64,000 nucleotides of DNA from positions 3,245,001 to 3,309,000 of the forward strand of contig NZ_CP085524.1 in the NCBI RefSeq assembly GCF_004353525.1, given 5' to 3'. This stretch comes from Zhaonella formicivorans (lineage in GTDB: Bacteria > Bacillota > DUOV01 > Zhaonellaceae). Below are positions 1 to 64,000 of the stretch, piece by piece. Under the pieces are notes generated by a model, which ran no database searches, was not told the DNA's origin, and worked only from the letters and a program-made list of their open reading frames with translations. Each line of letters opens with the position of its first letter. Position 1 is the first letter of the stretch. The position numbers and the translations under genes are program-made.

Positions 1-1
1 C

Positions 2-886
2 CTCCTGGGAGGCCAGCCCTTCTCCATGGCTAACTTAAAAGAAGTACGGGCCATCGCCGATCAATACAAAATTCCTATTATCGTCGATACCAGCCTTATC
101 GGTGATAATGCCTATATGATCAAACGCCGGGAAGCCGGATATGAAAATCGTACAATCGGTGAGATTATCCATGAGATAATTTCCATGGCCGATCTTATCT
201 ACATGTCGGCCCGCAAAAGCTGTACATCCCGCGGTGGCCTCATCGCAACCCGCAAAAAAGAAATTTATGATTTAATAGCACCGTTGGTGCCTGTTTATGA
301 AGGCTTTTTAACTTACGGTGGTATTTCAACTCGTGAGATCGAGTCTATGGCCGTTGGGCTTCGGGAAATGACTGATGAGTATACAGCCGGGTGTGCGGCG
401 GACCTGATTGAATACTTTGTTGCCAGGCTATCCGAAAAAGGCGTACCCGTAGTGACGCCGGCCGGTGGTGTCGGAGCACACATTGATGCCATGCGTTTCC
501 TCCCGCATCTGGATCACCCGCAGTATCCGGCTGGTGCCTTGGCGGCGGCTATCTTCATTTGCTCCGGAGTGCGCGGCATGGAGCGCGGAACTGTATCCAT
601 GGACCGCGATATAGACGGCACCGAGCTTATCTCCGAACTGGAGTTGGTGCGTTTGGCCGTACCGCGCCGGGTTTTCACCTTGTCCCACATCGAATATGTA
701 GTGGACCGGGTGGCGTGGCTCTATAATCACCGGGAAATGATTGGGGGCTTGACCTTCGAATATGAGCCGGAAATGCTGCGCTTTTTCTTGGGCCGGCTAA
801 AACCCGTGGCAGCCGGTAAAGCTGCATCGAACTGGGATGAAAAGCTGGCACAGGCTTTTATCCGAGATTTTTCGCTTGATATGTAA
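2..886 (+). CDS. tyrosine phenol-lyase/tryptophanase-like PLP lyase (5' truncated by window)
   Basis: C-terminal 294 residues or so of a fold-type I PLP beta-eliminating lyase that cleaves tyrosine or tryptophan into phenol or indole, pyruvate and ammonia. The reading frame runs off the left edge of the window: an open frame upstream of the first internal ATG (26) encodes GGQPFSMANLKEV, the family's conserved GGQPxSMAN stretch, so the true start lies outside. The PLP-lysine region reads MSARKSCTSRGG; family members usually have S(G/A)KKD. The later MERG motif matches tyrosine phenol-lyase, where its Arg contacts the phenol ring, better than the VEIG of E. coli tryptophanase; this favours tyrosine phenol-lyase but does not settle it. 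A terminator follows at about 924. Confidence 0.82.
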   Translation, partial: LLGGQPFSMANLKEVRAIADQYKIPIIVDTSLIGDNAYMIKRREAGYENRTIGEIIHEIISMADLIYMSARKSCTSRGGLIATRKKEIYDLIAPLVPVYEGFLTYGGISTREIESMAVGLREMTDEYTAGCAADLIEYFVARLSEKGVPVVTPAGGVGAHIDAMRFLPHLDHPQYPAGALAAAIFICSGVRGMERGTVSMDRDIDGTELISELELVRLAVPRRVFTLSHIEYVVDRVAWLYNHREMIGGLTFEYEPEMLRFFLGRLKPVAAGKAASNWDEKLAQAFIRDFSLDM

Positions 887-923
887 TTGCTGCCCAATTT
901 GGGGTAGTACGCTGCACATAAAG

Positions 924-962
924 CCTCTATGCGGACTATGAAAGGTCTGCATAGAGGTTTCT
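924..962 (+). terminator. intrinsic terminator of the lyase gene
   Basis: Nine-bp perfect stem CCTCTATGC (924-932) / GCATAGAGG (949-957) followed by TTTCTTGG. It lies 38 nt after the lyase stop codon. Confidence 0.75.
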
Positions 963-990
963 TGGCTATTCAGGAAGTATAAATTTCACG

Positions 991-1222
991 GCGCATAAGG
1001 GCAACTAGGCGTCCGCCAGTCCTAAAGGACTGGAATTTCTACGCATTGTGTAAACACAACGCTAGAAATTCTGGCGCCCTAAAGGACTGGAATTTCTACG
1101 CATTGTGTAAACACAACGCTAGAAATTCTGGCGCCCTAAAGGACTGGAATTTCTACGCATTGTGTAAACACAACGCTAGAAATTCTGGCGCCCTAAGGCT
1201 TGGCGCAAGCCAAGTTTTCTTT
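991..1222. repeat. tandem hairpin-repeat array A (three 57-bp units) with conserved flanks
   Basis: Three tandem, essentially identical 57-bp units at 1021-1077, 1078-1134 and 1135-1191. Each begins CCTAAAGGACTGG and contains an imperfect palindrome (GAATTTCTACGCATTGTG, short loop, then CACAACGCTAGAAATTC). The left flank (GCATAAGGGCAACTAGGC, 993-1010) and the right flank (CTTGGC-GCAA-GCCAAG hairpin, 1199-1214, then TTTTCTTT) recur around array B near 25.6 kb, so the whole is one dispersed element with variable unit number. A 57-bp period is 19 codons, which produces a spurious repetitive open frame here. The rest of the 887-1429 gap holds the lyase terminator and, at about 1325-1363, an AT-rich imperfect inverted repeat before the next gene. 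Confidence 0.9.
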
Positions 1223-1429
1223 ATTTCAGACTTTTATTTTTCGACCGGCGGAATAACGTCCCCTCTGCTCTTTGTGTTCATAAGGTATACGTAGGGCAGG
1301 AAAAATGACATATTGAAAAGAAGAAATTTGTTAAAATCAGACTTTAAAATCTTAACACAAATTTAATGATACTTTTGTGAAAAATGGTATATGATGGTGG
1401 TGGAGAAAATAATGACGAAGGTGGTATAA

Positions 1430-2515
1430 ATGCACAGCAATTTATCCGGCTGGCAACCGGAGGTAAAAGCCGCGTTACAAAATTTACTCGAGAAAGCACA
1501 AAACAAGTCAAACCCATATGCAGTGTTTGACTGGGATAATACCTGCATTTACGGCGATGTAACTGAAACCTTGTTTATTTATCAAATAGATAACCTGCGC
1601 TATAAACTTACCCCTTGGGAATTTTCCGGAATTTTATCGATTGCACTCAAAGACAACTTTTCTGGGGAAAGTCCTGTAGAAAAACATGCGGAGCAAATCA
1701 GCAGCGATCTGCTGGAAGATTATACTTTTCTATACGAACATTATATTGTGAACCAAAAAATGAGCTTGGAAAAAATCCGGGAGACGGAAGAGTTTAACGA
1801 TTTTAAAGCTAAAATGTTTTATTTCTATCTGCTAATCAATGATCATGCTTTTACCAAAGACAGTTTTTTATGGATGATGTATTTGTACAGCAATATGACG
1901 GCCATAGAACTAGAAAATTTGTCAAAGGAATCGATAGATTTTAATTTGCATGCGGAGCGCAAATGCCATTTGTTAAGCAGCAGTCCTGCCTTGTCCAAAA
2001 AGACAGGGGTCTTATCAGCGCATTATACCGGAGGACTTCGAATTAACCCCTTGGTGGTTCATCTTTTTCAGGAACTAAAGGCAAAGGGCATTGGCGTTTA
2101 TGTTTGTTCCGCTTCAGCTAAAGAAGTGTTAATTCCACTGGTCACTTATCAACAATATGGTTATGCTTTGCCTCAAGACCATCTCCTGGCTGTCCGGTTG
2201 GACAGGGACAGCTGCAATGTTCTTCAACCTAGAATTGATGAGGCTTATCCCATCACATTTAAAACAGGCAAGATGCAGGCCATTGAACAATTTTTGGTGA
2301 GCAAATTGGGCACTGAGCCCATGCTTGTTGCCGGGGACTCAACAGGTGATTATTATATGATGACCGGTTTCCCCGGACTGGAATTAGCTCTGGTGATGTT
2401 GCGCAGTCACCAAAAGAGCGTTGAGCTTGTAAGAAGATTGCGGCACGAGCATAGTATACCCTTTGCTGTGCAGCGAAACGGGGAAGGACGTCCCGGACAA
2501 TTAAAAGTTTCATAG
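1430..2515 (+). CDS. HAD-superfamily phosphatase, phosphoserine-phosphatase-like
   Basis: 361-residue haloacid dehalogenase-type hydrolase. Motif I is FDWDNTCIYGD near residue 34 (DxDNT, with the nucleophile and the acid/base Asp), and the C-terminal motif is AGDSTGDYYMM near residue 301 (GDSxxD, Mg2+ binding). A large all-alpha cap of about 200 residues separates them, as in the HAD-IB phosphoserine phosphatase group. No signal peptide or membrane segment is visible, so it is probably cytoplasmic. The substrate is unknown. It is preceded by GAAGGTGG and stands alone, facing a convergent LigD-type gene. Confidence 0.7.
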   Translation: MHSNLSGWQPEVKAALQNLLEKAQNKSNPYAVFDWDNTCIYGDVTETLFIYQIDNLRYKLTPWEFSGILSIALKDNFSGESPVEKHAEQISSDLLEDYTFLYEHYIVNQKMSLEKIRETEEFNDFKAKMFYFYLLINDHAFTKDSFLWMMYLYSNMTAIELENLSKESIDFNLHAERKCHLLSSSPALSKKTGVLSAHYTGGLRINPLVVHLFQELKAKGIGVYVCSASAKEVLIPLVTYQQYGYALPQDHLLAVRLDRDSCNVLQPRIDEAYPITFKTGKMQAIEQFLVSKLGTEPMLVAGDSTGDYYMMTGFPGLELALVMLRSHQKSVELVRRLRHEHSIPFAVQRNGEGRPGQLKVS

Positions 2516-2573
2516 TATACCTTGATTACTTATATCCCTCTTGCCGGTGGAAGGGAGTTTATTTGTACCAGAA

Positions 2574-3500
2574 CTAAATCATAACTACGCTTTTATGCGT
2601 TTTTAAAAAAGCAAGGATTTTATCTAGGCTTTGCATATATTTATTTTTTTCGGTGGTAACAGGACTGAATAGATCCCCTCTTTCCTGAATTCTCTGTATT
2701 ATGTTAACCATGGTAAAATCAGTAGGGCTAAAACCTTTTCTTACTTCTTCCCAGGTTACCGGCGTTGATACTGTACCTGTAGCTGTTGCCCGGGACGAAT
2801 AGGGGGCAGGTAAAGTTCGCATCTTCCAGAGCTGGAGATAATCAAAATATAGTTTTTTTCCCCTCCTTTTGACCACTCTGTCAATGGTTATTTTATCAGG
2901 GTTCTTCTGCACCATATACTTTGCTATAAATTCATTTACCATGCGGGTCTCCCGGTATTCGTATTTTGGCTCTATAGGAACATATACTTGTAATCCTGTT
3001 GAACCGGAGGTTTTGGCAAAACTTTTAAGACCGAGGGAGTCTAGTAAGTCTTTTAATTGTAGTGCCGTTTCTAACACCAATTCAAAGTTGTCCGTATCCA
3101 TCGGATCCAGGTCAAAAACTAATTCTGTAGGGTAACCAATGCGGTCGTAAGTGTCAAATGGAACGTGTAGTTCCAGAGCTGCCAAGTTGGCCAACCAAGC
3201 AAGGGTTGGCCTGTCGTTTAATAAAATCCAATGCTTATCGATATAAAATGTGCGTTGAATCCATGCCGGAGCAAAAGAAGGCATTGCTTTGCGTACAATG
3301 CGTTTTGCATTCACGCCGTCAGGATAACACCACATCATCAGCAGTCTGTTTTTGCTGTAGGGCAAAAGATAATCAGCTACACTGAGCAGGAAGTTTACAT
3401 AATATAGTTTAGTAAACCCTGTTTCCGGCCATAAAATTTTTTGCGGGTTCGAAATTCTGATCTCTTTCCCTTCGACGGTAATTGTCAATGACTCATCCAT
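2574..3500 (-). CDS. LigD-type DNA polymerase domain protein (archaeo-eukaryotic primase fold)
   Basis: About 308 residues matching the stand-alone polymerase domain of bacterial NHEJ LigD. Visible motifs: ISNPQKILWPETG near the N-terminus, LVFDLDP (catalytic DxD, metal binding), KTSGSTGLQVYVP (conserved SGxxGxH-like block, here with Gln) and the late LPAPYSSRA region. The open frame extends 38 codons upstream, but the ATG at 3500 is preceded by GAGAGGG at good spacing and begins where family homology starts, so I chose it. Family members add ribo- or deoxyribonucleotides during break repair or primer filling. No Ku gene or ligase domain is in the window, so its repair partner is unknown. Confidence 0.8.
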   Translation of the reverse strand: MDESLTITVEGKEIRISNPQKILWPETGFTKLYYVNFLLSVADYLLPYSKNRLLMMWCYPDGVNAKRIVRKAMPSFAPAWIQRTFYIDKHWILLNDRPTLAWLANLAALELHVPFDTYDRIGYPTELVFDLDPMDTDNFELVLETALQLKDLLDSLGLKSFAKTSGSTGLQVYVPIEPKYEYRETRMVNEFIAKYMVQKNPDKITIDRVVKRRGKKLYFDYLQLWKMRTLPAPYSSRATATGTVSTPVTWEEVRKGFSPTDFTMVNIIQRIQERGDLFSPVTTEKNKYMQSLDKILAFLKTHKSVVMI

Positions 3501-3779
3501 ATATACATCCCTCTCGACGCATTCCTTTCTAATATTTTGGTTCAGCTGATGGAAAGTATGTAAACATGCTATGGATTGCTGTTCGATACAATATTTTGCA
3601 ACTAAATAATTCAAAATAGACTTATCCGTAGTTAGCCGTCACTGGGATTAGGTCATAATAGGTTGAATTCTTTTTCCATTAGTTGTAAAATTATCTATAA
3701 CAATAATGTCGTTCATACTTATAGATTTTTTACTCAAAAATGTCTCATTAACTAAATTAAGTTAACTGAGGTGGTTTTT

Positions 3780-4487
3780 GTGGAAAAAAATCTTTTAAGT
3801 ATTGATTGGGATTATTTTGTACCGGTAAACAAAGAATGGTGTGGGTCTTATCTGGAAAATGCTCAGAACTTGAGCGGGCTGTGGTATCAAAGATATCTAA
3901 GAGAGAGGATGAGAGGGGAGGATATCCGGCGGACAGTAGATACCGGCCCGGAATTGGAAGAGTTCTGGCCCAAGATTATAACCCGGTTTAACATTAGAAA
4001 AACAACTAAAGTTTATGTTTCCGATTCCCATAAGTTCTCCTATGAGATTTGCCGCGACCATGGCTGCAATCACGTTTATTTATTTGACGCCCACGCCGAT
4101 CTTGGTTACGGGGGGATTAGCTCACTGGCTTTTGAACTTAACTGTGCCAACTGGCTTGGTAAATTGTTGCAAGACAACGTTATTGCCAAAGCAACCATTT
4201 TTTATAGCCCGTACACCTATGAAAAGCAGGAAGATTTTGAAGAAATCAATCGGGTATTTAATATTCGGTACTGCACGCTGGAAGATCTGAAAGGCCAGAT
4301 AGAGGTGGCGGCAATTCATATCTGCCGGTCGGGGGCTTGGACTCCGCCCTGGCTCGATGCTAAATTCTATAATTTCGTGCAAGGACTGAACATGCCTTAC
4401 CGGATCCTGGAATGCCCCGAGCGAAATTGGGCCCCCGGTAAGCTGACTCTGTCAGAGAAGATTGATTATCTATTGCATGTTTCGTGA
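3780..4487 (+). CDS. UPF0489-family protein (peptide-arginase/ureohydrolase-like)
   Basis: About 235 residues. The N-terminus LLSIDWDYF and central YLFDAHADLGYGG (a DAHxD metal-binding motif as in arginases) resemble UPF0489 proteins. That family includes bacterial enzymes that turn peptidyl arginine into ornithine. I start at the GTG at 3780: GAGGTGG sits 6-7 nt upstream, whereas a GTG at 3771 lies inside that ribosome site. No RiPP precursor or radical SAM maturase is adjacent. The second metal-ligand motif is not obvious to me, so catalytic activity is inferred only. An alternative is a non-catalytic or different-substrate member of the fold. Confidence 0.6.
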   Translation: MEKNLLSIDWDYFVPVNKEWCGSYLENAQNLSGLWYQRYLRERMRGEDIRRTVDTGPELEEFWPKIITRFNIRKTTKVYVSDSHKFSYEICRDHGCNHVYLFDAHADLGYGGISSLAFELNCANWLGKLLQDNVIAKATIFYSPYTYEKQEDFEEINRVFNIRYCTLEDLKGQIEVAAIHICRSGAWTPPWLDAKFYNFVQGLNMPYRILECPERNWAPGKLTLSEKIDYLLHVS

Positions 4488-4631
4488 ATTGCCAGGTTTG
4501 TGTAGGTGAGATAGTACAATTTTTTTGTATAACTGGCAATATTTCAGTGAAGTTGCCATATTAATAATAGAAGAATTAAAAAATTCTACTAATTCAGCCA
4601 TTGGCAATAAAGATATTTATCATATTTTTGG

Positions 4632-4660
4632 TTGACAAAATTTTTCAGTAAATTTATAAT
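4632..4660 (+). promoter_or_regulatory. consensus sigma-A promoter for the cupin gene
   Basis: TTGACA (4632-4637), 17-bp spacer, TATAAT (4655-4660): an exact match to the housekeeping consensus at ideal spacing, about 80 nt before the cupin start. The surrounding 4488-4740 gap is AT-rich and holds nothing else I recognise. Confidence 0.85.
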
Positions 4661-4740
4661 ATTTATTACACCTGTTTAATAGTTTAATAGTACTAAAATT
4701 TCAAAATTCCACGTAAACAATACTAAAGGAGATGATCAGC

Positions 4741-5082
4741 ATGGAAACATTGACTCGTAACTTTAAAATCAGCCTTTCTGAGATACCGGCACGGAAGAAC
4801 CACAGGGGCATTTTAGCCCGCAATATTTTTGAAGAGGATTCTGCCAGAGTTCTAAATCTTTTGCTCAAGCCGGGGGATAAAATTCCTGCTCATGTAACGC
4901 CGGTAGACATTTTCTACTATGTGATTAAAGGCAGCGGATGTATCGAAATCGGGCAAGAGTCCTATATGGTAAAAGAAAATGACATAGTCTTCAGTCCAAA
5001 ATACATCCCTCATGGAGTACATGCAATAGAAGAAGATTTTGAGATCCTGGTTGTGAAAGCACCCAATCCTGACAAACCGTAA
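4741..5082 (+). CDS. small cupin-domain protein
   Basis: 113-residue single-domain cupin (double-stranded beta-helix). Motif 1 reads GDKIPAHVTPVDIFYYVIKGSG and motif 2 reads FSPKYIPHGVHAIE. One His of motif 1 (AHVT) and the motif 2 His are present, but the usual HxH pair is replaced (PVD), so metal binding may be altered. Function is unknown: such proteins are sugar or redox sensors, small isomerases or dioxygenases. The start at 4741 is chosen over 4732 because AAAGGAG (4724-4730) gives normal spacing only to the later ATG. It is driven by a consensus promoter and looks monocistronic. Confidence 0.75.
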   Translation: METLTRNFKISLSEIPARKNHRGILARNIFEEDSARVLNLLLKPGDKIPAHVTPVDIFYYVIKGSGCIEIGQESYMVKENDIVFSPKYIPHGVHAIEEDFEILVVKAPNPDKP

Positions 5083-5106
5083 GCAGGGGATTTGGATTTC
5101 GTCAAT

Positions 5107-5153
5107 CGCTTGAACGAGCGGCTGCCTTTTACAGGCTGCCAATTGTTCAAGCG
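5107..5153. terminator. stem-loop between the convergent cupin and glycosyltransferase genes
   Basis: CGCTTGAAC (5107-5115) pairs with GTTCAAGCG (5145-5153), and an inner GGCTGCC/GGCTGCC-type pairing is possible. It probably ends transcription from one or both sides, but no long T-run follows, so terminator strength is uncertain. Confidence 0.5.
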
Positions 5154-5169
5154 AAATTTATGTACAAAC

Positions 5170-6297
5170 CTAATTAACCGGGAGCATGCGCCCTTGTTCA
5201 TCAACTTTGTAGGCTATGCCCCGCCAAGTCAAGACCCCCTTCTGTAAAGTATGGAAGTAAAGATAAATAAAAATCACGTCTAAGATAGGTACTAAAAAAG
5301 CTTCTTTTCCGGAGGTTCCGGCTGTTCTCGTTATTAAGGCAGCCGTAATTATTTTGCTTGTCAGGTGGATGGCTGCAGCCGTGAAGAATGTTGTATTGGC
5401 AGCAAAGATTCCCAGGATAGTTAACAGTAAGTAGCAATATGCTACGACCAGATAAGGAACTTCTAAGGCTGTATGAAGCATGCGCCTGTAAATGATAGAC
5501 CCCCGGGCCAGTAAACTTGCTAAATCCCCTAGAGTTTTAGCTCCTACCGGCGAATAGATTACCGGCCCTACTGCTACCTGGTAACCCGCTTCTTTCACCA
5601 GCTGCCCGATTCGCACATCCTCCGCCACATAACCGCCAAAAGCTTCAACTCCACCTATTCTTTCCAGGACCTCTCTTTTGATGGCAATAGTGCCACCTGC
5701 TACTCCCAGCCTAAAAATCGAAGCATAGGGCAGCCATTGGGCCAGGATAGTGGCATTGAGCTGCAGTTGATAAATCCAGGCCCAAAATCCTTGGGGCTTG
5801 ACATGTACTGGTAGCGCTGAGACAACTCCTATTTTTTGCTTGTTGTATAGCTGGGAAGCTATCCTGGCAATGAAATCTGGTCCTGCGTACATGTCGGCGT
5901 CGCTCAGGATAAGACAATCATATTTGGCCAGCTTTAAGCCGTAAAAGAGGTTGCTGCTCTTGGCCGTTAGACTGTTTTTTACCGGATTAACTGTGATTTG
6001 TATATCCAGCCGGGGGAATTCGGCTTTTAATTTATTGAGTAGAGGTAGCGCAGGGTCATCAGCATCCTGCAAACTGAAAATGAGTTGGTAGGGTACGGCC
6101 AGTTTTTGTTCACAAAAGGATTTAAAGTTTTGATAGGCGTCAGCATCAATGCCTTTCACGGGCTTGATTACCGAAATTCCCCAGGGTACGTGAGTTGCTT
6201 TGATTTCCCTGCTTTTTTTAAGTCCGCGGGCTGCAGCAAAGAAATGAAAAAAGATCAACAGGGCAAAAGCCGTTGTCATAATTAAGACAAGAGACAT
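5170..6297 (-). CDS. membrane glycosyltransferase, ceramide-glucosyltransferase/HpnI-like (GT2/GT21)
   Basis: 375 residues. An N-terminal membrane anchor (residues 1-20) is followed by a GT-A catalytic domain (SVIKPVKG, LQDADDPA, LSDADMYAGPD with the DxD-type metal site, VAEDVRIG with the catalytic Asp, RGSIIYRR as the Q/RxxRW-like acceptor motif) and three or four C-terminal membrane helices. This architecture transfers a sugar from a nucleotide-sugar to a lipid on the cytoplasmic face, as in GT21 ceramide glucosyltransferases and HpnI. No hopanoid or sphingolipid gene is nearby, so the acceptor is unknown. It starts at ATG 6297 behind GGAGGATAA. Confidence 0.75.
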   Translation of the reverse strand: MSLVLIMTTAFALLIFFHFFAAARGLKKSREIKATHVPWGISVIKPVKGIDADAYQNFKSFCEQKLAVPYQLIFSLQDADDPALPLLNKLKAEFPRLDIQITVNPVKNSLTAKSSNLFYGLKLAKYDCLILSDADMYAGPDFIARIASQLYNKQKIGVVSALPVHVKPQGFWAWIYQLQLNATILAQWLPYASIFRLGVAGGTIAIKREVLERIGGVEAFGGYVAEDVRIGQLVKEAGYQVAVGPVIYSPVGAKTLGDLASLLARGSIIYRRMLHTALEVPYLVVAYCYLLLTILGIFAANTTFFTAAAIHLTSKIITAALITRTAGTSGKEAFLVPILDVIFIYLYFHTLQKGVLTWRGIAYKVDEQGRMLPVN

Positions 6298-6505
6298 GAG
6301 TTATCCTCCGGAATACGTAAATGTAGCAACAGTTAATTATTTTAGTAATTCTGCCTTTCAGCGCAAAATCCTTGTTTATGGAAAAAGTTAAACAAGACAG
6401 GGCAGCTTTTTATATTGGCAGCTTTGGCAGTAAGCCACTGCTAATTGGATGAAAATTGCTATAGAACCGGCTGGAGTTGCTGGCTTTAATTGCTGACGGT
6501 TTACT

Positions 6506-6535
6506 TTGACAGTATAAACTTGTTTAAGATATGAT
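6506..6535 (+). promoter_or_regulatory. sigma-A-like promoter before the 49-codon gene
   Basis: TTGACA (6506-6511), 18-bp spacer, TATGAT (6530-6535), placed 36 nt upstream of a small gene with its own ribosome site. The rest of the 6298-6571 gap shows nothing else. Confidence 0.65.
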
Positions 6536-6571
6536 GGCTTTAAAAGTTATATTTGTTTTTTGGAGGTAACC

Positions 6572-6721
6572 ATGCAGGATTTGGAGTTGGCAATAAAAAG
6601 GCTAGAGCTCGTAAAACAAAGCCTGGAAACAGAGACGATCGATCTCAAAGCAGCATTGGAGATTGTTGTACACCATCTTATTGAACTTTGTGAAGCGGTG
6701 CAGGAAAAAAGAGGCAGATGA
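6572..6721 (+). CDS. small hypothetical protein, 49 residues, helical
   Basis: A short frame with a good ribosome site (TGGAGG, 8 nt before the ATG) and its own promoter. The product is highly charged and predicted mostly helical (begins MQDLELAIKRLELV, ends VQEKRGR), with heptad-like Leu/Ile spacing suggesting a coiled coil. I do not recognise the family. A small regulatory or structural protein is possible, but function is unknown. Confidence 0.5.
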   Translation: MQDLELAIKRLELVKQSLETETIDLKAALEIVVHHLIELCEAVQEKRGR

Positions 6722-6839
6722 GCTTGTTTTGCCAGTGTGGCGCTTTTTTATTTTCCCTGTTCGCTGTATAGTGAGCATGTTATAATTTAATCAGGGGAAA
6801 TTTGTCCATATAAAAAATCCAAAAAGGGAAGGAAGATAA

Positions 6840-7478
6840 ATGAGTATACATAAGTGGCATAACGATGTTGTCGGACAAAAAGTGGTCGAGGCGCTGCAAA
6901 AAAATAACTTTGATGCGGTATATTTTTCTAACCGCCAAGATGCCGTAGAACATGTGCTGAATATGATTCCTGAAGGAGCCAAAGTGGGAATTGGTGGTTC
7001 AATGACCGTGGCTGAACTTGAGTTGCCTCAAAAGATCGAGAGCAAAGGTGCGAAGCTGTTAAACCATAATGCGCCGGGACTGTCAGCGGAAGAAAGATTG
7101 GAGATTCGCCGGCAGCAGCTTTTAAGCGATGTTTTTTTGAGCAGCACTAATGCTTTGACACTGGATGGTTTTCTGGTCAATATGGACGGGACAGGCAACA
7201 GGGTTGCGGCAATGACTTTTGGACCAAAAAAAGTAATCATTATTGCCGGTATCAATAAAATCTGTAAAGATGTGCATGCCGCTTATGAGCGCATTAGGGA
7301 AATAGCTTCTCCGAAAAACAACAAGCGGTTGGATCTACCAAATCCCTGCGCTGTAACCGGCCTTTGCGCCGACTGTCAGGGCAAAACCAGGATCTGCAAC
7401 GTATTCTCGGTAATGAAAAGAAAGCCCAGCTTTACCGATGTAACGGTGGTAGTAGTTGGGGAAATTTTAGGCTATTAA
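6840..7478 (+). CDS. LUD-domain protein (lactate-utilisation LutC-like)
   Basis: 212 residues, the usual size for a single LUD domain. Recognisable features: GAKVGIGGSMTVAELEL (Gly-rich block), LSSTNALTLDGFLVNMDGTGNR (the strongly conserved NALTxDG and DGTGNR motifs), and a C-terminal Cys group (NPCAVTGLCADC). LutC-type proteins support L-lactate oxidation with Fe-S partners, but those partners (LutA/LutB) are not adjacent. Many clostridial single-LUD proteins remain uncharacterised. ATG at 6840 follows AAGGGAAGG. Confidence 0.8.
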   Translation: MSIHKWHNDVVGQKVVEALQKNNFDAVYFSNRQDAVEHVLNMIPEGAKVGIGGSMTVAELELPQKIESKGAKLLNHNAPGLSAEERLEIRRQQLLSDVFLSSTNALTLDGFLVNMDGTGNRVAAMTFGPKKVIIIAGINKICKDVHAAYERIREIASPKNNKRLDLPNPCAVTGLCADCQGKTRICNVFSVMKRKPSFTDVTVVVVGEILGY

Positions 7479-7599
7479 GAAACTATTGTCCCCGCGGTTC
7501 CCGTTCCAGCCAGGGCAATTAATTAAAAAGCCGAGAAGGTTTGATATACATTATATAAAGAAGTAAATTAATGGGATAACGGTAAAGAGGTGTACCAGG

Positions 7600-8052
7600 A
7601 TGAAGGAGTTTAAAGCGGAGGCTGGAAATGTTGCAGAGTGTCAATGTGAAAGCTACGGCGAAGCGGATAAGGTGAAAGCTCGAATGGAAAAGGATGCGCT
7701 GGCCAAGCATCTTGGTATTAGACTGCTGGAAATGAAACCGGGTTATGCCCGGGCGGTTATGGAGGTAAAACCGGAGTTGCTGAACGGTGCCGGCATAACC
7801 CATGGTGGAGCGCTCTTCAGTTTGGCGGATTTTGCCTTTGCGGCCGCCAGCAATGCCCATGGCCCGTTGGCGTTGGCTCTGAATGTAAACATCAATTTTT
7901 TAAAAGCCACTACAGTAGGAACTATCTTAACTGCCACTGCTTGCGAAGAGAACCTTACTAAGAAAACAGGCCTTTATCGGATGGAAGTCTTAGACGATAA
8001 AGGTGAGTTAGTCGCCCTGGCTCAAGGCACGGTATACCGGAAGACTACGTAG
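7600..8052 (+). CDS. PaaI-family hotdog thioesterase
   Basis: 150 residues with the hotdog fold signature NGAGITHGGALFSLADFAFA, in which the HGG loop and the following Asp correspond to the active site of PaaI-type acyl-CoA thioesterases. An extra, Cys-containing N-terminal segment of about 35 residues precedes the domain. It probably hydrolyses an aryl- or acyl-CoA; the substrate is not predictable here. ATG 7600 follows AGAGGTG. It may be co-transcribed with the LUD gene 120 nt upstream, but no shared promoter is evident. Confidence 0.75.
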   Translation: MKEFKAEAGNVAECQCESYGEADKVKARMEKDALAKHLGIRLLEMKPGYARAVMEVKPELLNGAGITHGGALFSLADFAFAAASNAHGPLALALNVNINFLKATTVGTILTATACEENLTKKTGLYRMEVLDDKGELVALAQGTVYRKTT

Positions 8053-8077
8053 TATTTCCTGGGTAGTGCAAAGTTAA

Positions 8078-8110
8078 AACCCCCCGGCAGTTTTCCTGCA
8101 CTGGGGGGTT
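8078..8110. terminator. GC-rich terminator between the thioesterase and htpG genes
   Basis: AACCCCCC (8078-8085) pairs with GGGGGGTT (8103-8110), with inner GCAG/CTGC pairing. Read on the minus strand it is followed by TTTAACTTT, so it most likely terminates htpG. Confidence 0.8.
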
Positions 8111-8123
8111 GGCATTGGCAAAA

Positions 8124-9980
8124 CTATTGTAAAGCTCGCTCCAGGATCTGATTCAGCCTGTTGACCATGCCTTTGGGGTCAAAATTTAAGCCGGCGGCAA
8201 TTAAAGCGTTGTCATAGATTTGCTCAGCGGCCACTTTGGCAAAGGGGTCGTTATTCTTACGCAAAATGTCAAGGCGTTTGATTATGGGGTGCGTGGTGTT
8301 GATTTCCAGCACCTTAGGCACCGGGTAGTCCAGTTCTTTGTTGATTAACTGCATCATGCGCTGCATGCTGTTAGTCATATATCCGGGATTCAGCACAATA
8401 GCAGGGCTGTCGGTCAGCCGTTTGGATGCTTTTACATCTGTTACTTTTTCACCCAACTGCTGCTTCAACCAGTCTGCCAAAGCATTGACATCTGCTTCCG
8501 CCAAACCGTCTGCGGCAGGAGTGTGCCCCCCATCATCCGGCAGTTCCAGGTTTTCCTGGTCCGCGGAAACAAATTTATTCCCTTCATATTCGCCCAGCTG
8601 GTTAAGCACGTAATCATCCACCGCATCAAAGGTATAGAGTACTTCCAGATCTTTTTTCCGGAAAATTTCCAGGTAAGGGCTCGCTTCAATTACCTCCCTG
8701 TTAGGACCGTTCAGGAAATAGATAGCCTTTTGGCCTGTTGTCTTTCTGTCCAGATACTCTTTGAGGGAGATCAACTTCCCCGGCTCAGTTTTGGAAGATT
8801 CAAACCGCAGAAGTTTTAGCAGTTCTTCTTTATGCTCAAAGTCGGTGGCTAATCCTTCCTTGATAAAGATGCCGAATTTTTTCCAGAAGTCATTGTACTT
8901 TTCCGTCTCTGTTCTGCTCTGTTCATTTAAAAATTTCAGGAAGCGGCTGGTAAGCACCCGGCGGAGCTTGCTGACCAGCATATTGTCCTGCATGGTTTCC
9001 CGGGAAATGTTCAGCGGAAGTTCCTCGCTATCCACCACGCCTTTCACAAACCGTAGCCATTTGGGCAGTATCCCTTCAGCCTGCTGCTGGATAAGCACTT
9101 TTCTGCAGTAAAGATTGACCCCCGGGTCGAGCTGGCCGAAACCGAAGCGCTCTAGATTTTCCTTTGGTACAAACAGGAGCGCATTGATGGACAGGGGGGC
9201 ATCTGCAGAGAAATGCAGTCGGAATAAAGGCTCATCGTAGACGTTGGCGATGTATTTATAAAATTCGTTGTATTCTTCATCGCTAACCTCATTTTTGTTT
9301 TTGGTCCAAAGGGGTTGCACTGTATTTGCCTTTTCTCCGTTGACCAGAATGGGGAACTGCACAAAACCCGAGTACTGCTTGATGATCCTTTTAATGGTTT
9401 CCGGCTTGGCGAATTCTTGCGCATCATTTTTCAGGTGCAGGACGATTTTTGTGCCCCGTTTTAAATCCAGAGCCTCCTTGATGGTGTAACTGCCGGTCCC
9501 TTCCGAACTCCAGATATACCCTTGGGCTTCCGGCAGGCAAGAACGGGTGTAAACTGTAACCTTGTCAGCCACCATAAACGCGGAATAAAAACCTACGCCA
9601 AATTGGCCGATGAGTTCTACGTCTTTGCGATCGTTTTCAGTCAGTTGTTTAATGAAAGCCTTCGATCCTGAATGGGCAATTGTGCCCAAATTCTCCACCA
9701 ATTCCTCCCTGGTCATGCCGATGCCCGTATCCTGGATGGTCAGAGTATGGGCAATATCGTCAGTATTAATGGATATTTCCAGCGGTAAGTCCCTGTCTAA
9801 GATTTCTTTGTTGGTGATTTTTAAATAGCGGAGCTTTTCCAAGGCATCGGAGGCGTTGGAAATCAACTCCCTGAGAAATATTTCCCGGTTAGTATAAAGG
9901 GAGTTGATCACGATGTCCAGCATTTGTTTGACTTCAGCTTGAAATTCCCTTGTTTCTTCTTGCAGATTGTTACTGTTCAT
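8124..9980 (-). CDS. htpG: chaperone HtpG (Hsp90)
   Basis: 618-residue bacterial Hsp90, a homodimeric ATP-dependent chaperone in the cytosol. GHKL ATPase motifs are clear: LRELISNASDALEKLRY (ATP-binding Asn), IQDTGIGMTREEL and GQFGVGFYSAFMV; the middle domain has the catalytic-Arg region NISRETMQDN. Length is normal. The open frame extends 15 codons upstream, but the ATG at 9980 has GAGGGGAG at proper spacing, so it is the likely start. It is monocistronic, and I see no CIRCE or other heat-shock operator upstream. Confidence 0.97.
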   Translation of the reverse strand: MNSNNLQEETREFQAEVKQMLDIVINSLYTNREIFLRELISNASDALEKLRYLKITNKEILDRDLPLEISINTDDIAHTLTIQDTGIGMTREELVENLGTIAHSGSKAFIKQLTENDRKDVELIGQFGVGFYSAFMVADKVTVYTRSCLPEAQGYIWSSEGTGSYTIKEALDLKRGTKIVLHLKNDAQEFAKPETIKRIIKQYSGFVQFPILVNGEKANTVQPLWTKNKNEVSDEEYNEFYKYIANVYDEPLFRLHFSADAPLSINALLFVPKENLERFGFGQLDPGVNLYCRKVLIQQQAEGILPKWLRFVKGVVDSEELPLNISRETMQDNMLVSKLRRVLTSRFLKFLNEQSRTETEKYNDFWKKFGIFIKEGLATDFEHKEELLKLLRFESSKTEPGKLISLKEYLDRKTTGQKAIYFLNGPNREVIEASPYLEIFRKKDLEVLYTFDAVDDYVLNQLGEYEGNKFVSADQENLELPDDGGHTPAADGLAEADVNALADWLKQQLGEKVTDVKASKRLTDSPAIVLNPGYMTNSMQRMMQLINKELDYPVPKVLEINTTHPIIKRLDILRKNNDPFAKVAAEQIYDNALIAAGLNFDPKGMVNRLNQILERALQ

Positions 9981-10049
9981 GTTCGTACTCCCCTCTTTTT
10001 TTATTTTCACTATTTTTTTTATCATAAAAGCACCTGGGTTTACAAGCTT

Positions 10050-10691
10050 TCAAGACAACCTGCGAAACAACCAAAAGGAATAAACTACACTTAATATAGA
10101 GGCTAAAAAGATTCCTCCCATAGCAACCCAAAAAGTGGCAGGGTGGTCGAAAAAGGCTGTAATAATGAAAACTAAACCGGCCAACATCCATAACGGACCT
10201 GCAAAGCGATGAGTTTTAACCCATACTTCCTCGTTGGCCAATGTCCAAGGGGTTTTAATTCCCACGAAATAGTTATGACGCAATTTCCCAAAGTAGTTGC
10301 CTAAAATCACCAGCAGTATGCCAACGCCTAATTTTGTGATTAGCCCCACATTTGGTGCAAAGCCAAGCCCGGCGGTCAGGGTCACAAAGTACATGACTGC
10401 AAGAAAAAGGATAATTGCCCATTTCAAGAGCTCATAGACTGCTGCGAACTTGTCATAATTCTGTCTTCGCGGATCAACTTGGGGGAGGATCACGAAGAGC
10501 AGATAAATACCCAAGGTTAGTAAAGGCATGCCAAAGGCCCCCGCGAACCTGGAACCGTAACCGTCCACTTCCCCGGAAGCGTTCCAGTGCATAGGCACTC
10601 GGTCGGGGAGCTGCGGGTAGAAGATGAACCCAATCACAAACAAACTTACGAGCACTAACCATAACAGCCAGTCTTTTTTCAGGTTATTCAT
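10050..10691 (-). CDS. SdpI-family membrane protein (DUF1648)
   Basis: 213 residues with about six membrane helices. The N-terminal DUF1648 signature is present (YPQLPDRVPMHWNASGEVDGYG), followed by the SdpI-type C-terminal half (NYFVGIKTPWTLANEEVWVKTH). In B. subtilis SdpI gives immunity to the SdpC toxin and sequesters the repressor SdpR at the membrane. The start overlaps the upstream sdpR-like gene by 8 bp, indicating translational coupling. No SdpC toxin gene is in the window; orphan sdpRI pairs are common. Confidence 0.85.
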   Translation of the reverse strand: MNNLKKDWLLWLVLVSLFVIGFIFYPQLPDRVPMHWNASGEVDGYGSRFAGAFGMPLLTLGIYLLFVILPQVDPRRQNYDKFAAVYELLKWAIILFLAVMYFVTLTAGLGFAPNVGLITKLGVGILLVILGNYFGKLRHNYFVGIKTPWTLANEEVWVKTHRFAGPLWMLAGLVFIITAFFDHPATFWVAMGGIFLASILSVVYSFWLFRRLS

Positions 10692-10962
10692 TATCTAACC
10701 TCCTCTTGGTCAACTGTAAAAACCAGCCCAACACTTCCTCAACCACGCTGGTATTGAGCGAGTAGTAAATATTTTGCCCCTGGCGTACATCTATAACCAG
10801 CCCCGCCTGTTTGAGCAGGTTGAGATGGTGGGAAATGCTGGGCTTTGTGATGTTAAATTTCCCTGCAATTTCCCCTGCAGTCATATCCTTTTCCCTCAAG
10901 AGCTTTAAAATTTCCCGGCGGGTGTTATCCGACAGGGCTTTAAAAGTATCCTGTAAAGACAT
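10684..10962 (-). CDS. ArsR/SdpR-family winged-helix repressor
   Basis: 92-residue ArsR-type regulator. The helix-turn-helix is MTAGEIAGKFNITKPSISHH, and no metal-binding Cys motif is present, as in SdpR. It likely represses its own operon (this gene plus the sdpI-like gene) until SdpI captures it. ATG 10962 follows AAGGAGGG. A candidate operator lies directly upstream at 10976-11007. Confidence 0.88.
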   Translation of the reverse strand: MSLQDTFKALSDNTRREILKLLREKDMTAGEIAGKFNITKPSISHHLNLLKQAGLVIDVRQGQNIYYSLNTSVVEEVLGWFLQLTKRRLDNE

Positions 10963-10975
10963 CTACTCCCTCCTT

Positions 10976-11007
10976 TTAGATAATTAAATAAATTTCTAAA
11001 TATCTAA
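10976..11007 (-). promoter_or_regulatory. candidate SdpR-type operator
   Basis: Perfect 7-bp inverted repeat TTAGATA (10976-10982) / TATCTAA (11001-11007) around an AT-rich 18-bp centre. It overlaps the region just upstream of the repressor's ribosome site, where autorepression would act. Confidence 0.5.
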
Positions 11008-11042
11008 GTTGATTTTAGCATCTACAGCTTATGAAAGCAATA

Positions 11043-11074
11043 TACATTTTAAACAAGAAACCTCTGCATTGCAG
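11043..11074 (-). terminator. terminator of the kor operon
   Basis: Stem ACCTCTGC/GCAGAGGT; on the minus strand it is followed by TTTCTTGTTT. It sits 23 nt after the korC stop. Confidence 0.75.
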
Positions 11075-11096
11075 GCAGAGGTCCTTGTACTTGCTT

Positions 11097-11633
11097 CTAA
11101 AAGTAGTTGTATCCTAATTCCAAAGCCTTAAAATTCAGCTCGATTAAATCTTTCCTTTCTTCACCCAGCATATCCCGTATAACATTTTTAACCAGCGACA
11201 GGGGCGCCAAATTTTTTACCTTTAGCAGTGCCCCCAGGCAGAGCATATTAAGACAACGAGGGCTGCCAATGCCTTCGGCTAACTGGCTGGCCGGCAATTT
11301 ATAAACATGGTACCCATCTGTATGTGGTAGATTGGGAACCAAGGATGAATTGAGCAGGAGCGTGCCTCCTGCTTTTAACTTTGGTAGAAACCGTTCAGCA
11401 GCAGGATTATTTAATGCCACCAGATTATCAGTATTGTCAATAAGAGGCGAGATAATTTGTGTGTCGCTGATTATAGTAGTACAAAATGCCGTTCCTCCCC
11501 TGGCTTCCGGCCCGTATGCCGGGAGGAAAGAGACCCATTTTCCCAAAGCTGCTCCTGCTTCCGCCAAAATTGAACCAAAGAGCAGAACTCCTTGGCCCCC
11601 AAATCCTGAAATTAGAGTTGAGTTTTTAGCCAT
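11097..11633 (-). CDS. korC: 2-oxoacid:ferredoxin oxidoreductase, gamma subunit
   Basis: 178 residues, typical gamma-subunit size. The N-terminal ISGFGGQGVLLFGSILAEAG and the AYGPEARGGTAFC block are hallmarks of the gamma domain. With KorA, KorB and KorD it makes an enzyme that oxidatively decarboxylates a 2-oxoacid (2-oxoglutarate is the best guess) to an acyl-CoA while reducing ferredoxin. It overlaps korB by 22 bp, the last gene of the operon. Confidence 0.9.
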   Translation of the reverse strand: MAKNSTLISGFGGQGVLLFGSILAEAGAALGKWVSFLPAYGPEARGGTAFCTTIISDTQIISPLIDNTDNLVALNNPAAERFLPKLKAGGTLLLNSSLVPNLPHTDGYHVYKLPASQLAEGIGSPRCLNMLCLGALLKVKNLAPLSLVKNVIRDMLGEERKDLIELNFKALELGYNYF

Positions 11634-12382
11634 GTTCCGTCATCACTCCGCTCCAGTTTTACTAAAGGATAAACAGGCAGCATTTGTTTTTCCACCCATT
11701 CCACGGATTCCACGGGACTGAGCTTCCAATTGGTAGGACAGGTGGAAAGAATTTCTACCAGGGCAAAACATTTGTCCAGTTGGGCCAGGAATGCTTCTTT
11801 AATGGCTTTTCTGGTCTTAAGCACCTGTGCAGGGGTATGGACTGCTGTCCTGGCAAGAAACCCCGGACCTGCTAAAGTGGACAGCAGTTCAATTACCTTG
11901 ATGGGATGACCTTCCCGTTCAGCCTTTCTCCCCTGGGGGGAGGTAGTAGACTTTTGTTCCAACAAGGTTGTGGGGGCAAGCTGCCCTCCCGTCATTCCGT
12001 ATAAAGTGTTGTTGACAAAAATCACAGTTATGGCTTCACCCCTGGCGGCGGCATGAATAATTTCCGCCATGCCGATGGAAGCCAGGTCGCCGTCTCCTTG
12101 GTAAGTAAAAACGACCGAATCAGGTAAAAATCTTTTAATCCCGGTGGCCACAGCCGGGGCCCGACCATGGGCGGCTTGCTGCATATCCAAGTCAAAGTAT
12201 TCATAAGCTAAAACTGAACAGCCCACAGAAGCGATGCCAATGGTTCTATCGGCCAGTTGAAGTTCTTCCAGCACTTCTGCCACCAGCCTGTGAATGATGC
12301 CATGGGTACAACCGGGACAGTAGTGGAAGGCACGGTCAACTAATAGCGTTGGTCTCTCAGCTAATCTGTGCAATTTTTTCAC
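11612..12382 (-). CDS. korB: 2-oxoacid:ferredoxin oxidoreductase, beta (TPP-binding) subunit
   Basis: 256 residues. The thiamine pyrophosphate-binding signature is GDGDLASIGMAEIIHAA through VNNTLYGMTGGQ (GDG...NN), and the N-terminal CPGCTHGIIHR supplies conserved Cys residues. It forms the active site with KorA. Length fits short Kor beta subunits. It overlaps both neighbours (26 bp with korA, 22 bp with korC), indicating one tightly coupled operon. Confidence 0.92.
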   Translation of the reverse strand: MKKLHRLAERPTLLVDRAFHYCPGCTHGIIHRLVAEVLEELQLADRTIGIASVGCSVLAYEYFDLDMQQAAHGRAPAVATGIKRFLPDSVVFTYQGDGDLASIGMAEIIHAAARGEAITVIFVNNTLYGMTGGQLAPTTLLEQKSTTSPQGRKAEREGHPIKVIELLSTLAGPGFLARTAVHTPAQVLKTRKAIKEAFLAQLDKCFALVEILSTCPTNWKLSPVESVEWVEKQMLPVYPLVKLERSDDGTWLKTQL

Positions 12383-13424
12383 CTGCCATCTTGGCTATCC
12401 GGCCTAAAATTTCCCTGGCTTCCGGTGGCAAACCGCCGACTTTGCCCAGGAATCCTACCGGAACTTGTTTGTTTACAGCCAGTTGAACATCTTCCAGCAT
12501 CTGCCCACCGTTCATTTCCACTACAAGTACTTTTCTATCAGAAGTAACTGCCTGGCGGAGGGCTGCAGCAGGAAAGGGCCAGAGGGTGACCGGCCTGAAC
12601 AGGCCGGCTTTTATGCCCATTTCCCTGGCCAGAAGTACGGCTTCCTTGGCAATTCTGGCTAAAAAACCGAAAGCAACTACAATTATTTGGGCATCTGTAC
12701 ACCATTGTTCTTCCCAACGTGTTTCGCTTAATGCGATCTGCTCATATTTTTGGAGCAATTGGAGATTATGATTTTCCAATTCGTTATCGTCTAAATACAG
12801 GGAGTTGATTACATTTCTTTTTCTCCCGGTTTTTCCGGTAGTAGCCCACGGTTTTGCCGGCAAAGTCTTAATGAATTCCGGAAGTTCTACAAGTTCTTTG
12901 GTTTGGCCTACCAAAGCGTCAGCCAGGATGAAGACAGGAGTCCGGTATTGATCTGCTAATTGGAAGGCCAGGTATGTAAGATCAGCCATCTCCTGGGCAC
13001 CGGAAGGAGCCAATACCGGACAGCGGTAACCGCCGTGGCCGGCACTTCTTGTAGCCTGGAGATAGTCTGCTTGCGAAGGCTGAATACCTCCCAGACCAGG
13101 ACCGGCCCGCATCACATTAACAATTACGCAGGGCAGCTCCGTTGCCGCGAGATAAGAAATGCCTTCCGCCTTAAGGCTGATTCCGGGCCCGGAAGAGGAG
13201 GTCATCACTCTGGCCCCTGCTCCGGCAGCTCCATAGACCATATTGATTGCAGCAATTTCACTTTCTGCCTGCAAAAACACGCCCCCAACCTCCGGCAGCC
13301 GCCCGGCCAGGTACTCCATAATTTCAGTCTGAGGTGTAATGGGGTAGCCAAAATAGCAATTGCAGCCGGCCCTTACAGCAGCTTCTGCCAGAGCAACATT
13401 TCCCTGTAAAAGTTTTTTTTGCAT
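12357..13424 (-). CDS. korA: 2-oxoacid:ferredoxin oxidoreductase, alpha subunit
   Basis: 355 residues. The pyrimidine-binding domain begins with CNCYFGYPITPQTEIMEYLA (GYPITPxTE is the family signature), with TSSSGPGISLKAEG in the middle and a C-terminal transketolase-like domain with VVEMNGGQMLEDVQ. It binds substrate together with KorB. The start overlaps the korD stop by one base (TAATG). Confidence 0.93.
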   Translation of the reverse strand: MQKKLLQGNVALAEAAVRAGCNCYFGYPITPQTEIMEYLAGRLPEVGGVFLQAESEIAAINMVYGAAGAGARVMTSSSGPGISLKAEGISYLAATELPCVIVNVMRAGPGLGGIQPSQADYLQATRSAGHGGYRCPVLAPSGAQEMADLTYLAFQLADQYRTPVFILADALVGQTKELVELPEFIKTLPAKPWATTGKTGRKRNVINSLYLDDNELENHNLQLLQKYEQIALSETRWEEQWCTDAQIIVVAFGFLARIAKEAVLLAREMGIKAGLFRPVTLWPFPAAALRQAVTSDRKVLVVEMNGGQMLEDVQLAVNKQVPVGFLGKVGGLPPEAREILGRIAKMAGEKIAQIS

Positions 13425-13636
13425 TATCCCACCTCCCGGGCAACGGTCACAGCACAGTCAGGGCATATGAGGTAACAGGCCTTACATCCGCTGCATGCTT
13501 CCTGTCTTTCGGCAATGACAGGGTAATGCCCCAGAGGGTTTGGTTCTTTGGAGAGGCTAAATACTTTGGGTTTGCAAAAATGGAGACAAAGCTGACAACC
13601 TTTGCAACGCGTACTATCGACTTTCACTGAAAACAT
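13424..13636 (-). CDS. korD: 2-oxoacid:ferredoxin oxidoreductase, delta (2[4Fe-4S] ferredoxin) subunit
   Basis: About 70 residues carrying two clusters: CKGCQLCLHFCKP and CSGCKACYLICPDC. It relays electrons from the TPP active site to ferredoxin. The ATG at 13636 is preferred over an upstream GTG because AGCGGTGG gives normal spacing. It is the first gene of korDABC. Confidence 0.92.
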   Translation of the reverse strand: MFSVKVDSTRCKGCQLCLHFCKPKVFSLSKEPNPLGHYPVIAERQEACSGCKACYLICPDCAVTVAREVG

Positions 13637-13649
13637 GTGTACCACCGCT

Positions 13650-13702
13650 TATAATTATTATCTGGTAATATAATTAGGTAATAAAACCAGGTTATAATTA
13701 TA
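13650..13702 (-). promoter_or_regulatory. AT-rich dyad upstream of korDABC
   Basis: TATAATTATTATCTGGT (13650-13666) is nearly the reverse complement of ACCAGGTTATAATTATA (13686-13702). It lies 14-66 nt before the operon start and contains TATAAT-like sequences, so it may be an operator overlapping the promoter. Confidence 0.4.
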
Positions 13703-13783
13703 ATAGCACAACTGTTAAATATTGCAAGTTAAGTTACATAGTTTTTTTATGCAATAATATCAGGCTTTCAAATTAATACCAAA

Positions 13784-13822
13784 CAAAAAAGACCTTTTAT
13801 CCATATAAAAGGATAAAAGGTC
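13784..13822 (-). terminator. terminator of the glcDF-like operon
   Basis: Perfect 12-bp stem GACCTTTTATCC (13791-13802) / GGATAAAAGGTC (13811-13822). On the minus strand a run of six T follows. Confidence 0.88.
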
Positions 13823-13832
13823 CAATTCGGTA

Positions 13833-15107
13833 TTAGCTACGGTTTTCGTAAGCCTGGGCCAGGAGTTCTACCGGGTGCATAACTTTGCCCTTTAGCTGAT
13901 GCCTTTTCAGCCCATGTCTTAGCTGCATAGTACAGGCCGGGCAGGAGGTGGCTATGATTTGGGCTCCAGTTTCTTTAATGGACTTCATTTTCCGGTCCAG
14001 GATCTTCATAGATAAATCGTAATTAAAAAAGCTGAAGGTTCCTGCTCCCCCGCAGCACTGGTCGGGGTTATTCATTTCACGTATTTCCACGCCGGGGATC
14101 ATGCTCAGAAGCTGCCGTGGCTGAGCGTAGACCTTCTGAGCTTTAGCCAGGTGACAAGGATCGTGATAGGTTATGATTGTAGGGGCAAGCACGGCAAAGC
14201 TGCCATTAAGAGTAATTTTTTCCAATAAAAAGATATTTAAATCCAGCACCTTTGCCTGGAAAGCCTGCGCTTTTTCTATCATGTCAGCGTCCTGCCATTC
14301 TTTGTACAGAGGGCCTTTTAATACCGAACTGCAAGAGGCACAATCTGTGATGATGAAGTCAACTTGAGCCTGACTAAAGGCTTCGATATTTTCTCGGGCC
14401 AGAGTTTTAGCCAGATCCATATCGCCGTTTGCATAATTCGGAAGGCCGCAGCATTTCAACCCTTCAGGAATAATAACCTCACAGCCGTTTCGGGTCAAAA
14501 CTTTTACAGCAGCTAGGGCAACCTCTGGGCTGAAATGGTTGGTGGCGCAGCCTAAAAAATAGCCCACCTTTAATTTTTTTGTGCCCTGGGCGGGGATATG
14601 ATGACCAAGAAAACTTAAAGCGCTTTTTGGCGGCAGGTTGCCTAAAAGCGCTTCAGACTGAGCCAATTCGCCTGCCAGCAGTTTAACCAGGCCCGTTTTT
14701 TGGGCCAAGGACTGCAACCCGAACTTCTGATACCCGTAGGCCAGTCGCAGGAACAAATTTAAGCGTTCAGGATGGGCCCAGATGGAGCGCAGCAAAAAAC
14801 GTTTAAGGGGTTTGGACTGGTAGTCAGCCAGGTAATCCCGAGCCGCGGCCACCATTTCATGGACTTTGATGCCCGAGGGGCACTCGCTGCTGCAGGATTC
14901 GCATAGGAGACAGCGGTTAGCCCTGTCGGCCACTTTGGAGGAAGGTATCAGTTCCTTATCCCTAAGCTTTTGCACCAAAAAGACATGGCCGCGGGGGGCT
15001 GCCGTTTCGGTACCGATTTCCTTGAAGATAGGGCAGACAGCGCGGCACTGGCCGCAGCGCACGCATTTTTTAAGCTGATCGCGAACTACCGGAAGTTGGT
15101 GAAACAT
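13833..15107 (-). CDS. (Fe-S) subunit of a glycolate/D-lactate-type oxidoreductase (GlcF-like)
   Basis: 424 residues. Two N-terminal [4Fe-4S] motifs (CVRCGQCRAVCP, CLLCESCSSECP) are followed by two cysteine-rich CCG domains (KCCGLPNYANGD and QCCGGAGTFSFF). This is the GlcF/heterodisulfide-reductase D-type electron-transfer subunit, which passes electrons from the FAD subunit to the quinone or ferredoxin pool. It overlaps the upstream FAD-subunit gene by 38 bp. Substrate (lactate, glycolate or another 2-hydroxyacid) is unresolved. Confidence 0.88.
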   Translation of the reverse strand: MFHQLPVVRDQLKKCVRCGQCRAVCPIFKEIGTETAAPRGHVFLVQKLRDKELIPSSKVADRANRCLLCESCSSECPSGIKVHEMVAAARDYLADYQSKPLKRFLLRSIWAHPERLNLFLRLAYGYQKFGLQSLAQKTGLVKLLAGELAQSEALLGNLPPKSALSFLGHHIPAQGTKKLKVGYFLGCATNHFSPEVALAAVKVLTRNGCEVIIPEGLKCCGLPNYANGDMDLAKTLARENIEAFSQAQVDFIITDCASCSSVLKGPLYKEWQDADMIEKAQAFQAKVLDLNIFLLEKITLNGSFAVLAPTIITYHDPCHLAKAQKVYAQPRQLLSMIPGVEIREMNNPDQCCGGAGTFSFFNYDLSMKILDRKMKSIKETGAQIIATSCPACTMQLRHGLKRHQLKGKVMHPVELLAQAYENRS

Positions 15108-16527
15108 TGTCTGCTTCCTCCTCTGTCAGGAAAAGTTTGCCGGGATTCATAATGCCTTTGGGGTCCAGTGCCCGTTTGATAGCTGCCATTATATTCACTG
15201 CTTCCCCGTGTTCCAAGCGGGCGTAAGGCGCCCTGACCAGGCCAACCCCGTGTTCACCGGTGGTTGAACCTTCCAAGTCCACTGCCAGACGGTGAATTTC
15301 GTCAACCAGTTTATTGGCCTGGGCAATTTCTGCCGGGTTTTCCGGGTCGATGACAGGGGCGGTATGGACATTGCCGTCACCGATATGACCGTAATTGACC
15401 ACTCCGATGCCGTACTTTTGTGCCACAGCCCTGATTTTTTTCAGGGCTTCAGTAACTCTGGACAAGGGGACGCTGATATCTTCTCCGGCAAAAATCCGGC
15501 TCCCGTCTTCCCGCACACGGGCAGCGGCAGTGGCAACCACGCTACGGCCTTGCCAAAGCTGGGCCATTCTTTTAGGTTCTGTGGACCATTCAACATGGGA
15601 GGCCCTTTTCCCCACGATTTCCACTAAACGGTTGCCCTCATATTCCACGCTGGCGGGATTGCCGTCCAATTCAAAAAGAAGTATAGCCTGAGCGTCCGGC
15701 AAGGCGATTTCAGGCTTGTACATGTTTACGGCCTTAATGGCCGATTCATCCAGGATTTCAATACCCGAGGGGAGAATTCCATCCTGGTAAACATCCAATA
15801 CTGCCGCAGGGGCTTGTTCCAAATCGGAGAAAACAGCCATCAGAATTCCCCTGGCTTTGGGTTTGGGCCAGACCCGCAAGCGGATCTTGGTTATTACTCC
15901 CAGGGTACCTTCGCTGCCCACAAAAAGCTTGGTGAGATTCATGCCGGAAACATTTTTGATGGCTTTGGCTTTCATACCTCCGGTGGTGATAACCCGTCCA
16001 TCAGGCAAAACAACTTCCAGCCCCAGCACGTACTGCTCGGTGGTGCCGTATTTTACTGCCCTTAGCCCGCTGGAGTTGTTGGCTACCATGCCCCCCAGAG
16101 TACACATGCGGGTGCTTCCCGGATCAGGCGGGAAAAAGAGACCGTGTTTAGCCAGCTCCTGGTTTAGTTCATCGTGAATTACTCCGGGGCGGACTATTGC
16201 TTGCATATTAGCAATGTCAATTTCTTCGATGGTATTCCAGGTGGAAAGGTCTAAAACGATTCCTCCCTTGGCCGGAACAGCGCCGCAGGTTTCCCCGGTA
16301 CCTGCACCCCGGGGAGTGACAGGAATGTTATTTGTAAAGGCGAAGCGCATGATTTGAGCAACCTCTTCCGTAGAACGGGGCGTCACTACGGCGTCAGGCA
16401 TGAATTTTCGGTTACGGGCCAGGAACGAACTGTCATAGGAGTAATACATCAAATCCAGGTCGTCTGTAAGCACTTTATCTTTGCCGAGCATGGCAATCAG
16501 GTCTTTGCCTAACTGTGTATTTCCCAT
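15070..16527 (-). CDS. FAD-linked 2-hydroxyacid oxidase (GlcD/D-lactate dehydrogenase-like)
   Basis: 485 residues in the vanillyl-alcohol-oxidase FAD fold. The PCMH FAD-binding part has VTPRGAGTGETCGAVPAKGG and LFVGSEGTLGVIT; the C-terminal cap has NYGHIGDGNVH (metal/substrate histidines) and TTGEHGVGLVR. It oxidises D-lactate or glycolate and hands electrons to the downstream Fe-S subunit. ATG 16527 follows AGGAGGA. A possible role is lactate oxidation alongside the LUD protein elsewhere in the window, but that link is only inference. Confidence 0.9.
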   Translation of the reverse strand: MGNTQLGKDLIAMLGKDKVLTDDLDLMYYSYDSSFLARNRKFMPDAVVTPRSTEEVAQIMRFAFTNNIPVTPRGAGTGETCGAVPAKGGIVLDLSTWNTIEEIDIANMQAIVRPGVIHDELNQELAKHGLFFPPDPGSTRMCTLGGMVANNSSGLRAVKYGTTEQYVLGLEVVLPDGRVITTGGMKAKAIKNVSGMNLTKLFVGSEGTLGVITKIRLRVWPKPKARGILMAVFSDLEQAPAAVLDVYQDGILPSGIEILDESAIKAVNMYKPEIALPDAQAILLFELDGNPASVEYEGNRLVEIVGKRASHVEWSTEPKRMAQLWQGRSVVATAAARVREDGSRIFAGEDISVPLSRVTEALKKIRAVAQKYGIGVVNYGHIGDGNVHTAPVIDPENPAEIAQANKLVDEIHRLAVDLEGSTTGEHGVGLVRAPYARLEHGEAVNIMAAIKRALDPKGIMNPGKLFLTEEEADNVSPTSGSSRSA

Positions 16528-16798
16528 AGAATCCTCCTTGCTAAGTTTTTGTCACGTTTTTCGGTGAGACCCTATGCAAGTAACGGAAGGAATAAATTCA
16601 CGTTTAACGCATTATTTTAATTATAACGCTGATCGCTGCGAGCGGAAAGAATTTACCATGTGTATACTGCATACCAGTCGATTTTTTTGTCATGTTGTCC
16701 TGATTAAAAGGTTTTTAGCTTAAACAGCTCGAACTTAATATAAGTTAATATTTTTTTTGTAACAAGTAAAAAATACACTTTATTCAGGGAGGAAATAT

Positions 16799-17977
16799 AT
16801 GAACGGAAAAGAACCACTGTGGACAAAAAACTTTATGCTAATCTGCCTTACCAACCTGTTGCTTTTTGGCAGTTTTTACTTTTTGCTTCCCACTTTACCG
16901 GTGTTTATTGCTGAGGTTTTGAAAGGGGATGAAAGCAAAATAGGTCTGATTATCGGCGCATTATCCCTAACGGCTGTTTTGGTCCGTCCTCTGGCCGGTT
17001 TTTTACTGGATGCGGTAGGCAGAAAACAAGTGCTGTTTTTTGCCCTGATTAGTTTTGCGCTGGCTATGGGAGCGTATAACTTTGTAAACAGCCTGGTATT
17101 ACTGTTTCTGCTCCGGGTGCTCCACGGCATCGCCTGGGGTTTTGCTTCCACAGGTGCGGGGACTATAGCCGCTGATGTTGTTCCCCCGGCCAGAAGGGGA
17201 GAGGGACTTGGATACTATGGCTTGTCGAATACATTGGCTATGGCCGTGGGGCCCAGCCTGGGTTTTTATATCCTAAACCATGCCGGTTTCAGCTCCTTGT
17301 TTATCGGCAGCTTTCTCATTGCTGTTTTGGCTTGGGTCAGCATGCTTGGCATCTCTTACCAGGTACCGACCGCTGGACGGGAAAGAAGAGGGATCAACCT
17401 GGAAAGTTTTGTAGAACCAAAAGTTTTTTCTGTTTCAGGTATTATGTTTTTTATTGCCGTCGTGTACGGGGGCATAATTTCCTTTATTACCTTGCTGGGG
17501 AAAGAAATAGGTATAGCGAACAGCGGCTCTTATTTTCTCATCTATGCGCTGGTGCTTTTATTTATCAGGCCCTATGCCGGCAATGCCTTTGATAAAAAGG
17601 GACCATTAAAGATCATGCCCCTTGGTTTTGCGGCTATTGCCCTATCCTTTGTGCTGCTTTTCCTGGCCCGAGGAATTCTGCTTTTTGCCCTGTCGGCCAT
17701 AGCCATGGGGATAGGGTTTGGCATCGTGCAGCCTACCGCTATGGCGATGGCAATTAACAGCGTTGCCCCTTTACGCAGGGGTGCAGCCAACGGCACCATC
17801 TTAAGCGCCTTTGACCTTGGGATTGCTGTGGGGTCCTTTTTGCTGGGCGTTTTAGCTAAAAAAGTGGGATTATTTTATATGTACCTTTCCTGCAGCTTTA
17901 TTGTGATTATCCCTTTTCTGCTGTTTTATCTTACAGAGGCCAACAAATACCGGCTTAAAATAAATAACCTCAACTAA
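16799..17977 (+). CDS. major facilitator superfamily transporter
   Basis: 392 residues with 12 predicted membrane helices. The MFS loop 2-3 motif is AGFLLDAVGRKQVL (GxxxDxxGRK), and there is a second half-motif AGNAFDKKGPLKIM. The drug:H+ antiporter-1 type is likely from size and motif, but no substrate can be assigned. AGGGAGGAA precedes ATG 16799. It is monocistronic, ended by a bidirectional terminator. The 16528-16798 gap contains no gene. Confidence 0.85.
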   Translation: MNGKEPLWTKNFMLICLTNLLLFGSFYFLLPTLPVFIAEVLKGDESKIGLIIGALSLTAVLVRPLAGFLLDAVGRKQVLFFALISFALAMGAYNFVNSLVLLFLLRVLHGIAWGFASTGAGTIAADVVPPARRGEGLGYYGLSNTLAMAVGPSLGFYILNHAGFSSLFIGSFLIAVLAWVSMLGISYQVPTAGRERRGINLESFVEPKVFSVSGIMFFIAVVYGGIISFITLLGKEIGIANSGSYFLIYALVLLFIRPYAGNAFDKKGPLKIMPLGFAAIALSFVLLFLARGILLFALSAIAMGIGFGIVQPTAMAMAINSVAPLRRGAANGTILSAFDLGIAVGSFLLGVLAKKVGLFYMYLSCSFIVIIPFLLFYLTEANKYRLKINNLN

Positions 17978-18062
17978 ATATATCTTCTATACATTAAGAG
18001 TTTTAGTAGATCCAAAAGGCAGTAAAGCTTTCTTAAAAACTGTGCCTCAACTAAAAATCAGT

Positions 18063-18097
18063 AAAAAACCTGCAGTCAATTGATTGCAGGTTTTTTT
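18063..18097. terminator. bidirectional terminator between the MFS and carbonic anhydrase genes
   Basis: AAAAACCTGCA pairs with TGCAGGTTTTT across a 10-nt loop, with A-run and T-run on opposite sides; it serves the two convergent genes. Confidence 0.9.
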
Positions 18098-18102
18098 GCA
18101 AA

Positions 18103-18684
18103 TTACGGTTGTTTTGTTTCTTGATACCCGTTGACCAGAACTTCCAGTTTGCCTGAATGGGGATCAAAAATAAGACCATGAATCGGTACGTCGTCGGGGA
18201 TTAGGGGGTTACTTCTAATTTTGGCAACTACTTTTTGCACATTGTCCTCCGGATGGTGAAATTGATCAAGCCAGGCTGTCAGCTCGTCCTCGATCATTTT
18301 GATTGCGTCCGGCGAGATCCCCCGTTGCAACATTTTTTCTATCAGTCCCTCGGCAGTTGCGTTGGCAATTCCGCAGTCCTTATGGCCTACAACCATCACT
18401 TCTTTTACACCCAGTTCAAAAATGCCAACTACTAAGCTGCGGATAGTGGCTTCAAAGGGGCCGGTTACAGAGTTACCTGCATTTTTGATTACTTTGGCTT
18501 CCCCCCGTTTAATGCCCATGGCAGGCTCCAAAAATTCCACCAGCCGGGTGTCCATACAGGTAAAAATGGCTAACTGGCGGCTGGGGATTTTGCTGATTGC
18601 CTCATGGGAAGAGCCGGCAAATTCTTTGGGCAGATTTTCTACAAAATGCCTGTTAGCTTCTAATATTTTTTCCAGTATATTCAT
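18103..18684 (-). CDS. beta-class carbonic anhydrase
   Basis: About 193 residues. Zinc ligands and catalytic dyad are visible: CMDTRL (Cys, Asp, Arg) and GHKDCG (His, Cys). It interconverts CO2 and bicarbonate in the cytoplasm, probably feeding carboxylation or formate metabolism. An upstream ATG at 18702 exists, but AGGAG lies 8 nt before the ATG at 18684, so I start there. It follows terC by 22 nt on the same strand and may be co-transcribed with it, which would place it under the manganese riboswitch. Confidence 0.9.
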   Translation of the reverse strand: MNILEKILEANRHFVENLPKEFAGSSHEAISKIPSRQLAIFTCMDTRLVEFLEPAMGIKRGEAKVIKNAGNSVTGPFEATIRSLVVGIFELGVKEVMVVGHKDCGIANATAEGLIEKMLQRGISPDAIKMIEDELTAWLDQFHHPEDNVQKVVAKIRSNPLIPDDVPIHGLIFDPHSGKLEVLVNGYQETKQP

Positions 18685-18705
18685 CGTTACTCTCCTATTC
18701 ATTTG

Positions 18706-19503
18706 TTATTTATTTTTTCTTGGGCTAGCTGGTTTTCTTGCTGCTTCAGGTTTAATCTTTTCTTCTTTCGATAAAAACCATCCACCAACAGCTATTAGTA
18801 ATAATACCATCCAGAAGGTGACTTTCCAAGCTGCAGATTTAGCAAATTTAGTGGCTAAAATCGCTACTTCAGGGTGGGAAAGGGTATAAACTGCCAGCTT
18901 GATTCCAACCCATCCCACTATCAGGAAGGCAGCAGTCTCTAAACCTGGCTTACGGTGGAGCAAATTAACAAAATACGTGGCTGCAAAACGCATAATCACC
19001 AGTCCCAGAAATCCTCCGGCGAGTATAACCAGAAACTTTCCGCCATCCAAGCCGCCTATAGCAGGTAAAGGAGTATCGGGCAAAGTCATAGCCAAGGCTA
19101 CGGCGGCCAGTATGGAATCCACAGCAAAAGCAATATCCGCTAATTCTACTTTTAACACAGTCATCCAAAAACCAGAACCTTGGTTGTTCTCCAAAATTTC
19201 CTGCTTTTCTTTATGTCTGAAGTATTTTTTAACTATATGATTTACGCTTAAAAAGATCAGGTATACTGCTCCGATGGCCTGAACCTGCCAGACATCAACC
19301 AGAAAAGAAATGATAAACAAAGAAGCAAATCTAAATGCAAAAGCTCCCGCTAATCCATAAAACAGGGCTTTTTTTCTTCTTTCTTCCGGGAGATGCTTAA
19401 CCATAATGGCCATAACCAGGGCGTTATCGGCTGCTAGAATTCCTTCTAACCCTACAAGAACCAGTAAAACCCAGGCATATTCAAGTAACATTGCGAAATC
19501 CAT
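18706..19503 (-). CDS. TerC-family membrane protein, probable manganese exporter
   Basis: 265 residues with seven to nine membrane helices. TerC hallmarks are EGILAADNALVMAIM and ADIAFAVDSILAAVAL: the paired acidic-residue helices that form the ion pathway. TerC/MeeF proteins export Mn2+, in part to metallate secreted enzymes. A yybP-ykoY riboswitch in its leader (about 19716-19803) supports manganese control. Length is normal. The C-terminus is Lys/Arg-rich and cytoplasmic. Confidence 0.92.
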   Translation of the reverse strand: MDFAMLLEYAWVLLVLVGLEGILAADNALVMAIMVKHLPEERRKKALFYGLAGAFAFRFASLFIISFLVDVWQVQAIGAVYLIFLSVNHIVKKYFRHKEKQEILENNQGSGFWMTVLKVELADIAFAVDSILAAVALAMTLPDTPLPAIGGLDGGKFLVILAGGFLGLVIMRFAATYFVNLLHRKPGLETAAFLIVGWVGIKLAVYTLSHPEVAILATKFAKSAAWKVTFWMVLLLIAVGGWFLSKEEKIKPEAARKPASPRKNK

Positions 19504-19639
19504 TATAAAAACCTCCTTTAGAAAGATGGCGCTAAATAGATGATGGTATTAAGACCGACCGTTATATTTAGCTATTCAAAATCAATTTGTTTTTCAGCTC
19601 CTTTCTCTGATTATACTTCCCTTGGTATGGCAAATTATT

Positions 19640-19682
19640 TTTTAAAACAAAATCGGCCTTTACCAAGGGACTGGTAAAGGCC
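19640..19682 (-). terminator. second intrinsic terminator in the terC leader
   Basis: GGCCTTTACC (19655-19664) / GGTAAAGGCC (19673-19682) stem; on the minus strand it is followed by GATTTTGTTTT. It lies 32 nt beyond the riboswitch's own terminator and before the gene. Confidence 0.75.
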
Positions 19683-19691
19683 AAAAAATAT

Positions 19692-19803
19692 ATAAAAAGA
19701 CCTTTACCGTATGGCAAAGGTCTTGCAAACAACTTAAGTTGCCAACAAAGCCGGGGATAAAATCCCGAAATGACGACTCTGTTGTATCTGCTACTCCCCT
19801 TTA
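19692..19803 (-). ncRNA. yybP-ykoY manganese riboswitch controlling terC
   Basis: On the minus strand the leader opens AAAGGGGAGTAGC and closes GCAAGACCTTT, the two conserved ends of the Mn2+-sensing yybP-ykoY aptamer, with GTCGTCATTTCGGG and CCCCGGC inner helices between them. The closing strand (AGACCTTT) can instead pair with AAAGGTCT to make a terminator followed by T5 (19692-19723). The two folds exclude each other, so Mn2+ binding should turn terC on. Confidence 0.93.
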
Positions 19804-19951
19804 GGAATATTATTCTGTTGGCAGTAATTATAAAGCAGAAGTGCCACCCAGTCAAGCAAAAGAGGTCAGTAAATTATCATAAAAAACTCCATAATTCCAC
19901 TTGCTCAACTTTTTATTTTGTATTAAACTTAAGGACAGCTGAATATTGCTT

Positions 19952-20086
19952 GTAGGGGAGTAGCCGCCTGCTAAGGTCGCAAAGTCGTCACTTCGGTAAC
20001 GAAAGTTGCCCGGTTTTGCGTTAAAGTCATTTAAAGTGAGACCTACATTTCATCTATTGGAGTAGATGGGTGTAGGTCTTTTTATT
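19952..20086 (+). ncRNA. yybP-ykoY manganese riboswitch controlling the P-type ATPase
   Basis: Opens GTAGGGGAGTAGCCGCC (from 19952) and closes GTGAGACCTAC (to 20046), with GTCGTCACTTCGG and GTTGCCCGG inside: the same aptamer family on the other strand. AGACCTACA (20039-20047) also pairs with TGTAGGTCT (20071-20079), supported by an inner CATCTA/TAGATG pair and followed by TTTTTATTTT, giving an expression-platform terminator. High Mn2+ should favour read-through into the ATPase gene. Confidence 0.93.
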
Positions 20087-20180
20087 TTGCCACAAACTGG
20101 AAGGGAGGGATGTGGCAGGTCAATTTGTTTTAAACCATCTTTAACCTAGGCTAAAAATGTTCATGCAAGGAGGTATTGAA

Positions 20181-22916
20181 TTGCTGCAAGAAAAAAAGTG
20201 GCACTCTTTAGAGGCTGGGCAAGTTGCCAGGGACCTGGGTTCTGACCTGGAGCAGGGGCTTGGGCAGGAAGAAGTCAAGAGCCGTTTAAGTAAGTATGGC
20301 CCCAATGCTTTAAAAGAGCCCCCGCCGCGCAGTCTGGTTTCCATGTTTATAAGCCAGTTGAAGGAAGTTTTGGTCCTGATCCTGATTGGAGCCGCAATTG
20401 TCTCAGGAGCGCTGGGAGAATGGGAAGATACTGTTGTTATCATGATCATAGTTGTTTTAAATGCCGCTTTGGGAGTTTTTCAGGAAAACAAAGCTGAACA
20501 GGCGTTGAAAGCTCTAAAGGCAATGACCAAAACCTTTGTCAAGGTGCTGAGGGAAGGAAAAGTTACCCAGGTAGAAGTAGACAGCCTGGTCCCCGGAGAT
20601 GTGGTGCTTCTGGAGGCAGGAGATTCGGTTCCTGCTGACGCCAGGCTTTTTGAAGCGGCATCTTTACGGGTTAATGAGGCTGCCCTGACAGGTGAGTCAG
20701 TACCTGTAGAGAAGGAACTGAATACTATCGATGCGGAAGAAGTTCCCATCGGTGACCGGAAGAACATGGTGTTCATGGGTACAGCCATCACCGGCGGCAG
20801 GGGTAAGGCCATAGTCACCGAGACAGGTATGAATACTGAATTGGGGCGCATTGCTCAAATGCTGCAAGAAACCCCTCCTGATCCGACCCCGCTGCAACGG
20901 CAGTTGGCTTCCCTTGGTAAAACCCTTGGCATTGCCGCAGGTGTAATTGTGGCTGTAGTGTTCTTAACCGGGATGTTCCGGGGAGAAAATTTAATTGAGA
21001 TGTTCATGACAGCAATTGCGCTGGCAGTAGCGGCAATTCCTGAAGGCTTACCCTCGGTAGTGACCATTGTGTTGGCCCTGGGTGTGACCAGAATGAGCCG
21101 CAGAAAAGCAATTATCAGAAAGCTTCCTGCAGTGGAAACCCTTGGAGTGGCAACTTACATTTGTTCAGATAAAACAGGTACTCTTACTAAAAATGAAATG
21201 ACTGTCACTCAAGTTTATGTAAATGGCGATCTGGTGCAGGTTACCGGTACAGGTTACCACCCCCAAGGGGAGTTTTTAGCCCAAAGTGGGGAACAGATAG
21301 AGCCCCTAAAAGATAAGAATATGGAATTGATGCTCCTGGGAGGGGCACTTTGCAGTGATGCCCGGATAGAAAAGACTGAGAAGGGCTATCAGATAATTGG
21401 CGACCCTACAGAAGGGGCTTTAGTGGTTGCAGCTGCCAAAGCTGGTCTTAAGAAAGAAGAAGCAGAGGAAAAATACCCGCGACTAGGGGAAATTCCCTTC
21501 GATTCAACCCGGAAGATGATGACCACATTCCATAATATGAAGGGGACTGTCTATTCCTTTACCAAGGGAGCTCCCGACGTGCTGCTGGCTCACTGCAACG
21601 AATTGGTGACCCCAACAGGAATAGTTGCTCTAACCGACAAGATCCGCTTGCAAATTTTACAGGTTAATTCCACCCTTGCTTCCCAAGGCCAGCGGGTATT
21701 AGCCCTGGCTATCCGCAAATGGGCAGATGTACCGGCTAATCCTACCTCGGAAACAGTGGAGCAGAGCCTTGCTTTTGTCGGATTCTTTGCCATTCAGGAC
21801 CCGCCGCGTCAGGAAGCTAAGGAAGCTGTAGCCGTTAGCCGCCAGGCAGGCATCAGGACAGTGATGATTACCGGTGACCATCAGGATACAGCTGTGGCCA
21901 TTGCCAAAGAATTGGATATTTGGCGTTCAGGGGATGGGATTCTTACAGGTGCCCAGTTAGAGCAAATGAGTGACGAAGAACTAAAAAAACATGTCAACAA
22001 AACAACTGTTTATGCCAGGGTGTCGCCGGAGCATAAACTGCGGATCGTGGCAGCCTTAAAGGCAAACAATCATGTAGTGGCTATGACCGGTGACGGGGTG
22101 AACGATGCTCCTGCTTTAAAACGGGCAGACATTGGGGCTGCGATGGGCATTACCGGGACAGAGGTGGCTAAAGAAGCATCTGATATGGTATTGCTCGATG
22201 ATAATTTTGCTACCATAGTAAATGCTGTTGAAGAAGGAAGAACTATTTACAGCAATATCCGTAAATCAATTCAGTATCTGCTTTCTTGCAACACAGGTGA
22301 GATTGTGGCCATCTTTTCAGCCATTCTCTTTGGGCTGGGCAGTCCTTTGACGCCTATCCAGATCTTGTGGCTGAACCTGGTGACTGACGGACCACCGGCT
22401 CTGGCACTTGGCTTGGAACCGCCCGAAAAAGATGTGATGAAGAGGCCTCCTCGAAGTCCTAAAGAAGGAGTTTTTGCCGGGGGGATGGGCATTGCTATCT
22501 TGATCCAGGGTACTTTGCTGGGGCTTCTTTCCCTGGCGTCTTACTGGCTGGCCCTTATCTGGGGAAGGACCTTGGAAGAAGCTCATACCATGGCGTTCTT
22601 AACTTTGGCCCTGTCCCAGCTAGTTCATTCCTTTAACGCCAGGAGCTTGGATAAGTCGCTCTTCACCCTGGGTATGGGTACCAACCGCAGTCTGGTTTAT
22701 GCATTTCTGCTGTCGGTTTCGCTGCAGTTGGCTGTGATTTTTGTTCCTTTCTTAAGAAAAGTGTTCGAGACAGCGCTGCTGCGTCCGAGCGACTGGGCAG
22801 TTGTCTTGAGTTTAAGCATTATTCCGCTTATCTTTGTGGAAATCAGCAAATTGTTTAAAAAAGCTCAACCGGTTGTTGGACAGTTCGCAAGCGATTACCA
22901 AAAAAAGAATATTTAG
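20181..22916 (+). CDS. P-type Ca2+/Mn2+-transporting ATPase (P2A)
   Basis: 911-residue P-type pump. Actuator TGES, phosphorylation site CSDKTGTLTKNEMT (Asp near residue 330) and hinge GDGVNDAPALKRADIG are intact. Cation-site residues of the SERCA/PMR1 type are present: PEGLP in M4, NTGEIVAIF in M5 and NLVTDGPPA in M6. The manganese riboswitch directly upstream makes Mn2+ efflux the likely role, possibly with Ca2+. I start at TTG 20181 because AAGGAGGT lies 7 nt before it; the ATGs at 20157 and 20163 have no ribosome site and would place it inside the coding region. Confidence 0.94.
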   Translation: MLQEKKWHSLEAGQVARDLGSDLEQGLGQEEVKSRLSKYGPNALKEPPPRSLVSMFISQLKEVLVLILIGAAIVSGALGEWEDTVVIMIIVVLNAALGVFQENKAEQALKALKAMTKTFVKVLREGKVTQVEVDSLVPGDVVLLEAGDSVPADARLFEAASLRVNEAALTGESVPVEKELNTIDAEEVPIGDRKNMVFMGTAITGGRGKAIVTETGMNTELGRIAQMLQETPPDPTPLQRQLASLGKTLGIAAGVIVAVVFLTGMFRGENLIEMFMTAIALAVAAIPEGLPSVVTIVLALGVTRMSRRKAIIRKLPAVETLGVATYICSDKTGTLTKNEMTVTQVYVNGDLVQVTGTGYHPQGEFLAQSGEQIEPLKDKNMELMLLGGALCSDARIEKTEKGYQIIGDPTEGALVVAAAKAGLKKEEAEEKYPRLGEIPFDSTRKMMTTFHNMKGTVYSFTKGAPDVLLAHCNELVTPTGIVALTDKIRLQILQVNSTLASQGQRVLALAIRKWADVPANPTSETVEQSLAFVGFFAIQDPPRQEAKEAVAVSRQAGIRTVMITGDHQDTAVAIAKELDIWRSGDGILTGAQLEQMSDEELKKHVNKTTVYARVSPEHKLRIVAALKANNHVVAMTGDGVNDAPALKRADIGAAMGITGTEVAKEASDMVLLDDNFATIVNAVEEGRTIYSNIRKSIQYLLSCNTGEIVAIFSAILFGLGSPLTPIQILWLNLVTDGPPALALGLEPPEKDVMKRPPRSPKEGVFAGGMGIAILIQGTLLGLLSLASYWLALIWGRTLEEAHTMAFLTLALSQLVHSFNARSLDKSLFTLGMGTNRSLVYAFLLSVSLQLAVIFVPFLRKVFETALLRPSDWAVVLSLSIIPLIFVEISKLFKKAQPVVGQFASDYQKKNI

Positions 22917-22941
22917 GGTAGCTGTTTTCCCTTGGGCAAAG

Positions 22942-22981
22942 AGAGAGCGCAGGTGGATTAGACCGCGCTCTCTGACTTTTC
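22942..22981 (+). terminator. terminator of the P-type ATPase gene
   Basis: Nine-bp perfect stem AGAGAGCGC / GCGCTCTCT followed by GACTTTTC. Confidence 0.8.
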
Positions 22982-23007
22982 TAACCTCGTTAAATTTTAA
23001 TTTATTG

Positions 23008-23364
23008 TTATTTTTTGTTTTTGTTATTGGTATATTTGATTATTTCCACATCTTCTATAGTAATAAGCCCCTCTTTTACTACTTCGTCTAAAAACGGCAA
23101 AAGCAAGTTAATATATTCAATGCTATCAACAATGTCTATGAGTATTGGTAAATCGGAAGAAATATCGAGTATTCTGGCGCTGTGTATTCTGCTATTTGCA
23201 CCAAACCCCTCTACACCCCTGAAAACTGTTGCTCCGGCCAGACCTAATTCTTTTGCTTTTAATACTATGGCATGGTATAAAGGAGTACCTTTGTATTTAT
23301 CGCTTTCACCTATATAGATCCTTAACCTTCGGGCTTGGCCACTAATCTTGGGCAATATTCTCAC
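23008..23364 (-). CDS. DUF190 protein encoded with fluC
   Basis: 118 residues with the DUF190 pattern (RRLRIYIGESDKYKGTPLYH, GLAGATVFRGVEGFG); the fold is PII-like. DUF190 genes are usually found next to fluoride channels, as here: it overlaps fluC by 23 bp and sits under the same fluoride riboswitch. Its biochemical role is not established, and a signalling or regulatory role in fluoride resistance is inference from location. Confidence 0.88.
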   Translation of the reverse strand: MRILPKISGQARRLRIYIGESDKYKGTPLYHAIVLKAKELGLAGATVFRGVEGFGANSRIHSARILDISSDLPILIDIVDSIEYINLLLPFLDEVVKEGLITIEDVEIIKYTNNKNKK

Positions 23365-23761
23365 CCCTTTCTCCTAGTTTATTAAAAAAATTGGCCGAAA
23401 CAGTCCCGAGCCATACTGCCAATAGTCCCAATATAACGCTTGTTACGATATAAAGGAGTGCCATACTGATATTGTTTTCTTTTACAAGATTAAGCGTTTC
23501 CAGGCTAAATGTTGAAAATGTAGTAAAAGCCCCCAAAAAGCCAACAGTAACCATAATCCGGATTTGGGGGGCTATAACTGATTTTTCAAGTGTCAGTGTG
23601 TAAAACACGCCAAGAAAAAAACACCCAATGATATTGACTGCAAGGGTCCCATAAGGGAAAATTTGCTGGCTTTTATTATAAATCCAGGTTGACAAAATAT
23701 ACCTGCTTATTGCTCCCAAAGCACCTCCGAAAGCAATATAAATAAAGTTTACATAATTCAA
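23342..23761 (-). CDS. fluC: fluoride channel FluC/CrcB
   Basis: 139 residues with four membrane helices. Family signatures are GGALGAISRYILS, YGTLAVNIIGCFFLG and GFLGAFTTFSTFSLE (the polar track and central Na+ site region). It forms a dual-topology dimer that lets F- leave the cell. A fluoride riboswitch precedes it, so function and regulation agree. Only one fluC copy is seen, hence probably homodimeric. Confidence 0.95.
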   Translation of the reverse strand: MNYVNFIYIAFGGALGAISRYILSTWIYNKSQQIFPYGTLAVNIIGCFFLGVFYTLTLEKSVIAPQIRIMVTVGFLGAFTTFSTFSLETLNLVKENNISMALLYIVTSVILGLLAVWLGTVSANFFNKLGERGENIAQD

Positions 23762-23784
23762 TTAACAACACCACCCCTAAAAAT

Positions 23785-23857
23785 ATGAATACTCCTACCA
23801 ACCGGTAGGAGCCATCAGCTTCATAAAGCAGTTTATGGCGAGCCCCATCGCCATTAC
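23785..23857 (-). ncRNA. fluoride riboswitch (crcB motif) controlling fluC-DUF190
   Basis: On the minus strand: GGCGATGGGGCTCGCC (P1 and J region), TAAACTGC, then GCTGATGGCTCCTAC, the conserved crcB-motif order including the pseudoknot halves. CTCCTACC then pairs with GGTAGGAG to form a hairpin followed by TATTCATATTTTT, the likely terminator that fluoride binding prevents. Confidence 0.92.
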
Positions 23858-24046
23858 TTTTTATCGATTTTACTACATAACATTATACCCAACTTTTAAT
23901 TAGCTTTTCAAGCACTTGGAATCAGGTGTTATCAAGAGGCCCTCATGCTTATCGTCAGCACTATCAGAAAAATGAAAATTGTAACCCATTGTGTCGTAGC
24001 TGCTCCTTTTGACGGGCTATAGAGCGCTCTGTGAAGAGTATTAATT

Positions 24047-24169
24047 GGGGACATTCCCCGAACAAATATTAATCTTGCATAGGGGTGTGTCCCCAGACCT
24101 CTGTCCGTCGAGCAGCATGGACTCACGAAGCGCTGGAGCGGCACGGACGCCGCGTGAGCGCGTGCCGCT
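24047..24169. repeat. REP-like inverted repeat plus GC-rich hairpin in the 23.86-24.34 kb gap
   Basis: GGGGACATTCCCC near 24047 pairs imperfectly with GGGGTGTGTCCCC near 24083-24095. A second hairpin, AGCGGCACG (24137-24145) / CGTGCCGCT (24161-24169), lies in a patch more GC-rich than its surroundings. GGGGACA-type palindromes of this kind are often dispersed REP-like sequences in clostridial genomes. I see no convincing gene in this gap. Confidence 0.55.
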
Positions 24170-24343
24170 GGAAGTCAAACTCTGAATAGTATAGCGCTCT
24201 TGGCGATAGTCTATAAAGCAGCGGATACAAGGGTTAACATTTTCAGGGATAGCCTAAGATAGTGTAAAATTGTCAGCCTTGCCGTCATGCAAAGGTGTAT
24301 AATTTTGCTAGGAACTAAATGGGAAAATGGGGGAGTGTTAAAA

Positions 24344-25498
24344 GTGTTCAACATTATTTTACTGGGGTTGGTTAGTCTGTTTACCGACATTAGCAGCGAG
24401 ATGGTTTATCCTTTGCTGCCTTTATACCTTACCAACCGCTTAGGTGCCGGACCTGCCGTACTGGGGGTAATTGAAGGAATAGCCGAGAGTTTGGCCAGCT
24501 TATTAAAGGTAGGGGCAGGTTATATCACTGACAAGACAAAAAAACCCAAAATGTTTACGATTTTTGGCTACGCTTCTTCCTCGCTCAGCAGAATAGTGCT
24601 GTACCTATCTACATCTTGGTTGTGGGTGCTGGGGGCCAGGATAATCGACCGCTTTGGAAAAGGGATCAGAACGGCGCCCCGGGATGTTTTAATTTTAGAA
24701 AACGCAGGGGAAAAAGGTCGTGGGACTGCTTTTGGTTTACACCGCGCGTTAGATACTTTAGGTGCAGTAATAGGAATCACTTTAGCTTATTTTTTATTGA
24801 CCGGCTACAATGGAGATTACCTTAAGGTATTCATTATATCCTTAATTCCTGCTTTTTTAGGAGTTGTGTGCCTGTTTTTTGTACGGGAAAAGAAAGAAGC
24901 ACGGTTCAGGTCCAATCATTTGTCGTTAAAGTGGTCAGCGCTGGATAAGCGTCTAAAAATATTTCTGCTTATCACATTTATTTTCGCTTTGGGAAACTCC
25001 TCCAACCAGTTTTTGCTCTTAAAAGCCCAAGGAGTGGGTTTCACCGCCGACAAAGTTATCTTATTATATCTTGTTTATAACCTGGTGTATGCCTTAACTT
25101 CCTTTCCAGCGGGAAAACTTTCAGATAAAATCGGCCGAAAATCTTTTTTAGTGGGCGGATATATTTTCTATGGTTTGGTGTACCTGGGATTTGCCATGGT
25201 AAAAAGCAGCAGCGCAGTTTGGCTGCTCTTTGGAATTTACGGACTATATACAGGGCTGACGGAAGGAGTAGAAAAAGCTTTAATTGGAGATATAGCTTCT
25301 CTGGAGCTTAGGGGGACGGCAATTGGGCTTCATGCGGCTTTAGTAGGACTAGGCCTTCTGCCGGCCTCCTTCTTGGCCGGTTGGCTGTGGTCTGGATGGG
25401 GAAGCTCTGCGCCTTTTTATTTTGGCTCCTTTACAGGTTTTTGCGCGGCCCTGGCCTTACTGATTTCACCCATTTACCCAGAAGCCAGGTCGCGGTAA
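24344..25498 (+). CDS. major facilitator superfamily transporter
   Basis: About 384 residues with 12 predicted helices. Loop motif AGKLSDKIGRKSFL (second half) and the early FTDISSEMVYPLLPLYL stretch mark an MFS subfamily common in anaerobes; substrate unknown. The frame opens at 24287, but GGGGGAG followed 9 nt later by GTG 24344 (protein begins VFNIILLGLVSLF) is the better start, since the residues before it are not membrane-like. Array B of hairpin repeats follows the stop. Confidence 0.82.
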   Translation: MFNIILLGLVSLFTDISSEMVYPLLPLYLTNRLGAGPAVLGVIEGIAESLASLLKVGAGYITDKTKKPKMFTIFGYASSSLSRIVLYLSTSWLWVLGARIIDRFGKGIRTAPRDVLILENAGEKGRGTAFGLHRALDTLGAVIGITLAYFLLTGYNGDYLKVFIISLIPAFLGVVCLFFVREKKEARFRSNHLSLKWSALDKRLKIFLLITFIFALGNSSNQFLLLKAQGVGFTADKVILLYLVYNLVYALTSFPAGKLSDKIGRKSFLVGGYIFYGLVYLGFAMVKSSSAVWLLFGIYGLYTGLTEGVEKALIGDIASLELRGTAIGLHAALVGLGLLPASFLAGWLWSGWGSSAPFYFGSFTGFCAALALLISPIYPEARSR

Positions 25499-25551
25499 GG
25501 CACAGCGCAAGCCGAGTTATCCTTGGAAATTCAGAAAGTTTATCACTTTCG

Positions 25552-25902
25552 GATTTGCATAAGTGCAACTAGGGCTTCCGCCGGTCTCCTAAAGGACTGG
25601 AATTTCTACGCATTGTGCAAACACAATGCAAGAAATTCTGGCGCCCTAAAGGACTGGAATTTCTACGCATTGTGCAACACAATGCAAGAAATTCTGGCGC
25701 CCTAAAGGACTGGAATTTCTACGCATTGTGCAACACAATGCAAGAAATTCTGGCGCCCTAAAGGACTGGAATTTCTACGCATTGTGCAACACAATGCAAG
25801 AAATTCTGGCGCCCTAAAGGACTGGAATTTCTACGCATTGTGCAACACAATGCAAGAAATTCTGGCGCCCTTATAAGCTTGGCGTAAGCGCCAGTTTTCT
25901 TT
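25552..25902. repeat. tandem hairpin-repeat array B (five 56/57-bp units) with conserved flanks
   Basis: Units at 25588-25644 (57 bp), 25645-25700, 25701-25756, 25757-25812 and 25813-25868 (56 bp each). They share the left arm of array A's units (GAATTTCTACGCATTGTG) but carry a different right arm (CACAATGCAAGAAATTC), giving a better-paired hairpin. Left flank GCATAAGTGCAACTAGGGC and right flank GGCG-TAAG-CGCC hairpin plus TTTTCTTT match array A's flanks in order. The first unit is one base longer than the others. A distal terminator role for the right-flank hairpin is plausible. Confidence 0.9.
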
Positions 25903-25926
25903 AGCTTGCGTTGTACCTAACTTATT

Positions 25927-26478
25927 TTACTGTTTTGGGGCTATCAGTGTTTCGTCGGCTTTGATCGGCTCCAGGGTATAAAAATGACCCCAGATTTCTT
26001 CTTGTTTTTGGCCTTCGATCAGAAACTGTACTGCTTCAATTTCCGGCAGCTGGGTCAAGGTATTGACGACGGAGTAGATGGTCATGGTCTCACCGGCGCT
26101 GCCGCCCGGATGTTTGGTTTTAATCTCCCGGCTGAAGTCCACGTAAGCAATGCCGTTGGCTATTTCCAGGGACAAGAGCTTGGTTTCTTTTGGGATAGTG
26201 GCCGTCAATCCGGGAGATTCGGGGCCTTGAATTAACTCGGTAATCATTAGCTCGGCTACGGGTTTACCGTTTTTAGGGACTGTTCGTTCTTCGCCTTTTA
26301 AATATGTTGCCTGCTCGTCCCCGAAAAAAACTGTGAAGGAAATCGTTTCCCCACCGGGTTTTGAATCAATAGCATGGGGCTCTTGGGATTCTTTTTTTGG
26401 GGAATTAAGGCTAGCGCAGCCTGCCAGTATTAATAGCGTAATACAGATAAGCCCAATAACTATAAGCCTTTTACTCAT
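25927..26478 (-). CDS. GerMN-domain lipoprotein
   Basis: About 183 residues. A lipoprotein signal (positively charged start, hydrophobic stretch, LILAGC lipobox) is followed by one GerMN domain (LMITELIQGPESPGL, IANGIAYVDFSREI, YSVVNTLTQLPEIEAVQFLIEGQ). GerM-type proteins are linked to spore formation and germination and act outside the membrane, which supports a spore-forming host. Start at ATG 26478, not 26493: AGGAG sits 8 nt before it. Confidence 0.85.
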   Translation of the reverse strand: MSKRLIVIGLICITLLILAGCASLNSPKKESQEPHAIDSKPGGETISFTVFFGDEQATYLKGEERTVPKNGKPVAELMITELIQGPESPGLTATIPKETKLLSLEIANGIAYVDFSREIKTKHPGGSAGETMTIYSVVNTLTQLPEIEAVQFLIEGQKQEEIWGHFYTLEPIKADETLIAPKQ

Positions 26479-26591
26479 TTTGCTTCTCCTCATTTTGAAA
26501 TTTTTAGATGTAAACCCAGACCTTCTTTAATCGGTTTGTTAATATTCTAGCATAAGAGCAAAATCTTATAAAGAAAAAGGAAGATTGCACA

Positions 26592-26918
26592 ATGCGGGTA
26601 AAACACTCAAGAATGCTGAGAGAAAATAAAACTATAGAATATATGATGCAAATCTACTGTAGTGCACACCATGGAACTAATAACGGGCTATGCCCCCATT
26701 GTACCGGACTGCTGAAGTATGCTAGTTTCCGCTTGGGAAAATGCCTCTACCAGGAAAAGAAGCCTACCTGTGCAAAATGCCCTGTTCATTGTTACAAGCC
26801 TGGTATGAGGGAAGAGATTAAAGCTGTTATGAGGTTTTCTGGACCCAGGATGCTTTTCAAACATCCTGTTTTAGCTGTACTGCATTTGCTTGACGGTTTC
26901 AGGAAAGTGGGAAAATAA
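26592..26918 (+). CDS. YgbA-like protein (nitrous oxide-stimulated promoter family)
   Basis: 108 residues with conserved Cys/His signatures: MMQIYCSAHHGTNNGLCPHC and KKPTCAKCPVHCYKPGMRE, in the arrangement of PF11756/YgbA. It probably binds an Fe-S cluster or metal. In E. coli YgbA is induced by nitrosative stress; the role here is inferred from the family only. It is monocistronic and convergent with the chemotaxis receptor. Confidence 0.85.
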   Translation: MRVKHSRMLRENKTIEYMMQIYCSAHHGTNNGLCPHCTGLLKYASFRLGKCLYQEKKPTCAKCPVHCYKPGMREEIKAVMRFSGPRMLFKHPVLAVLHLLDGFRKVGK

Positions 26919-26939
26919 AAGCCGGCTAAACCGGCTTTT
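26917..26939. terminator. bidirectional terminator
   Basis: AAAAGCCGG-CTAAA-CCGGCTTTT palindrome shared by the convergent ygbA-like and chemoreceptor genes; it overlaps the last base pairs of the former. Confidence 0.85.
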
Positions 26940-26947
26940 GTACAGTA

Positions 26948-28663
26948 CTAGGCAATCTTAAAAAACGAAGTAGCTTTTTGCAAGCTTTGGGCTGCTTGCT
27001 CAAGCTTTTCGGTGGCAGACATTATTGTTTGCACCGCCGCACTTTGCTCCTCTGCGGAAGCGGTGATTTCCTCGGAACCGGCAGCAGCTTGTTCTATGAT
27101 CGAGGCAATATTCCCGGTAGCTATTGCAGCCTGCTCTGCTAGGACATCAACCTGTTTAATAGCAGTGGCTATTCCAGCAAACTTGGCTGTTAAATGTTTA
27201 ATGCTTTCTTCGATTAGGTTAAAACTGCCGGCGGCATGCCGGAGCAGTTTAGCCCCCGCTGCCGTTTCTTGCTCACCGGATAAAATGGAGTTAACTGCTT
27301 CTTTTGTTTCAGCCTGCACTTTATGTACCAGTCCGGCAATTTCACTGGCAGCGGCCCTCGACTGCTCCGCCAGCTTTCTCACTTCATCGGCTACTACGGC
27401 AAAACCCTTGCCCTGGTCTCCGGCCCTGGCCGCTTCTATAGCTGCATTTAATGCCAAAAGATTTGTTTGTTCGGCAATGCTGGTTATTAATTCGATCATG
27501 GAACTGATGCCTTTGGAACTCTCTTCCAGGCGGGTTATAGAGGTTCCGGCCAGTTGCGCAGACTGTACGATGGATTGCATTTGTTTCAGGACTTCATCAA
27601 GAGCTTGTTTTCCTTCCTGAGTGCTCTGATTCACGGATACTGCTGTAGTATTTAATTCAGTTATATCTTTGGATATTTCTGAAATGTTCCTGGCCATAGC
27701 TTCCACAGCAGCGCTTGTTTCGACAGTTAAGTCTCGTTGCTTCATGCCGTTTTTGGCCATTTCTTCGATAGCAGTTGCCACTTGTTCCGCGCCGGCGCCC
27801 ACTTCTTTTGTGATAACTCGCAGGTCTTGGCTTACCATCGTAACCTCTTGAGCCCCTTTAATTACACGACTGAAGGCTTCCCTTAGATTCCCCAGCATGC
27901 TGTTGAAATTTTCAGCAAGGAGACTTAATTCGTCTTGCGACCACGTAGCTATTTGTAAATTTAAATTTCCTTTGCTGGCTGTAGTTACGTGCTCAACCAG
28001 CTGCCTAACCTGTTTTTTGAGAGTACTTGTAATCTGGCTGCTGATAAAGAGGAGCAGCAATGAGATAATTAGCCCGGCTACGGCATTTCTGATTTGCCCT
28101 TGCTGGTAATGACGATAGTTTTCTTGCACAGCCTGGGCGGTGTTATTCTCTGCTATCTCTGTCAAAGCGTCAATTTTTTCTCTCGCCTGGGAAAAAGCTG
28201 TCTCGCTTTGTTTTGAAAGTAGTATGGCCGTCTGTAAATCTTCAGGTGTGCCTTTTTCAACCAATACCAAGACCTCGTGTAAATTTTTTTCCCAGTCTGC
28301 TCTCAGCGCAAAATGTTCTCCAACCAGTTTTTGCTCCTCAGCAGCTGTTTTCAGACCGGCATATTTATTGATCCTCTCTTTGGATTGCTGTAAATTTTCT
28401 TCGATTTGTTCCAATTGCTTTTTGCGTTCTTGTATACTGGTACTAAGAAGCAATGTTTTTTCTGCAACACGGGCCTGGTACAAATCACGATCGGCTTGTA
28501 ACAGCAGTTCAACTTGGTTGAAGTTGATGTCCATCATCTCTTTGGTTTCCGCATTCATGGTTATAGCTGTATGGTAGGAGGAAAACCATAGAATAATTAG
28601 CCCAAGAATTGACAGCCCGATTAACAAGTTGAGTTTGGCTGATACTTTAAGTTTTTTGAACAT
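26948..28663 (-). CDS. methyl-accepting chemotaxis protein
   Basis: About 571 residues. TM1 (near 12-32), a periplasmic-type four-helix-bundle ligand domain (about 35-190), TM2 (near 190-210), HAMP, then a long coiled-coil signalling domain. The hairpin tip [20 protein letters not shown] followed by [20 protein letters not shown] is the CheA/CheW-binding signature. It senses an extracellular ligand; which is unknown. ATG 28663 follows AAGGAGG; the in-frame extension to 28738 lacks a ribosome site. No other chemotaxis gene is in the window. Confidence 0.95.
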
Positions 28664-28789
28664 TTTAAAGCCTCCTTTTTGAAAAATTCTGTATATATAT
28701 GTTTGACAAAATTTAGCAAAAACCTTTTTACCTACCATTTTTAGGTAAAATTTTTACAGAACCTCTGATTATTCGGTACTAGGTTTCTT

Positions 28790-28957
28790 GGCGGTGGGTC
28801 CAGCGCAGGAGTAAAAGCTGCCCAGGAAGGTCGCTGATATCGGAGCTTCTTCCAGGGAATTAAAGGAAAGCGAAAAAGGAACCACAAAAAATCCTGCTTA
28901 GAAAGTCAGAAAATTTGCTTTTGCCACAGGTAAGGATAAAATAAGAGGTGGAAAGTG
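28790..28957 (+). pseudogene. remnant of a duplicated pstS-acpS junction with internal deletion
   Basis: Bases 28790-28883 match the pstS interior (31876-31971) almost base for base, with a 2-base loss that breaks the frame. Bases 28884-28957 then match the pstS-acpS intergenic region (32576-32673), including the AGAGGTGGAAAGTG ribosome site and start of acpS. About 600 bp that separate these pieces in the intact locus are missing, and no acpS coding sequence follows. It is the only content I can identify in the 28739-29033 gap. Confidence 0.88.
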
Positions 28958-29033
28958 AGAAAACAGGATTAACATCACAGTTGGTGTCGAAAGGTTGAGT
29001 TAAAAATTAAAAACATAAGCAAGGAGAGATACT

Positions 29034-30026
29034 ATGGCTGGTTTATTAAGCCCATTACAGATTAAAGGTATGAAATTGTCCAACAGGCTGGTAATGCCGC
29101 CCATGGCTACGACTAAAGCTGGGGAAAACGGGGAGGTGAGCCAGGAACTGCTGCATTACTATGACGAAAAGTGCCGCGGAGGTTATCTCGGACTGGTCAT
29201 CATTGAGCATTCTTTTATCAGTCCTGAGGGTAAGGCTAGTGAAAGGCAGCTGAGCGTTTCCAGAGATGAAGATATTCCCGGACTTCGTACCCTGGCCAAA
29301 ACAATTCAGAAAAATGGCAGTAAAGCAATCGTGCAAATAAACCATGCCGGTAGCGGCACCACAGCGGAAGTAATTAAAACAACGCCCCTTGGGCCTTCTC
29401 CTGTTGCCAACCCCAGAAAGGGGACAATTCCAAGGGAGTTAGACGCAGCGGAAATCAAAAAGATAGTCGCTGATTTCCAAAAGGCAGCAGCCCGGGTTAA
29501 GGAGGCAGGTTTTGACGGTGTAGAAATTCATTCAGCCCACAGTTACCTATTGAACCAGTTTTTTTCCCCTATTACCAACAAACGTGAGGATGCCTATGGT
29601 GGTTCTTTGGACAACCGAATTAAGCTTCACCTGGAAGTCATTGCTGCCGTGAGAGAAGCGGTAGGAAGAGATTTCCCGTTATTTCTCCGCCTTGGCTGCT
29701 GCGATTATTTGGAAGGAGGAACAACCTTGGAAGACAGCAAAAGTGCGGCCCGGGAGTTTGCCAGGGCCGGAGTGGATGTGATTGATGTAAGCGGAGGTGT
29801 ATTAGGCTATAACGTTCCTGGAAACACAGAGGAAGGTTACTTTACGCCGCTAAGCGAAGCCGTCAAAAAGGTGGTTGATATTCCCGTGATTGTCACCGGA
29901 GGAATAAAGACAGCCGCCAAAGCTAACCAGATCATTGCCGAAGGCAAAGCAGACCTGGTTGGGGTTGGACGGGCGCTGCTGCAGGACTCTTTATGGGCTA
30001 AAAAAGCCGTGGAATGCTTAAGGTAA
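29034..30026 (+). CDS. NADH:flavin oxidoreductase, old yellow enzyme family
   Basis: 330-residue TIM-barrel FMN enzyme of the YqjM/enoate-reductase N-domain type. Motifs: KLSNRLVMPPMATTKA, VQINHAG (FMN/substrate His region), GFDGVEIHSAHSYLLNQFFS (His-Ala-His), NKREDAYGGSLDNR, and VGVGRALLQDSLW (phosphate binding). It reduces activated C=C bonds using NAD(P)H. The physiological substrate is unknown. It lacks the C-terminal Fe-S/FAD domains of 2,4-dienoyl-CoA reductases. GGAGAG precedes ATG 29034. Confidence 0.9.
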   Translation: MAGLLSPLQIKGMKLSNRLVMPPMATTKAGENGEVSQELLHYYDEKCRGGYLGLVIIEHSFISPEGKASERQLSVSRDEDIPGLRTLAKTIQKNGSKAIVQINHAGSGTTAEVIKTTPLGPSPVANPRKGTIPRELDAAEIKKIVADFQKAAARVKEAGFDGVEIHSAHSYLLNQFFSPITNKREDAYGGSLDNRIKLHLEVIAAVREAVGRDFPLFLRLGCCDYLEGGTTLEDSKSAAREFARAGVDVIDVSGGVLGYNVPGNTEEGYFTPLSEAVKKVVDIPVIVTGGIKTAAKANQIIAEGKADLVGVGRALLQDSLWAKKAVECLR

Positions 30027-30100
30027 ATTGCCGGCGTTGCGATAGCTCCGCCGCTCTTTTGAATTGTATTTGGAAAACTTAAGCTATTTTTAATTTAAGC

Positions 30101-30123
30101 TTTACAAGTTCTTAACATTAAAC
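30101..30123 (+). promoter_or_regulatory. PhoP-box-like site upstream of the response regulator
   Basis: TTTACA-AGTTC-TTAACA (30101-30117) fits the Firmicute PhoP pattern TTHACA-N5-TTHACA. The adjacent 17-mer AGTTCTTAACATTAAAC recurs with two differences before pstS (31549-31565), suggesting shared phosphate control. Confidence 0.5.
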
Positions 30124-30170
30124 ATTTAAGATAAAGATGTGGACATAAAGACCTCCTCTCCACATATATC

Positions 30171-30206
30171 ACAAACCCAGGAACCAAGACCTGGGTTTGT
30201 ACTTTA
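30171..30206 (+). terminator. stem-loop ahead of the response regulator gene
   Basis: ACAAACCCAGG (30171-30181) / CCTGGGTTTGT (30190-30200) followed by ACTTTATTAG. It could end the upstream oxidoreductase transcript, or act as a leader attenuator if transcription starts near the PhoP-like box. Confidence 0.6.
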
Positions 30207-30282
30207 TTAGTTGGTGTGATTAAGTCCTGTTAAAGGGATGTGGAAACTGGCAATGGGTAATGATGAGTAAGGAGGAAGACCT

Positions 30283-31014
30283 ATGGCCAAAATACTGGTA
30301 GTGGATGATGAGCAGGCTATTTTGGAATTGCTGATCTTCAACATTCAGCAGGCGGGTTATGAAGCTATGGCTGCAACTGATGGCTTTGCGGCGATTGATA
30401 AAGCATTGGAGGAAAAGCCGGATTTAATAGTTTTAGATATCATGTTGCCGGGGATTGACGGTTTTGAGGTGTGCCGCAGGATCAGGGCTGTTCCCAATTT
30501 ACAGGAAATACCCATTATTTTTTTAAGTGCAAAAGCAGAAGAGTTTGATAAGGTAATTGGCTTAGAGTTGGGTGCAGATGATTATGTTACAAAGCCTTTC
30601 AGTCCGCGGGAGTTAGTAGCCAGAATCAAGGCCAACCTGCGGAGACTTGCTGCGGAGAAAGCTATGTTGGAACAGGAAGAAATACATATAGGCCCATTTA
30701 TTATCAAGCCGCTTAATTATGAGGTATTAAAAGATGGAGTGGTATTAGATTTAAACCCTAAAGAATTTGAACTGTTCAAGGTATTAGTGAATAACAAAGG
30801 CAAAGTTTTAAAACGCAGCTATTTGCTGAACAAGATCTGGGGTTATGATGGCTATGCTGATCCCAGAACAGTAGATGTGCATATCTGCCGGCTGCGGCAG
30901 AAGATAGAAACAGACCCAGGCAACCCGGAATATATTGAAACTGTCAGGGGTTTGGGGTATCGTTTCAATAATAGAATTATTAAACAAGTTTCAGCGACCT
31001 TTTATAAGAGATAA
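30283..31014 (+). CDS. OmpR/PhoB-family response regulator
   Basis: 243 residues: receiver domain (VVDDEQAILE, phospho-Asp in LIVLDIMLPGIDG, KPFSPRELVARI) and a winged-helix output domain (LNPKEFELFKVLVNN, DPRTVDVHICRLRQKIE, RGLGYRF). With a PhoP-like box upstream and pstS downstream, phosphate control is a reasonable guess. No partner kinase is adjacent, which is unusual for phoPR. It starts at ATG 30283 after AAGGAGGAAG. Confidence 0.9.
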   Translation: MAKILVVDDEQAILELLIFNIQQAGYEAMAATDGFAAIDKALEEKPDLIVLDIMLPGIDGFEVCRRIRAVPNLQEIPIIFLSAKAEEFDKVIGLELGADDYVTKPFSPRELVARIKANLRRLAAEKAMLEQEEIHIGPFIIKPLNYEVLKDGVVLDLNPKEFELFKVLVNNKGKVLKRSYLLNKIWGYDGYADPRTVDVHICRLRQKIETDPGNPEYIETVRGLGYRFNNRIIKQVSATFYKR

Positions 31015-31053
31015 TTTCCTGGCAAAGTTGGTCTACTACATTAGGGTGAGTAA

Positions 31054-31284
31054 CTAGCACGAAATCGTCTCACCTACATGACCGATAAAATCCTTAGGAG
31101 TACCATGAATAGTTATTCGAGCCAGTTCCACTTTGATTTCCGTGAGGGTATCCAATAATTTTTGTGCCGGGATGGTCCCTAAATAGCGACTGCCTTTCAT
31201 AACGATTATATCATCGTAAAGTTTATTGTGCGGTCTGTTCCGGAAGTTTTGGGCCAATGCGGGTAGACTGATATCAGCCTCCAC
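31054..31284 (-). pseudogene. fragment of a CBS-GGDEF signalling protein
   Basis: 76 residues. IIVMKGSRYLGTIPAQKLL and LTEIKVELAR resemble the end of a CBS domain and the linker that precedes GGDEF domains in some diguanylate cyclases; the conserved continuation (ANPLTGLPGN in such proteins) is missing and a stop codon sits immediately upstream of the GTG start. It looks like a decayed leftover. The flanking 31285-31620 contains a terminator and the pstS promoter region but no gene. Confidence 0.5.
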
Positions 31285-31365
31285 CTAAAAGGGTTAGCAT
31301 CTATCAGCATACCTTGCTAAACCATAGAAAATGAGAGAACCCGCTGCTTAGAACCTCCTCTAACT

Positions 31366-31388
31366 AGCCCTTCAGGGCTTGTTTTTTT
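31366..31388 (+). terminator. intrinsic terminator
   Basis: AGCCC-TTCA-GGGCT stem followed by TGTTTTTTTT, in the gap between the regulator and pstS. Confidence 0.75.
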
Positions 31389-31548
31389 TACCGGTTGCTG
31401 TGTTTATATTATTTATTATTAATGATTCCCGGAGCTAACCTTTGTGCCCCAGGAAGCAATCGATTTAATCCGGTAGAATTTTCCTCAACTTGCCAAAAAG
31501 CTCTAGCTTCAATGGCTTTTTTAACATCACTGTAATGAAATATCAACC

Positions 31549-31574
31549 AGTTCTTAAAATTAAGCTTATATAAT
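31549..31574 (+). promoter_or_regulatory. putative Pho-regulated promoter of pstS
   Basis: AGTTCTTAAAATTAAGC (31549-31565), 15 of 17 bases as upstream of the response regulator, followed at once by a TATAAT-type -10 (31569-31574) and no good -35. That arrangement is expected of an activator-dependent promoter. Confidence 0.5.
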
Positions 31575-31620
31575 CAGACTTGTAAACAATAAAACATTTG
31601 CAAGGAGGCAGTATAAAAGA

Positions 31621-32499
31621 ATGTGCAAGACAAGTAAAAAATCGAAACTGCTGGCTATGCTGGCACTGGTTCTCTTGGCGGTGGCTTTAGTGGCAGGTTG
31701 TGCCAACAGTGCCGACAATGTTCCAGAAGAAGGGGAGAATCAGAATCAAGCTGCAGAGACTGAAAATTTAAGCGGTTCCATTAATATCGCAGGTTCCACT
31801 TCTGTACAACCACTTTCTGAAGAATTAGGCCAAGCGTTCATGGAAGCAAACCCTGACGTGAAAATCAACGTGGCCGGCGGTGGGTCCAGCGCCGGAGTAA
31901 AAGCTGCCCAGGAAGGTACTGCTGATATCGGAGCTTCTTCCAGGGAATTAAAGGAGAGCGAAAAAGGAACCGTGAAAGAATTCATTATCGCTAAAGACGG
32001 AATTGCTGTAATCGTAAACCCTGCCAACGAAGTTGTTGACCTGAAAATGGAAGATATTAAGAAGATTTTTGCAGGCGAGATTACAAACTGGAAAGATGTT
32101 GGCGGTAAAGATGCTCCTATTAACGTCATCAGCAGGGAAGACGGATCCGGCACCAGGGGGGCATTTGAGGAGATAGTGTTGGTCGAGGCCAAATTAGTTG
32201 CCAATGCAACTATCCAGAACTCTACCGGTGCGGTTAAAAGCGCTGTAGCCAGCGATCCCAATGCCATCGGTTATGCTTCTTTAGGTTCAGTCCTTGGAGC
32301 CACTGATGTAAAAACGGTAAAAGTTGACGGGGTAGAAGCGACAGCCGAAAATGTGAAGAGCGGAAGCTTTAAAATCAGTCGTCCTTTCCTCTATCTGACC
32401 AAAAGTGACCCGCAAGGCCTTGTGAAGGCATATCTTGACTGGGTATTAAGTGAAGAAGGCCAGAAAATCGTTGCTGAAGAATATATTTCTGTAAAATAG
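31621..32499 (+). CDS. pstS: phosphate-binding lipoprotein PstS
   Basis: 292 residues. Lipoprotein signal with LVAGC lipobox, then the PBP-like phosphate-binding domain: SINIAGSTSVQPLSEELG, GGGSSAGVKAAQEGTADIGASS, ISREDGSGTRGAFEE (phosphate-contact Ser, Arg, Thr). It delivers phosphate to a PstCAB transporter. Those genes are not adjacent; instead acpS follows after a terminator. A Pho-type site precedes it and a decayed partial copy exists at about 28.8 kb. Confidence 0.93.
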   Translation: MCKTSKKSKLLAMLALVLLAVALVAGCANSADNVPEEGENQNQAAETENLSGSINIAGSTSVQPLSEELGQAFMEANPDVKINVAGGGSSAGVKAAQEGTADIGASSRELKESEKGTVKEFIIAKDGIAVIVNPANEVVDLKMEDIKKIFAGEITNWKDVGGKDAPINVISREDGSGTRGAFEEIVLVEAKLVANATIQNSTGAVKSAVASDPNAIGYASLGSVLGATDVKTVKVDGVEATAENVKSGSFKISRPFLYLTKSDPQGLVKAYLDWVLSEEGQKIVAEEYISVK

Positions 32500-32522
32500 T
32501 ATATAATTACGCTGTTTCTCCC

Positions 32523-32567
32523 AGAGAGACTTTTTGCTAATTAATTGCAGAGAGTCTCTTATTTTTT
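32523..32567 (+). terminator. terminator of pstS
   Basis: AGAGACT (32525-32531) / AGTCTCT (32553-32559) stem followed by TATTTTTTCG. Confidence 0.8.
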
Positions 32568-32670
32568 CGTCGCTTACAAAAAATCCCGCTCAAAAAGTCA
32601 AAAATATGTACTTTTGCCAAAAGTAAGGTTATGCTATAGAAAAAAGGTTTTTAATAAACAGAGGTGGAAA

Positions 32671-33039
32671 GTGGTTCTAGGCATTGGCGTTGATATAATT
32701 GAAATTGAAAGGGTCAGGAATGCTTTGGAACGCAGGCCGGCTTTGGAGCAGCGGTTATTTACCCCGGCTGAAATAAAGTATTGCCGGCAAAAAGCCAATC
32801 CCTACCCCTCCTTGGCGGCCCGTTTTGCTGCCAAGGAAGCGGTATTGAAGGCTATGGGCGTAGGGCTGGGCAGCTGTACCTGGCATGATATTATTATAGA
32901 AGTAAATTCCAGCGGAGCCCCTGAGGTGAAACTGACGGGGCGGGCAGCCGCATTGGCAGCTTCGCTTGGAATTTCTAAATTTATGCTTAGTCTTTCTCAT
33001 GCTAAATTAAATGCGGTGGCATATGTATTAGCACAATAG
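32671..33039 (+). CDS. acpS: holo-[acyl-carrier-protein] synthase
   Basis: 122 residues. GIGVDIIEIERV (Mg2+-binding Asp) and RFAAKEAVLKAMG are the AcpS signatures. It transfers 4'-phosphopantetheine from CoA to acyl carrier protein. The GTG at 32671 is the start: AGAGGTGG lies just upstream and the protein begins at the conserved LGIGVDI. The longer frame has 42 extra codons without homology. It heads the acpS-nnrDE-alr-ndoAI-ndoA order common in Firmicutes. Confidence 0.95.
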   Translation: MVLGIGVDIIEIERVRNALERRPALEQRLFTPAEIKYCRQKANPYPSLAARFAAKEAVLKAMGVGLGSCTWHDIIIEVNSSGAPEVKLTGRAAALAASLGISKFMLSLSHAKLNAVAYVLAQ

Positions 33040-33051
33040 GGAGGGGAAGTT

Positions 33052-34656
33052 ATGAAGCTTGTTACCGGGCAAGAAATGAAGCTTTTAGACCGACAAGCTA
33101 TAGAATCCTATGGCATTCCAGGCATTGTTTTAATGGAAAATGCAGGGATGCGGGCAGTAGAAGCAATAGCTGATTTATTCCAGGGAGAATTGGCCGGCAA
33201 GCGGATTTTTATTTTTGCCGGTAAAGGCAATAACGGGGGAGACGGGTTCGTGATAGCCAGGCATCTGGTTAACGCAGGCGCAGATGTAAAGGTTTTTATG
33301 ACCTGTCGCCCTGAAGAACTGCAGGGTGACGCTCAAATAAATTATGAAATATTGTTACAAATGCAGGTAAAGATACATACTATTTTTACTACTAAAGATT
33401 TGCAACGGGTTGATATAGCCCTTACTTATGGCGACCTCGTAGTTGACGCCCTTTTTGGTACAGGGTTTAAAGGTGCACTTAGCGGGGTTATCGCTGATTT
33501 AGTCAACCTGCTCAACTCCAGCGGCAAGCCCATCCTGGCAGTGGACATCCCTTCCGGGTTGGAAGCGGATACGGGACAGGTCAACGGACCCTGCGTTAGG
33601 GCAACCTGTACCGTCACCTTTGGTTTTCTAAAAGTGGGTTTATGCGTGGAACCTGGCGCCCAGTACACGGGTCAGCTCTGGCTGGGGGATATCTCCTTTC
33701 CCCGTAAACTGTACGATGAGGCAGCTGTAAACAAATTTCTCATTAACCACGAACAGGCAGCTGACTGGTTGCCCGCCAGGGACCCCGGCGGTCATAAGGG
33801 GACCTTTGGACATGTGCTGGTAGTCGGTGGTTCAGAAGGAATGACCGGCGCCGTAACTTTAGCCAGCCAGGCAGCGCTGCGTGCCGGTGCAGGTGTGGTT
33901 ACCGCCGCTGTTCCCAGATCTCTTAATCAGATTATGGAAATAAAAACCACTGAGGTTATGACTAAACCCTTGCCTGAGACCGATGACCACACCATTTCGC
34001 CGGAAGCGCTGCCAGGGTTGCTAAGTTTAGCCAAGAAAATGGATGCTGTCGTAATCGGGCCGGGTATTTCCAGGAATCCTAATACTTTCAGCCTGGTGAA
34101 AAATTTTTTAAGTAAACTAACCAAACCGGTGGTAGTTGATGCCGACGGTTTGAGTGCTTTGGCCGAGGAACCGGGGTTTATTTCTGCTCTGCAAGCGCCT
34201 GTGGTTCTGACCCCCCACCCCGGTGAAATGGCCAGGCTGTTGGGGGTAAGTGTTAAGGAAGTACAGGCTGACCGGTTAAACCTGGCCAGGTCGTGTGCAG
34301 AAAAGTGGAAAGCGGTAGTTGTGCTCAAAGGCGCTAAGACGGTAGTAGCCGCCCCTGATGGGACTATTTATTTAAACGTAACCGGCAACTCAGGTATGGG
34401 TACTGCAGGCAGCGGAGATGTTCTGGCTGGGATGGTGGGTAGTTTACTGGCTCAGGGTCTTACTCCCTTGGAGGCCAGTGCCTGTGCAGTCTATTGCCAC
34501 GGGTTGGCGGGAGACCGGGGCGCGGAAAGCATCGGTAAAATGGCTTTAACCGCAGGAGACCTGCTTGGCTATCTACCCCAAGTGCTGAAAGAGCTGGAAG
34601 ATTTTAAGGAAATCAAGAGGCCTGTAACCCGCCGCAGGCTAATCAGGATATTCTAG
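33052..34656 (+). CDS. nnrD: bifunctional NAD(P)HX epimerase / ADP-dependent NAD(P)HX dehydratase
   Basis: 534-residue fusion. N-terminal YjeF_N epimerase domain (about 1-215; GIPGIVLMENAGMRAVE, GKGNNGGDGFVIARHL) and C-terminal ribokinase-like dehydratase domain (about 230-515; GSEGMTGAVTLASQAALRAG, VLTPHPGEMARLLG, NSGMGTAGSGDVLAGM with the catalytic Asp). It repairs hydrated NADH/NADPH. It is 12 nt after acpS, so co-transcribed. A repeat-rich intergenic region follows before alr. Confidence 0.94.
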   Translation: MKLVTGQEMKLLDRQAIESYGIPGIVLMENAGMRAVEAIADLFQGELAGKRIFIFAGKGNNGGDGFVIARHLVNAGADVKVFMTCRPEELQGDAQINYEILLQMQVKIHTIFTTKDLQRVDIALTYGDLVVDALFGTGFKGALSGVIADLVNLLNSSGKPILAVDIPSGLEADTGQVNGPCVRATCTVTFGFLKVGLCVEPGAQYTGQLWLGDISFPRKLYDEAAVNKFLINHEQAADWLPARDPGGHKGTFGHVLVVGGSEGMTGAVTLASQAALRAGAGVVTAAVPRSLNQIMEIKTTEVMTKPLPETDDHTISPEALPGLLSLAKKMDAVVIGPGISRNPNTFSLVKNFLSKLTKPVVVDADGLSALAEEPGFISALQAPVVLTPHPGEMARLLGVSVKEVQADRLNLARSCAEKWKAVVVLKGAKTVVAAPDGTIYLNVTGNSGMGTAGSGDVLAGMVGSLLAQGLTPLEASACAVYCHGLAGDRGAESIGKMALTAGDLLGYLPQVLKELEDFKEIKRPVTRRRLIRIF

Positions 34657-34659
34657 GGT

Positions 34660-34945
34660 CAGCTGTCAGCCCTCAGCTTTCAGCCATTCGCCGTTAGCTA
34701 ATAGCTATTAGCTATTAGCTTAAAGAATTTATGGTTGACTATACGGCTACTTTAAACTTGCATTTAGGCCAGGCCCTGTTTATATGTTCAGTAAAATTAG
34801 CTAAAATTTACACATGTTAAACTAATAATATCTTACGAATTATGTTAATGCATTAATCATTTTTTAGCTGAAGGCTGAAAGCTGATGGCCGTTAGCTGTA
34901 GTTCAAAACTGAAGGCTGATAGCTGCTAGCTTATAGCCAACAATC
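34660..34945. repeat. imperfect inverted repeats of the AGCTGATGGCTG type around an AT-rich core
   Basis: The nnrD-alr gap (34657-34976) is bordered by runs related to CAGCTTTCAGCCATTCGCCG (near 34674) and, in reverse orientation, GCTGAAAGCTGATGGCCG (near 34875), separated by about 180 bp of AT-rich DNA. Related TCAGCTATCAGCTGTCAGCC strings recur at 36.1, 37.2, 42.5, 46.9 and 55.1-55.3 kb. No gene is visible. Confidence 0.7.
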
Positions 34946-34976
34946 ATATTTTATGCATGTCACTGGGGGTAATACA

Positions 34977-36092
34977 ATGAGACCGGTCTGGGCAGAAGTA
35001 GACCTGAATGCCATTGCCCATAATCTTAGAGAAGTACGCAGAATTATTCCCAAAACCACCAAAATCATGGCTATAGTTAAAGCCAACGCCTATGGTCATG
35101 GTGCTTTCCAGGTGGCGCAAAGAGCGCTGGAAACCGGCGCAGATTATCTGGGAGTGGCACTGCTGGCTGAAGCAGTGCAGTTAAGAGAGCACGGCATTGC
35201 CTCTCCGATCATGATTTTAGGTTATACCTCGGAAGAAGATTACCCTGAAGTTATTAAACACGCCATTACCCAGACTGTTTTCACGTACAGGCAGGCCCAA
35301 AGGTTGAGTGAGGCGGCGCAAACTCTTAATCAGACTGCAAAAATACACATTAAGGTTGATACCGGCATGGGCAGGATTGGTTTTCAATCCACAGAACAAG
35401 CCATTCAGGAAATTACAGCTATAGCAAAGCTCCCCGGCATCGAAATTGAAGGGCTTTTTACTCATATGGCTAAGTCGGATGCGAAAGATAAAACCTATAG
35501 CCAGATGCAACTGGAAAAATTTCTTTGGGTGTGCCGGGAAGTGGAAAAGGCCGGAGTAAAAGTGGCGCTGAAGCATGCGGCAAACAGCGGCGCCATCATA
35601 GATCTGCCTGAAGCTCATCTGGATATTGTACGTCCGGGCATAATGCTCTACGGTCTATATCCTTCGGATGAAGTGGATAAGAGCAAGCTTCAGCTTCAAC
35701 CTGCTATGTCACTAAAAGCCAAAATTGTCCATCTCAAAGAAGTGGAGGCAGGTACCAGTATCAGCTACGGCTGTACATTTACCACCAAGAAAAGGTCCCG
35801 GATTGCTACCCTGCCGCTTGGTTACGCTGACGGGTACACCAGGCTTTTATCCAATAAGGGGGTGGCTTTAGTCAGGGGTTGCAGGGTGCCTGTAGTGGGT
35901 CGGGTCTGCATGGACCAGTGCATGTTGGATGTTTCCGACGTGGAAAGTGTAGCTGTGGGGGATGAAGTCGTCTTGTTGGGCAGACAAGGGGAGGCAGTTA
36001 TTTCTGTTGATGAGGTGGCCGAATCAATCGGCACTATCAACTATGAAGTAGTATGTATGGTAAGCTACCGAGTACCACGCAAGTACATTTAG
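34977..36092 (+). CDS. alr: alanine racemase
   Basis: About 371 residues, fold-type III PLP enzyme making D-alanine for peptidoglycan. PLP-lysine motif AIVKANAYGHGA near the N-terminus, KVDTGMGRIGF, and the C-terminal catalytic Tyr region ISYGCTFTT with RVCMDQCMLDV. ATG 34977 is preferred to 34953 because GGGGGTAA gives spacing and the protein starts at the conserved RPVWAEVDLNAI. Sits between repeat-rich gaps within the acpS to ndoA cluster. Confidence 0.96.
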   Translation: MRPVWAEVDLNAIAHNLREVRRIIPKTTKIMAIVKANAYGHGAFQVAQRALETGADYLGVALLAEAVQLREHGIASPIMILGYTSEEDYPEVIKHAITQTVFTYRQAQRLSEAAQTLNQTAKIHIKVDTGMGRIGFQSTEQAIQEITAIAKLPGIEIEGLFTHMAKSDAKDKTYSQMQLEKFLWVCREVEKAGVKVALKHAANSGAIIDLPEAHLDIVRPGIMLYGLYPSDEVDKSKLQLQPAMSLKAKIVHLKEVEAGTSISYGCTFTTKKRSRIATLPLGYADGYTRLLSNKGVALVRGCRVPVVGRVCMDQCMLDVSDVESVAVGDEVVLLGRQGEAVISVDEVAESIGTINYEVVCMVSYRVPRKYI

Positions 36093-36265
36093 TCACCAGT
36101 CGCCAGCGAGCTGCGCTGTCGTTAGCCATTAGCTATCAGCTGTCAGCCATCATCCTTCAGCAATTGCCCGTCGGCTTCATGATTATTAATAACTAGTAAC
36201 TAGCGGTTTTATAAGTACACAAAAGCCTTACATGCAACTAAGGACTAACGACTGGCCGCAGCCTA
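36093..36265 (+). repeat. dispersed intergenic repeat, divergent copy 1
   Basis: Starts right after the alr stop with TCACCAGTCGCCAGCG and continues CATTAGCTATCAGCTGTCAG, TTCAGCAATTGCCCGTCGGC, TTTATAAGTACACAAAAGCC and AAGGACTAACGACTGGC, in the same order as copies at 42.4-42.7 kb (plus) and 46.7-47.0 kb (minus), but more diverged. No coding potential. The rest of the 36093-36483 gap holds the ndoAI promoter. Confidence 0.75.
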
Positions 36266-36350
36266 TTCTCTAGGAATAATAATTTTGAATGTCCAATTTA
36301 TATATTTAAAAAACGTCGGTCTCTGCTAGATACTGGATGCCACCCACCCC

Positions 36351-36379
36351 TTGCATGGTTTGGACAAAATGGCTATAAT
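36351..36379 (+). promoter_or_regulatory. sigma-A-type promoter of ndoAI-ndoA
   Basis: TTGCAT (36351-36356), 17-bp spacer, TATAAT (36374-36379), about 105 nt before the antitoxin start. A long leader with no recognised structure follows. Confidence 0.7.
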
Positions 36380-36483
36380 GAAGTATAGCTCATTTGCAGT
36401 ATCCTTGTGCGATTTTTGGTATATATTTATAACCGGTATCATAGAATATCCCTTGAAGTAGGTTTCCTAGGAGGTGCTGTCTT

Positions 36484-36759
36484 TTGTCAGGCGTAAAGAG
36501 AATTATGATTAGTATTCCCGAAAGCTTGCTAAAAGAGGTGGACGGTTTGGTTTCTCTGGAGAAACGAAACCGCAGCGAATTTATCCGGGAAGCTATGCGG
36601 CTTTATATTTCGGAAAGGAAAAGGCGCACTGTCAGGGAACAGATGAAAAAGGGATATCAGGAAATGGCTCAGATTAATTTGGCGCTGGCCATGGAGAGTT
36701 ATGAACTGGAAGATGAAGTACAGACCTACTATGATGAAAAATTAGTGGAGTGTAAATAG
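36484..36759 (+). CDS. ndoAI: EndoAI-type ribbon-helix-helix antitoxin
   Basis: 91 residues. N-terminal RHH DNA-binding domain ([36 protein letters not shown]) and a C-terminal acidic tail that would wrap the toxin. It neutralises the EndoA/MazF RNase encoded 2 nt downstream and probably autoregulates. The start codon is TTG, with GGAGGTG upstream. Confidence 0.93.
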
Positions 36760-36761
36760 GT

Positions 36762-37112
36762 ATGTATATCCGGCGGGGAGATATATTTTTTGCCCAACTT
36801 AACCCGGTGGTGGGGTCAGAACAAGGTGGCATGCGTCCGGTGCTAATCGTCCAAAACGACATTGGCAACCAGTATAGCCCAACTACTATTGTAGCGGCTA
36901 TTACTTCCCAGATTTTTAAAGCGAAACTACCTACCCACGTAGAAATCAGCGCTGAAAAGAGTGGGCTGGAAAAAGATTCTGTTATTCTGACGGAACAGAT
37001 AAGGACTATCGATAAAAGCCGTTTAAAACAGAAAGTGGCATTTTTGGATGAAGAAACAATGGAAAAGGTAAATAAAGCTATCGAAATAAGTTTAGGATTA
37101 ACTGAAATCTAG
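36762..37112 (+). CDS. ndoA: EndoA/MazF-type mRNA interferase toxin
   Basis: 116 residues, matching B. subtilis EndoA in size and motifs: [20 protein letters not shown] (substrate-binding loop with catalytic Arg region), [28 protein letters not shown]. It cleaves single-stranded RNA at a short motif. Type II toxin-antitoxin pair in the conserved alr-ndoAI-ndoA order, so chromosomal rather than recently mobile. Confidence 0.96.
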
Positions 37113-37155
37113 TAAATGCCCGCATGCAACGGGTATTTTTTATTAGCTATCAGCT

Positions 37156-37226
37156 ATGAGTCAGGGGACGGTTCTCTGACTCATTTTGCCAGGAAAAATG
37201 AGTCAGAGAACCGTCCCCTGACTCAT
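37156..37226. repeat. 71-bp near-perfect palindrome
   Basis: Arms of 32 bp (37156-37187 and 37195-37226) start ATGAGTCAGGGGACGG and are perfectly complementary around a short centre containing GCCAGG. Similar GGGGACGGTTCTCTGACTCA strings are widespread REP-like palindromes in clostridial genomes. It lies after ndoA and can cruciform or act as a strong RNA hairpin. Confidence 0.9.
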
Positions 37227-37303
37227 AAGGGTTACGTATACACCGCAGGCTGAAGGCTGATGGCTGACAGCTGTAAGCTAAGTCAAGGGAGGTGCTTTGG
37301 AGC

Positions 37304-38014
37304 ATGCTGCCGTTAATCGGAATTACCTGTGGGTTAGAGGGCGAACGGTATTATATAACCCGTTATTACAGCCAGGGGGTGCGGGCTGCAGGGGGCCTGC
37401 CGGTATTGCTTCCCCCCTTGGGAACAGATGGTTTTTCCTATTACCACCAGGTATTAGACGGATTGCTGCTGGCCGGTGGCGTTGATGTAGATCCGGTTTA
37501 CTTTAGTGAGGAGCCTCTGCCAGGCTTGGGAGAAATTTCTCCGGAGCGGGATAGTTTTGAATTGGGCTTAACCAAGTGCTTTTTAGAGCAACCTAAACCT
37601 ATTCTGGCCATTTGCCGTGGTATGCAGGTGCTAAACATTGCAGCCGGAGGGAGTGTATGGCAGGATCTGCAGACTCAGTCAGAAATGATGCTAAAGCATA
37701 TGCAAGATGCTCCAAAATGGTATTCTACCCACGGGATTGAATTGCTTCCGGATACGAGGCTAAAAAAGATCTTCCACAATCAAAACATAATCAGGGTTAA
37801 TAGTTTTCATCATCAGGCGGTACGGGTGCCGGCTCCTGGTTTTCAAGTTGGCGCCAGGTCCCAAGACGGCGTAATTGAGGCCATAGAATCCACAAGCAAT
37901 GATTTGTGGCTGGGGGTGCAATGGCATCCGGAATGCATGTGGGAAAAAGACAGGCTACAGCTAGAGCTGTTTAAATGGTTAGTTTCTGCTTGTAATACTA
38001 ATAAAACTTATTAA
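37304..38014 (+). CDS. class I glutamine amidotransferase-like hydrolase (peptidase C26, PuuD-like)
   Basis: About 236 residues. Nucleophile elbow AICRGMQVLNIAAGG with the catalytic Cys, and VQWHPE with the catalytic His and Glu. Similar proteins hydrolyse gamma-glutamyl amides such as gamma-glutamyl-GABA. No polyamine-pathway genes are adjacent, so substrate is open. ATG 37304 has GGGAGG at good spacing; the GTG at 37292 overlaps that site. Confidence 0.88.
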   Translation: MLPLIGITCGLEGERYYITRYYSQGVRAAGGLPVLLPPLGTDGFSYYHQVLDGLLLAGGVDVDPVYFSEEPLPGLGEISPERDSFELGLTKCFLEQPKPILAICRGMQVLNIAAGGSVWQDLQTQSEMMLKHMQDAPKWYSTHGIELLPDTRLKKIFHNQNIIRVNSFHHQAVRVPAPGFQVGARSQDGVIEAIESTSNDLWLGVQWHPECMWEKDRLQLELFKWLVSACNTNKTY

Positions 38015-38093
38015 TACCGGCAAAGTTTATGGAGGGTTTGTAAAGTCCAACGGAGAAATTACCTCCGTAGACAATTGTAACGGGAGGACTGAG

Positions 38094-38939
38094 ATGAACG
38101 CGCACCAGATTTTGCAGATAGCTTTGAGAGCCAGTGGTTTAAATGAAATTCCCGCTGATTCAGGCGTAATAGTTGACGGAGATAATATCCACCGGGTTTT
38201 GTTCGGTGTCGATATGGAAGCTGCTGAAATTTTAATAGCTAAACAATTGGGTTTTGATGCTGTTATTACTCATCACCCTAAAGGGGGAAACCCAATGGTC
38301 AATCTTTATAAGGTGATGGACAATCAGATCGACCGGATGGTAGAGGCCGGAGTGCCAATCAACAAAGCCCAGAAGGCGCTGGAAGAACGGAAAGGGGAAG
38401 TGGACCGCGGACTCCATGTAGGCAACTACGATCGGGCTGTTTCTGCAGCTAAATTGTTGGGAATGCCATTTATCGCCATCCATACGCCTGCTGATATAAT
38501 GGCAGAGACTACAGTGCAGAAGCATTTGGATAAAAGGCTTAAAGGCAATCCTAAAGCAACTCTTAAGGACGTGATTGCTGCCCTGGAAGAATTTCCGGAA
38601 TATAAATATACTTTGGCCAGACCGAAAATCCGCGTAGGTTCTGAAGAAAGCTATGCCGGGAAAGTTTTCGTCGCTATGGCCGGGGGAACCGGCGGGGGAA
38701 AAGAAGTGGCCAAAGCTTATTTCGAAGCAGGTGTGGGCACCCTGGTAGTGATGCATATGCCGGAAGATGTAATCAAGGCCGTCAAAGAACAAAATATTGG
38801 AAATGTTATCGTTGCGGGTCATATGGCCAGCGATTCCATTGGCATCAACAAGATAATTGAGGCTTTGGAACATTACGGGCTCAGCGTTACCAGGATGAGC
38901 GGCGTGATCGATCCTAACCAAGGCGATGGAGGTAGATGA
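38094..38939 (+). CDS. Nif3-like dinuclear metal centre protein
   Basis: 281 residues of the NIF3/DUF34 family: VDGDNIHRVLFGVDM, ITHHPKGG (metal-binding His pair) and a C-terminal GHMASDSIGINKIIEAL region. These form toroidal hexamers with a two-metal site; a GTP cyclohydrolase-like or metal-trafficking role has been proposed. Translationally coupled (4-bp overlap) to the following amidohydrolase, suggesting one hydrolytic pathway of unknown substrate. Confidence 0.85.
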   Translation: MNAHQILQIALRASGLNEIPADSGVIVDGDNIHRVLFGVDMEAAEILIAKQLGFDAVITHHPKGGNPMVNLYKVMDNQIDRMVEAGVPINKAQKALEERKGEVDRGLHVGNYDRAVSAAKLLGMPFIAIHTPADIMAETTVQKHLDKRLKGNPKATLKDVIAALEEFPEYKYTLARPKIRVGSEESYAGKVFVAMAGGTGGGKEVAKAYFEAGVGTLVVMHMPEDVIKAVKEQNIGNVIVAGHMASDSIGINKIIEALEHYGLSVTRMSGVIDPNQGDGGR

Positions 38940-40096
38940 TGTTAGCGATAGTGAATGGCCATGTCCGAACGATGGCGGGGCCCGTGATTAAAGGAGGAAG
39001 GGTGCTGATTGAGGGTTCCAAAATTCTGGCAGTTGGTGGGCAGGAGATAGCTGTTCCTGCTGAAGCACAAGTTATTGATGCAGCCGGAAAAGAAGTCATG
39101 CCTGGTTTGATTGATGCCCATTGTCACCTGGGAATTATGGAAGAAATATACCAGATCGAGGGCGACGATACCAACGAATACAGTGATCCGGTTACGCCCC
39201 ATCTGCGGGCTATAGATGCTGTTAACCCCATGGATGCAGGCTTCCGGGATGCAGTTCGTGCCGGCGTTACTGCAGTGTTCACCGGTCCGGGGAGCGCAAA
39301 TGTAGTCGGCGGCCTGGGTCTGGTTATGCACACTTTCGGACGGGTTGTGGACCACATGGTATTGAAAAACCCGGCGGGCTTAAAAGTAGCCTTTGGTGAA
39401 AATCCCAAAAGGGTGCATGGGGAACAAAAAAAGATGCCCATGACCCGGATGGCAAATGCTGCTTTACTGAGGGAAAATTTGGTGGCTGCGCAAAATTATT
39501 TAGCCAAATTTGGGGAGGCGGCAGAGCCGGGAAAAAGACCGGAGCGCAACTTAAAGCTGGAGGCCTTAGGCTTAGCCTTACAGGGAATTATTCCCTTGCG
39601 AGCCCACGCCCACCGGGCCGATGATATGATGACAGCCATCCGCATAGCGGAGGAATTCGGCGTGAAGCTGGTATTGGAACACTGTACCGAAGGGCACCTC
39701 ATCGCTGATGAGCTAGGGGAAAAGGGGGTTCCGGTGGTAGTCGGGCCCAGCCTGACCAGCCGAGCCAAAGTGGAACTCAAGGAGCGTTCCTTTAAAACGG
39801 CAGGGGTCTTGGCAAACCAAGGACTGACGGTGGCGTTAATGACAGACCATCCTGTTATCCCTATCGAATATTTGCCTGTTTGCGCTGCCCTGGCGGTAAA
39901 AGACGGGATGAGAGCTGAGGAAGCCCTTAAAGCAATAACCATCAACCCGGCCAAAATATTAGGAGTTGAAGGGCAAATCGGGAGTATTGAGAAAGGCAAA
40001 TCAGCCGATATAATTGTAGTTAACGGCTCGATACTTGATCTGTATGCTCGGGTGGAATTGGTAATTGTTTCTGGTAAAGTTATTTACAACAATTAG
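38936..40096 (+). CDS. metal-dependent amidohydrolase (imidazolonepropionase-like)
   Basis: 386-residue TIM-barrel amidohydrolase: VMPGLIDAHCHLGI (metal HxH), PLRAHAHRADD, LVLEHCTEGH, LMTDHPVIP (catalytic Asp), and the closing ILGVEGQIGSIEKGKSADIIV. All metal ligands appear present. Substrate unknown; such genes follow Nif3-like genes in several clostridia, but that is recollection. Start overlaps the previous stop. Confidence 0.88.
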   Translation: MMLAIVNGHVRTMAGPVIKGGRVLIEGSKILAVGGQEIAVPAEAQVIDAAGKEVMPGLIDAHCHLGIMEEIYQIEGDDTNEYSDPVTPHLRAIDAVNPMDAGFRDAVRAGVTAVFTGPGSANVVGGLGLVMHTFGRVVDHMVLKNPAGLKVAFGENPKRVHGEQKKMPMTRMANAALLRENLVAAQNYLAKFGEAAEPGKRPERNLKLEALGLALQGIIPLRAHAHRADDMMTAIRIAEEFGVKLVLEHCTEGHLIADELGEKGVPVVVGPSLTSRAKVELKERSFKTAGVLANQGLTVALMTDHPVIPIEYLPVCAALAVKDGMRAEEALKAITINPAKILGVEGQIGSIEKGKSADIIVVNGSILDLYARVELVIVSGKVIYNN

Positions 40097-40174
40097 TTTT
40101 TTTGTTAGAATTTGCATCAGGGGTTTTTTAGAAGTAAAATTTTTTACTATGTATTTAGTTTGAGGGAGGGAAAA

Positions 40175-40540
40175 ATGCAGAATCCGCACCACATCCTGGT
40201 CGTTGATGACCAGAGGGGGGTACGGCAGCTGCTGGAGACATTTTTTAAAGAAGAGGGTTTTAGAACAACTACTGCAGGTAATGGCAAGGAAGCGGTAGAT
40301 CTTATTGAGAGAGAAAATCCGGATCTGATTATTATGGATGTAAAAATGCCGGTTATGGGAGGCTCGGAAGCATTAGCCAGAATAAAAAAATTAAAGCCTG
40401 TTATACCTGTATTGATGATGACCGCTTATGCTGACGAAGAAAAACAAAAAGAGCTTCTCATGCTAGGTGCCATTGAATGTTTTTTAAAACCACTCGATCT
40501 AGAACAACTGTTGGAAAAAGTCTACCAGGTTTTACAATAA
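40175..40540 (+). CDS. Spo0F-like single-domain response regulator
   Basis: 121-residue receiver without output domain: ILVVDDQRGVRQLL, phospho-Asp in LIIMDVKMPVMGG, MMTAYADEE (switch Thr) and CFLKPLDLEQLL (Lys). Closely matches Spo0F, the phosphorelay intermediate for sporulation entry; CheY is less likely because the PLDLEQL ending is Spo0F-type. ATG 40175 follows GGGAGGG; 21 upstream codons lack a ribosome site. The PAS kinase at 43.5-45.5 kb could be a partner. Confidence 0.82.
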   Translation: MQNPHHILVVDDQRGVRQLLETFFKEEGFRTTTAGNGKEAVDLIERENPDLIIMDVKMPVMGGSEALARIKKLKPVIPVLMMTAYADEEKQKELLMLGAIECFLKPLDLEQLLEKVYQVLQ

Positions 40541-40580
40541 GCTAGCCTTAATCCCCCCTGCAAAGGGGAAAATAATTTGC

Positions 40581-40607
40581 GGCTCTTTGAAAAGAGAGCC
40601 TTTTTTA
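40581..40607 (+). terminator. terminator of the Spo0F-like gene
   Basis: GGCTCT / AGAGCC stem (40581-40600) followed by TTTTTTATT. Confidence 0.85.
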
Positions 40608-40793
40608 TTGGAATAAGTAGGAAGTTTTAAACCCTAAGACGAAGTATTTTCTACATTACCTTTTACTTTTGGAAACAATAGTTTGAAAACAGACACTTTG
40701 CGGAGAACATATTAGTAATATATAATTGATTGGAACCGTTTTGCTTAGCGGCTAAATATTTATGGCTAATTATCAGCGTTTGAGGTGTAGGAT

Positions 40794-41273
40794 TTGTTTG
40801 AGTATCTTTCGACAAGCTCTGAAGAAACAAAACAGCTAGGCTATCTTTTAAGCCGGCTTTTGCAGCCCCGGGATGTAATCAGGCTCGAGGGTGATCTGGG
40901 GGCAGGTAAAACTACTTTTGCCCAGGGAGTATGTACCGGTTTAGGTGTTGCCTCTGAGGTTACCAGCCCCACCTTTACCATTTTACACATTTATGACGGT
41001 AAAATGCCTGTTTATCATATAGATGCCTACCGGATCGAAAGTGAACTGGAATTGGAGGATCTGGGTTTGGAAGAGTATTTGGAAGGGCAGGGAGTAAGCC
41101 TGGTAGAATGGGCTGAAAAAATCTTAACCATCATGCCCGACGATTATTTGCAGGTTGAAATAAGGCGAGGTTTAGGCGAATCTGAACGAAAAATAATTTT
41201 TACAGCGGTAGGAGCAGGACGTTACCAAGAACTTATCGAGGAGTTGGAAATCAGTGCGGGTACTAGGGCTTGA
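40794..41273 (+). CDS. tsaE: tRNA threonylcarbamoyladenosine biosynthesis ATPase TsaE
   Basis: 159 residues. P-loop [14 protein letters not shown] and [10 protein letters not shown] plus the Trp-containing LVEWAEK motif. TsaE energises the TsaB-TsaD complex that makes t6A in ANN-decoding tRNAs. Starts at TTG 40794 behind GAGGTG. Overlaps tsaB by 20 bp. Confidence 0.95.
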
Positions 41274-41964
41274 CAGCGCCACCAACGTGGCCAGTGTCGC
41301 AGTGGTTGAAGAAGATCGATTGATAGCGGAGTTGACGTTTAATACCAAAAAAAATCATTCCCAGCGTTTGATGCCGATGCTCTCCTGGATGTTAGAGGAA
41401 GCCCAGATTACGCTTGATGAATTGGATGGGTTAGCGGTGGCAGTAGGCCCTGGTTCCTTTACCGGTTTGCGGATCGGGTTGGCAACCATAAAAGCTTTGG
41501 CCCATGTAAAAGATAAACCTGTTTTGCCTGTTCCTACATTGGACGGGTTAGCAGCCAACCTCGAAGGAAGCGCAGGTCTAATTTGTCCTGTTTTAAATGC
41601 CAGGAAAAATGAGGTATACGCTGCAATTTACCGCTGGGATGGGGTGCAAAATCAACGATTAAGCCCTTATTTGGCTGTGGCTCCTGAACTGCTTATAGCC
41701 AGGTTAAGAGATTTTAATGAAACAGTGACTTTTTTGGGAGATGCTGTCCCTATTTACGGCGACCAATTGCTCCGCGCTTTGCCTGAGGCAAAAGTAGCTG
41801 CCGCTACAAACGCTTTATGCCGGGCCGCCCAGATTGCTCGCCTGGGTTTAAAAAAATTGCAGTCCGGCCAGGTTGGGGATTATTTTACCCTGGAACCGCT
41901 GTATATCAGGGCTTCGGAAGCAGAGGTAATTTGGGAAAAGCGAAACCGTGAGAATAGAAGGTGA
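41254..41964 (+). CDS. tsaB: tRNA threonylcarbamoyladenosine biosynthesis protein TsaB
   Basis: 236 residues of the ASKHA fold: [17 protein letters not shown] and VAVGPGSFTGLRIGLATIKALA. It is the inactive partner that stabilises TsaD. GTG start at 41254; 4-bp overlap with rimI. Confidence 0.95.
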   Translation: MRVLGLDSATNVASVAVVEEDRLIAELTFNTKKNHSQRLMPMLSWMLEEAQITLDELDGLAVAVGPGSFTGLRIGLATIKALAHVKDKPVLPVPTLDGLAANLEGSAGLICPVLNARKNEVYAAIYRWDGVQNQRLSPYLAVAPELLIARLRDFNETVTFLGDAVPIYGDQLLRALPEAKVAAATNALCRAAQIARLGLKKLQSGQVGDYFTLEPLYIRASEAEVIWEKRNRENRR

Positions 41965-42425
41965 AGCCAGTGGAATACAAGATAATCCCTATGCAGGAAA
42001 AGCATATCCCCGGGGTTTTGGAAATTGAAAGGGTTTCCTTTCCAACCCCTTGGTCAGGACAGGCTTTTTTAGGCGAACTTAAGGACAACGACTTTGCCCA
42101 TTATTATGTTTGTGTTCATGGAGATGAAGTGGCCGGTTACGCCGGAATGTGGATTATCATTGATGAGGCTCATGTTACAAATATCGCAGTGCATCCTAAC
42201 TTTAGAGGTAAAAAACTTGGCAAAGCTCTGCTGGTTAACTTGATGCAGGAGGCTATGTTTCTTGGGGCTGAGCGGATGACTCTGGAAGTTAGGCCGTCCA
42301 ATACGGTAGCCCAAGAATTGTATCGCAAAACGGGGTTTACGCCGGTGGGTGTACGAAAAGGATACTACACCGATACTAACGAGGATGCTATTATCATGTG
42401 GCGAAACCTATATGATCGGGGCTAA
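41961..42425 (+). CDS. rimI: ribosomal protein S18-alanine N-acetyltransferase
   Basis: 154-residue GNAT acetyltransferase: VTNIAVHPNFRGKKLGKALL is the acetyl-CoA-binding motif A, and ELYRKTGFTPVGVRKGYY the conserved C-terminal block. A GTG at 41961 or 41970 may be the start; the first overlaps tsaB, as is usual in this operon. The usual tsaD neighbour is displaced by 3.3 kb here. Confidence 0.93.
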   Translation: MKPVEYKIIPMQEKHIPGVLEIERVSFPTPWSGQAFLGELKDNDFAHYYVCVHGDEVAGYAGMWIIIDEAHVTNIAVHPNFRGKKLGKALLVNLMQEAMFLGAERMTLEVRPSNTVAQELYRKTGFTPVGVRKGYYTDTNEDAIIMWRNLYDRG

Positions 42426-42429
42426 AGCA

Positions 42430-42715
42430 GTCACCAGTCCTCAATCACCTACATTAATAGTCACCAGTCGCCAGATAGCACGCCGTCGTTAGTCGCAAGT
42501 ATACCTACGGTCAAGTCCTTAGTTGTTAGCTATCAGCTATCAGCTGTCAGCCATCAGCTCCCAGCAATTTGCCCTTGGCTTCCAATTTACTAATGACTGG
42601 TACTGATGGCTTTATAAGTCCGCCCAAGCCATATATATGACTAAAAACTATTGACGAGCGACTAATGACTCGGCGTGAGCCGCTGCCAAGGACTAAGGAC
42701 GCGGCTGCAAGCCAA
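42430..42715 (+). repeat. dispersed intergenic repeat, copy 2 (plus orientation)
   Basis: Fills the whole gap between the rimI and stalk-protein stops. Its core (about 42510-42708) is closely similar to the reverse complement of 46767-46975; shared strings include CCCAGCAATT, GCTTCCAATTTACTAATGAC, TTTATAAGTCCGCCCAAGCC and GCCAAGGACTAAGGACGCGG. GTCCTTAGT near the left and ACTAAGGAC near the right form sub-terminal inverted repeats. No open frame of note. Confidence 0.85.
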
Positions 42716-43342
42716 CTACCATGCCGTCCATTTGGCAATAGGCTTAATTCTTTTCTGGAAACCTTCCGGGTAGTAATAAATATATGATATCTGTCCTTCG
42801 TAGGGGAAACGATATGTAAAGCTGCGCCTATAGCTTTTGTTTTTATCCGGGTCTGCAGTTACCGAGTAATCAATTAGTTTAACTGTAGTTTGCCCGTCCT
42901 GGTAAGCGAAAGCAGGTAGAAGGCCAAATTCTCCTGGAGAGGATGTAGATTCTTCGCTAAAAGTGATATTAACATATTGTTTGGAATTTTTGGTTTCATA
43001 GGTCACAGAATCGATGCAATAGGATATTTTGCCCAGCTGAAACTTCTCTCCCAGGCTGCGGATGGGGAGGCTTGTCAGGTCTTTTGCATTTAAAGTGCCG
43101 TCTGCAATGCCACCGCCGGAGGAGGTGGTTATTTTCACTGTACCATTTACAAAATCTACTTTGGCGCCGAAAGTTTCCGAAACATAACGGACAGGTACAT
43201 AGGTTCGCCCATTAATGAGCAGTCCTTGAACGTTTGCTTCTTGGCCGTTGATAAATAATTTTACTGGGGTGTCGGCTGCAACGGGGATACCCAGCCCGAA
43301 AATCATAGCTAAGGCTAGGGACCATAAAACCAGTTTTTTCAT
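42716..43342 (-). CDS. secreted stalk-domain protein (copper amine oxidase N-domain-like)
   Basis: About 208 residues. A signal peptide (MKKLVLWSLALAMIFGLG) precedes a stalk domain recognisable by VKLFINGQEANVQG and INGRTYVPVRYVSETFG, common in cell-surface proteins of Peptococcaceae-type anaerobes. The C-terminal 120 residues are beta-rich and unassigned. ATG 43342 is chosen because AAGGAGGAG sits upstream; the longer frame lacks a site. It ends exactly at the edge of repeat copy 2. Confidence 0.8.
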   Translation of the reverse strand: MKKLVLWSLALAMIFGLGIPVAADTPVKLFINGQEANVQGLLINGRTYVPVRYVSETFGAKVDFVNGTVKITTSSGGGIADGTLNAKDLTSLPIRSLGEKFQLGKISYCIDSVTYETKNSKQYVNITFSEESTSSPGEFGLLPAFAYQDGQTTVKLIDYSVTADPDKNKSYRRSFTYRFPYEGQISYIYYYPEGFQKRIKPIAKWTAW

Positions 43343-43483
43343 CTTTAAACTCCTCCTTTGGTAATCCGTCTTAATTTTAATCATTAAGGTATCGCCGATT
43401 TTTACGGCAAGATATGTAATTCTAAGTTACTGGGCCTTCTTACTAGACAACCATGCTGCTTAGCAGCCAAGCAGTCTCCGCTT

Positions 43484-45475
43484 TTAGCATACCCTTTCAA
43501 CATTGGGTAAAGTAATCATAAAGTTTGATCCTTTGCCCACCTGACTTATCACTTCCAATTTCCCGCCGTGGTTTTGGACGATTCGGTTGCAGATGCTTAA
43601 CCCTAACCCGGTACCTGCTTCTTTGGTAGTGAAGAATGGGCTGAAAATTTTGCTTAAGTTTTCCTCAGGTATGCCAGTACCTGTATCCTGCACACTAATC
43701 ACCACATTTTTACTGCCGGGGTCGTAAGTGACCCGGACAGTGAGACTGCCCCCCGGGCCCATAGCTTGTAAAGCATTTTGAAAGAGGTTTAAAAAGATTT
43801 GCTTTAACTGATCCCGATCGACTCCTATCTCCGGCACCGGTTCTGCCTCCAAAGCAAAGGCGGTACTTTTTAGCGCCATTTCTGCCTGCATGACTTTTGC
43901 CACCTCTTCAATAATTGGGACTACGCTTTGCTTTTTGAGGTTTAATTTTGGTGGTCTGGCAAAGAGCAGGAACTCGGAGATGATATCATTAGCCCTTTTT
44001 AATTCTGCAAGCGCAATTTGGATGTATTCTTTTTGCTGTTCAGAAGCGCTGTTTTTATTAAGCAGTTGTAAGAAACCTTGGATGGAGGTCAGGGGGTTTC
44101 TTATTTCGTGGGCAACTGCAGCTGATAATTCTCCTAAGGCCGCCAAATGTTCAGCCCTGCGCAGGCTGCGCTCGTTGGTCTTTTCGATTGTGACGTCAAT
44201 TAAGACACAAAAAGACCCCAGCATTTTTCCTTTGATATTTTGGATAGGGTATATTCCCAGGATTAATATTTTGGGTCCGGTTGGAGTGGCTACTTCATAA
44301 TCTTCCAAAATAATCTTCTTTTGCAGCTTCTGAGCATCTTGTAACAGATCGCTGATAATTTTACCAATGGGAGAATCAGCAATGTCTTTGAAAATTTTTC
44401 CTTGGGACGTGGTCAAGGGACAACCAAGGATTTTTTCAGCTGCCATGTTGGCGAGGAATATTCTATCTTTGTTATCCGTTACTATCAAACCTGCCGGTGA
44501 GCACTCATAGATCAGCCGGTGACTGATTTGTTCCATCTCAGTTTTCCTTACTTCATCCAGGTCTTTGATAATTGCTACATGGCCGTCACACTCTCCCGAC
44601 GGAGTGGTAATGGGGGAAACTTCCAGCAGCAAATTTGCCGGTCCCGCAGGGGTGGGCAGAATGATTTCCTTACTGCCTGCCTTATTTTGAGTTTGCAAAT
44701 GCTGTGCAAGTTCTGGCGCGGATTCATCCAGGTATTTTCCTGGCTGGCAGTTTAAACCGATCTTTTCTATGCAATAAGAATTGCAGGCAATTACCTTTTG
44801 TTCACTATTAACAGCTAAAAGCCCCCAGTTTACTTGGTTTAAGAAAAGATCTTTTTGCTCCCAAAAACCATGCTCCACTTGGCTTTGGCGGTAAGTGTGA
44901 AAAGCCTCAAAGCCAATGCTTACAAAAAGCATAATGAGGGCCAAATCCAGAATAATGGGTAGAAGCTGGCCGAAATTGTTGCCCATCATTCGCTCTTTAG
45001 CCGGGTTGTAACCGGAAGAAATAAGGGCGAGAATAGCAGCAAGCGCCACCAGTAGACTTAAAAAAAGGTGCAATGCTTTTTCGCTGGGGAAGTATTTTTC
45101 TTTTAGCAATCTATCAAAATAAATGCTAATAAAGATAGCTAAAGCGAGAAGCGTTTTCCCGGTAATTAAACCCGGGTTTTTCAAAAATTCAGCCTCCGGA
45201 AGCAACATGGACCAAATCTGAATTGAATTTATCAATTCTACAAGGCTTATGCTGAAAAGCCCCAACCCAAGCAGGAGGATTATTGCCGGGGTTTTTAAGT
45301 TGCTATGGGCAAGAAAAGTACAAAGCAAAATGAACCAAATTGTCACTCCCAATATTTTTAAGAGCGCCAACTCGATCTCGAAACTAAGAGGCAAAAAGTT
45401 TTCTGCGATGAGCAAACCCAAAAAAACCAGCAGCAGAAGTCCTGCGCAGTAATCAAAAAAAATGTTTTTTTTCAT
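43484..45475 (-). CDS. membrane PAS-domain sensor histidine kinase
   Basis: 663 residues: about six N-terminal membrane helices (1-195), two PAS-like regions (about 210-300 and 320-425), HisKA with LGELSAAVAHEIRNPLTSIQ (phospho-His), then HATPase_c with NLFQNALQAMGPGG, VQDTGTGIPEENLSKIFSPF (N and G1 boxes) and TTKEAGTGLGLSICNRIV. The HisKA type matches sporulation kinases (KinA-E), so it may phosphorylate the Spo0F-like regulator at 40.2 kb; that is inference. No response regulator is adjacent. Confidence 0.9.
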   Translation of the reverse strand: MKKNIFFDYCAGLLLLVFLGLLIAENFLPLSFEIELALLKILGVTIWFILLCTFLAHSNLKTPAIILLLGLGLFSISLVELINSIQIWSMLLPEAEFLKNPGLITGKTLLALAIFISIYFDRLLKEKYFPSEKALHLFLSLLVALAAILALISSGYNPAKERMMGNNFGQLLPIILDLALIMLFVSIGFEAFHTYRQSQVEHGFWEQKDLFLNQVNWGLLAVNSEQKVIACNSYCIEKIGLNCQPGKYLDESAPELAQHLQTQNKAGSKEIILPTPAGPANLLLEVSPITTPSGECDGHVAIIKDLDEVRKTEMEQISHRLIYECSPAGLIVTDNKDRIFLANMAAEKILGCPLTTSQGKIFKDIADSPIGKIISDLLQDAQKLQKKIILEDYEVATPTGPKILILGIYPIQNIKGKMLGSFCVLIDVTIEKTNERSLRRAEHLAALGELSAAVAHEIRNPLTSIQGFLQLLNKNSASEQQKEYIQIALAELKRANDIISEFLLFARPPKLNLKKQSVVPIIEEVAKVMQAEMALKSTAFALEAEPVPEIGVDRDQLKQIFLNLFQNALQAMGPGGSLTVRVTYDPGSKNVVISVQDTGTGIPEENLSKIFSPFFTTKEAGTGLGLSICNRIVQNHGGKLEVISQVGKGSNFMITLPNVERVC

Positions 45476-45720
45476 TTATTTACCCCCAGACATTACTAAT
45501 TATTATACGCGTTTGCGGATTTCCCTGCTGTTTACTATAATTTATCTGAAAAAGAAAATGCTTGTGCCAAGCATGGTTGTGTTTAAACTGTTAAAATACA
45601 ATAAAATTTTGATACAACAATTCGTTTTACAGCGAATTCTTGTTATACTACAAGTGAAAAGAATTTGTAACCTTTGTTGAAATAAGCTGGTATTTTCTAC
45701 TTGAGAGAGGATTGTGTTTT

Positions 45721-46737
45721 ATGCCAGAAAACTGTACTATTCTTGCCTTGGAGACTTCCTGCGACGAGACTTCGGCTGCGGTAGTTATTGACGGAATCAA
45801 AGTAGCGTCTAACATCATTTCTTCCCAGATAGCGACTCATCAGAAGTTTGGCGGTGTAGTGCCGGAAATAGCATCCCGCAAGCATTTGGAGAATATCACA
45901 CCTGTAGTGCAGGAGGCGCTGGACAAGGCAGGCAAACTGCTACACGAGTTGGATGCCATAGCTGTTACCTATGGTCCAGGGTTGGTAGGGGCGCTCCTGG
46001 TGGGGGTTTCCACTGCCAAAGCTATGGCCTATGCTTTGGACAAGCCCCTAATCGGCGTACATCACCTGGCAGGTCATATTTATGCCAACTTTTTAACTAA
46101 GCCCAACTTGGAACTGCCGGTAGTGTGCCTGGTGGTTTCAGGGGGACACACTAGCTTGATCTACTGGAAGGACCATGGACAGCTGGAGCTTATGGGCTCC
46201 ACCAGGGACGATGCTGCAGGGGAAGCGTTTGATAAGATTGCCAGGGCTTTAAAGCTGGGTTATCCAGGGGGACCATTTATTGAAAGAGCAGCTAGAGCAG
46301 GAAATCCGGAGGCCATCAATTTTCCCAGAGCCTGGTTAGAAGAGGGCAGCTTGGATTTTAGTTTCAGCGGGCTCAAATCAAGCGTTTTGAATTACTTGCA
46401 TAGGGCGAACCAGCTGGGGGAAGAGGTGAATGCAGCCGATGTGGCTGCCAGCTTTCAGGAGGCGGTGGTGGAGGTGTTGGCAACCAAAACGGTAAATGCC
46501 GCGGAATTAAAGGGGGCCAAAACTATAACTTTGGCCGGAGGAGTGGCGGCAAACAGCAGGCTGCGGCAGCTGTTGCAAAATAAAGCAAAAGCCAGGGGAA
46601 TTGAAGTGATTTTCCCCGACCTTATTTACTGTACAGATAATGCAGCCATGATTGGCTGCGCCGCGTATTTTCAGTATTTGCAGGGCAAAACCTCGGATTT
46701 GGATTTAAATGCTGTGCCCAGCCTGGCCCTCTGCTAA
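45721..46737 (+). CDS. tsaD: tRNA N6-adenosine threonylcarbamoyltransferase
   Basis: About 338 residues. [15 protein letters not shown], the metal-binding HHLAGHIY pair, [13 protein letters not shown] and [15 protein letters not shown] are all present. It transfers threonylcarbamoyl to A37 of tRNA. ATG 45721 is preferred over TTG 45712 because AGAGAGG lies 10 nt upstream. It is normally next to tsaB/rimI but is here separated by the stalk and kinase genes. Confidence 0.96.
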
Positions 46738-46739
46738 GA

Positions 46740-46978
46740 GAGTCATCAGTCATCACAATCGGTAAAAGCCGCGTCCTTAGTCCTTGGCACCGGCTGACGC
46801 CGAGTCAATAGTCGCTCGTCATTAGTTTTTAGTCATATGTATGGCTTGGGCGGACTTATAAAGCCATGAGCACTAGTCATTAGTAAATTGGAAGCCAACG
46901 GCTAATTGCTGGGAGCTGATGGCTGACAACTGATATCTGACAGCTGATAGCTAACAACTAACGACTTGACCGTAGGTC
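46740..46978 (-). repeat. dispersed intergenic repeat, copy 3 (minus orientation)
   Basis: Begins directly after the tsaD stop. On the minus strand it reads through TACGGTCAAGTCGTTAGTTG, GCTTCCAATTTACTAATGAC, TTTATAAGTCCGCCCAAGCC and GCCAAGGACTAAGGACGCGG, the same order as copy 2. With copy 2 it frames a 4-kb segment (stalk, kinase, tsaD) by inverted repeats. It abuts the DnaA-box cluster. Confidence 0.85.
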
Positions 46979-46984
46979 ATTGCC

Positions 46985-47215
46985 AGTGGATAAGGTGGAC
47001 AAGTTATACACAAGGGAACTGCTGTTTTGTGGATGAAAAGCTGTGGATAATGTGCATAAACCTGTTAATAACTTGAGAAAACTGGCTTGGTTTGCTGTGG
47101 AAAATAAAAAGGCACACTTGTTCCCGTTGGCCCGGGCAAAACAGGGGTAAATGTGGATAAGTGGGCTTAACATAGAGGGCGCAAGGATCGGTGCTTGTGG
47201 ATTATTTGTGGATAA
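46985..47215. promoter_or_regulatory. DnaA-box cluster (eight boxes in 231 bp)
   Basis: Five perfect matches to TTATNCACA: 47004-47012 (+), and on the minus strand 47042-47050, 47051-47059, 47152-47160 and 47207-47215. Three more have one mismatch: 46985-46993, 47028-47036 and 47196-47204. Two boxes are directly abutted (47042-47059). An AT stretch (AAAATAAAAA, about 47101) lies between. No dnaA, dnaN or recF is adjacent, so this is more likely a DnaA-titration or regulatory locus than oriC. I recall that B. subtilis has a DnaA-binding region near gcp (tsaD), which would fit; that needs checking. Confidence 0.85.
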
Positions 47216-47238
47216 TTTTCAGATTAAGGGGGAGGATT

Positions 47239-47673
47239 ATGTCAACTAAAGCTAGACTGGTTATTTTGGGGCTGGTGGCAGCCATAGCTGTTTTTGTGGT
47301 TTACGTTTCGTTTAGTTCCACTGCCCAGGAGTCTTTGCACCAGAGGTACTCCGATTATCAGGGCGCTTTGGCGGAAGCAAAGGCTGAAAAGGTTCCTGCT
47401 TTTGTAGAATTCTATTCTGAAACTTGAAGTGTTTGTAAAGAATTGGAGCCCGTGATTATGGCTCTGGAGAAAAAATATGGGGAACAAATCAGGTTTATTG
47501 TGGTTGATGTCAACACGGAGCAGGGTTACAAGCTGGCGGAGGATTTTAACATCCGTTTTCTGCCCACAATGTTATTTTTGGATCAAAGCGGTGACATGGT
47601 CAAACAACTCGAAGGCTGGATAGACGGTGCTGTTTTGGAGGACCGGCTGGTCTCACTTTTAGACCGGGAGTGA
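47239..47673 (+). CDS. membrane-anchored thioredoxin-like selenoprotein (U-x-x-C)
   Basis: 144 residues if the in-frame TGA at 47425-47427 is read as selenocysteine (residue 63). An N-terminal membrane anchor (LVILGLVAAIAVFVVYVSF) precedes a thioredoxin fold: AFVEFYSET-U-SVCKELEP, IRFIVVDVN, the cis-Pro region FNIRFLPTMLFLDQSG, and a C-terminal helix. The TGA sits at the first Cys of the CxxC site (U-S-V-C), and both halves are in one frame with continuous thioredoxin homology. A hairpin follows 15 nt after the TGA. GGGGGAGG precedes ATG 47239. It should act outside the membrane as a disulfide reductase or oxidase. The alternative is a Cys-to-stop nonsense mutation. Overlaps the next gene by 4 bp. 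Confidence 0.8.
47443..47467 (+). promoter_or_regulatory. candidate SECIS hairpin of the thioredoxin-like selenoprotein
   Basis: GAGCC (47446-47450) / GGCTC (47460-47464) perfect pairs, extended by three G-U-type pairs outward, closing a 9-nt loop that contains GTG. It begins 15 nt after the TGA, the expected distance for a bacterial SelB-binding element. Confidence 0.6.
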
Positions 47674-49028
47674 AAAGAGTGGAGGGGTGGAAAAAAGCAC
47701 CGGAGCATTTTATTCTGTTTGCTGCTAGACAACATAACATCTTGACCATTACCTCCAAATGCAACGTGCACTGCATTTTTTGCAGCCACCGCCAAAACCC
47801 TCCGGGCGTAACAACGTATTATGTTGAAGAGTTAAGCCTTGAGCAAGTCAAAGAATATGCCGAATACCTGGATGGAACCCGAAAAATAATTATCGGTGAG
47901 TCGGCCACTAAAATCAGTGAAGGCGAGCCTTTTACCCACCCGGAGATTATTCCTGTCTTACAATATTTGCGCCGGCGGTTTCCCAGGACGCCGCTGCAAT
48001 TAACCACCAACGGCAGTCTCTTGACTCCTGAAATTATAGCTGAGCTGGTGAAATTGTCTCCGGTGGAACTGTATTTATCCCTCAACAGCGTTTCGCGGCA
48101 AGGTAGGCTGAAACTGATGGCTGACCGTCGCGGGCCGGGACAGGGTTTACTGAAAATGCTGGCTGAAGCAGGACTTGCTTTCCATGGCAGTTTGGTGGCC
48201 ATGCCCTGGATAGTTGGCTGGGAGGACTTGCACGACACTGTTTTGGCCTTAGACAGATCCGGGGCAAAAACCATTCGCATTTTCTTGCCGGGGTATACAA
48301 GGTTAGCCCCTGCCGGACTGCGCTTTCCGCCCGGGTTATGGGAACAACTGTCCGAGTTTGTGGTTAAGCATAAGCAGCAAATAAGCACGCCGCTGACGTT
48401 GGAGCCTCCCCATTTGGCGGATTTAAACCCTGAGGTTGGCGGGGTAATAAAAGGATCACCCGCAGCAGAGGCGGGGCTTTGGCCAGGTGATGTCATCCTT
48501 GCCATTAACAACGAACCCCCTTTTTCCAGGGTTGATGCTTTTCATAAGCTTCTGGCCGCAGGAAAAGCTGAAATTCATGTGAGGCGGGGGAAGGAGCAGT
48601 TCGCTCTCACATTAATTAAAAACAATAATGAGCCCTCCGGTTTAGTTATGGAATATGATCTCAGCCGGGAAGAGGCCGAAACGATCATTCAGAACGTACG
48701 CAAGGCGGGAGCCGGGTCGCCTTTGCTTCTTGCTTCCCAGGCGGGTTACCGGGTTGTAAAGGAGAGTTTACAAAAAATTGCACCGGAAGCAGGAGTTGAA
48801 GTCCAGCAGGCAGCCAATGATTTTTTTGGCGGTTCCATAATTACCGCCGGGTTATTAACAGTTGAAGATTTTCAAAAGCACTGGCTGAAAATGGGGACTG
48901 AAGCCAAAAACAAATATGATTTGCTAGTACTGCCTGCAAAGGCTTTCGACCACCGGGGGCAGGACCTGACAGGCCGTTCTTATTGGGAATTGCAAGAACT
49001 TACCGGTATACCCGTGATTATTATCTAG
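47670..49028 (+). CDS. radical SAM protein with internal PDZ and C-terminal DUF512-like region
   Basis: 452 residues. Radical SAM site CNVHCIFC (CxxxCxxC) near residue 31 with later LQLTTNGSLLT; a PDZ domain near 250-330 (VIKGSPAAEAGLWPGDVILA); and a C-terminal block DFFGGSIITAGLLTVEDF and LLVLPAKAFDHRGQDL resembling DUF512. In DUF512 proteins I recall the PDZ domain is N-terminal, so this order is unusual. It overlaps the selenoprotein gene by 4 bp, implying a shared redox or modification task. Substrate and reaction are unknown. A GTG at 47670 or 47679 is the start. Confidence 0.7.
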   Translation: MKRVEGWKKAPEHFILFAARQHNILTITSKCNVHCIFCSHRQNPPGVTTYYVEELSLEQVKEYAEYLDGTRKIIIGESATKISEGEPFTHPEIIPVLQYLRRRFPRTPLQLTTNGSLLTPEIIAELVKLSPVELYLSLNSVSRQGRLKLMADRRGPGQGLLKMLAEAGLAFHGSLVAMPWIVGWEDLHDTVLALDRSGAKTIRIFLPGYTRLAPAGLRFPPGLWEQLSEFVVKHKQQISTPLTLEPPHLADLNPEVGGVIKGSPAAEAGLWPGDVILAINNEPPFSRVDAFHKLLAAGKAEIHVRRGKEQFALTLIKNNNEPSGLVMEYDLSREEAETIIQNVRKAGAGSPLLLASQAGYRVVKESLQKIAPEAGVEVQQAANDFFGGSIITAGLLTVEDFQKHWLKMGTEAKNKYDLLVLPAKAFDHRGQDLTGRSYWELQELTGIPVIII

Positions 49029-49033
49029 GCAAA

Positions 49034-49236
49034 ATGATGAGGACTACTTTGTCCTCATTTCAGACTGTCGACAAACTATTAACAGCCAGCATGTATTATG
49101 GAGCGGGACTGGTTTCCCCAGCCGTCGGCAGCTATGCTGCCGGTTACGGCGTAGGAGCTTGTCCAGAGCGAAATAATACATGCTGGCTTTGTCTACAAGC
49201 TGTGATGAGGACTACTTTGTCCTCATTTATTTTTTG
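49034..49236. repeat. structured element: two identical hairpin boxes flanking a long inverted repeat
   Basis: An identical 25-bp sequence occurs at 49036-49060 and 49204-49228; each is a hairpin (ATGAGGAC-TACTTT-GTCCTCAT), the second followed by ATTTTTTGCG. Between them, GCCAGCATGTATTAT (near 49082) pairs with ATAATACATGCTGGC (near 49172), and an inner GCCG/CGGC region folds further. The element directly follows the radical SAM gene. The rest of the gap to 49576 is AT-rich and shows nothing I recognise. Confidence 0.75.
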
Positions 49237-49576
49237 CGTCGAAAGTATCAAATTTCTGAAAACGAGGGTTGGCAACAATTTATTTCCCATAATTATTTCT
49301 TGTAAAATTTAATTAATTTTAGTTTAAACAGCAGGATATTTTTTATTTATGTCAAATTTCTCTCTTTATAAATTAAGTTACACTTTAATAATGCGCTAAT
49401 AATTAAATTGTTTATGAAAGGTTCTAAGCTATGGTTGTCGTTAAAACCGAGATTGGCTGCTGGCGGTTGCTGTTTTAAAATATTTTTAATTTTTAATATA
49501 GCGTAAGTTTTGTAATGAATGAGCGATGGCGGGAGAGACCCGCTCTTTACTTTTAGGTAGCCTAGGGGGGTGAATA

Positions 49577-50152
49577 GTGAAAAAAGAATTACGCCGCCGG
49601 ATCATGGCGGAAAGGCAAGCCTTAAGCCAGGAAAGTGTGCAGGAGAAAAGCAGCATCATTGCTCGGCAAGTGGTTGCCTTGAATGAATTTAAGCAGGCAA
49701 TGACTGTTATGGCTTATTTGGCCTTTCGGAACGAAGTTGACACGGGGCAGATCATTACCCGGGTTCTGGCCGGAGGAAAACGCTTGCTGATTCCGGTAAG
49801 CGACCGGAAGGAAGTTAAGATTATACCGGCAGAAATCAAAAATTACCCCGGGGACCTGGTACCGGGAGCCTATGGCATTCTGGAGCCTAAGCCTGAACTC
49901 TTTTGCCCCGTTGCTCCTGAAGAAATTGATTTGGTACTTATACCTGGTGTTGCCTTTGATGAGCAGGGCAACCGTTTAGGATACGGAGCCGGTTATTATG
50001 ACCGCTTTTTAGAGCGCCTGCGACCGGAGGTACTTAAGGTTGCTTTGGCTTTTGAACTGCAAATTACTGACCAGGTGTATGCTGAGCCGCATGACAAAAA
50101 GGTTGATCTTATTATTACCGAAAAAAGAATTATCAAGTGCAGAGGTTTTTAA
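49577..50152 (+). CDS. 5-formyltetrahydrofolate cyclo-ligase
   Basis: 191 residues. MKKELRRRIMAERQAL, the ATP/folate motif LVLIPGVAFDEQGNRLGYGAGYYDRFL, and a closing VYAEPHDKKVDLIITE are standard for this family. It converts 5-formyl-THF to 5,10-methenyl-THF, consistent with one-carbon metabolism next to a formate dehydrogenase cluster. Starts at GTG 49577 after a GGGGGG-rich site. It is 20 nt upstream of the nuoE-like fragment. Confidence 0.93.
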   Translation: MKKELRRRIMAERQALSQESVQEKSSIIARQVVALNEFKQAMTVMAYLAFRNEVDTGQIITRVLAGGKRLLIPVSDRKEVKIIPAEIKNYPGDLVPGAYGILEPKPELFCPVAPEEIDLVLIPGVAFDEQGNRLGYGAGYYDRFLERLRPEVLKVALAFELQITDQVYAEPHDKKVDLIITEKRIIKCRGF

Positions 50153-50172
50153 AAAAAGGAGGTTGGCTTTAT

Positions 50173-50316
50173 ATGAGTCAGTGCCAGTGCTGTGGCGGAG
50201 CCCCAGAGGCTACTGAAAAAGAAAAAAGTTTGGAAGAGGTATTTGCCAAATACCGGGGAACTAAAGGGGCTTTAATCCCGGTTTTGCAGGCTGCCCAAGA
50301 CATTTATGGGTCCTGA
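50173..50316 (+). pseudogene. nuoE-like subunit gene, 5' part (split by insertion sequence)
   Basis: 47 codons: CQCCGGAPEATEKE, then the helical start of a [2Fe-2S] NuoE/HymA-type subunit ending LIPVLQAAQDIYG. The frame then runs two codons into the inserted element and stops. The rest resumes at 52030 with GYLPKEVLEKISKELKIP; joining the two restores a continuous NuoE sequence. AAAGGAGG precedes the ATG. Confidence 0.9.
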
Positions 50317-52028
50317 AATATTCATATAAAAAATCTGTTGAGCTTTAAAACCTTAGTGCAATAAGAATTAATAAGCCTTTAGCATATCACCCATTAAGTG
50401 AAATGAAAGCATGGAAAAAGAGCCCAAACTTTGGTATTGTAATGGTGTTGGCAAACCAACCTTTACCAAAGGAGGACTCTTCTTATGAAAAGTGTACAGG
50501 AATATAGCATGAACTTCAACTCCCGAATAAAAGTTAATTTCAATGGTGGCGACCTAACTTCAGATGCAGGGTTGTTATTGTATAAGGAATTTGATTATAA
50601 ACTCGGCCTTTCAGAAACTGTTGAAAAAATGCTGGTAGTTGATGACCCTGTTATGCACCGAGATCATCCTAATAGTGATGTGGTTATCCAAAAGCTTTAT
50701 CAGCATCTTGCTGGTTATCACGCTGATGATCATGCGGATGACTTAAGCGAAGAACCCCTACTCACCGCTATACTGGGAAAAAGCGCTTGGCCTCGCAGCC
50801 AACAATCTCCCGGTTCAATGAAAAAGCGAATATTGCAACTGCAAAATCATTGGAACATATTAATGAAATCTTACAAAAGCGAGTATATATGCTTAAACCC
50901 CAAGACCAGTTTGTTATGGATCTTGATTCTTCCGGCTTTACTGCTTACGGTAATCAATATGGAGCAAACTTCAATTCTCATTATCAAGAGTGGGGGTTTC
51001 ACCCTCTATTTTGTTTTGATGGACTAACAGGTGATTGCCTTAAAGCCGAGCTTCGTGCTGGCAACGTATATACTTCTCGTCAGGTGGTGCGATTTGTCGG
51101 TCCACTCCTTAAAAGGTATGAGGCTTGGGTTAGCAATCCTTTAATTGTTTTGCGCGCAGATAGTGGTTTTGCCGTTCCAGAACTCTTTAAACTAGTAGAA
51201 ACCAAGGGTCATAAATATGTAATTCGCTTAAAAGCCAATGCTCGTCTTCAATCTGTTGCACAGTCCATGGCGGACCAAGTATTAAACCCTGAAAGACTGC
51301 ATGAAAGGCAAGTCCACTACCGGGAATTTCTGTATCAAGCTACTAGTTGGGATCGTGCCCCGCCGCGTTGTTGTCAAAATGGAACGGCCTGCTGGACAAT
51401 TGTTCTTTGAATTCACGTTTATCGTGACAAACATGGAACTACAACCGCGTAATATCGTTCGTTTTTACTGTCAACGTGGACATATGGAAAACTTTATTAA
51501 GGAAGCCAAAAATGGATTCGCTTGTCACAAACTTAGCAGCACTAACTTTGAATCCAATGCAGTAAAACTGCAGTTATCCATGTTGGCATACAACTTTAAC
51601 AACTGGTTTCGTAGGTTGTGCTTGCCTGAACCAATGAAACCAAACCGAATGGAGACACTGCGGTTGAAATTAATCAAAATTGCAGGGAAACTGGTACGTT
51701 CCGCTCGCTACTGGACCTGGAAGTTATGCAGCTCTTATATATACCAAAATTCATTTATACAAACCTTGCAAAATATAAGCAGTTTGCCTTGTTTAGTAAA
51801 TGAATAAATTACTAAAAAAACTAGTTTTTAAGCCATAATTAAGGAACAAGGGGCAGCTATAGCTTCAAATCATCCAGTTTTATGCATCTCTTACATCGTA
51901 TACCATATCAATGCCTTGTGCGTGTTTTTTACAACAGGTTACAGGGCCAACATGAGAAAGCAAGATATATCTTAACACCATTTTGTTACAAAATTTCCAT
52001 GGCCTATTATGGCTATGAATATTTCAGA
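50312..52028 (+). mobile_element. IS1380-family insertion sequence, about 1.7 kb
   Basis: Terminal inverted repeats CTGAAATATTCAT (left 50313-50325; right, reversed, 52015-52027). The 6-bp string ATGGGT flanks both sides (50306-50311 and 52029-52034) as the target duplication. Encodes one transposase, here frameshifted. Size, end sequence and transposase motifs fit IS1380. The element splits the nuoE-like gene. Confidence 0.88.
50485..51807 (+). pseudogene. IS1380-type transposase, two frameshifts
   Basis: About 440 residues when repaired. DDE motifs survive: LDSSGFTAYG (D), LRADSGFAVPEL (D) and HMENFIKEAKNGF (E). One base is missing near 50785-50788 (GCTTGG where GCTTTGG would keep frame) and one extra C lies in the CCCC run near 51357-51360. 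Both are single-base changes in homopolymers, so either real decay or sequencing error. As written, no full-length transposase is made. Confidence 0.88.
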
Positions 52029-52390
52029 ATGGGTATTTACCTAAAGAAGTTCTGGAAAAGATCAGCAAGGAATTGAAGATACCCCTTTCCAAAGTTTATG
52101 GTGTGGTTACATTTTATGCCCAATTCCACTTAAAACCCAGAGGAAAATATGTGATCCGTGTCTGCCAGGGCACAGCTTGTCATGTGCGCGGCGGCGCCAA
52201 GATCTTCCAGGAAATTCAGGATATCCTGAAAATCAAAGACGGGGAAACGACAGAAGATCTGCGTTTTACCCTGGAATCTGTTGCCTGTCTTGGCGCTTGC
52301 GGTTTAGCGCCTGTAATGATGATTAACGATGATACCCATGGTCGTTTGACCAAGGAATCTGTGGCTAAAATTTTAGCCCAGTATGAATAG
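52029..52390 (+). pseudogene. nuoE-like subunit gene, 3' part
   Basis: About 117 residues: YLPKEVLEKISKELKIPLSK, VYGVVTFYAQFHLKPRGKY and the thioredoxin-like [2Fe-2S] ligands CQGTAC and CLGACG. In a whole protein this subunit shuttles electrons in NAD-linked hydrogenases and formate dehydrogenases. No in-frame ATG with a ribosome site remains; a TTG at 52073 is the best possible internal start, with AAGGAA too close. The loss may impair the complex unless another copy exists. Confidence 0.88.
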
Positions 52391-52403
52391 AGGAGGTGGA
52401 AGC

Positions 52404-54179
52404 ATGAAGCGTGTTTTAATTTGTGCCGGTACAGGATGTGTTTCTTCAGGATCCCGCAAGGTTACTAACAGGCTGAAGGAAGAGATGCAAAAACAGGGGA
52501 TAGATTTTGAAATATGTGTAACCGGTTGTCACGGTTTCTGCGAGCAGGGCCCCATTGTGATTGTCGAGCCTGACGGTGTATTCTACTGCCGTGTGGCAGA
52601 GGAAGATGTAGCTGAAATTATTGAAAAGCACTTAAAACAAGGGGAAGTGGTTGAACGGCTCCTGTTTAAGGATCCGGTTACTCAGGAGCCGGTAAAAACC
52701 TATAAGGATATTACTTTTTATAAACTGCAGCAGCGGAATGTGCTGAAAAATTGCGGCCATATCGATCCTGAAAATATCGACCATTACCTGGCCAATGAAG
52801 GGTATGAAGGTTTGCGTAAAGCTTTGACTTCCATGAGCCGGGAGGAAGTTATTGCCGAGGTTAAAAAATCAGGTTTGAGGGGCCGGGGTGGCGCCGGTTT
52901 CCCCACGGGAATGAAATGGGAATTTACTTACAAGTCTCCCGGCGACAAGAAATATGTAGTTTGTAATGCTGACGAGGGTGACCCGGGTGCATTCATGGAC
53001 AGGAGCGTGCTGGAAGGCGATCCCCATGCGGTAATCGAAGGTATGGCCATCGCTGCTTATGCTATTGGCGCTGATGAGGGCTATATCTATGTCCGGGCAG
53101 AGTATCCGCTGGCTACCGAACGTTTGCGCATCGCCATTGCCCAGGCCGAGAAGCGGGGCTTTTTAGGCGATAACATCATGGGAACAGGTTTTAATTTCAA
53201 GCTGCATATCAAGGCGGGGGCCGGAGCTTTCGTCTGCGGTGAGGAGACAGCACTCCTGATGTCCATCGAAGGCAACAGGGGTATGCCCCGTGTCCGTCCT
53301 CCTTTCCCTGCGGTGAAAGGTTTATGGGAAAAACCAACTAATATCAACAACGTGGAAACTTATGCCAACGTACCCAGCATTTTGCGCTACGGCGCCGACT
53401 GGTACGCCGGCATCGGCACCGAGAAAAGCAAAGGGACCAAGGTTTTTGCCTTAACCGGTAAAGTGAAGAATACCGGTTTGGCCGAAGTTCCCATGGGCAT
53501 TACTATGCGGGAAATCATCTTTGAGATCGGCGGCGGCATCCAAAACGACAAGGAATTTAAAGCCGTACAGATCGGTGGTCCCTCCGGCGGCTGCCTGCCT
53601 GCAGATCTCCTGGATTTGCCGGTAGATTATGATTCCTTGACTCAGGCAGGAGCCATGATGGGTTCCGGCGGTTTGGTGGTCATGGATGAGGAAACCTGTA
53701 TGGTTGACGTGGCCCGTTTCTTCTTAAAGTTTACCCAGGCTGAGTCCTGCGGCAAGTGTACTCCCTGCCGGGAAGGCACCAAGCGGATGCTGGAGATCTT
53801 AACTAAAATTACCGAAGGCCGGGGCACCATGGAGGATATCGCTTTGCTGGAGCGTCTGGGCAAGGTGATCAAATCCACGGCTCTCTGCGGTTTGGGACAA
53901 ACTGCGCCTAACCCGGTCTTAACCACCTTGAAATACTTCAGGCACGAGTATGAGGCCCATATTCAGGAGAAACGCTGCCCGGCCGGAGTATGTAAAGAGC
54001 TAATAAAATATGAAATTATTGCTGACAAGTGCACAGGTTGTACCAGATGCGCCAGGAGTTGCCCTGTGGGAGCGATTTCCGGCAAGGTGAAAGAAGCCCA
54101 TATTATCGACCAGAGCAAGTGTACCAAGTGCGGCTCTTGCTATGAAAAATGCAGATTCAATGCAATTTTAAAAGGGTAA
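52404..54179 (+). CDS. NADH-binding (NuoF/HydB-like) subunit of formate dehydrogenase complex
   Basis: 591 residues. N-terminal thioredoxin-like [2Fe-2S] domain (CAGTGCVSSG, CVTGCHGFC), FMN/NADH-binding domain (GLRGRGGAGFPTGMKWEF; GAGAFVCGEETALLMSIEGN), [4Fe-4S] motif ESCGKCTPCREGTKRM, and two C-terminal ferredoxin clusters (CTGCTRCARSCPVG, CTKCGSCYEKC). It exchanges electrons with NAD(H); with NuoG-like and FdhA subunits it likely forms a soluble, possibly electron-bifurcating complex. ATG 52404 follows AGGAGGTGG. Confidence 0.93.
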   Translation: MKRVLICAGTGCVSSGSRKVTNRLKEEMQKQGIDFEICVTGCHGFCEQGPIVIVEPDGVFYCRVAEEDVAEIIEKHLKQGEVVERLLFKDPVTQEPVKTYKDITFYKLQQRNVLKNCGHIDPENIDHYLANEGYEGLRKALTSMSREEVIAEVKKSGLRGRGGAGFPTGMKWEFTYKSPGDKKYVVCNADEGDPGAFMDRSVLEGDPHAVIEGMAIAAYAIGADEGYIYVRAEYPLATERLRIAIAQAEKRGFLGDNIMGTGFNFKLHIKAGAGAFVCGEETALLMSIEGNRGMPRVRPPFPAVKGLWEKPTNINNVETYANVPSILRYGADWYAGIGTEKSKGTKVFALTGKVKNTGLAEVPMGITMREIIFEIGGGIQNDKEFKAVQIGGPSGGCLPADLLDLPVDYDSLTQAGAMMGSGGLVVMDEETCMVDVARFFLKFTQAESCGKCTPCREGTKRMLEILTKITEGRGTMEDIALLERLGKVIKSTALCGLGQTAPNPVLTTLKYFRHEYEAHIQEKRCPAGVCKELIKYEIIADKCTGCTRCARSCPVGAISGKVKEAHIIDQSKCTKCGSCYEKCRFNAILKG

Positions 54180-54191
54180 GGAGGTCCGGCC

Positions 54192-55115
54192 ATGATTAAA
54201 CTGACGATTGATGGCCAAGTGGTACAGGTTGAACCGGGTACCACCGTTTTGCAAGCAGCTCGCCAGGCCGGAATAAAAATCCCGACCCTTTGTCACGATG
54301 AAAGGCTGTCCAGCCCCGGTGCCTGCCGGCTGTGCGTGGTGGAAATTGAGGGCATGAGAAATCTTCCTGCCTCTTGTGTGACTCACGCCACCGAGGGAAT
54401 GGTTGTCCACACCCATTCCCCGGCAGTTATCGAGGCCCGCAAAACCATTCTGGAACTGCTTTTGGCTAACCACCCCTTGGACTGCCTGACCTGTGAAAAA
54501 AGTGGCGACTGCAAGCTCCAGGATTACTGCTATGAATACGAGATTACCAATTCCGGTTTCGAAGGCGAGCGCCACACTTATGAGCTGGACGAATCTAATC
54601 CCTATATTATCAGGGATAACAATAAATGCATTCTCTGTGGCAAATGTGTCCGGGCTTGCGCGGAAATTAAAGGGGCAAATGTGCTGGAATTTACTAACCG
54701 GGGATTTAATACCAAGGTCACTACCGCTTTTGATTTGCCATTCTGTGATTCAGATTGTGTATACTGTCATAACTGTGTTGCTGTCTGCCCGGTGGGAGCG
54801 TTGCTGCCCAAAGAAATGGCAGGGAAAGGCCGCCGCTGGGAGATGGAGAAAGAACCGGTTACCTGTACTTTCTGTGAAGCGGGTTGTGAATTCTTCCTCT
54901 ATAGGAAAAACGGCAAAGTTGTGGGCGTAGTGGCCAAAGGGGCTGCTCCCGGACGACCGCTGTGCCTGAAAGGTCGCCTGGGGTTAAATTTCGTGCATAA
55001 CCCTGATTGTGTTGACAAGCCCCTTTTAAAAGTGGACGGAGAGTTTATACCGGTAGATTGGGCAGAGGCACTGGGCCTCGGTCCCGTTTTCGAAAAGCTG
55101 AAGAAAGTGGAATAA
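54192..55115 (+). CDS. truncated FdhA/NuoG-like Fe-S protein
   Basis: 307 residues, closely similar to the N-terminal part of the FdhA encoded downstream: [2Fe-2S] domain (CHDERLSSPGACRLC), His/Cys [4Fe-4S] motif (HPLDCLTCEKSGDCKLQ), two ferredoxin motifs (CILCGKCVRAC, CVYCHNCVAVCP) and the first molybdopterin Fe4S4 motif (CTFCEAGCEFF). It stops just after the WAEAL position, where FdhA continues into the catalytic domain. It could be a deliberate electron-transfer subunit or a duplicated, shortened copy. It cannot itself bind the molybdopterin substrate pocket. Confidence 0.8.
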   Translation: MIKLTIDGQVVQVEPGTTVLQAARQAGIKIPTLCHDERLSSPGACRLCVVEIEGMRNLPASCVTHATEGMVVHTHSPAVIEARKTILELLLANHPLDCLTCEKSGDCKLQDYCYEYEITNSGFEGERHTYELDESNPYIIRDNNKCILCGKCVRACAEIKGANVLEFTNRGFNTKVTTAFDLPFCDSDCVYCHNCVAVCPVGALLPKEMAGKGRRWEMEKEPVTCTFCEAGCEFFLYRKNGKVVGVVAKGAAPGRPLCLKGRLGLNFVHNPDCVDKPLLKVDGEFIPVDWAEALGLGPVFEKLKKVE

Positions 55116-55119
55116 GGGC

Positions 55120-55270
55120 AGCACAGCTGCCAGCCATTAGCTGTTAGCTTTCAGCTATCAGTTATCAGCCATCAGCTAAAAAAATTTTTCAGGTTGTAGT
55201 TTGGTCTTTAGAGAATAACCAAGTTTTGGAGCTTAAGAATAGCTGATGGCTGCCGGCTGACGGCTGTTGG
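55120..55270. repeat. AGCTGATGGCTG-type repeats inside the formate dehydrogenase cluster
   Basis: Runs related to AGCCATTAGCTGTTAGC, TCAGCTATCAG and CAGCCATCAGC (about 55131-55180) face reversed strings AGCTGATGGCTGCCGGCTG (about 55240) around an AT-rich centre. This fills the 200-bp gap between the truncated paralogue and fdhA. Confidence 0.7.
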
Positions 55271-55316
55271 CGGACCCGTAAGTAGTACAGTATTAGCATA
55301 AGAAGAGGAGGGAAAC

Positions 55317-58004
55317 GTGGTGCAAAACGTTACCTTAACCTTAAACGGGCAACAAGTGACAGTTCCGGCAGGGACAACAGTTCTTGAGGCAGCCAGGATG
55401 CACGGAATTAACATCCCTACTCTCTGTCACGACGAAGAGCTATCCAACCCTGGCGCCTGCCGCCTGTGCGTGGTAGAGATCAAGAACATGAGGAACTTGC
55501 CGGCTTCCTGCGTGACTCAAGTCAGCGAAGGAATGGAGGTCTATACCCATTCCCCTGCGGTAATCGAGGCCCGCAAAACCATCCTGGAGCTGCTTTTAGC
55601 CAATCACCCCAATGACTGTTTGACCTGCGCCAAGTCGGGGGAATGCAGCTTGCAGGAATATGCCTACGAATATGGAGTGCGTTTTTCCGATATGGGCGAA
55701 AAGCATAGCTACCCCATTGATGCTGCCAACCCATTTATTCAAAGAGACTATAATAAATGCATTCTCTGCGGCAAGTGTGTAAGGGCCTGTGCCGAAGTGC
55801 AGGGCAGGAATATCATTGACTTTGCTAACCGCGGATTTAACACCAAGGTTGCCACTGCTATGGATTTACCGCTGGAAGAGTCAAACTGTGTCTTCTGCGG
55901 CAGCTGCGTAGCCGTTTGCCCGGTGGGCGCTTTGACAGAAAAACAGATGAAGGGCAAAGGTCGCAAATGGGAATTAACTAAAGTTCGCACTACCTGTCCT
56001 TACTGTGGAACCGGCTGTACCTTTGACCTGAATGTCAAAGACGGCAGGGTGGTGGGCGTTACCTCTACTCCCGAAGCTGAAGTGAATGGCCGGGCCCTGT
56101 GCGTAAAAGGGCGTTTCGGCTACAACTTCATCCACCATCCGGACCGGCTTACCCAGCCGCTCATTAAAAAGGACGGAGAGCTGGTGCCCGCCACCTGGGA
56201 GGAAGCATTAGACCTGGTGGCTGAAAAATTCTCCAGTATAAAAAAGGAATACGGTCCTGACGCATTGGCTGTCTTGAGTTCAGCCAGATGCACCAACGAA
56301 GAGAATTATTTGGCCAATAAACTGACCCGTGCAGTCTTCGGTACTAACAATATCGATCACTGCGCCCGTCTCTGACACTCTGCCACCGTCGCCGGTCTGG
56401 CGATAGCGTTCGGTAGTGGTGCCATGACTAACTCTATTGCGGAAATAGCAGAAACTGACTTTATTTTTGCTATCGGTACCAATACTACTGAGACTCATCC
56501 CATAATCAGCTTGAAAGTGCGTAAAGCCTTAAACAAGGGGGCAACGTTAGTGGTGGCCGATCCGCGTAAAACTGAAATGGCGGAAATGGCCGACATCTTT
56601 ATTCAGCATCAGGCTGGCTCCGACCTGGCCCTTTTAAATGCCATGGCCAACGTGATTATCAGCGAAGATTTGTATGACAAAGAATTTGTAGCCGGTCGCA
56701 CGGAAGGATTTGAGGATGTCAAACAAGCGGTAGCGAAATATTCTCCCGAATATGCGGAAAGTTTGACGGGAGTCCCTGCGGCAAAAATCAGGGAAGCTGC
56801 CCGCAGGTATGCTAAGGCGGAAAATGCCATGATCCTTTATACCATGGGTATTACCCAGCATATTTGCGGCACTGATAACGTTTTGGCTATTGCCAACCTG
56901 GCCCTTTTAACAGGCCATATTGGCAAACCTTATAACGGTGTTTGCCCGTTACGGGGCCAAAACAACGTGCAAGGCGCTTGTGACATGGGTGCTTTGCCCA
57001 ACTACTACCCCGGCTATCAAAAGGTCGAGGATCCCGCCATCAAAGCCAAATTTGAAGCGGCCTGGGGTGTTCAGCTTTCAGGCAAGGAAGGTTTGACTGT
57101 TGGCGAGATGATGGACGGAGCTCACGAAGGAAAAGTTAGGGGCATGTATATTATCGGGGAAAACCCTGCCTTAAGTGACCCTGATGCCAACCATGTAATC
57201 AGTGCCTTGAAGCACCTGGAATTCCTGGTGGTGCAGGATATCTTTTTAACAGAGACAGCTCGTTTGGCAGATGTAGTTTTACCCGCAGCCAGCTTTGCCG
57301 AAAAGAGCGGTACTTTCTCCAATACGGAGCGCAGGGTGCAGTTGGTGCGCCAGGCTATTGAGCCTATAGGCCAGGCTAAACCTGACTGGAAAATTATCTC
57401 GGAAATTGCCAACCGCTTGGGAGGTAATTTCCTGTATAGCAGCCCGGCCGAAATTATGGAGGAAATAGCCCGCGTTACACCAAGCTATGGGGGCATTTCC
57501 CATGCCCGTTTGGAACAAGGTAGTTTACAGTGGCCTTGTCCCACTGCTGACCATCCGGGGACGCCTATACTTCATCAAGGAAAATTTGCCCGCGGCTTGG
57601 GTAAGTTTAGCGCTGTCGGCCATGTTCCACCCAACGAGCAGCCCAATGCTGAGTATCCCTTTATCTTAAGCACCGGCAGAAGATTGCATCATTACCATAC
57701 AGGTACCATGACCAGAAGAACAGGCATTGAAATTTTAGTTCCCGAGGAACTGTTGGAACTGAACCCGCAAGATGCTTGTAAATTGGGCATAACTGACGGT
57801 GAAAAGATCAAGGTAATTTCCCGTCGTGGCGAGGTAGAAGTTAAAGTGAAAATTACTGATATAGTTCCGGAAGGACTGGTTTTTGCCTCCTTCCACTTCT
57901 GGGAAGCAGCAATCAATAAGTTGACTAACTCCGCCCGCGACCCAAAAGCTAAGATTCCTGAATATAAGGTTTGTGCGGTGAAATTGGAAAAATTAGGGGC
58001 ATAA
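55317..58004 (+). CDS. fdhA: selenocysteine formate dehydrogenase, catalytic subunit
   Basis: 895 residues when the TGA at 56373-56375 is read as selenocysteine (residue 353). Order: [2Fe-2S] (CHDEELSNPGACRLC), [4Fe-4S] (HPNDCLTCAKSGECSLQ), 2 x [4Fe-4S] (CILCGKCVRAC, CVFCGSCVAVC), molybdopterin Fe4S4 (CPYCGTGCTF), the HCARL-U-HSATVAG active site, then molybdopterin domains to the C-terminal dinucleotide-binding fold. Both halves share a frame, and U plus the following His match the FdhF/FdhA active site. It oxidises formate or reduces CO2, coupled to NAD(H) via the NuoF-like subunit. GTG 55317 follows GAGGAGGG. Confidence 0.96.
56388..56404 (+). promoter_or_regulatory. SECIS element of fdhA
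   Basis: Stem GTCGCC (56388-56393) / GGCGAT (56399-56404) closing the loop GGTCT, like the AGGTCT apical loop of E. coli fdhF. It begins 12 nt after the TGA, so SelB can recode it. Confidence 0.85.
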
Positions 58005-58016
58005 TGGAACTGTTAA

Positions 58017-58049
58017 AGGAGGCGAAGCCAGCCGCGCCTCCTGTTTTTA
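58017..58049 (+). terminator. terminator of the formate dehydrogenase cluster
   Basis: AGGAGGCG / CGCCTCCT stem (58017-58042) followed by GTTTTTAT. Confidence 0.88.
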
Positions 58050-58137
58050 TAATTTCGGGATGAGCCTGCTTTTTTGTAATGCTGCATTAATTATTGGGAC
58101 TTTAACATACTAATGCTTAGAGGAGGGATTCTTCAAA

Positions 58138-58302
58138 GTGGAAGAGATTATTCAAGGTAAAAGTTATAGATTCATTGAAACTGACCAGGTTCCAAGCTGT
58201 TTTCGTTGTACCTATAGATTTAAGCTCCCTCAGCTGGCTCCCTGCTGCAATTGCCAGGGTTGTAACCCTACGGGAAAATCCTTTTTCCGGTCGTTAGATT
58301 AA
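58138..58302 (+). CDS. small Cys-rich protein, 54 residues
   Basis: Begins MEEIIQGKSYRFIE and carries CFRC and CCNCQGC, six Cys in about 22 residues. AGGAGGG lies upstream of the GTG start, and a terminator follows within 15 nt, so it is a real transcription unit in my view. The Cys pattern suggests zinc or Fe-S binding. I do not recognise the family, and its closeness to formate dehydrogenase may be coincidence. Confidence 0.6.
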   Translation: MEEIIQGKSYRFIETDQVPSCFRCTYRFKLPQLAPCCNCQGCNPTGKSFFRSLD

Positions 58303-58314
58303 AGCTATCTATGG

Positions 58315-58342
58315 ACACACCTTACTCGGGTGTGTTTTTCTT
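58315..58342 (+). terminator. terminator of the small Cys-rich gene
   Basis: ACACACC / GGTGTGT stem with a TTTTTC tail (58315-58342). Confidence 0.85.
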
Positions 58343-58457
58343 ATTGTTTTATTGAGGGCAGGTTTTGCTTGATATAAAAAGTAGTGTCTTTAGAAGGAAT
58401 TTTTCTTTGCCTGATAAAATAGTACAATAATGTGAATAAACTTTACCGGAGGCAAGC

Positions 58458-59120
58458 TTGGATAAATACAATAGCTTTTATGAACTTAAACAGAATGAAA
58501 TGGTGGATAGAGATTTTACAATAGAGGTATCTGAGGGTAGCAGCGGCATTGCAATTGTATCTCCCCACGGCGGCAATATTGAATTTGGAACGACGGAAAT
58601 CGCCAGGGCTGTAGCCGGTGACGAGCATACTTACTACAGTTTCATTGGCCTTAAAGAAGACAATCCCCGGGATTTGCATATCACCAGCCACAACTTCGAT
58701 GAGCCAAAAGCTCTTGCTCTTGTCAGGGATTCTCTGGCTACTGTAACTATCCATGGTTTCCGGGACTGGCAGGAGATTGTTTGCCTGGGTGGCCTGGACA
58801 AGAGGCTTAAGTATTTTATAGCTAAGTCGTTAAAGCAGAATGGGTTTAATGTCAAAAAGAATGGCAAATATAAAGGCATTCATCCTAAGAACATCTGCAA
58901 TCGCAACCTCCAAAAGCAAGGGGTGCAGCTGGAGATATCTTCGGGCCTGCGTTACAAATTCTTTGCGGATTTATGGACTCCTGAGGGCCGTCAAATCCTC
59001 ACCCCGCTCTTTCATGACTTTGTGCAAGCCGTCCGGCAGGGGATAGAATTATACAGAAATTTACACCAATTTTCGACAGGTATTGACCGTGAAAACAGCG
59101 AAAATATTTGCAAGGATTAA
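58458..59120 (+). CDS. poly-gamma-glutamate hydrolase family protein (YjqB-like, PF05908)
   Basis: 220 residues. IAIVSPHGGNIEFGTTEIA (metal-binding His/Glu) and VQLEISSGLRYKF near the C-terminus match the PF05908 zinc amidohydrolase family, whose phage members digest poly-gamma-glutamate capsules. IHGF (middle) supplies another ligand. No signal peptide, so its target may be intracellular. TTG 58458 follows CCGGAGG. Confidence 0.8.
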   Translation: MDKYNSFYELKQNEMVDRDFTIEVSEGSSGIAIVSPHGGNIEFGTTEIARAVAGDEHTYYSFIGLKEDNPRDLHITSHNFDEPKALALVRDSLATVTIHGFRDWQEIVCLGGLDKRLKYFIAKSLKQNGFNVKKNGKYKGIHPKNICNRNLQKQGVQLEISSGLRYKFFADLWTPEGRQILTPLFHDFVQAVRQGIELYRNLHQFSTGIDRENSENICKD

Positions 59121-59239
59121 CCAGTAGTCACTTAAAAAACACATCCCATTCCTACCACCTCATCATTTCAACATTCTTACTACGCCTATGCATTGTTCCT
59201 CTTTTAGCCTTGGTTAAAACAAAGCCTAGAGGTGAATTT

Positions 59240-61228
59240 ATGCAGATCACGAAGAGGTTATGCGCCACTTTGTTTTGTCTAATCATTTATTGCCTTTTAT
59301 TTCCATTACAAGTTCAGGCCACCCCCAGTCATACCATCCGCATTGCAGGTGATGAAAATTATCCGCCCTATGAGTATGTTGACGATAACGGGATGTATAA
59401 AGGGTTTAATGTTGATATCATGCGGGCCGTGGCCATTGAATTAGGAATGGATATCGAGCTCATACCCATGACTTGGCAGGAGGCGCTGGTGGCATTAGAG
59501 AACGGACAGGTAGATGCAATTCAAGGTATGACCAAGAGCAAGATCAGGGAAGAAAGGTTTGCTTTTACCGAGGCGCTGGTGGTCAATTCCCAGGCAATTT
59601 TTGTACGCAAGGAGACCAACTATGTAACGGAATTAAAGGATCTGGCGGGGATGCCGGTAGCCTTTCAAGCAGGCGATATTAGCAGTGAACTCCTCCGGAG
59701 TATACCAGAGGTAATACCCATAATCAAAGACGATCAGGAAGAAGCATTGAAAGCACTGCTGACAGGTGAAGTGGAAGCATTTGTAGGTAACCGTTTGACG
59801 GGACTTTACATTCTGCAAAAGGAAAGACAGTTTGACAAAATTAAGATTGTGGGGGAACCGCTCTACTCCACTGAATATTGCTCGGCAGTGTTGAAAGGGA
59901 ATACACAAACCCTGGCTTTGTTAAACCAGGGGATTGCTGCCATCAAAGCGAACGGAACTTACGACAAAATCTACCGCAAATGGTTTGGGGAAACTTTTGT
60001 TGATGCCAGCCGTTTTTGGAAGCGTTTGCTGGCTGCTGCCATTATAGTGTTGCTGCTTACTTTGGGCATGATCATTGCAACAATGTCCTGGAACAGGGGT
60101 TTAAAAAGAGAAGTAGAGCGGAGGACTCAGGAATTAGCCTCTGCCAACGACGAATTATATGCCCGCCAGTTGAAATTGGAGCAGAGCAACCGTTTGCGGG
60201 GTAAAATCTTAGAAAGTACTCTGGACGCCATCATTACTTTTAACCAGCAAGGCCAGGTTCTGACAGCCAACTCTGCGGCTAAAGCTTTATTAGGAAAAGA
60301 GATATCACCCGGTTTAACCTGGGGGGATTTGGGCTTAGGCCAAAAGTTGGGCAGTGACGTATTAAACAAGGCTTTGACCGGTACTGTCTGGCGCAGGGAT
60401 TTGGAATGGGTAAAAAGCCAAACTGAAAGGCGCTTTATAAATTGCAGCTTAAGCCCTATCAAGGGACCTGAAGGGGCAGTGGAAGGAGTTATTTTAGTGT
60501 TACATGATTATACCGAGGAGAAAAAGTTGAAAGATGCGCTGTATCAAAATGACAAAATGCAGGCTCTTGGCACGTTGGCGGCTGGTATAGCCCATGAGCT
60601 CAGGAATCCTTTAACGGCAATCAAAGCTTATATTGACCTGTTGCCCATCAAATTTGACAATCCTAACTTTCGCCAGCAAATAATTGCCACTGTGCCCCAG
60701 GAAATGCAGAGATTAAACAATATTGTCAGCGTTTTGCTGGATTATGCCAGGCCAAAGCCTATCACCCCGCAGCGAGTTGAGTTATCGGAACTTATCCGAG
60801 AAGTATTTACCTTGTTTGCTGCCCACATCAAGCAAAAGCGTATTGAGATGACGACCGATTATGAGCCGGCAGCTTTTTGGGCTGATGGGCAGCAGATCAA
60901 GCAAGTACTTATCAATATTTTGTTAAACAGCATAGAAGCAGTGGGAGACGGTGGTATGATCGCTATTACGGGCTGTAAACAGGGCAGCCAGGTAATACTC
61001 AAAATTCAAGATAATGGCTGTGGCATTCCGCCTGAGGCTTTGGATAAAATTTTTGATCCGTTTTATACGCTGAAACCCGGCGGATATGGACTGGGGCTGG
61101 CCATATGTTATCAACTATTAAAGGACAACGGAGGGAGGATTTGCTATACAAGCAATTCGGGAGAAGGTACTACTGCAACTATTTATTTGCCGGCGGCTCC
61201 GGAGGAGGGGGAGAAACAACATGCATAA
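59240..61228 (+). CDS. sensor histidine kinase with extracytoplasmic solute-binding domain
   Basis: 662 residues: signal/anchor (1-30), SBP_bac_3-type ligand domain (about 33-255; IRIAGDENYPPYEYVDDNG, GQVDAIQGMTKSKIREE), TM near 258-280, coiled linker, PAS (about 310-420), HisKA (LGTLAAGIAHELRNPLTAIK), HATPase_c (INILLNSIEAVGDGG, IQDNGCGIPPEALDKIFDPF, GGYGLGLAI). Family-3 binding domains usually hold polar amino acids. Overlaps the NtrC-type regulator by 8 bp, so a two-component pair. ATG 59240 follows AGAGGTGA. Confidence 0.93.
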   Translation: MQITKRLCATLFCLIIYCLLFPLQVQATPSHTIRIAGDENYPPYEYVDDNGMYKGFNVDIMRAVAIELGMDIELIPMTWQEALVALENGQVDAIQGMTKSKIREERFAFTEALVVNSQAIFVRKETNYVTELKDLAGMPVAFQAGDISSELLRSIPEVIPIIKDDQEEALKALLTGEVEAFVGNRLTGLYILQKERQFDKIKIVGEPLYSTEYCSAVLKGNTQTLALLNQGIAAIKANGTYDKIYRKWFGETFVDASRFWKRLLAAAIIVLLLTLGMIIATMSWNRGLKREVERRTQELASANDELYARQLKLEQSNRLRGKILESTLDAIITFNQQGQVLTANSAAKALLGKEISPGLTWGDLGLGQKLGSDVLNKALTGTVWRRDLEWVKSQTERRFINCSLSPIKGPEGAVEGVILVLHDYTEEKKLKDALYQNDKMQALGTLAAGIAHELRNPLTAIKAYIDLLPIKFDNPNFRQQIIATVPQEMQRLNNIVSVLLDYARPKPITPQRVELSELIREVFTLFAAHIKQKRIEMTTDYEPAAFWADGQQIKQVLINILLNSIEAVGDGGMIAITGCKQGSQVILKIQDNGCGIPPEALDKIFDPFYTLKPGGYGLGLAICYQLLKDNGGRICYTSNSGEGTTATIYLPAAPEEGEKQHA

Positions 61229-62576
61229 CATTCTTGTAATAGATGACGAGCCTGCAATTTTAGCCGCGTTGCAATTTGCCCTGGAAGATGAGTATAAGGT
61301 TTACTGCACTACCAGTGTACCCGAGGGTATGGAGCTTCTAAACTGTAGGAATATTTCCTTAGTACTACTGGACCAACGATTAGGGGAATATGACGGATTA
61401 GAGGTCCTGCAGGCTATCAAACAGGAATACCAAGGTATACCTGTAATTGCCATGACGGCCTATGGCAGTATTCAATCCTCAGTTGAAGCAATGCAAAGAG
61501 GTGCTTATTATTATGTTACCAAGCCTTTAGATTTACCCGGGCTGCGAGTGTTGATTGCTAAAGCATTAGATTACCAAAACCTTGCGGACAGGGTTGCCCA
61601 TTTGACTAAAGAACTGGATGAAAAGTACGGAACCGGACGGGTAGTGGGCAAAAGTAAAGCCATTGCGAATGTTTTTGAACTGGTTGACAAGATCAAAGAT
61701 ATTGATATCAATGTGTTAATTACGGGGGAAAGCGGTACGGGCAAAGAAGTGGTTGCCAAAGCAATCCACTATTCGGGCAAAAGGGCTTCGGGCCCTCTGG
61801 AAATTATCAATTGTGCCGCTATCCCCTATAACTTGTTGGAGAGTGAATTGTTCGGTTATGAAAAAGGGGCTTTCACCGGGGCCAATCAAAAACGGAAAGG
61901 CAAATTGGAACTCGCCCATGGTGGTACTCTCTTTTTTGATGAGATAGGCGAGATGGAGTTAGCTTTACAGGCTAAACTCCTGCGGGTGATCCAGGAAAAA
62001 AAGGTTACTCCCCTGGGCTGTGAAAAATCAATCCCGGTTGATGTAAGGTTTATTGCAGCAACAAATAAAAACCTCAGTGAAGAGGTAAAAAAAGGAAATT
62101 TCAGGGAGGATTTATATTTTCGCCTGAATGTGATCTCTGTTCAAATGCCGCCCCTCCGGGAACGCAGAGAGGATATACCGGTGTTGGCCAGACATTTCAT
62201 CCAGAAGTACAGCCGACTCTTCAATAAAAATGTAACGGGCATCAGTCCTAATGCTGTCGCTTTACTGGAAAATTACAGTTACCCCGGAAACGTTAGGGAA
62301 TTGGAAAATGTAATTGAAAGGGCAGTGGCACTGGCAGAAAAGGATGTTATTCAAGTCCATGACTTGCCCAAAGAAATTGCCGGTGGTTTCAATTTCTCTT
62401 CAAATAAAGACTGGATCCCTGTATATATAGGAGAATCTTTAGCGGAGGCGGAACGAAAACTTATTTTAGCAACTTTGGACCATTTTCAGGGCAACCGCTA
62501 CCAGACAGCTAAAGTGCTGGGGATGAGTGAAAGGCATTTGCGTACAAAGATTAAACAGTATTTAAAAAACGAATAA
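61221..62576 (+). CDS. sigma-54-dependent NtrC-family response regulator
   Basis: 451 residues: receiver (NILVIDDEPAIL, phospho-Asp in SLVLLDQRLGEYDG, VTKPLDLPGLRV), AAA+ domain (ITGESGTGKEVVAKAIHYSG Walker A, ELFGYEKGAFTGANQ with the sigma-54-contact GAFTGA loop, GTLFFDEIGEME) and a Fis-type helix-turn-helix at the C-terminus (NRYQTAKVLGMSERHL). It should activate the sigma-54 promoter at 62742, 166 nt after its stop, so the target is the LivK-type gene downstream. Confidence 0.94.
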   Translation: MHNILVIDDEPAILAALQFALEDEYKVYCTTSVPEGMELLNCRNISLVLLDQRLGEYDGLEVLQAIKQEYQGIPVIAMTAYGSIQSSVEAMQRGAYYYVTKPLDLPGLRVLIAKALDYQNLADRVAHLTKELDEKYGTGRVVGKSKAIANVFELVDKIKDIDINVLITGESGTGKEVVAKAIHYSGKRASGPLEIINCAAIPYNLLESELFGYEKGAFTGANQKRKGKLELAHGGTLFFDEIGEMELALQAKLLRVIQEKKVTPLGCEKSIPVDVRFIAATNKNLSEEVKKGNFREDLYFRLNVISVQMPPLRERREDIPVLARHFIQKYSRLFNKNVTGISPNAVALLENYSYPGNVRELENVIERAVALAEKDVIQVHDLPKEIAGGFNFSSNKDWIPVYIGESLAEAERKLILATLDHFQGNRYQTAKVLGMSERHLRTKIKQYLKNE

Positions 62577-62584
62577 TTATTTAA

Positions 62585-62685
62585 GGAACTAATTTCCGGA
62601 AGGAAACAAATTTCCGCAAACCTGTAAAAGGCGGTAATTAGGGATATTATGGCGCTTTGCAACATTATTTAACGAAATTTGTTCC
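62585..62685 (+). promoter_or_regulatory. candidate upstream activator sites for the NtrC-type regulator
   Basis: Three related motifs: GGAACTAATTTCC (62585-62597), GGAAACAAATTTCC (62602-62615) and, on the minus strand, GGAACAAATTTCG (62673-62685). They lie 57-157 bp upstream of the -24 element, the usual enhancer distance. Confidence 0.6.
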
Positions 62686-62710
62686 TGTGGTATACGGGAA
62701 TATTTTAGCT

Positions 62711-62736
62711 AAACCGTCAATTTTGACGGTTTTTTG
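62711..62736 (+). terminator. terminator of the kinase-regulator operon
   Basis: AAACCGTCA-ATT-TTGACGGTT stem followed by TTTTG, just before the sigma-54 promoter. Confidence 0.85.
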
Positions 62737-62741
62737 CTGTT

Positions 62742-62757
62742 TGGCATGGCTTTTGCA
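62742..62757 (+). promoter_or_regulatory. sigma-54 promoter of the LivK-like gene
   Basis: TGGCATGGCTTTTGCA: -24 TGGC (62742-62745) and -12 TTGC (62753-62756) with correct spacing, 73 nt before the gene. Confidence 0.85.
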
Positions 62758-62829
62758 AATAAAGGGTGTTAAAAAGTGGGACTTGCCGGCGTCGCACTTA
62801 GCAAAAAAAACTAAACGGGGAGGTAAAGT

Positions 62830-63972
62830 ATGAAAAAATTAAGTTACTTGTTAATACTGCTGCTGATCCTTAGCTTGGTTGCAGGTTGTGGGGGTTCAGG
62901 CGGGCAGAGCGGCGACAAGCCTTCGGAGATTTATTTGGCCAGCGCTAACCCAATGACGGGCGACTCTGCCCAGTTTGGCGATATGAAAGTCAAGGCCATT
63001 CAGCTGGCTCTGGACGAAGTAAACGCCGCCGGTGGGATTAATGGGGCTCAGGTAAAGCTCTTAGTGGGAGATGATACGGGTAACCCCAAAGAAGCTCCCA
63101 ACGTGGCCCAAAAATTTGCCGCCGATGACAGGGTGCTGGCCGTGATTGGTCACTGGAACAGCTCTTGTACTCTGGCTGCCAGAGGCATTTATGAAGCTGC
63201 CGGTATTCCGGTCATTACTGATTCCGTTAACAAAGCTATTACTGACGGGTCAACTCCGCATGTCTACCGCATTTCATTAACCGATACGGCCCAGGCACAA
63301 CATTTAGCAAAATATGCCTATGAGAAAATGGGCAAACGGCGCGTTGCAATTCTTTACACTGCTAACGATTTTGGCAACGGTTTAATGAATGACTTCAGCA
63401 AAGCGTTTAATGAATTGGGTGGAAAGGTAGTTGCCACTGAGACTTATTTTGAAGGGCAATCAAAAGATTTCAGCCCCCAGATCACCAAGATCAAGGCTAA
63501 AAACCCCGACTTGTTGTTTATAGCCGGATATTATGTGGAGACTGCTTTAATTGCTCAACAAAGCCGTTCGTTAGGATTAAATGTTCCAATGTTAGGGACT
63601 GAAGGCATTAGTTCAGAAGAATTAATTAAATTGGGCGGTCAAGCTGTGGAAGGCATTTTGTTTACGGGTTTCTTCCATCCCGAGGTAAAGTTCCCGGGTA
63701 CGGAAGAGTTTGTGAAGGCTTTTAAAGAAAAGTATAACAAAGAGCCCGACACTTATGCGGCGTTAGCTTATGATTCCGCCAAGCTTATCCTCGAAGCTAT
63801 TTCGAAAAACGGTGCTACGCGGGAAGGCATTAAAAAATACCTGGACGAAGTAAAAGATTTTCCCGGTGTGGCCGGCCCCATTTCCTTTGATGATAAAAAT
63901 GATGTAACTCGCGGTATCATTATCCTCACTGTTAAAAACGGCAAGATTGTCCCTGCTGAGGTACAGCCCTAA
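62830..63972 (+). CDS. branched-chain amino-acid ABC transporter substrate-binding lipoprotein (LivK-like)
   Basis: 380 residues. Lipobox LSLVAGC, then a type-I periplasmic-binding fold: LASANPMTGDSAQFGDMKVKA, VIGHWNSSCTLAARGIYE, RISLTDTAQAQHLAKYA, and late TYAALAYDSAKLILEAI. It delivers leucine-like amino acids or another small ligand to a Liv-type ABC transporter, whose genes probably follow beyond the window: a ribosome site (GGGGAGG) is visible at 63986-63996. Sigma-54 control ties it to the upstream sensor pair. Confidence 0.93.
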   Translation: MKKLSYLLILLLILSLVAGCGGSGGQSGDKPSEIYLASANPMTGDSAQFGDMKVKAIQLALDEVNAAGGINGAQVKLLVGDDTGNPKEAPNVAQKFAADDRVLAVIGHWNSSCTLAARGIYEAAGIPVITDSVNKAITDGSTPHVYRISLTDTAQAQHLAKYAYEKMGKRRVAILYTANDFGNGLMNDFSKAFNELGGKVVATETYFEGQSKDFSPQITKIKAKNPDLLFIAGYYVETALIAQQSRSLGLNVPMLGTEGISSEELIKLGGQAVEGILFTGFFHPEVKFPGTEEFVKAFKEKYNKEPDTYAALAYDSAKLILEAISKNGATREGIKKYLDEVKDFPGVAGPISFDDKNDVTRGIIILTVKNGKIVPAEVQP

Positions 63973-64000
63973 TGTCTTAAGGTGGTGGGGAGGTGTGCTC

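Follow-up and report, generated by a model that had tools for sequence, protein, structure and literature searches.

Thioredoxins with selenocysteine (Sec) in the first position of a UxxC active site, within a domain of the PF00085 family, are a recognised selenoprotein family, listed as verified (PMC13188914), and have been found in Geobacter sulfurreducens (GSU3446, PMC1914089) and reported for Carboxydothermus hydrogenoformans (PMC1794560). Surface thioredoxins that are fed by CcdA are known from Streptococcus pneumoniae (Etrx1 and Etrx2, with CcdA1 and CcdA2) and from Bacillus subtilis (ResA and StoA) (PMC3914529). A group of selenothioredoxins that is both membrane-anchored and linked to CcdA was not found described in our literature search. 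Here we report a gene of Zhaonella formicivorans, situated in a 64,000-nucleotide stretch of contig NZ_CP085524.1 (positions 3,245,001 to 3,309,000; hereafter the window, whose numbering is used for coordinates unless noted), whose product we believe, with a probability of roughly 85%, to be a membrane-anchored extracytoplasmic selenothioredoxin with the active site Sec63-x-x-Cys66, decoded via SelB and a hairpin and fed by CcdA.

The gene lies at 47239..47673 on the forward strand, with an AGGAGG-like stretch directly 5' of its ATG. From this ATG a single frame runs to the stop codon TGA at 47671-47673, and the only internal TGA (47425..47427), read as Sec, gives a protein of 144 residues in which it occupies position 63, at the start of the active site U-S-V-C. 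The resolving Cys of the U-x-x-C motif is residue 66 (47434..47436), and it is invariant in our alignment of the family, as are F58, P71, P109, G126 and position 63 itself (U or C). Pro109 (47563..47565) falls at the place of the thioredoxin cis-proline, and its cis state would be expected from the fold family. The Pfam thioredoxin model PF00085 matches residues 45-134, across the TGA, with an E-value of 2.9e-15 and 56.6 bits relative to a curated cut-off of 23.5, and the same match, with one TGA inside, was recovered in a scan of the whole genome. Reading of the frame thus upheld the original prediction as to the position of the TGA at the first CxxC cysteine and the continuation of thioredoxin homology on both of its sides, and on sequence grounds the identification of 47239-47673 as a selenoprotein gene is confirmed. 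Standard annotation truncates genes of this kind at the TGA, and a membrane redox pathway present in many anaerobes is thus readily missed.

The genome, a single contig of 3.31 Mb, encodes the machinery required to insert Sec, with selA, selB and selC in a row: SelA is directly upstream of SelB, which scores 400 bits, and tRNA-Sec (selC, 73.6 bits) adjoins selB. SelD is also present and has an in-frame TGA (genome coordinates 2511176-2512102, minus strand), so it is probably a selenoprotein itself. The use of Sec by this organism had been proposed from fdhA, and this second selenoprotein gene of the window (55317..58004, forward strand) does have an in-frame TGA, in the sequence CARLUHSA. Elsewhere in the genome, three near-identical copies of a thioredoxin gene lie within genome positions 1866562-1892734, each of which adjoins a longer frame (414-427 residues) with a further thioredoxin domain.

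Homologues were sought in 120 related genomes and then in 399 genomes drawn from the same phylum, each gene being read in its own frame. A TGA at exactly this codon was present in 35 genes from 34 genomes (Sec genes) and TGT or TGC in 15 genes (Cys genes), such that the first position of the active site is Sec or Cys in all 50 homologues and never another residue, including Trp. Chance is excluded as the source of the TGA, because 34 genes besides that of the window have it at the same codon. SelB scored above its curated cut-off in 34/34 of the Sec genomes and was absent from three genomes that have only Cys genes (G304, G387 and G359). A scan of genome contigs returned just three distant Cys relatives. 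The combination of a fused membrane anchor and a selenothioredoxin on the secreted side had been considered unusual, but the Sec form occurs in at least 34 of the 399 sampled genomes of the phylum.

The window protein falls in a well supported clade of five Sec proteins (99/97) with those of the genomes G080, G116, G004 and G039. On the tree as a whole the Sec or Cys state requires approximately five changes, in one direction or the other, of which at least four are on well supported branches. Within the bacterial family f12, a second, paralogous copy is, as judged from the sequences, a case of recent Sec/Cys switching among close relatives: it has Sec in two genera (G211 and G161) but Cys in two others (G131 and G186), and the hairpin is found in the Sec copies only. 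Such matched Sec/Cys pairs, some of them within one bacterial family, provide a direct test of what selenium contributes to a CcdA-fed thioredoxin, and also of how a SECIS element arises inside coding sequence.

A SECIS-like hairpin, GGAGCC-CGUGAUUAU-GGCUCU, was found at 47445..47465 on the forward strand, starting 17 nt after the TGA, with a core stem of 47445-47450 paired to 47460-47465 and a loop of 9 nt. The hairpin that had been noted downstream of the TGA is therefore present, although by itself it is modest (-8.0 kcal/mol, z -1.0) and not significant relative to shuffled sequences, and for this reason the case for a SECIS element rests on the family, where it is clear. A simple stem score, computed over the 48 bases from the TGA or its Cys counterpart, had disjoint ranges of 13 to 21.5 in the 35 Sec genes and 0 to 12 in the 15 Cys genes; a strong hairpin just 3' of the codon is thus a feature of 35/35 Sec genes and 0/15 Cys genes. 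The summed score of the Sec genes was 565.5, versus 361.7 (sd 16.5) in synonymous-codon shuffles, the largest of 2000 of which reached 423, whereas that of the Cys genes (129.5) did not differ from its shuffles (141); these totals treat related sequences as independent, which makes them look more significant than they are, but Sec and Cys genes are completely separated.

The sequence of the stem varies by lineage (GGAGCC/GGCUCU, AUCCCGC/GCGGGAU, GCACC/GGUGC and UGGAAC/GUUCCA), while a G in the apical loop is kept across the hairpins of the Sec genes. When 34 distinct sequences were aligned, the six pairs of the core stem were formed in 88.7% of cases, compared to 27-52% when the two sides were slid relative to one another, and eight alignment cells had changed on both sides of the stem with pairing kept; a version with nine pairs agrees. 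Stem pairing is, as far as such comparisons can reveal, preserved through sequence change beyond what the coding of protein would impose.

The protein is predicted to be oriented with its N-terminus in the cytoplasm and its thioredoxin domain outside. An N-terminal membrane helix (residues 8-26, 47260..47316 on the forward strand) has a hydropathy of 2.85 over 19 residues and is preceded by K and R. A hydrophobic helix is found before the domain in 49 of the 50 homologues, usually with Lys or Arg in front and 30-56 residues from the active site; the one homologue without a helix (L118) was probably truncated, the examined stretch being of limited length. An AlphaFold2 model, in which Cys took the place of Sec, had a mean pLDDT of 90.5 with a helix at residues 3-26 and a confident thioredoxin fold, and its best fold matches in the PDB were thioredoxins, DsbD-gamma and ResA being among the matches. 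These predictions are in keeping with the membrane-anchored, thioredoxin-like protein originally proposed.

The likely electron partner, which the original prediction had missed, would be CcdA, as judged from gene order. A ccdA gene is located within approximately 60 bases downstream of, or fused to, 40 of the 50 homologous genes (27/35 Sec genes and 13/15 Cys genes), and in five Sec members selenothioredoxin and CcdA form a single chain. The genes with no adjacent ccdA are the five of the window's clade, three further Sec genes (G006, G052 and G125) and the Cys genes of G304 and G387. In all five genomes of the clade, including that of the window, ccdA is located elsewhere, so for the window protein the partnership is deduced from its relatives. 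In a tree of CcdA proteins the lone copies of the four clade relatives form a clade next to the CcdAs that are partners of Sec proteins; the lone copy of the Zhaonella genome is in the same main CcdA group, its placement being resolved no further. Under the mechanism we propose, SelB and tRNA-Sec would decode the TGA at 47425, aided by the hairpin at 47445-47465, and electrons would flow from cytoplasmic thioredoxin through the membrane carrier CcdA to the selenothioredoxin, as the context of the family suggests. The Sec63 selenolate would, from its expected chemistry, attack disulfides in extracytoplasmic clients, and Cys66 would resolve the mixed selenenylsulfide.

As to which proteins are the clients, the System I cytochrome c maturation apparatus is possibly the best candidate in Z. 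formicivorans. Its genome has a System I cluster consisting of CcmB, CcmC, CcmE, CcmF and CcmH with an adjacent ABC ATPase, and ResB was not found in the genome. The selenothioredoxin might then be the missing CcmG, reducing apocytochrome c or CcmH with electrons from CcdA, which we hold only tentatively and consider rather doubtful. No thioredoxin-like gene or CcmG was found among the proteins examined in the ccm cluster, approximately 8-12 kb separate the lone ccdA from ccmF in G116, G039, G004 and G080 (in G039 a thioredoxin-reductase-like gene intervenes), and members of the family weakly match the DsbE and ResA models. The selenothioredoxin gene itself is far from the ccm cluster. Cytochrome c maturation as a role for the whole family was rejected, and cannot be its sole role, since seven genomes with Sec members (G026, G350, G362, G185, G216, G265 and G161), some of them incomplete assemblies, had no match to PF01578 or PF05140. 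It is feasible, if unlikely as a whole, that we are observing a selenium-run extracytoplasmic reducing pathway of anaerobes that extends across the phylum, in which CcdA passes electrons to a selenothioredoxin, Sec and Cys have been swapped several times with a new SECIS element each time, and the protein stands in for CcmG in this organism.

A different partner would be the product of the next gene downstream (47670..49028, forward strand), a protein in which a radical SAM domain is followed by PDZ and a partial DUF512, and which is found in 40 of the 120 relatives, often beside tsaD. In the window's clade the selenothioredoxin gene lies between this gene and tsaD (gcp; 45712..46737, forward strand, assigned from sequence and from synteny in relatives). 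That the two proteins work together is improbable: the start codon of the radical SAM gene overlaps the selenothioredoxin stop by a few bases and the same order is kept in the examined clade members that have the gene, but tsaD and the radical SAM gene also occur in this order with no thioredoxin in many genomes, including the sister genus (G001) and other families, most family members have ccdA at the downstream position instead, and the radical SAM protein is expected to be cytoplasmic. Because the pair exists without the thioredoxin, the latter either entered between the two genes or has disappeared in other lineages. We rejected the radical SAM gene as the main partner and judge it a syntenic neighbor by location.

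The region between tsaD and the selenothioredoxin gene contains five matches to the DnaA box (TTATNCACA) at 47004-47215. Boxes are also found just 3' of tsaD in relatives, including where the thioredoxin is absent, with 30 in 15.3 kb located 5' of the radical SAM gene compared to 10 in 77.6 kb elsewhere. As a strong DnaA site is known downstream of gcp (tsaD) in B. subtilis (PMC4447404), the boxes look like an old, conserved DnaA-binding locus, to go by their sequence and position. Degenerate short repeats resembling agctgatggctgacaactgat are situated directly 3' of tsaD (46740-46975). Other features of the window are a fluoride riboswitch (23799-23861, minus strand, 57.7 bits) and fragmented, overlapping transposase-like frames at 50485-51807, which are probably a broken insertion element.

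Returning to the selenothioredoxin and its decoding, two explanations would deny that Sec is inserted. It is highly improbable that translation mostly stops at the TGA, leaving a membrane peptide of 62 residues, or that the codon specifies a residue other than Sec, for instance Trp. Sec codons commonly cause some termination, and TGA does serve as an ordinary stop in the Zhaonella genome, the last codon of this same gene being one example, but the thioredoxin fold continues past the codon with the invariant residues C66, P71, P109 and G126. A reading as Trp was rejected on account of these residues, the replacement of Sec by Cys and never by Trp in homologues, and the presence of the Sec machinery; moreover, if every TGA were Trp, translation of this gene would not stop at its end but run on into the downstream gene that overlaps it. 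A CxxC thioredoxin gene in which the TGA arose by an error of sequencing or by a recent nonsense mutation, as a single in-frame stop and the existence of Cys homologues might suggest, is a weaker explanation still and can be dismissed, given the same codon in separate genomes, the restriction of the hairpin to genes with the TGA and the Sec machinery. An error, a pseudogene or a product that ends at the TGA is, in sum, very unlikely.

The selenothioredoxin of Z. formicivorans can be set against several known systems. TsoB, a rhodanese/DsbD fusion-like selenoprotein (NF045694), and the thiol:disulfide interchange selenoprotein (PF13098) are, like it, selenoproteins with thioredoxin-like domains, and TsoB is tied to DsbD; the window protein has no rhodanese domain and scores 41.7 bits relative to the TsoB cut-off of 805. 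It is below every NCBIfam cut-off compared (thioredoxin TIGR01068, ResA, DsbE, StoA and TsoB), and these scores place its sequence nearer to classical thioredoxin than to ResA; for other family members the NCBIfam comparison is of E-values only. DsbD resembles the five Sec fusions in joining a CcdA-like membrane part to an outward thioredoxin domain, and DsbD-gamma matches in fold, but in the fusions the order of domains is reversed (thioredoxin first), the alpha domain was not seen and the active site contains Sec. With the Etrx proteins and with ResA and StoA the window protein shares a thioredoxin fold and, by prediction, a position on the surface side and feeding by CcdA, beside or fused to which most of its family is encoded; these use Cys, and Etrx has a lipid anchor, whereas the window protein has Sec and a predicted membrane helix. 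In Carboxydothermus hydrogenoformans, CHY_0565 is annotated as a selenothioredoxin joined to a protein of cytochrome c biogenesis. The closest likeness is to the UxxC selenothioredoxins, which have in common with the window protein the thioredoxin fold, a Sec that begins the active-site motif and SECIS-dependent reading of TGA, and from which it differs by its predicted membrane anchor and the link of its family to CcdA, neither of which is described for these proteins in PMC1914089, PMC13188914 or PMC1794560. The window protein is thus a member of the known Sec-UxxC thioredoxin family, within which the membrane-anchored, CcdA-coupled design deserves a family model of its own.
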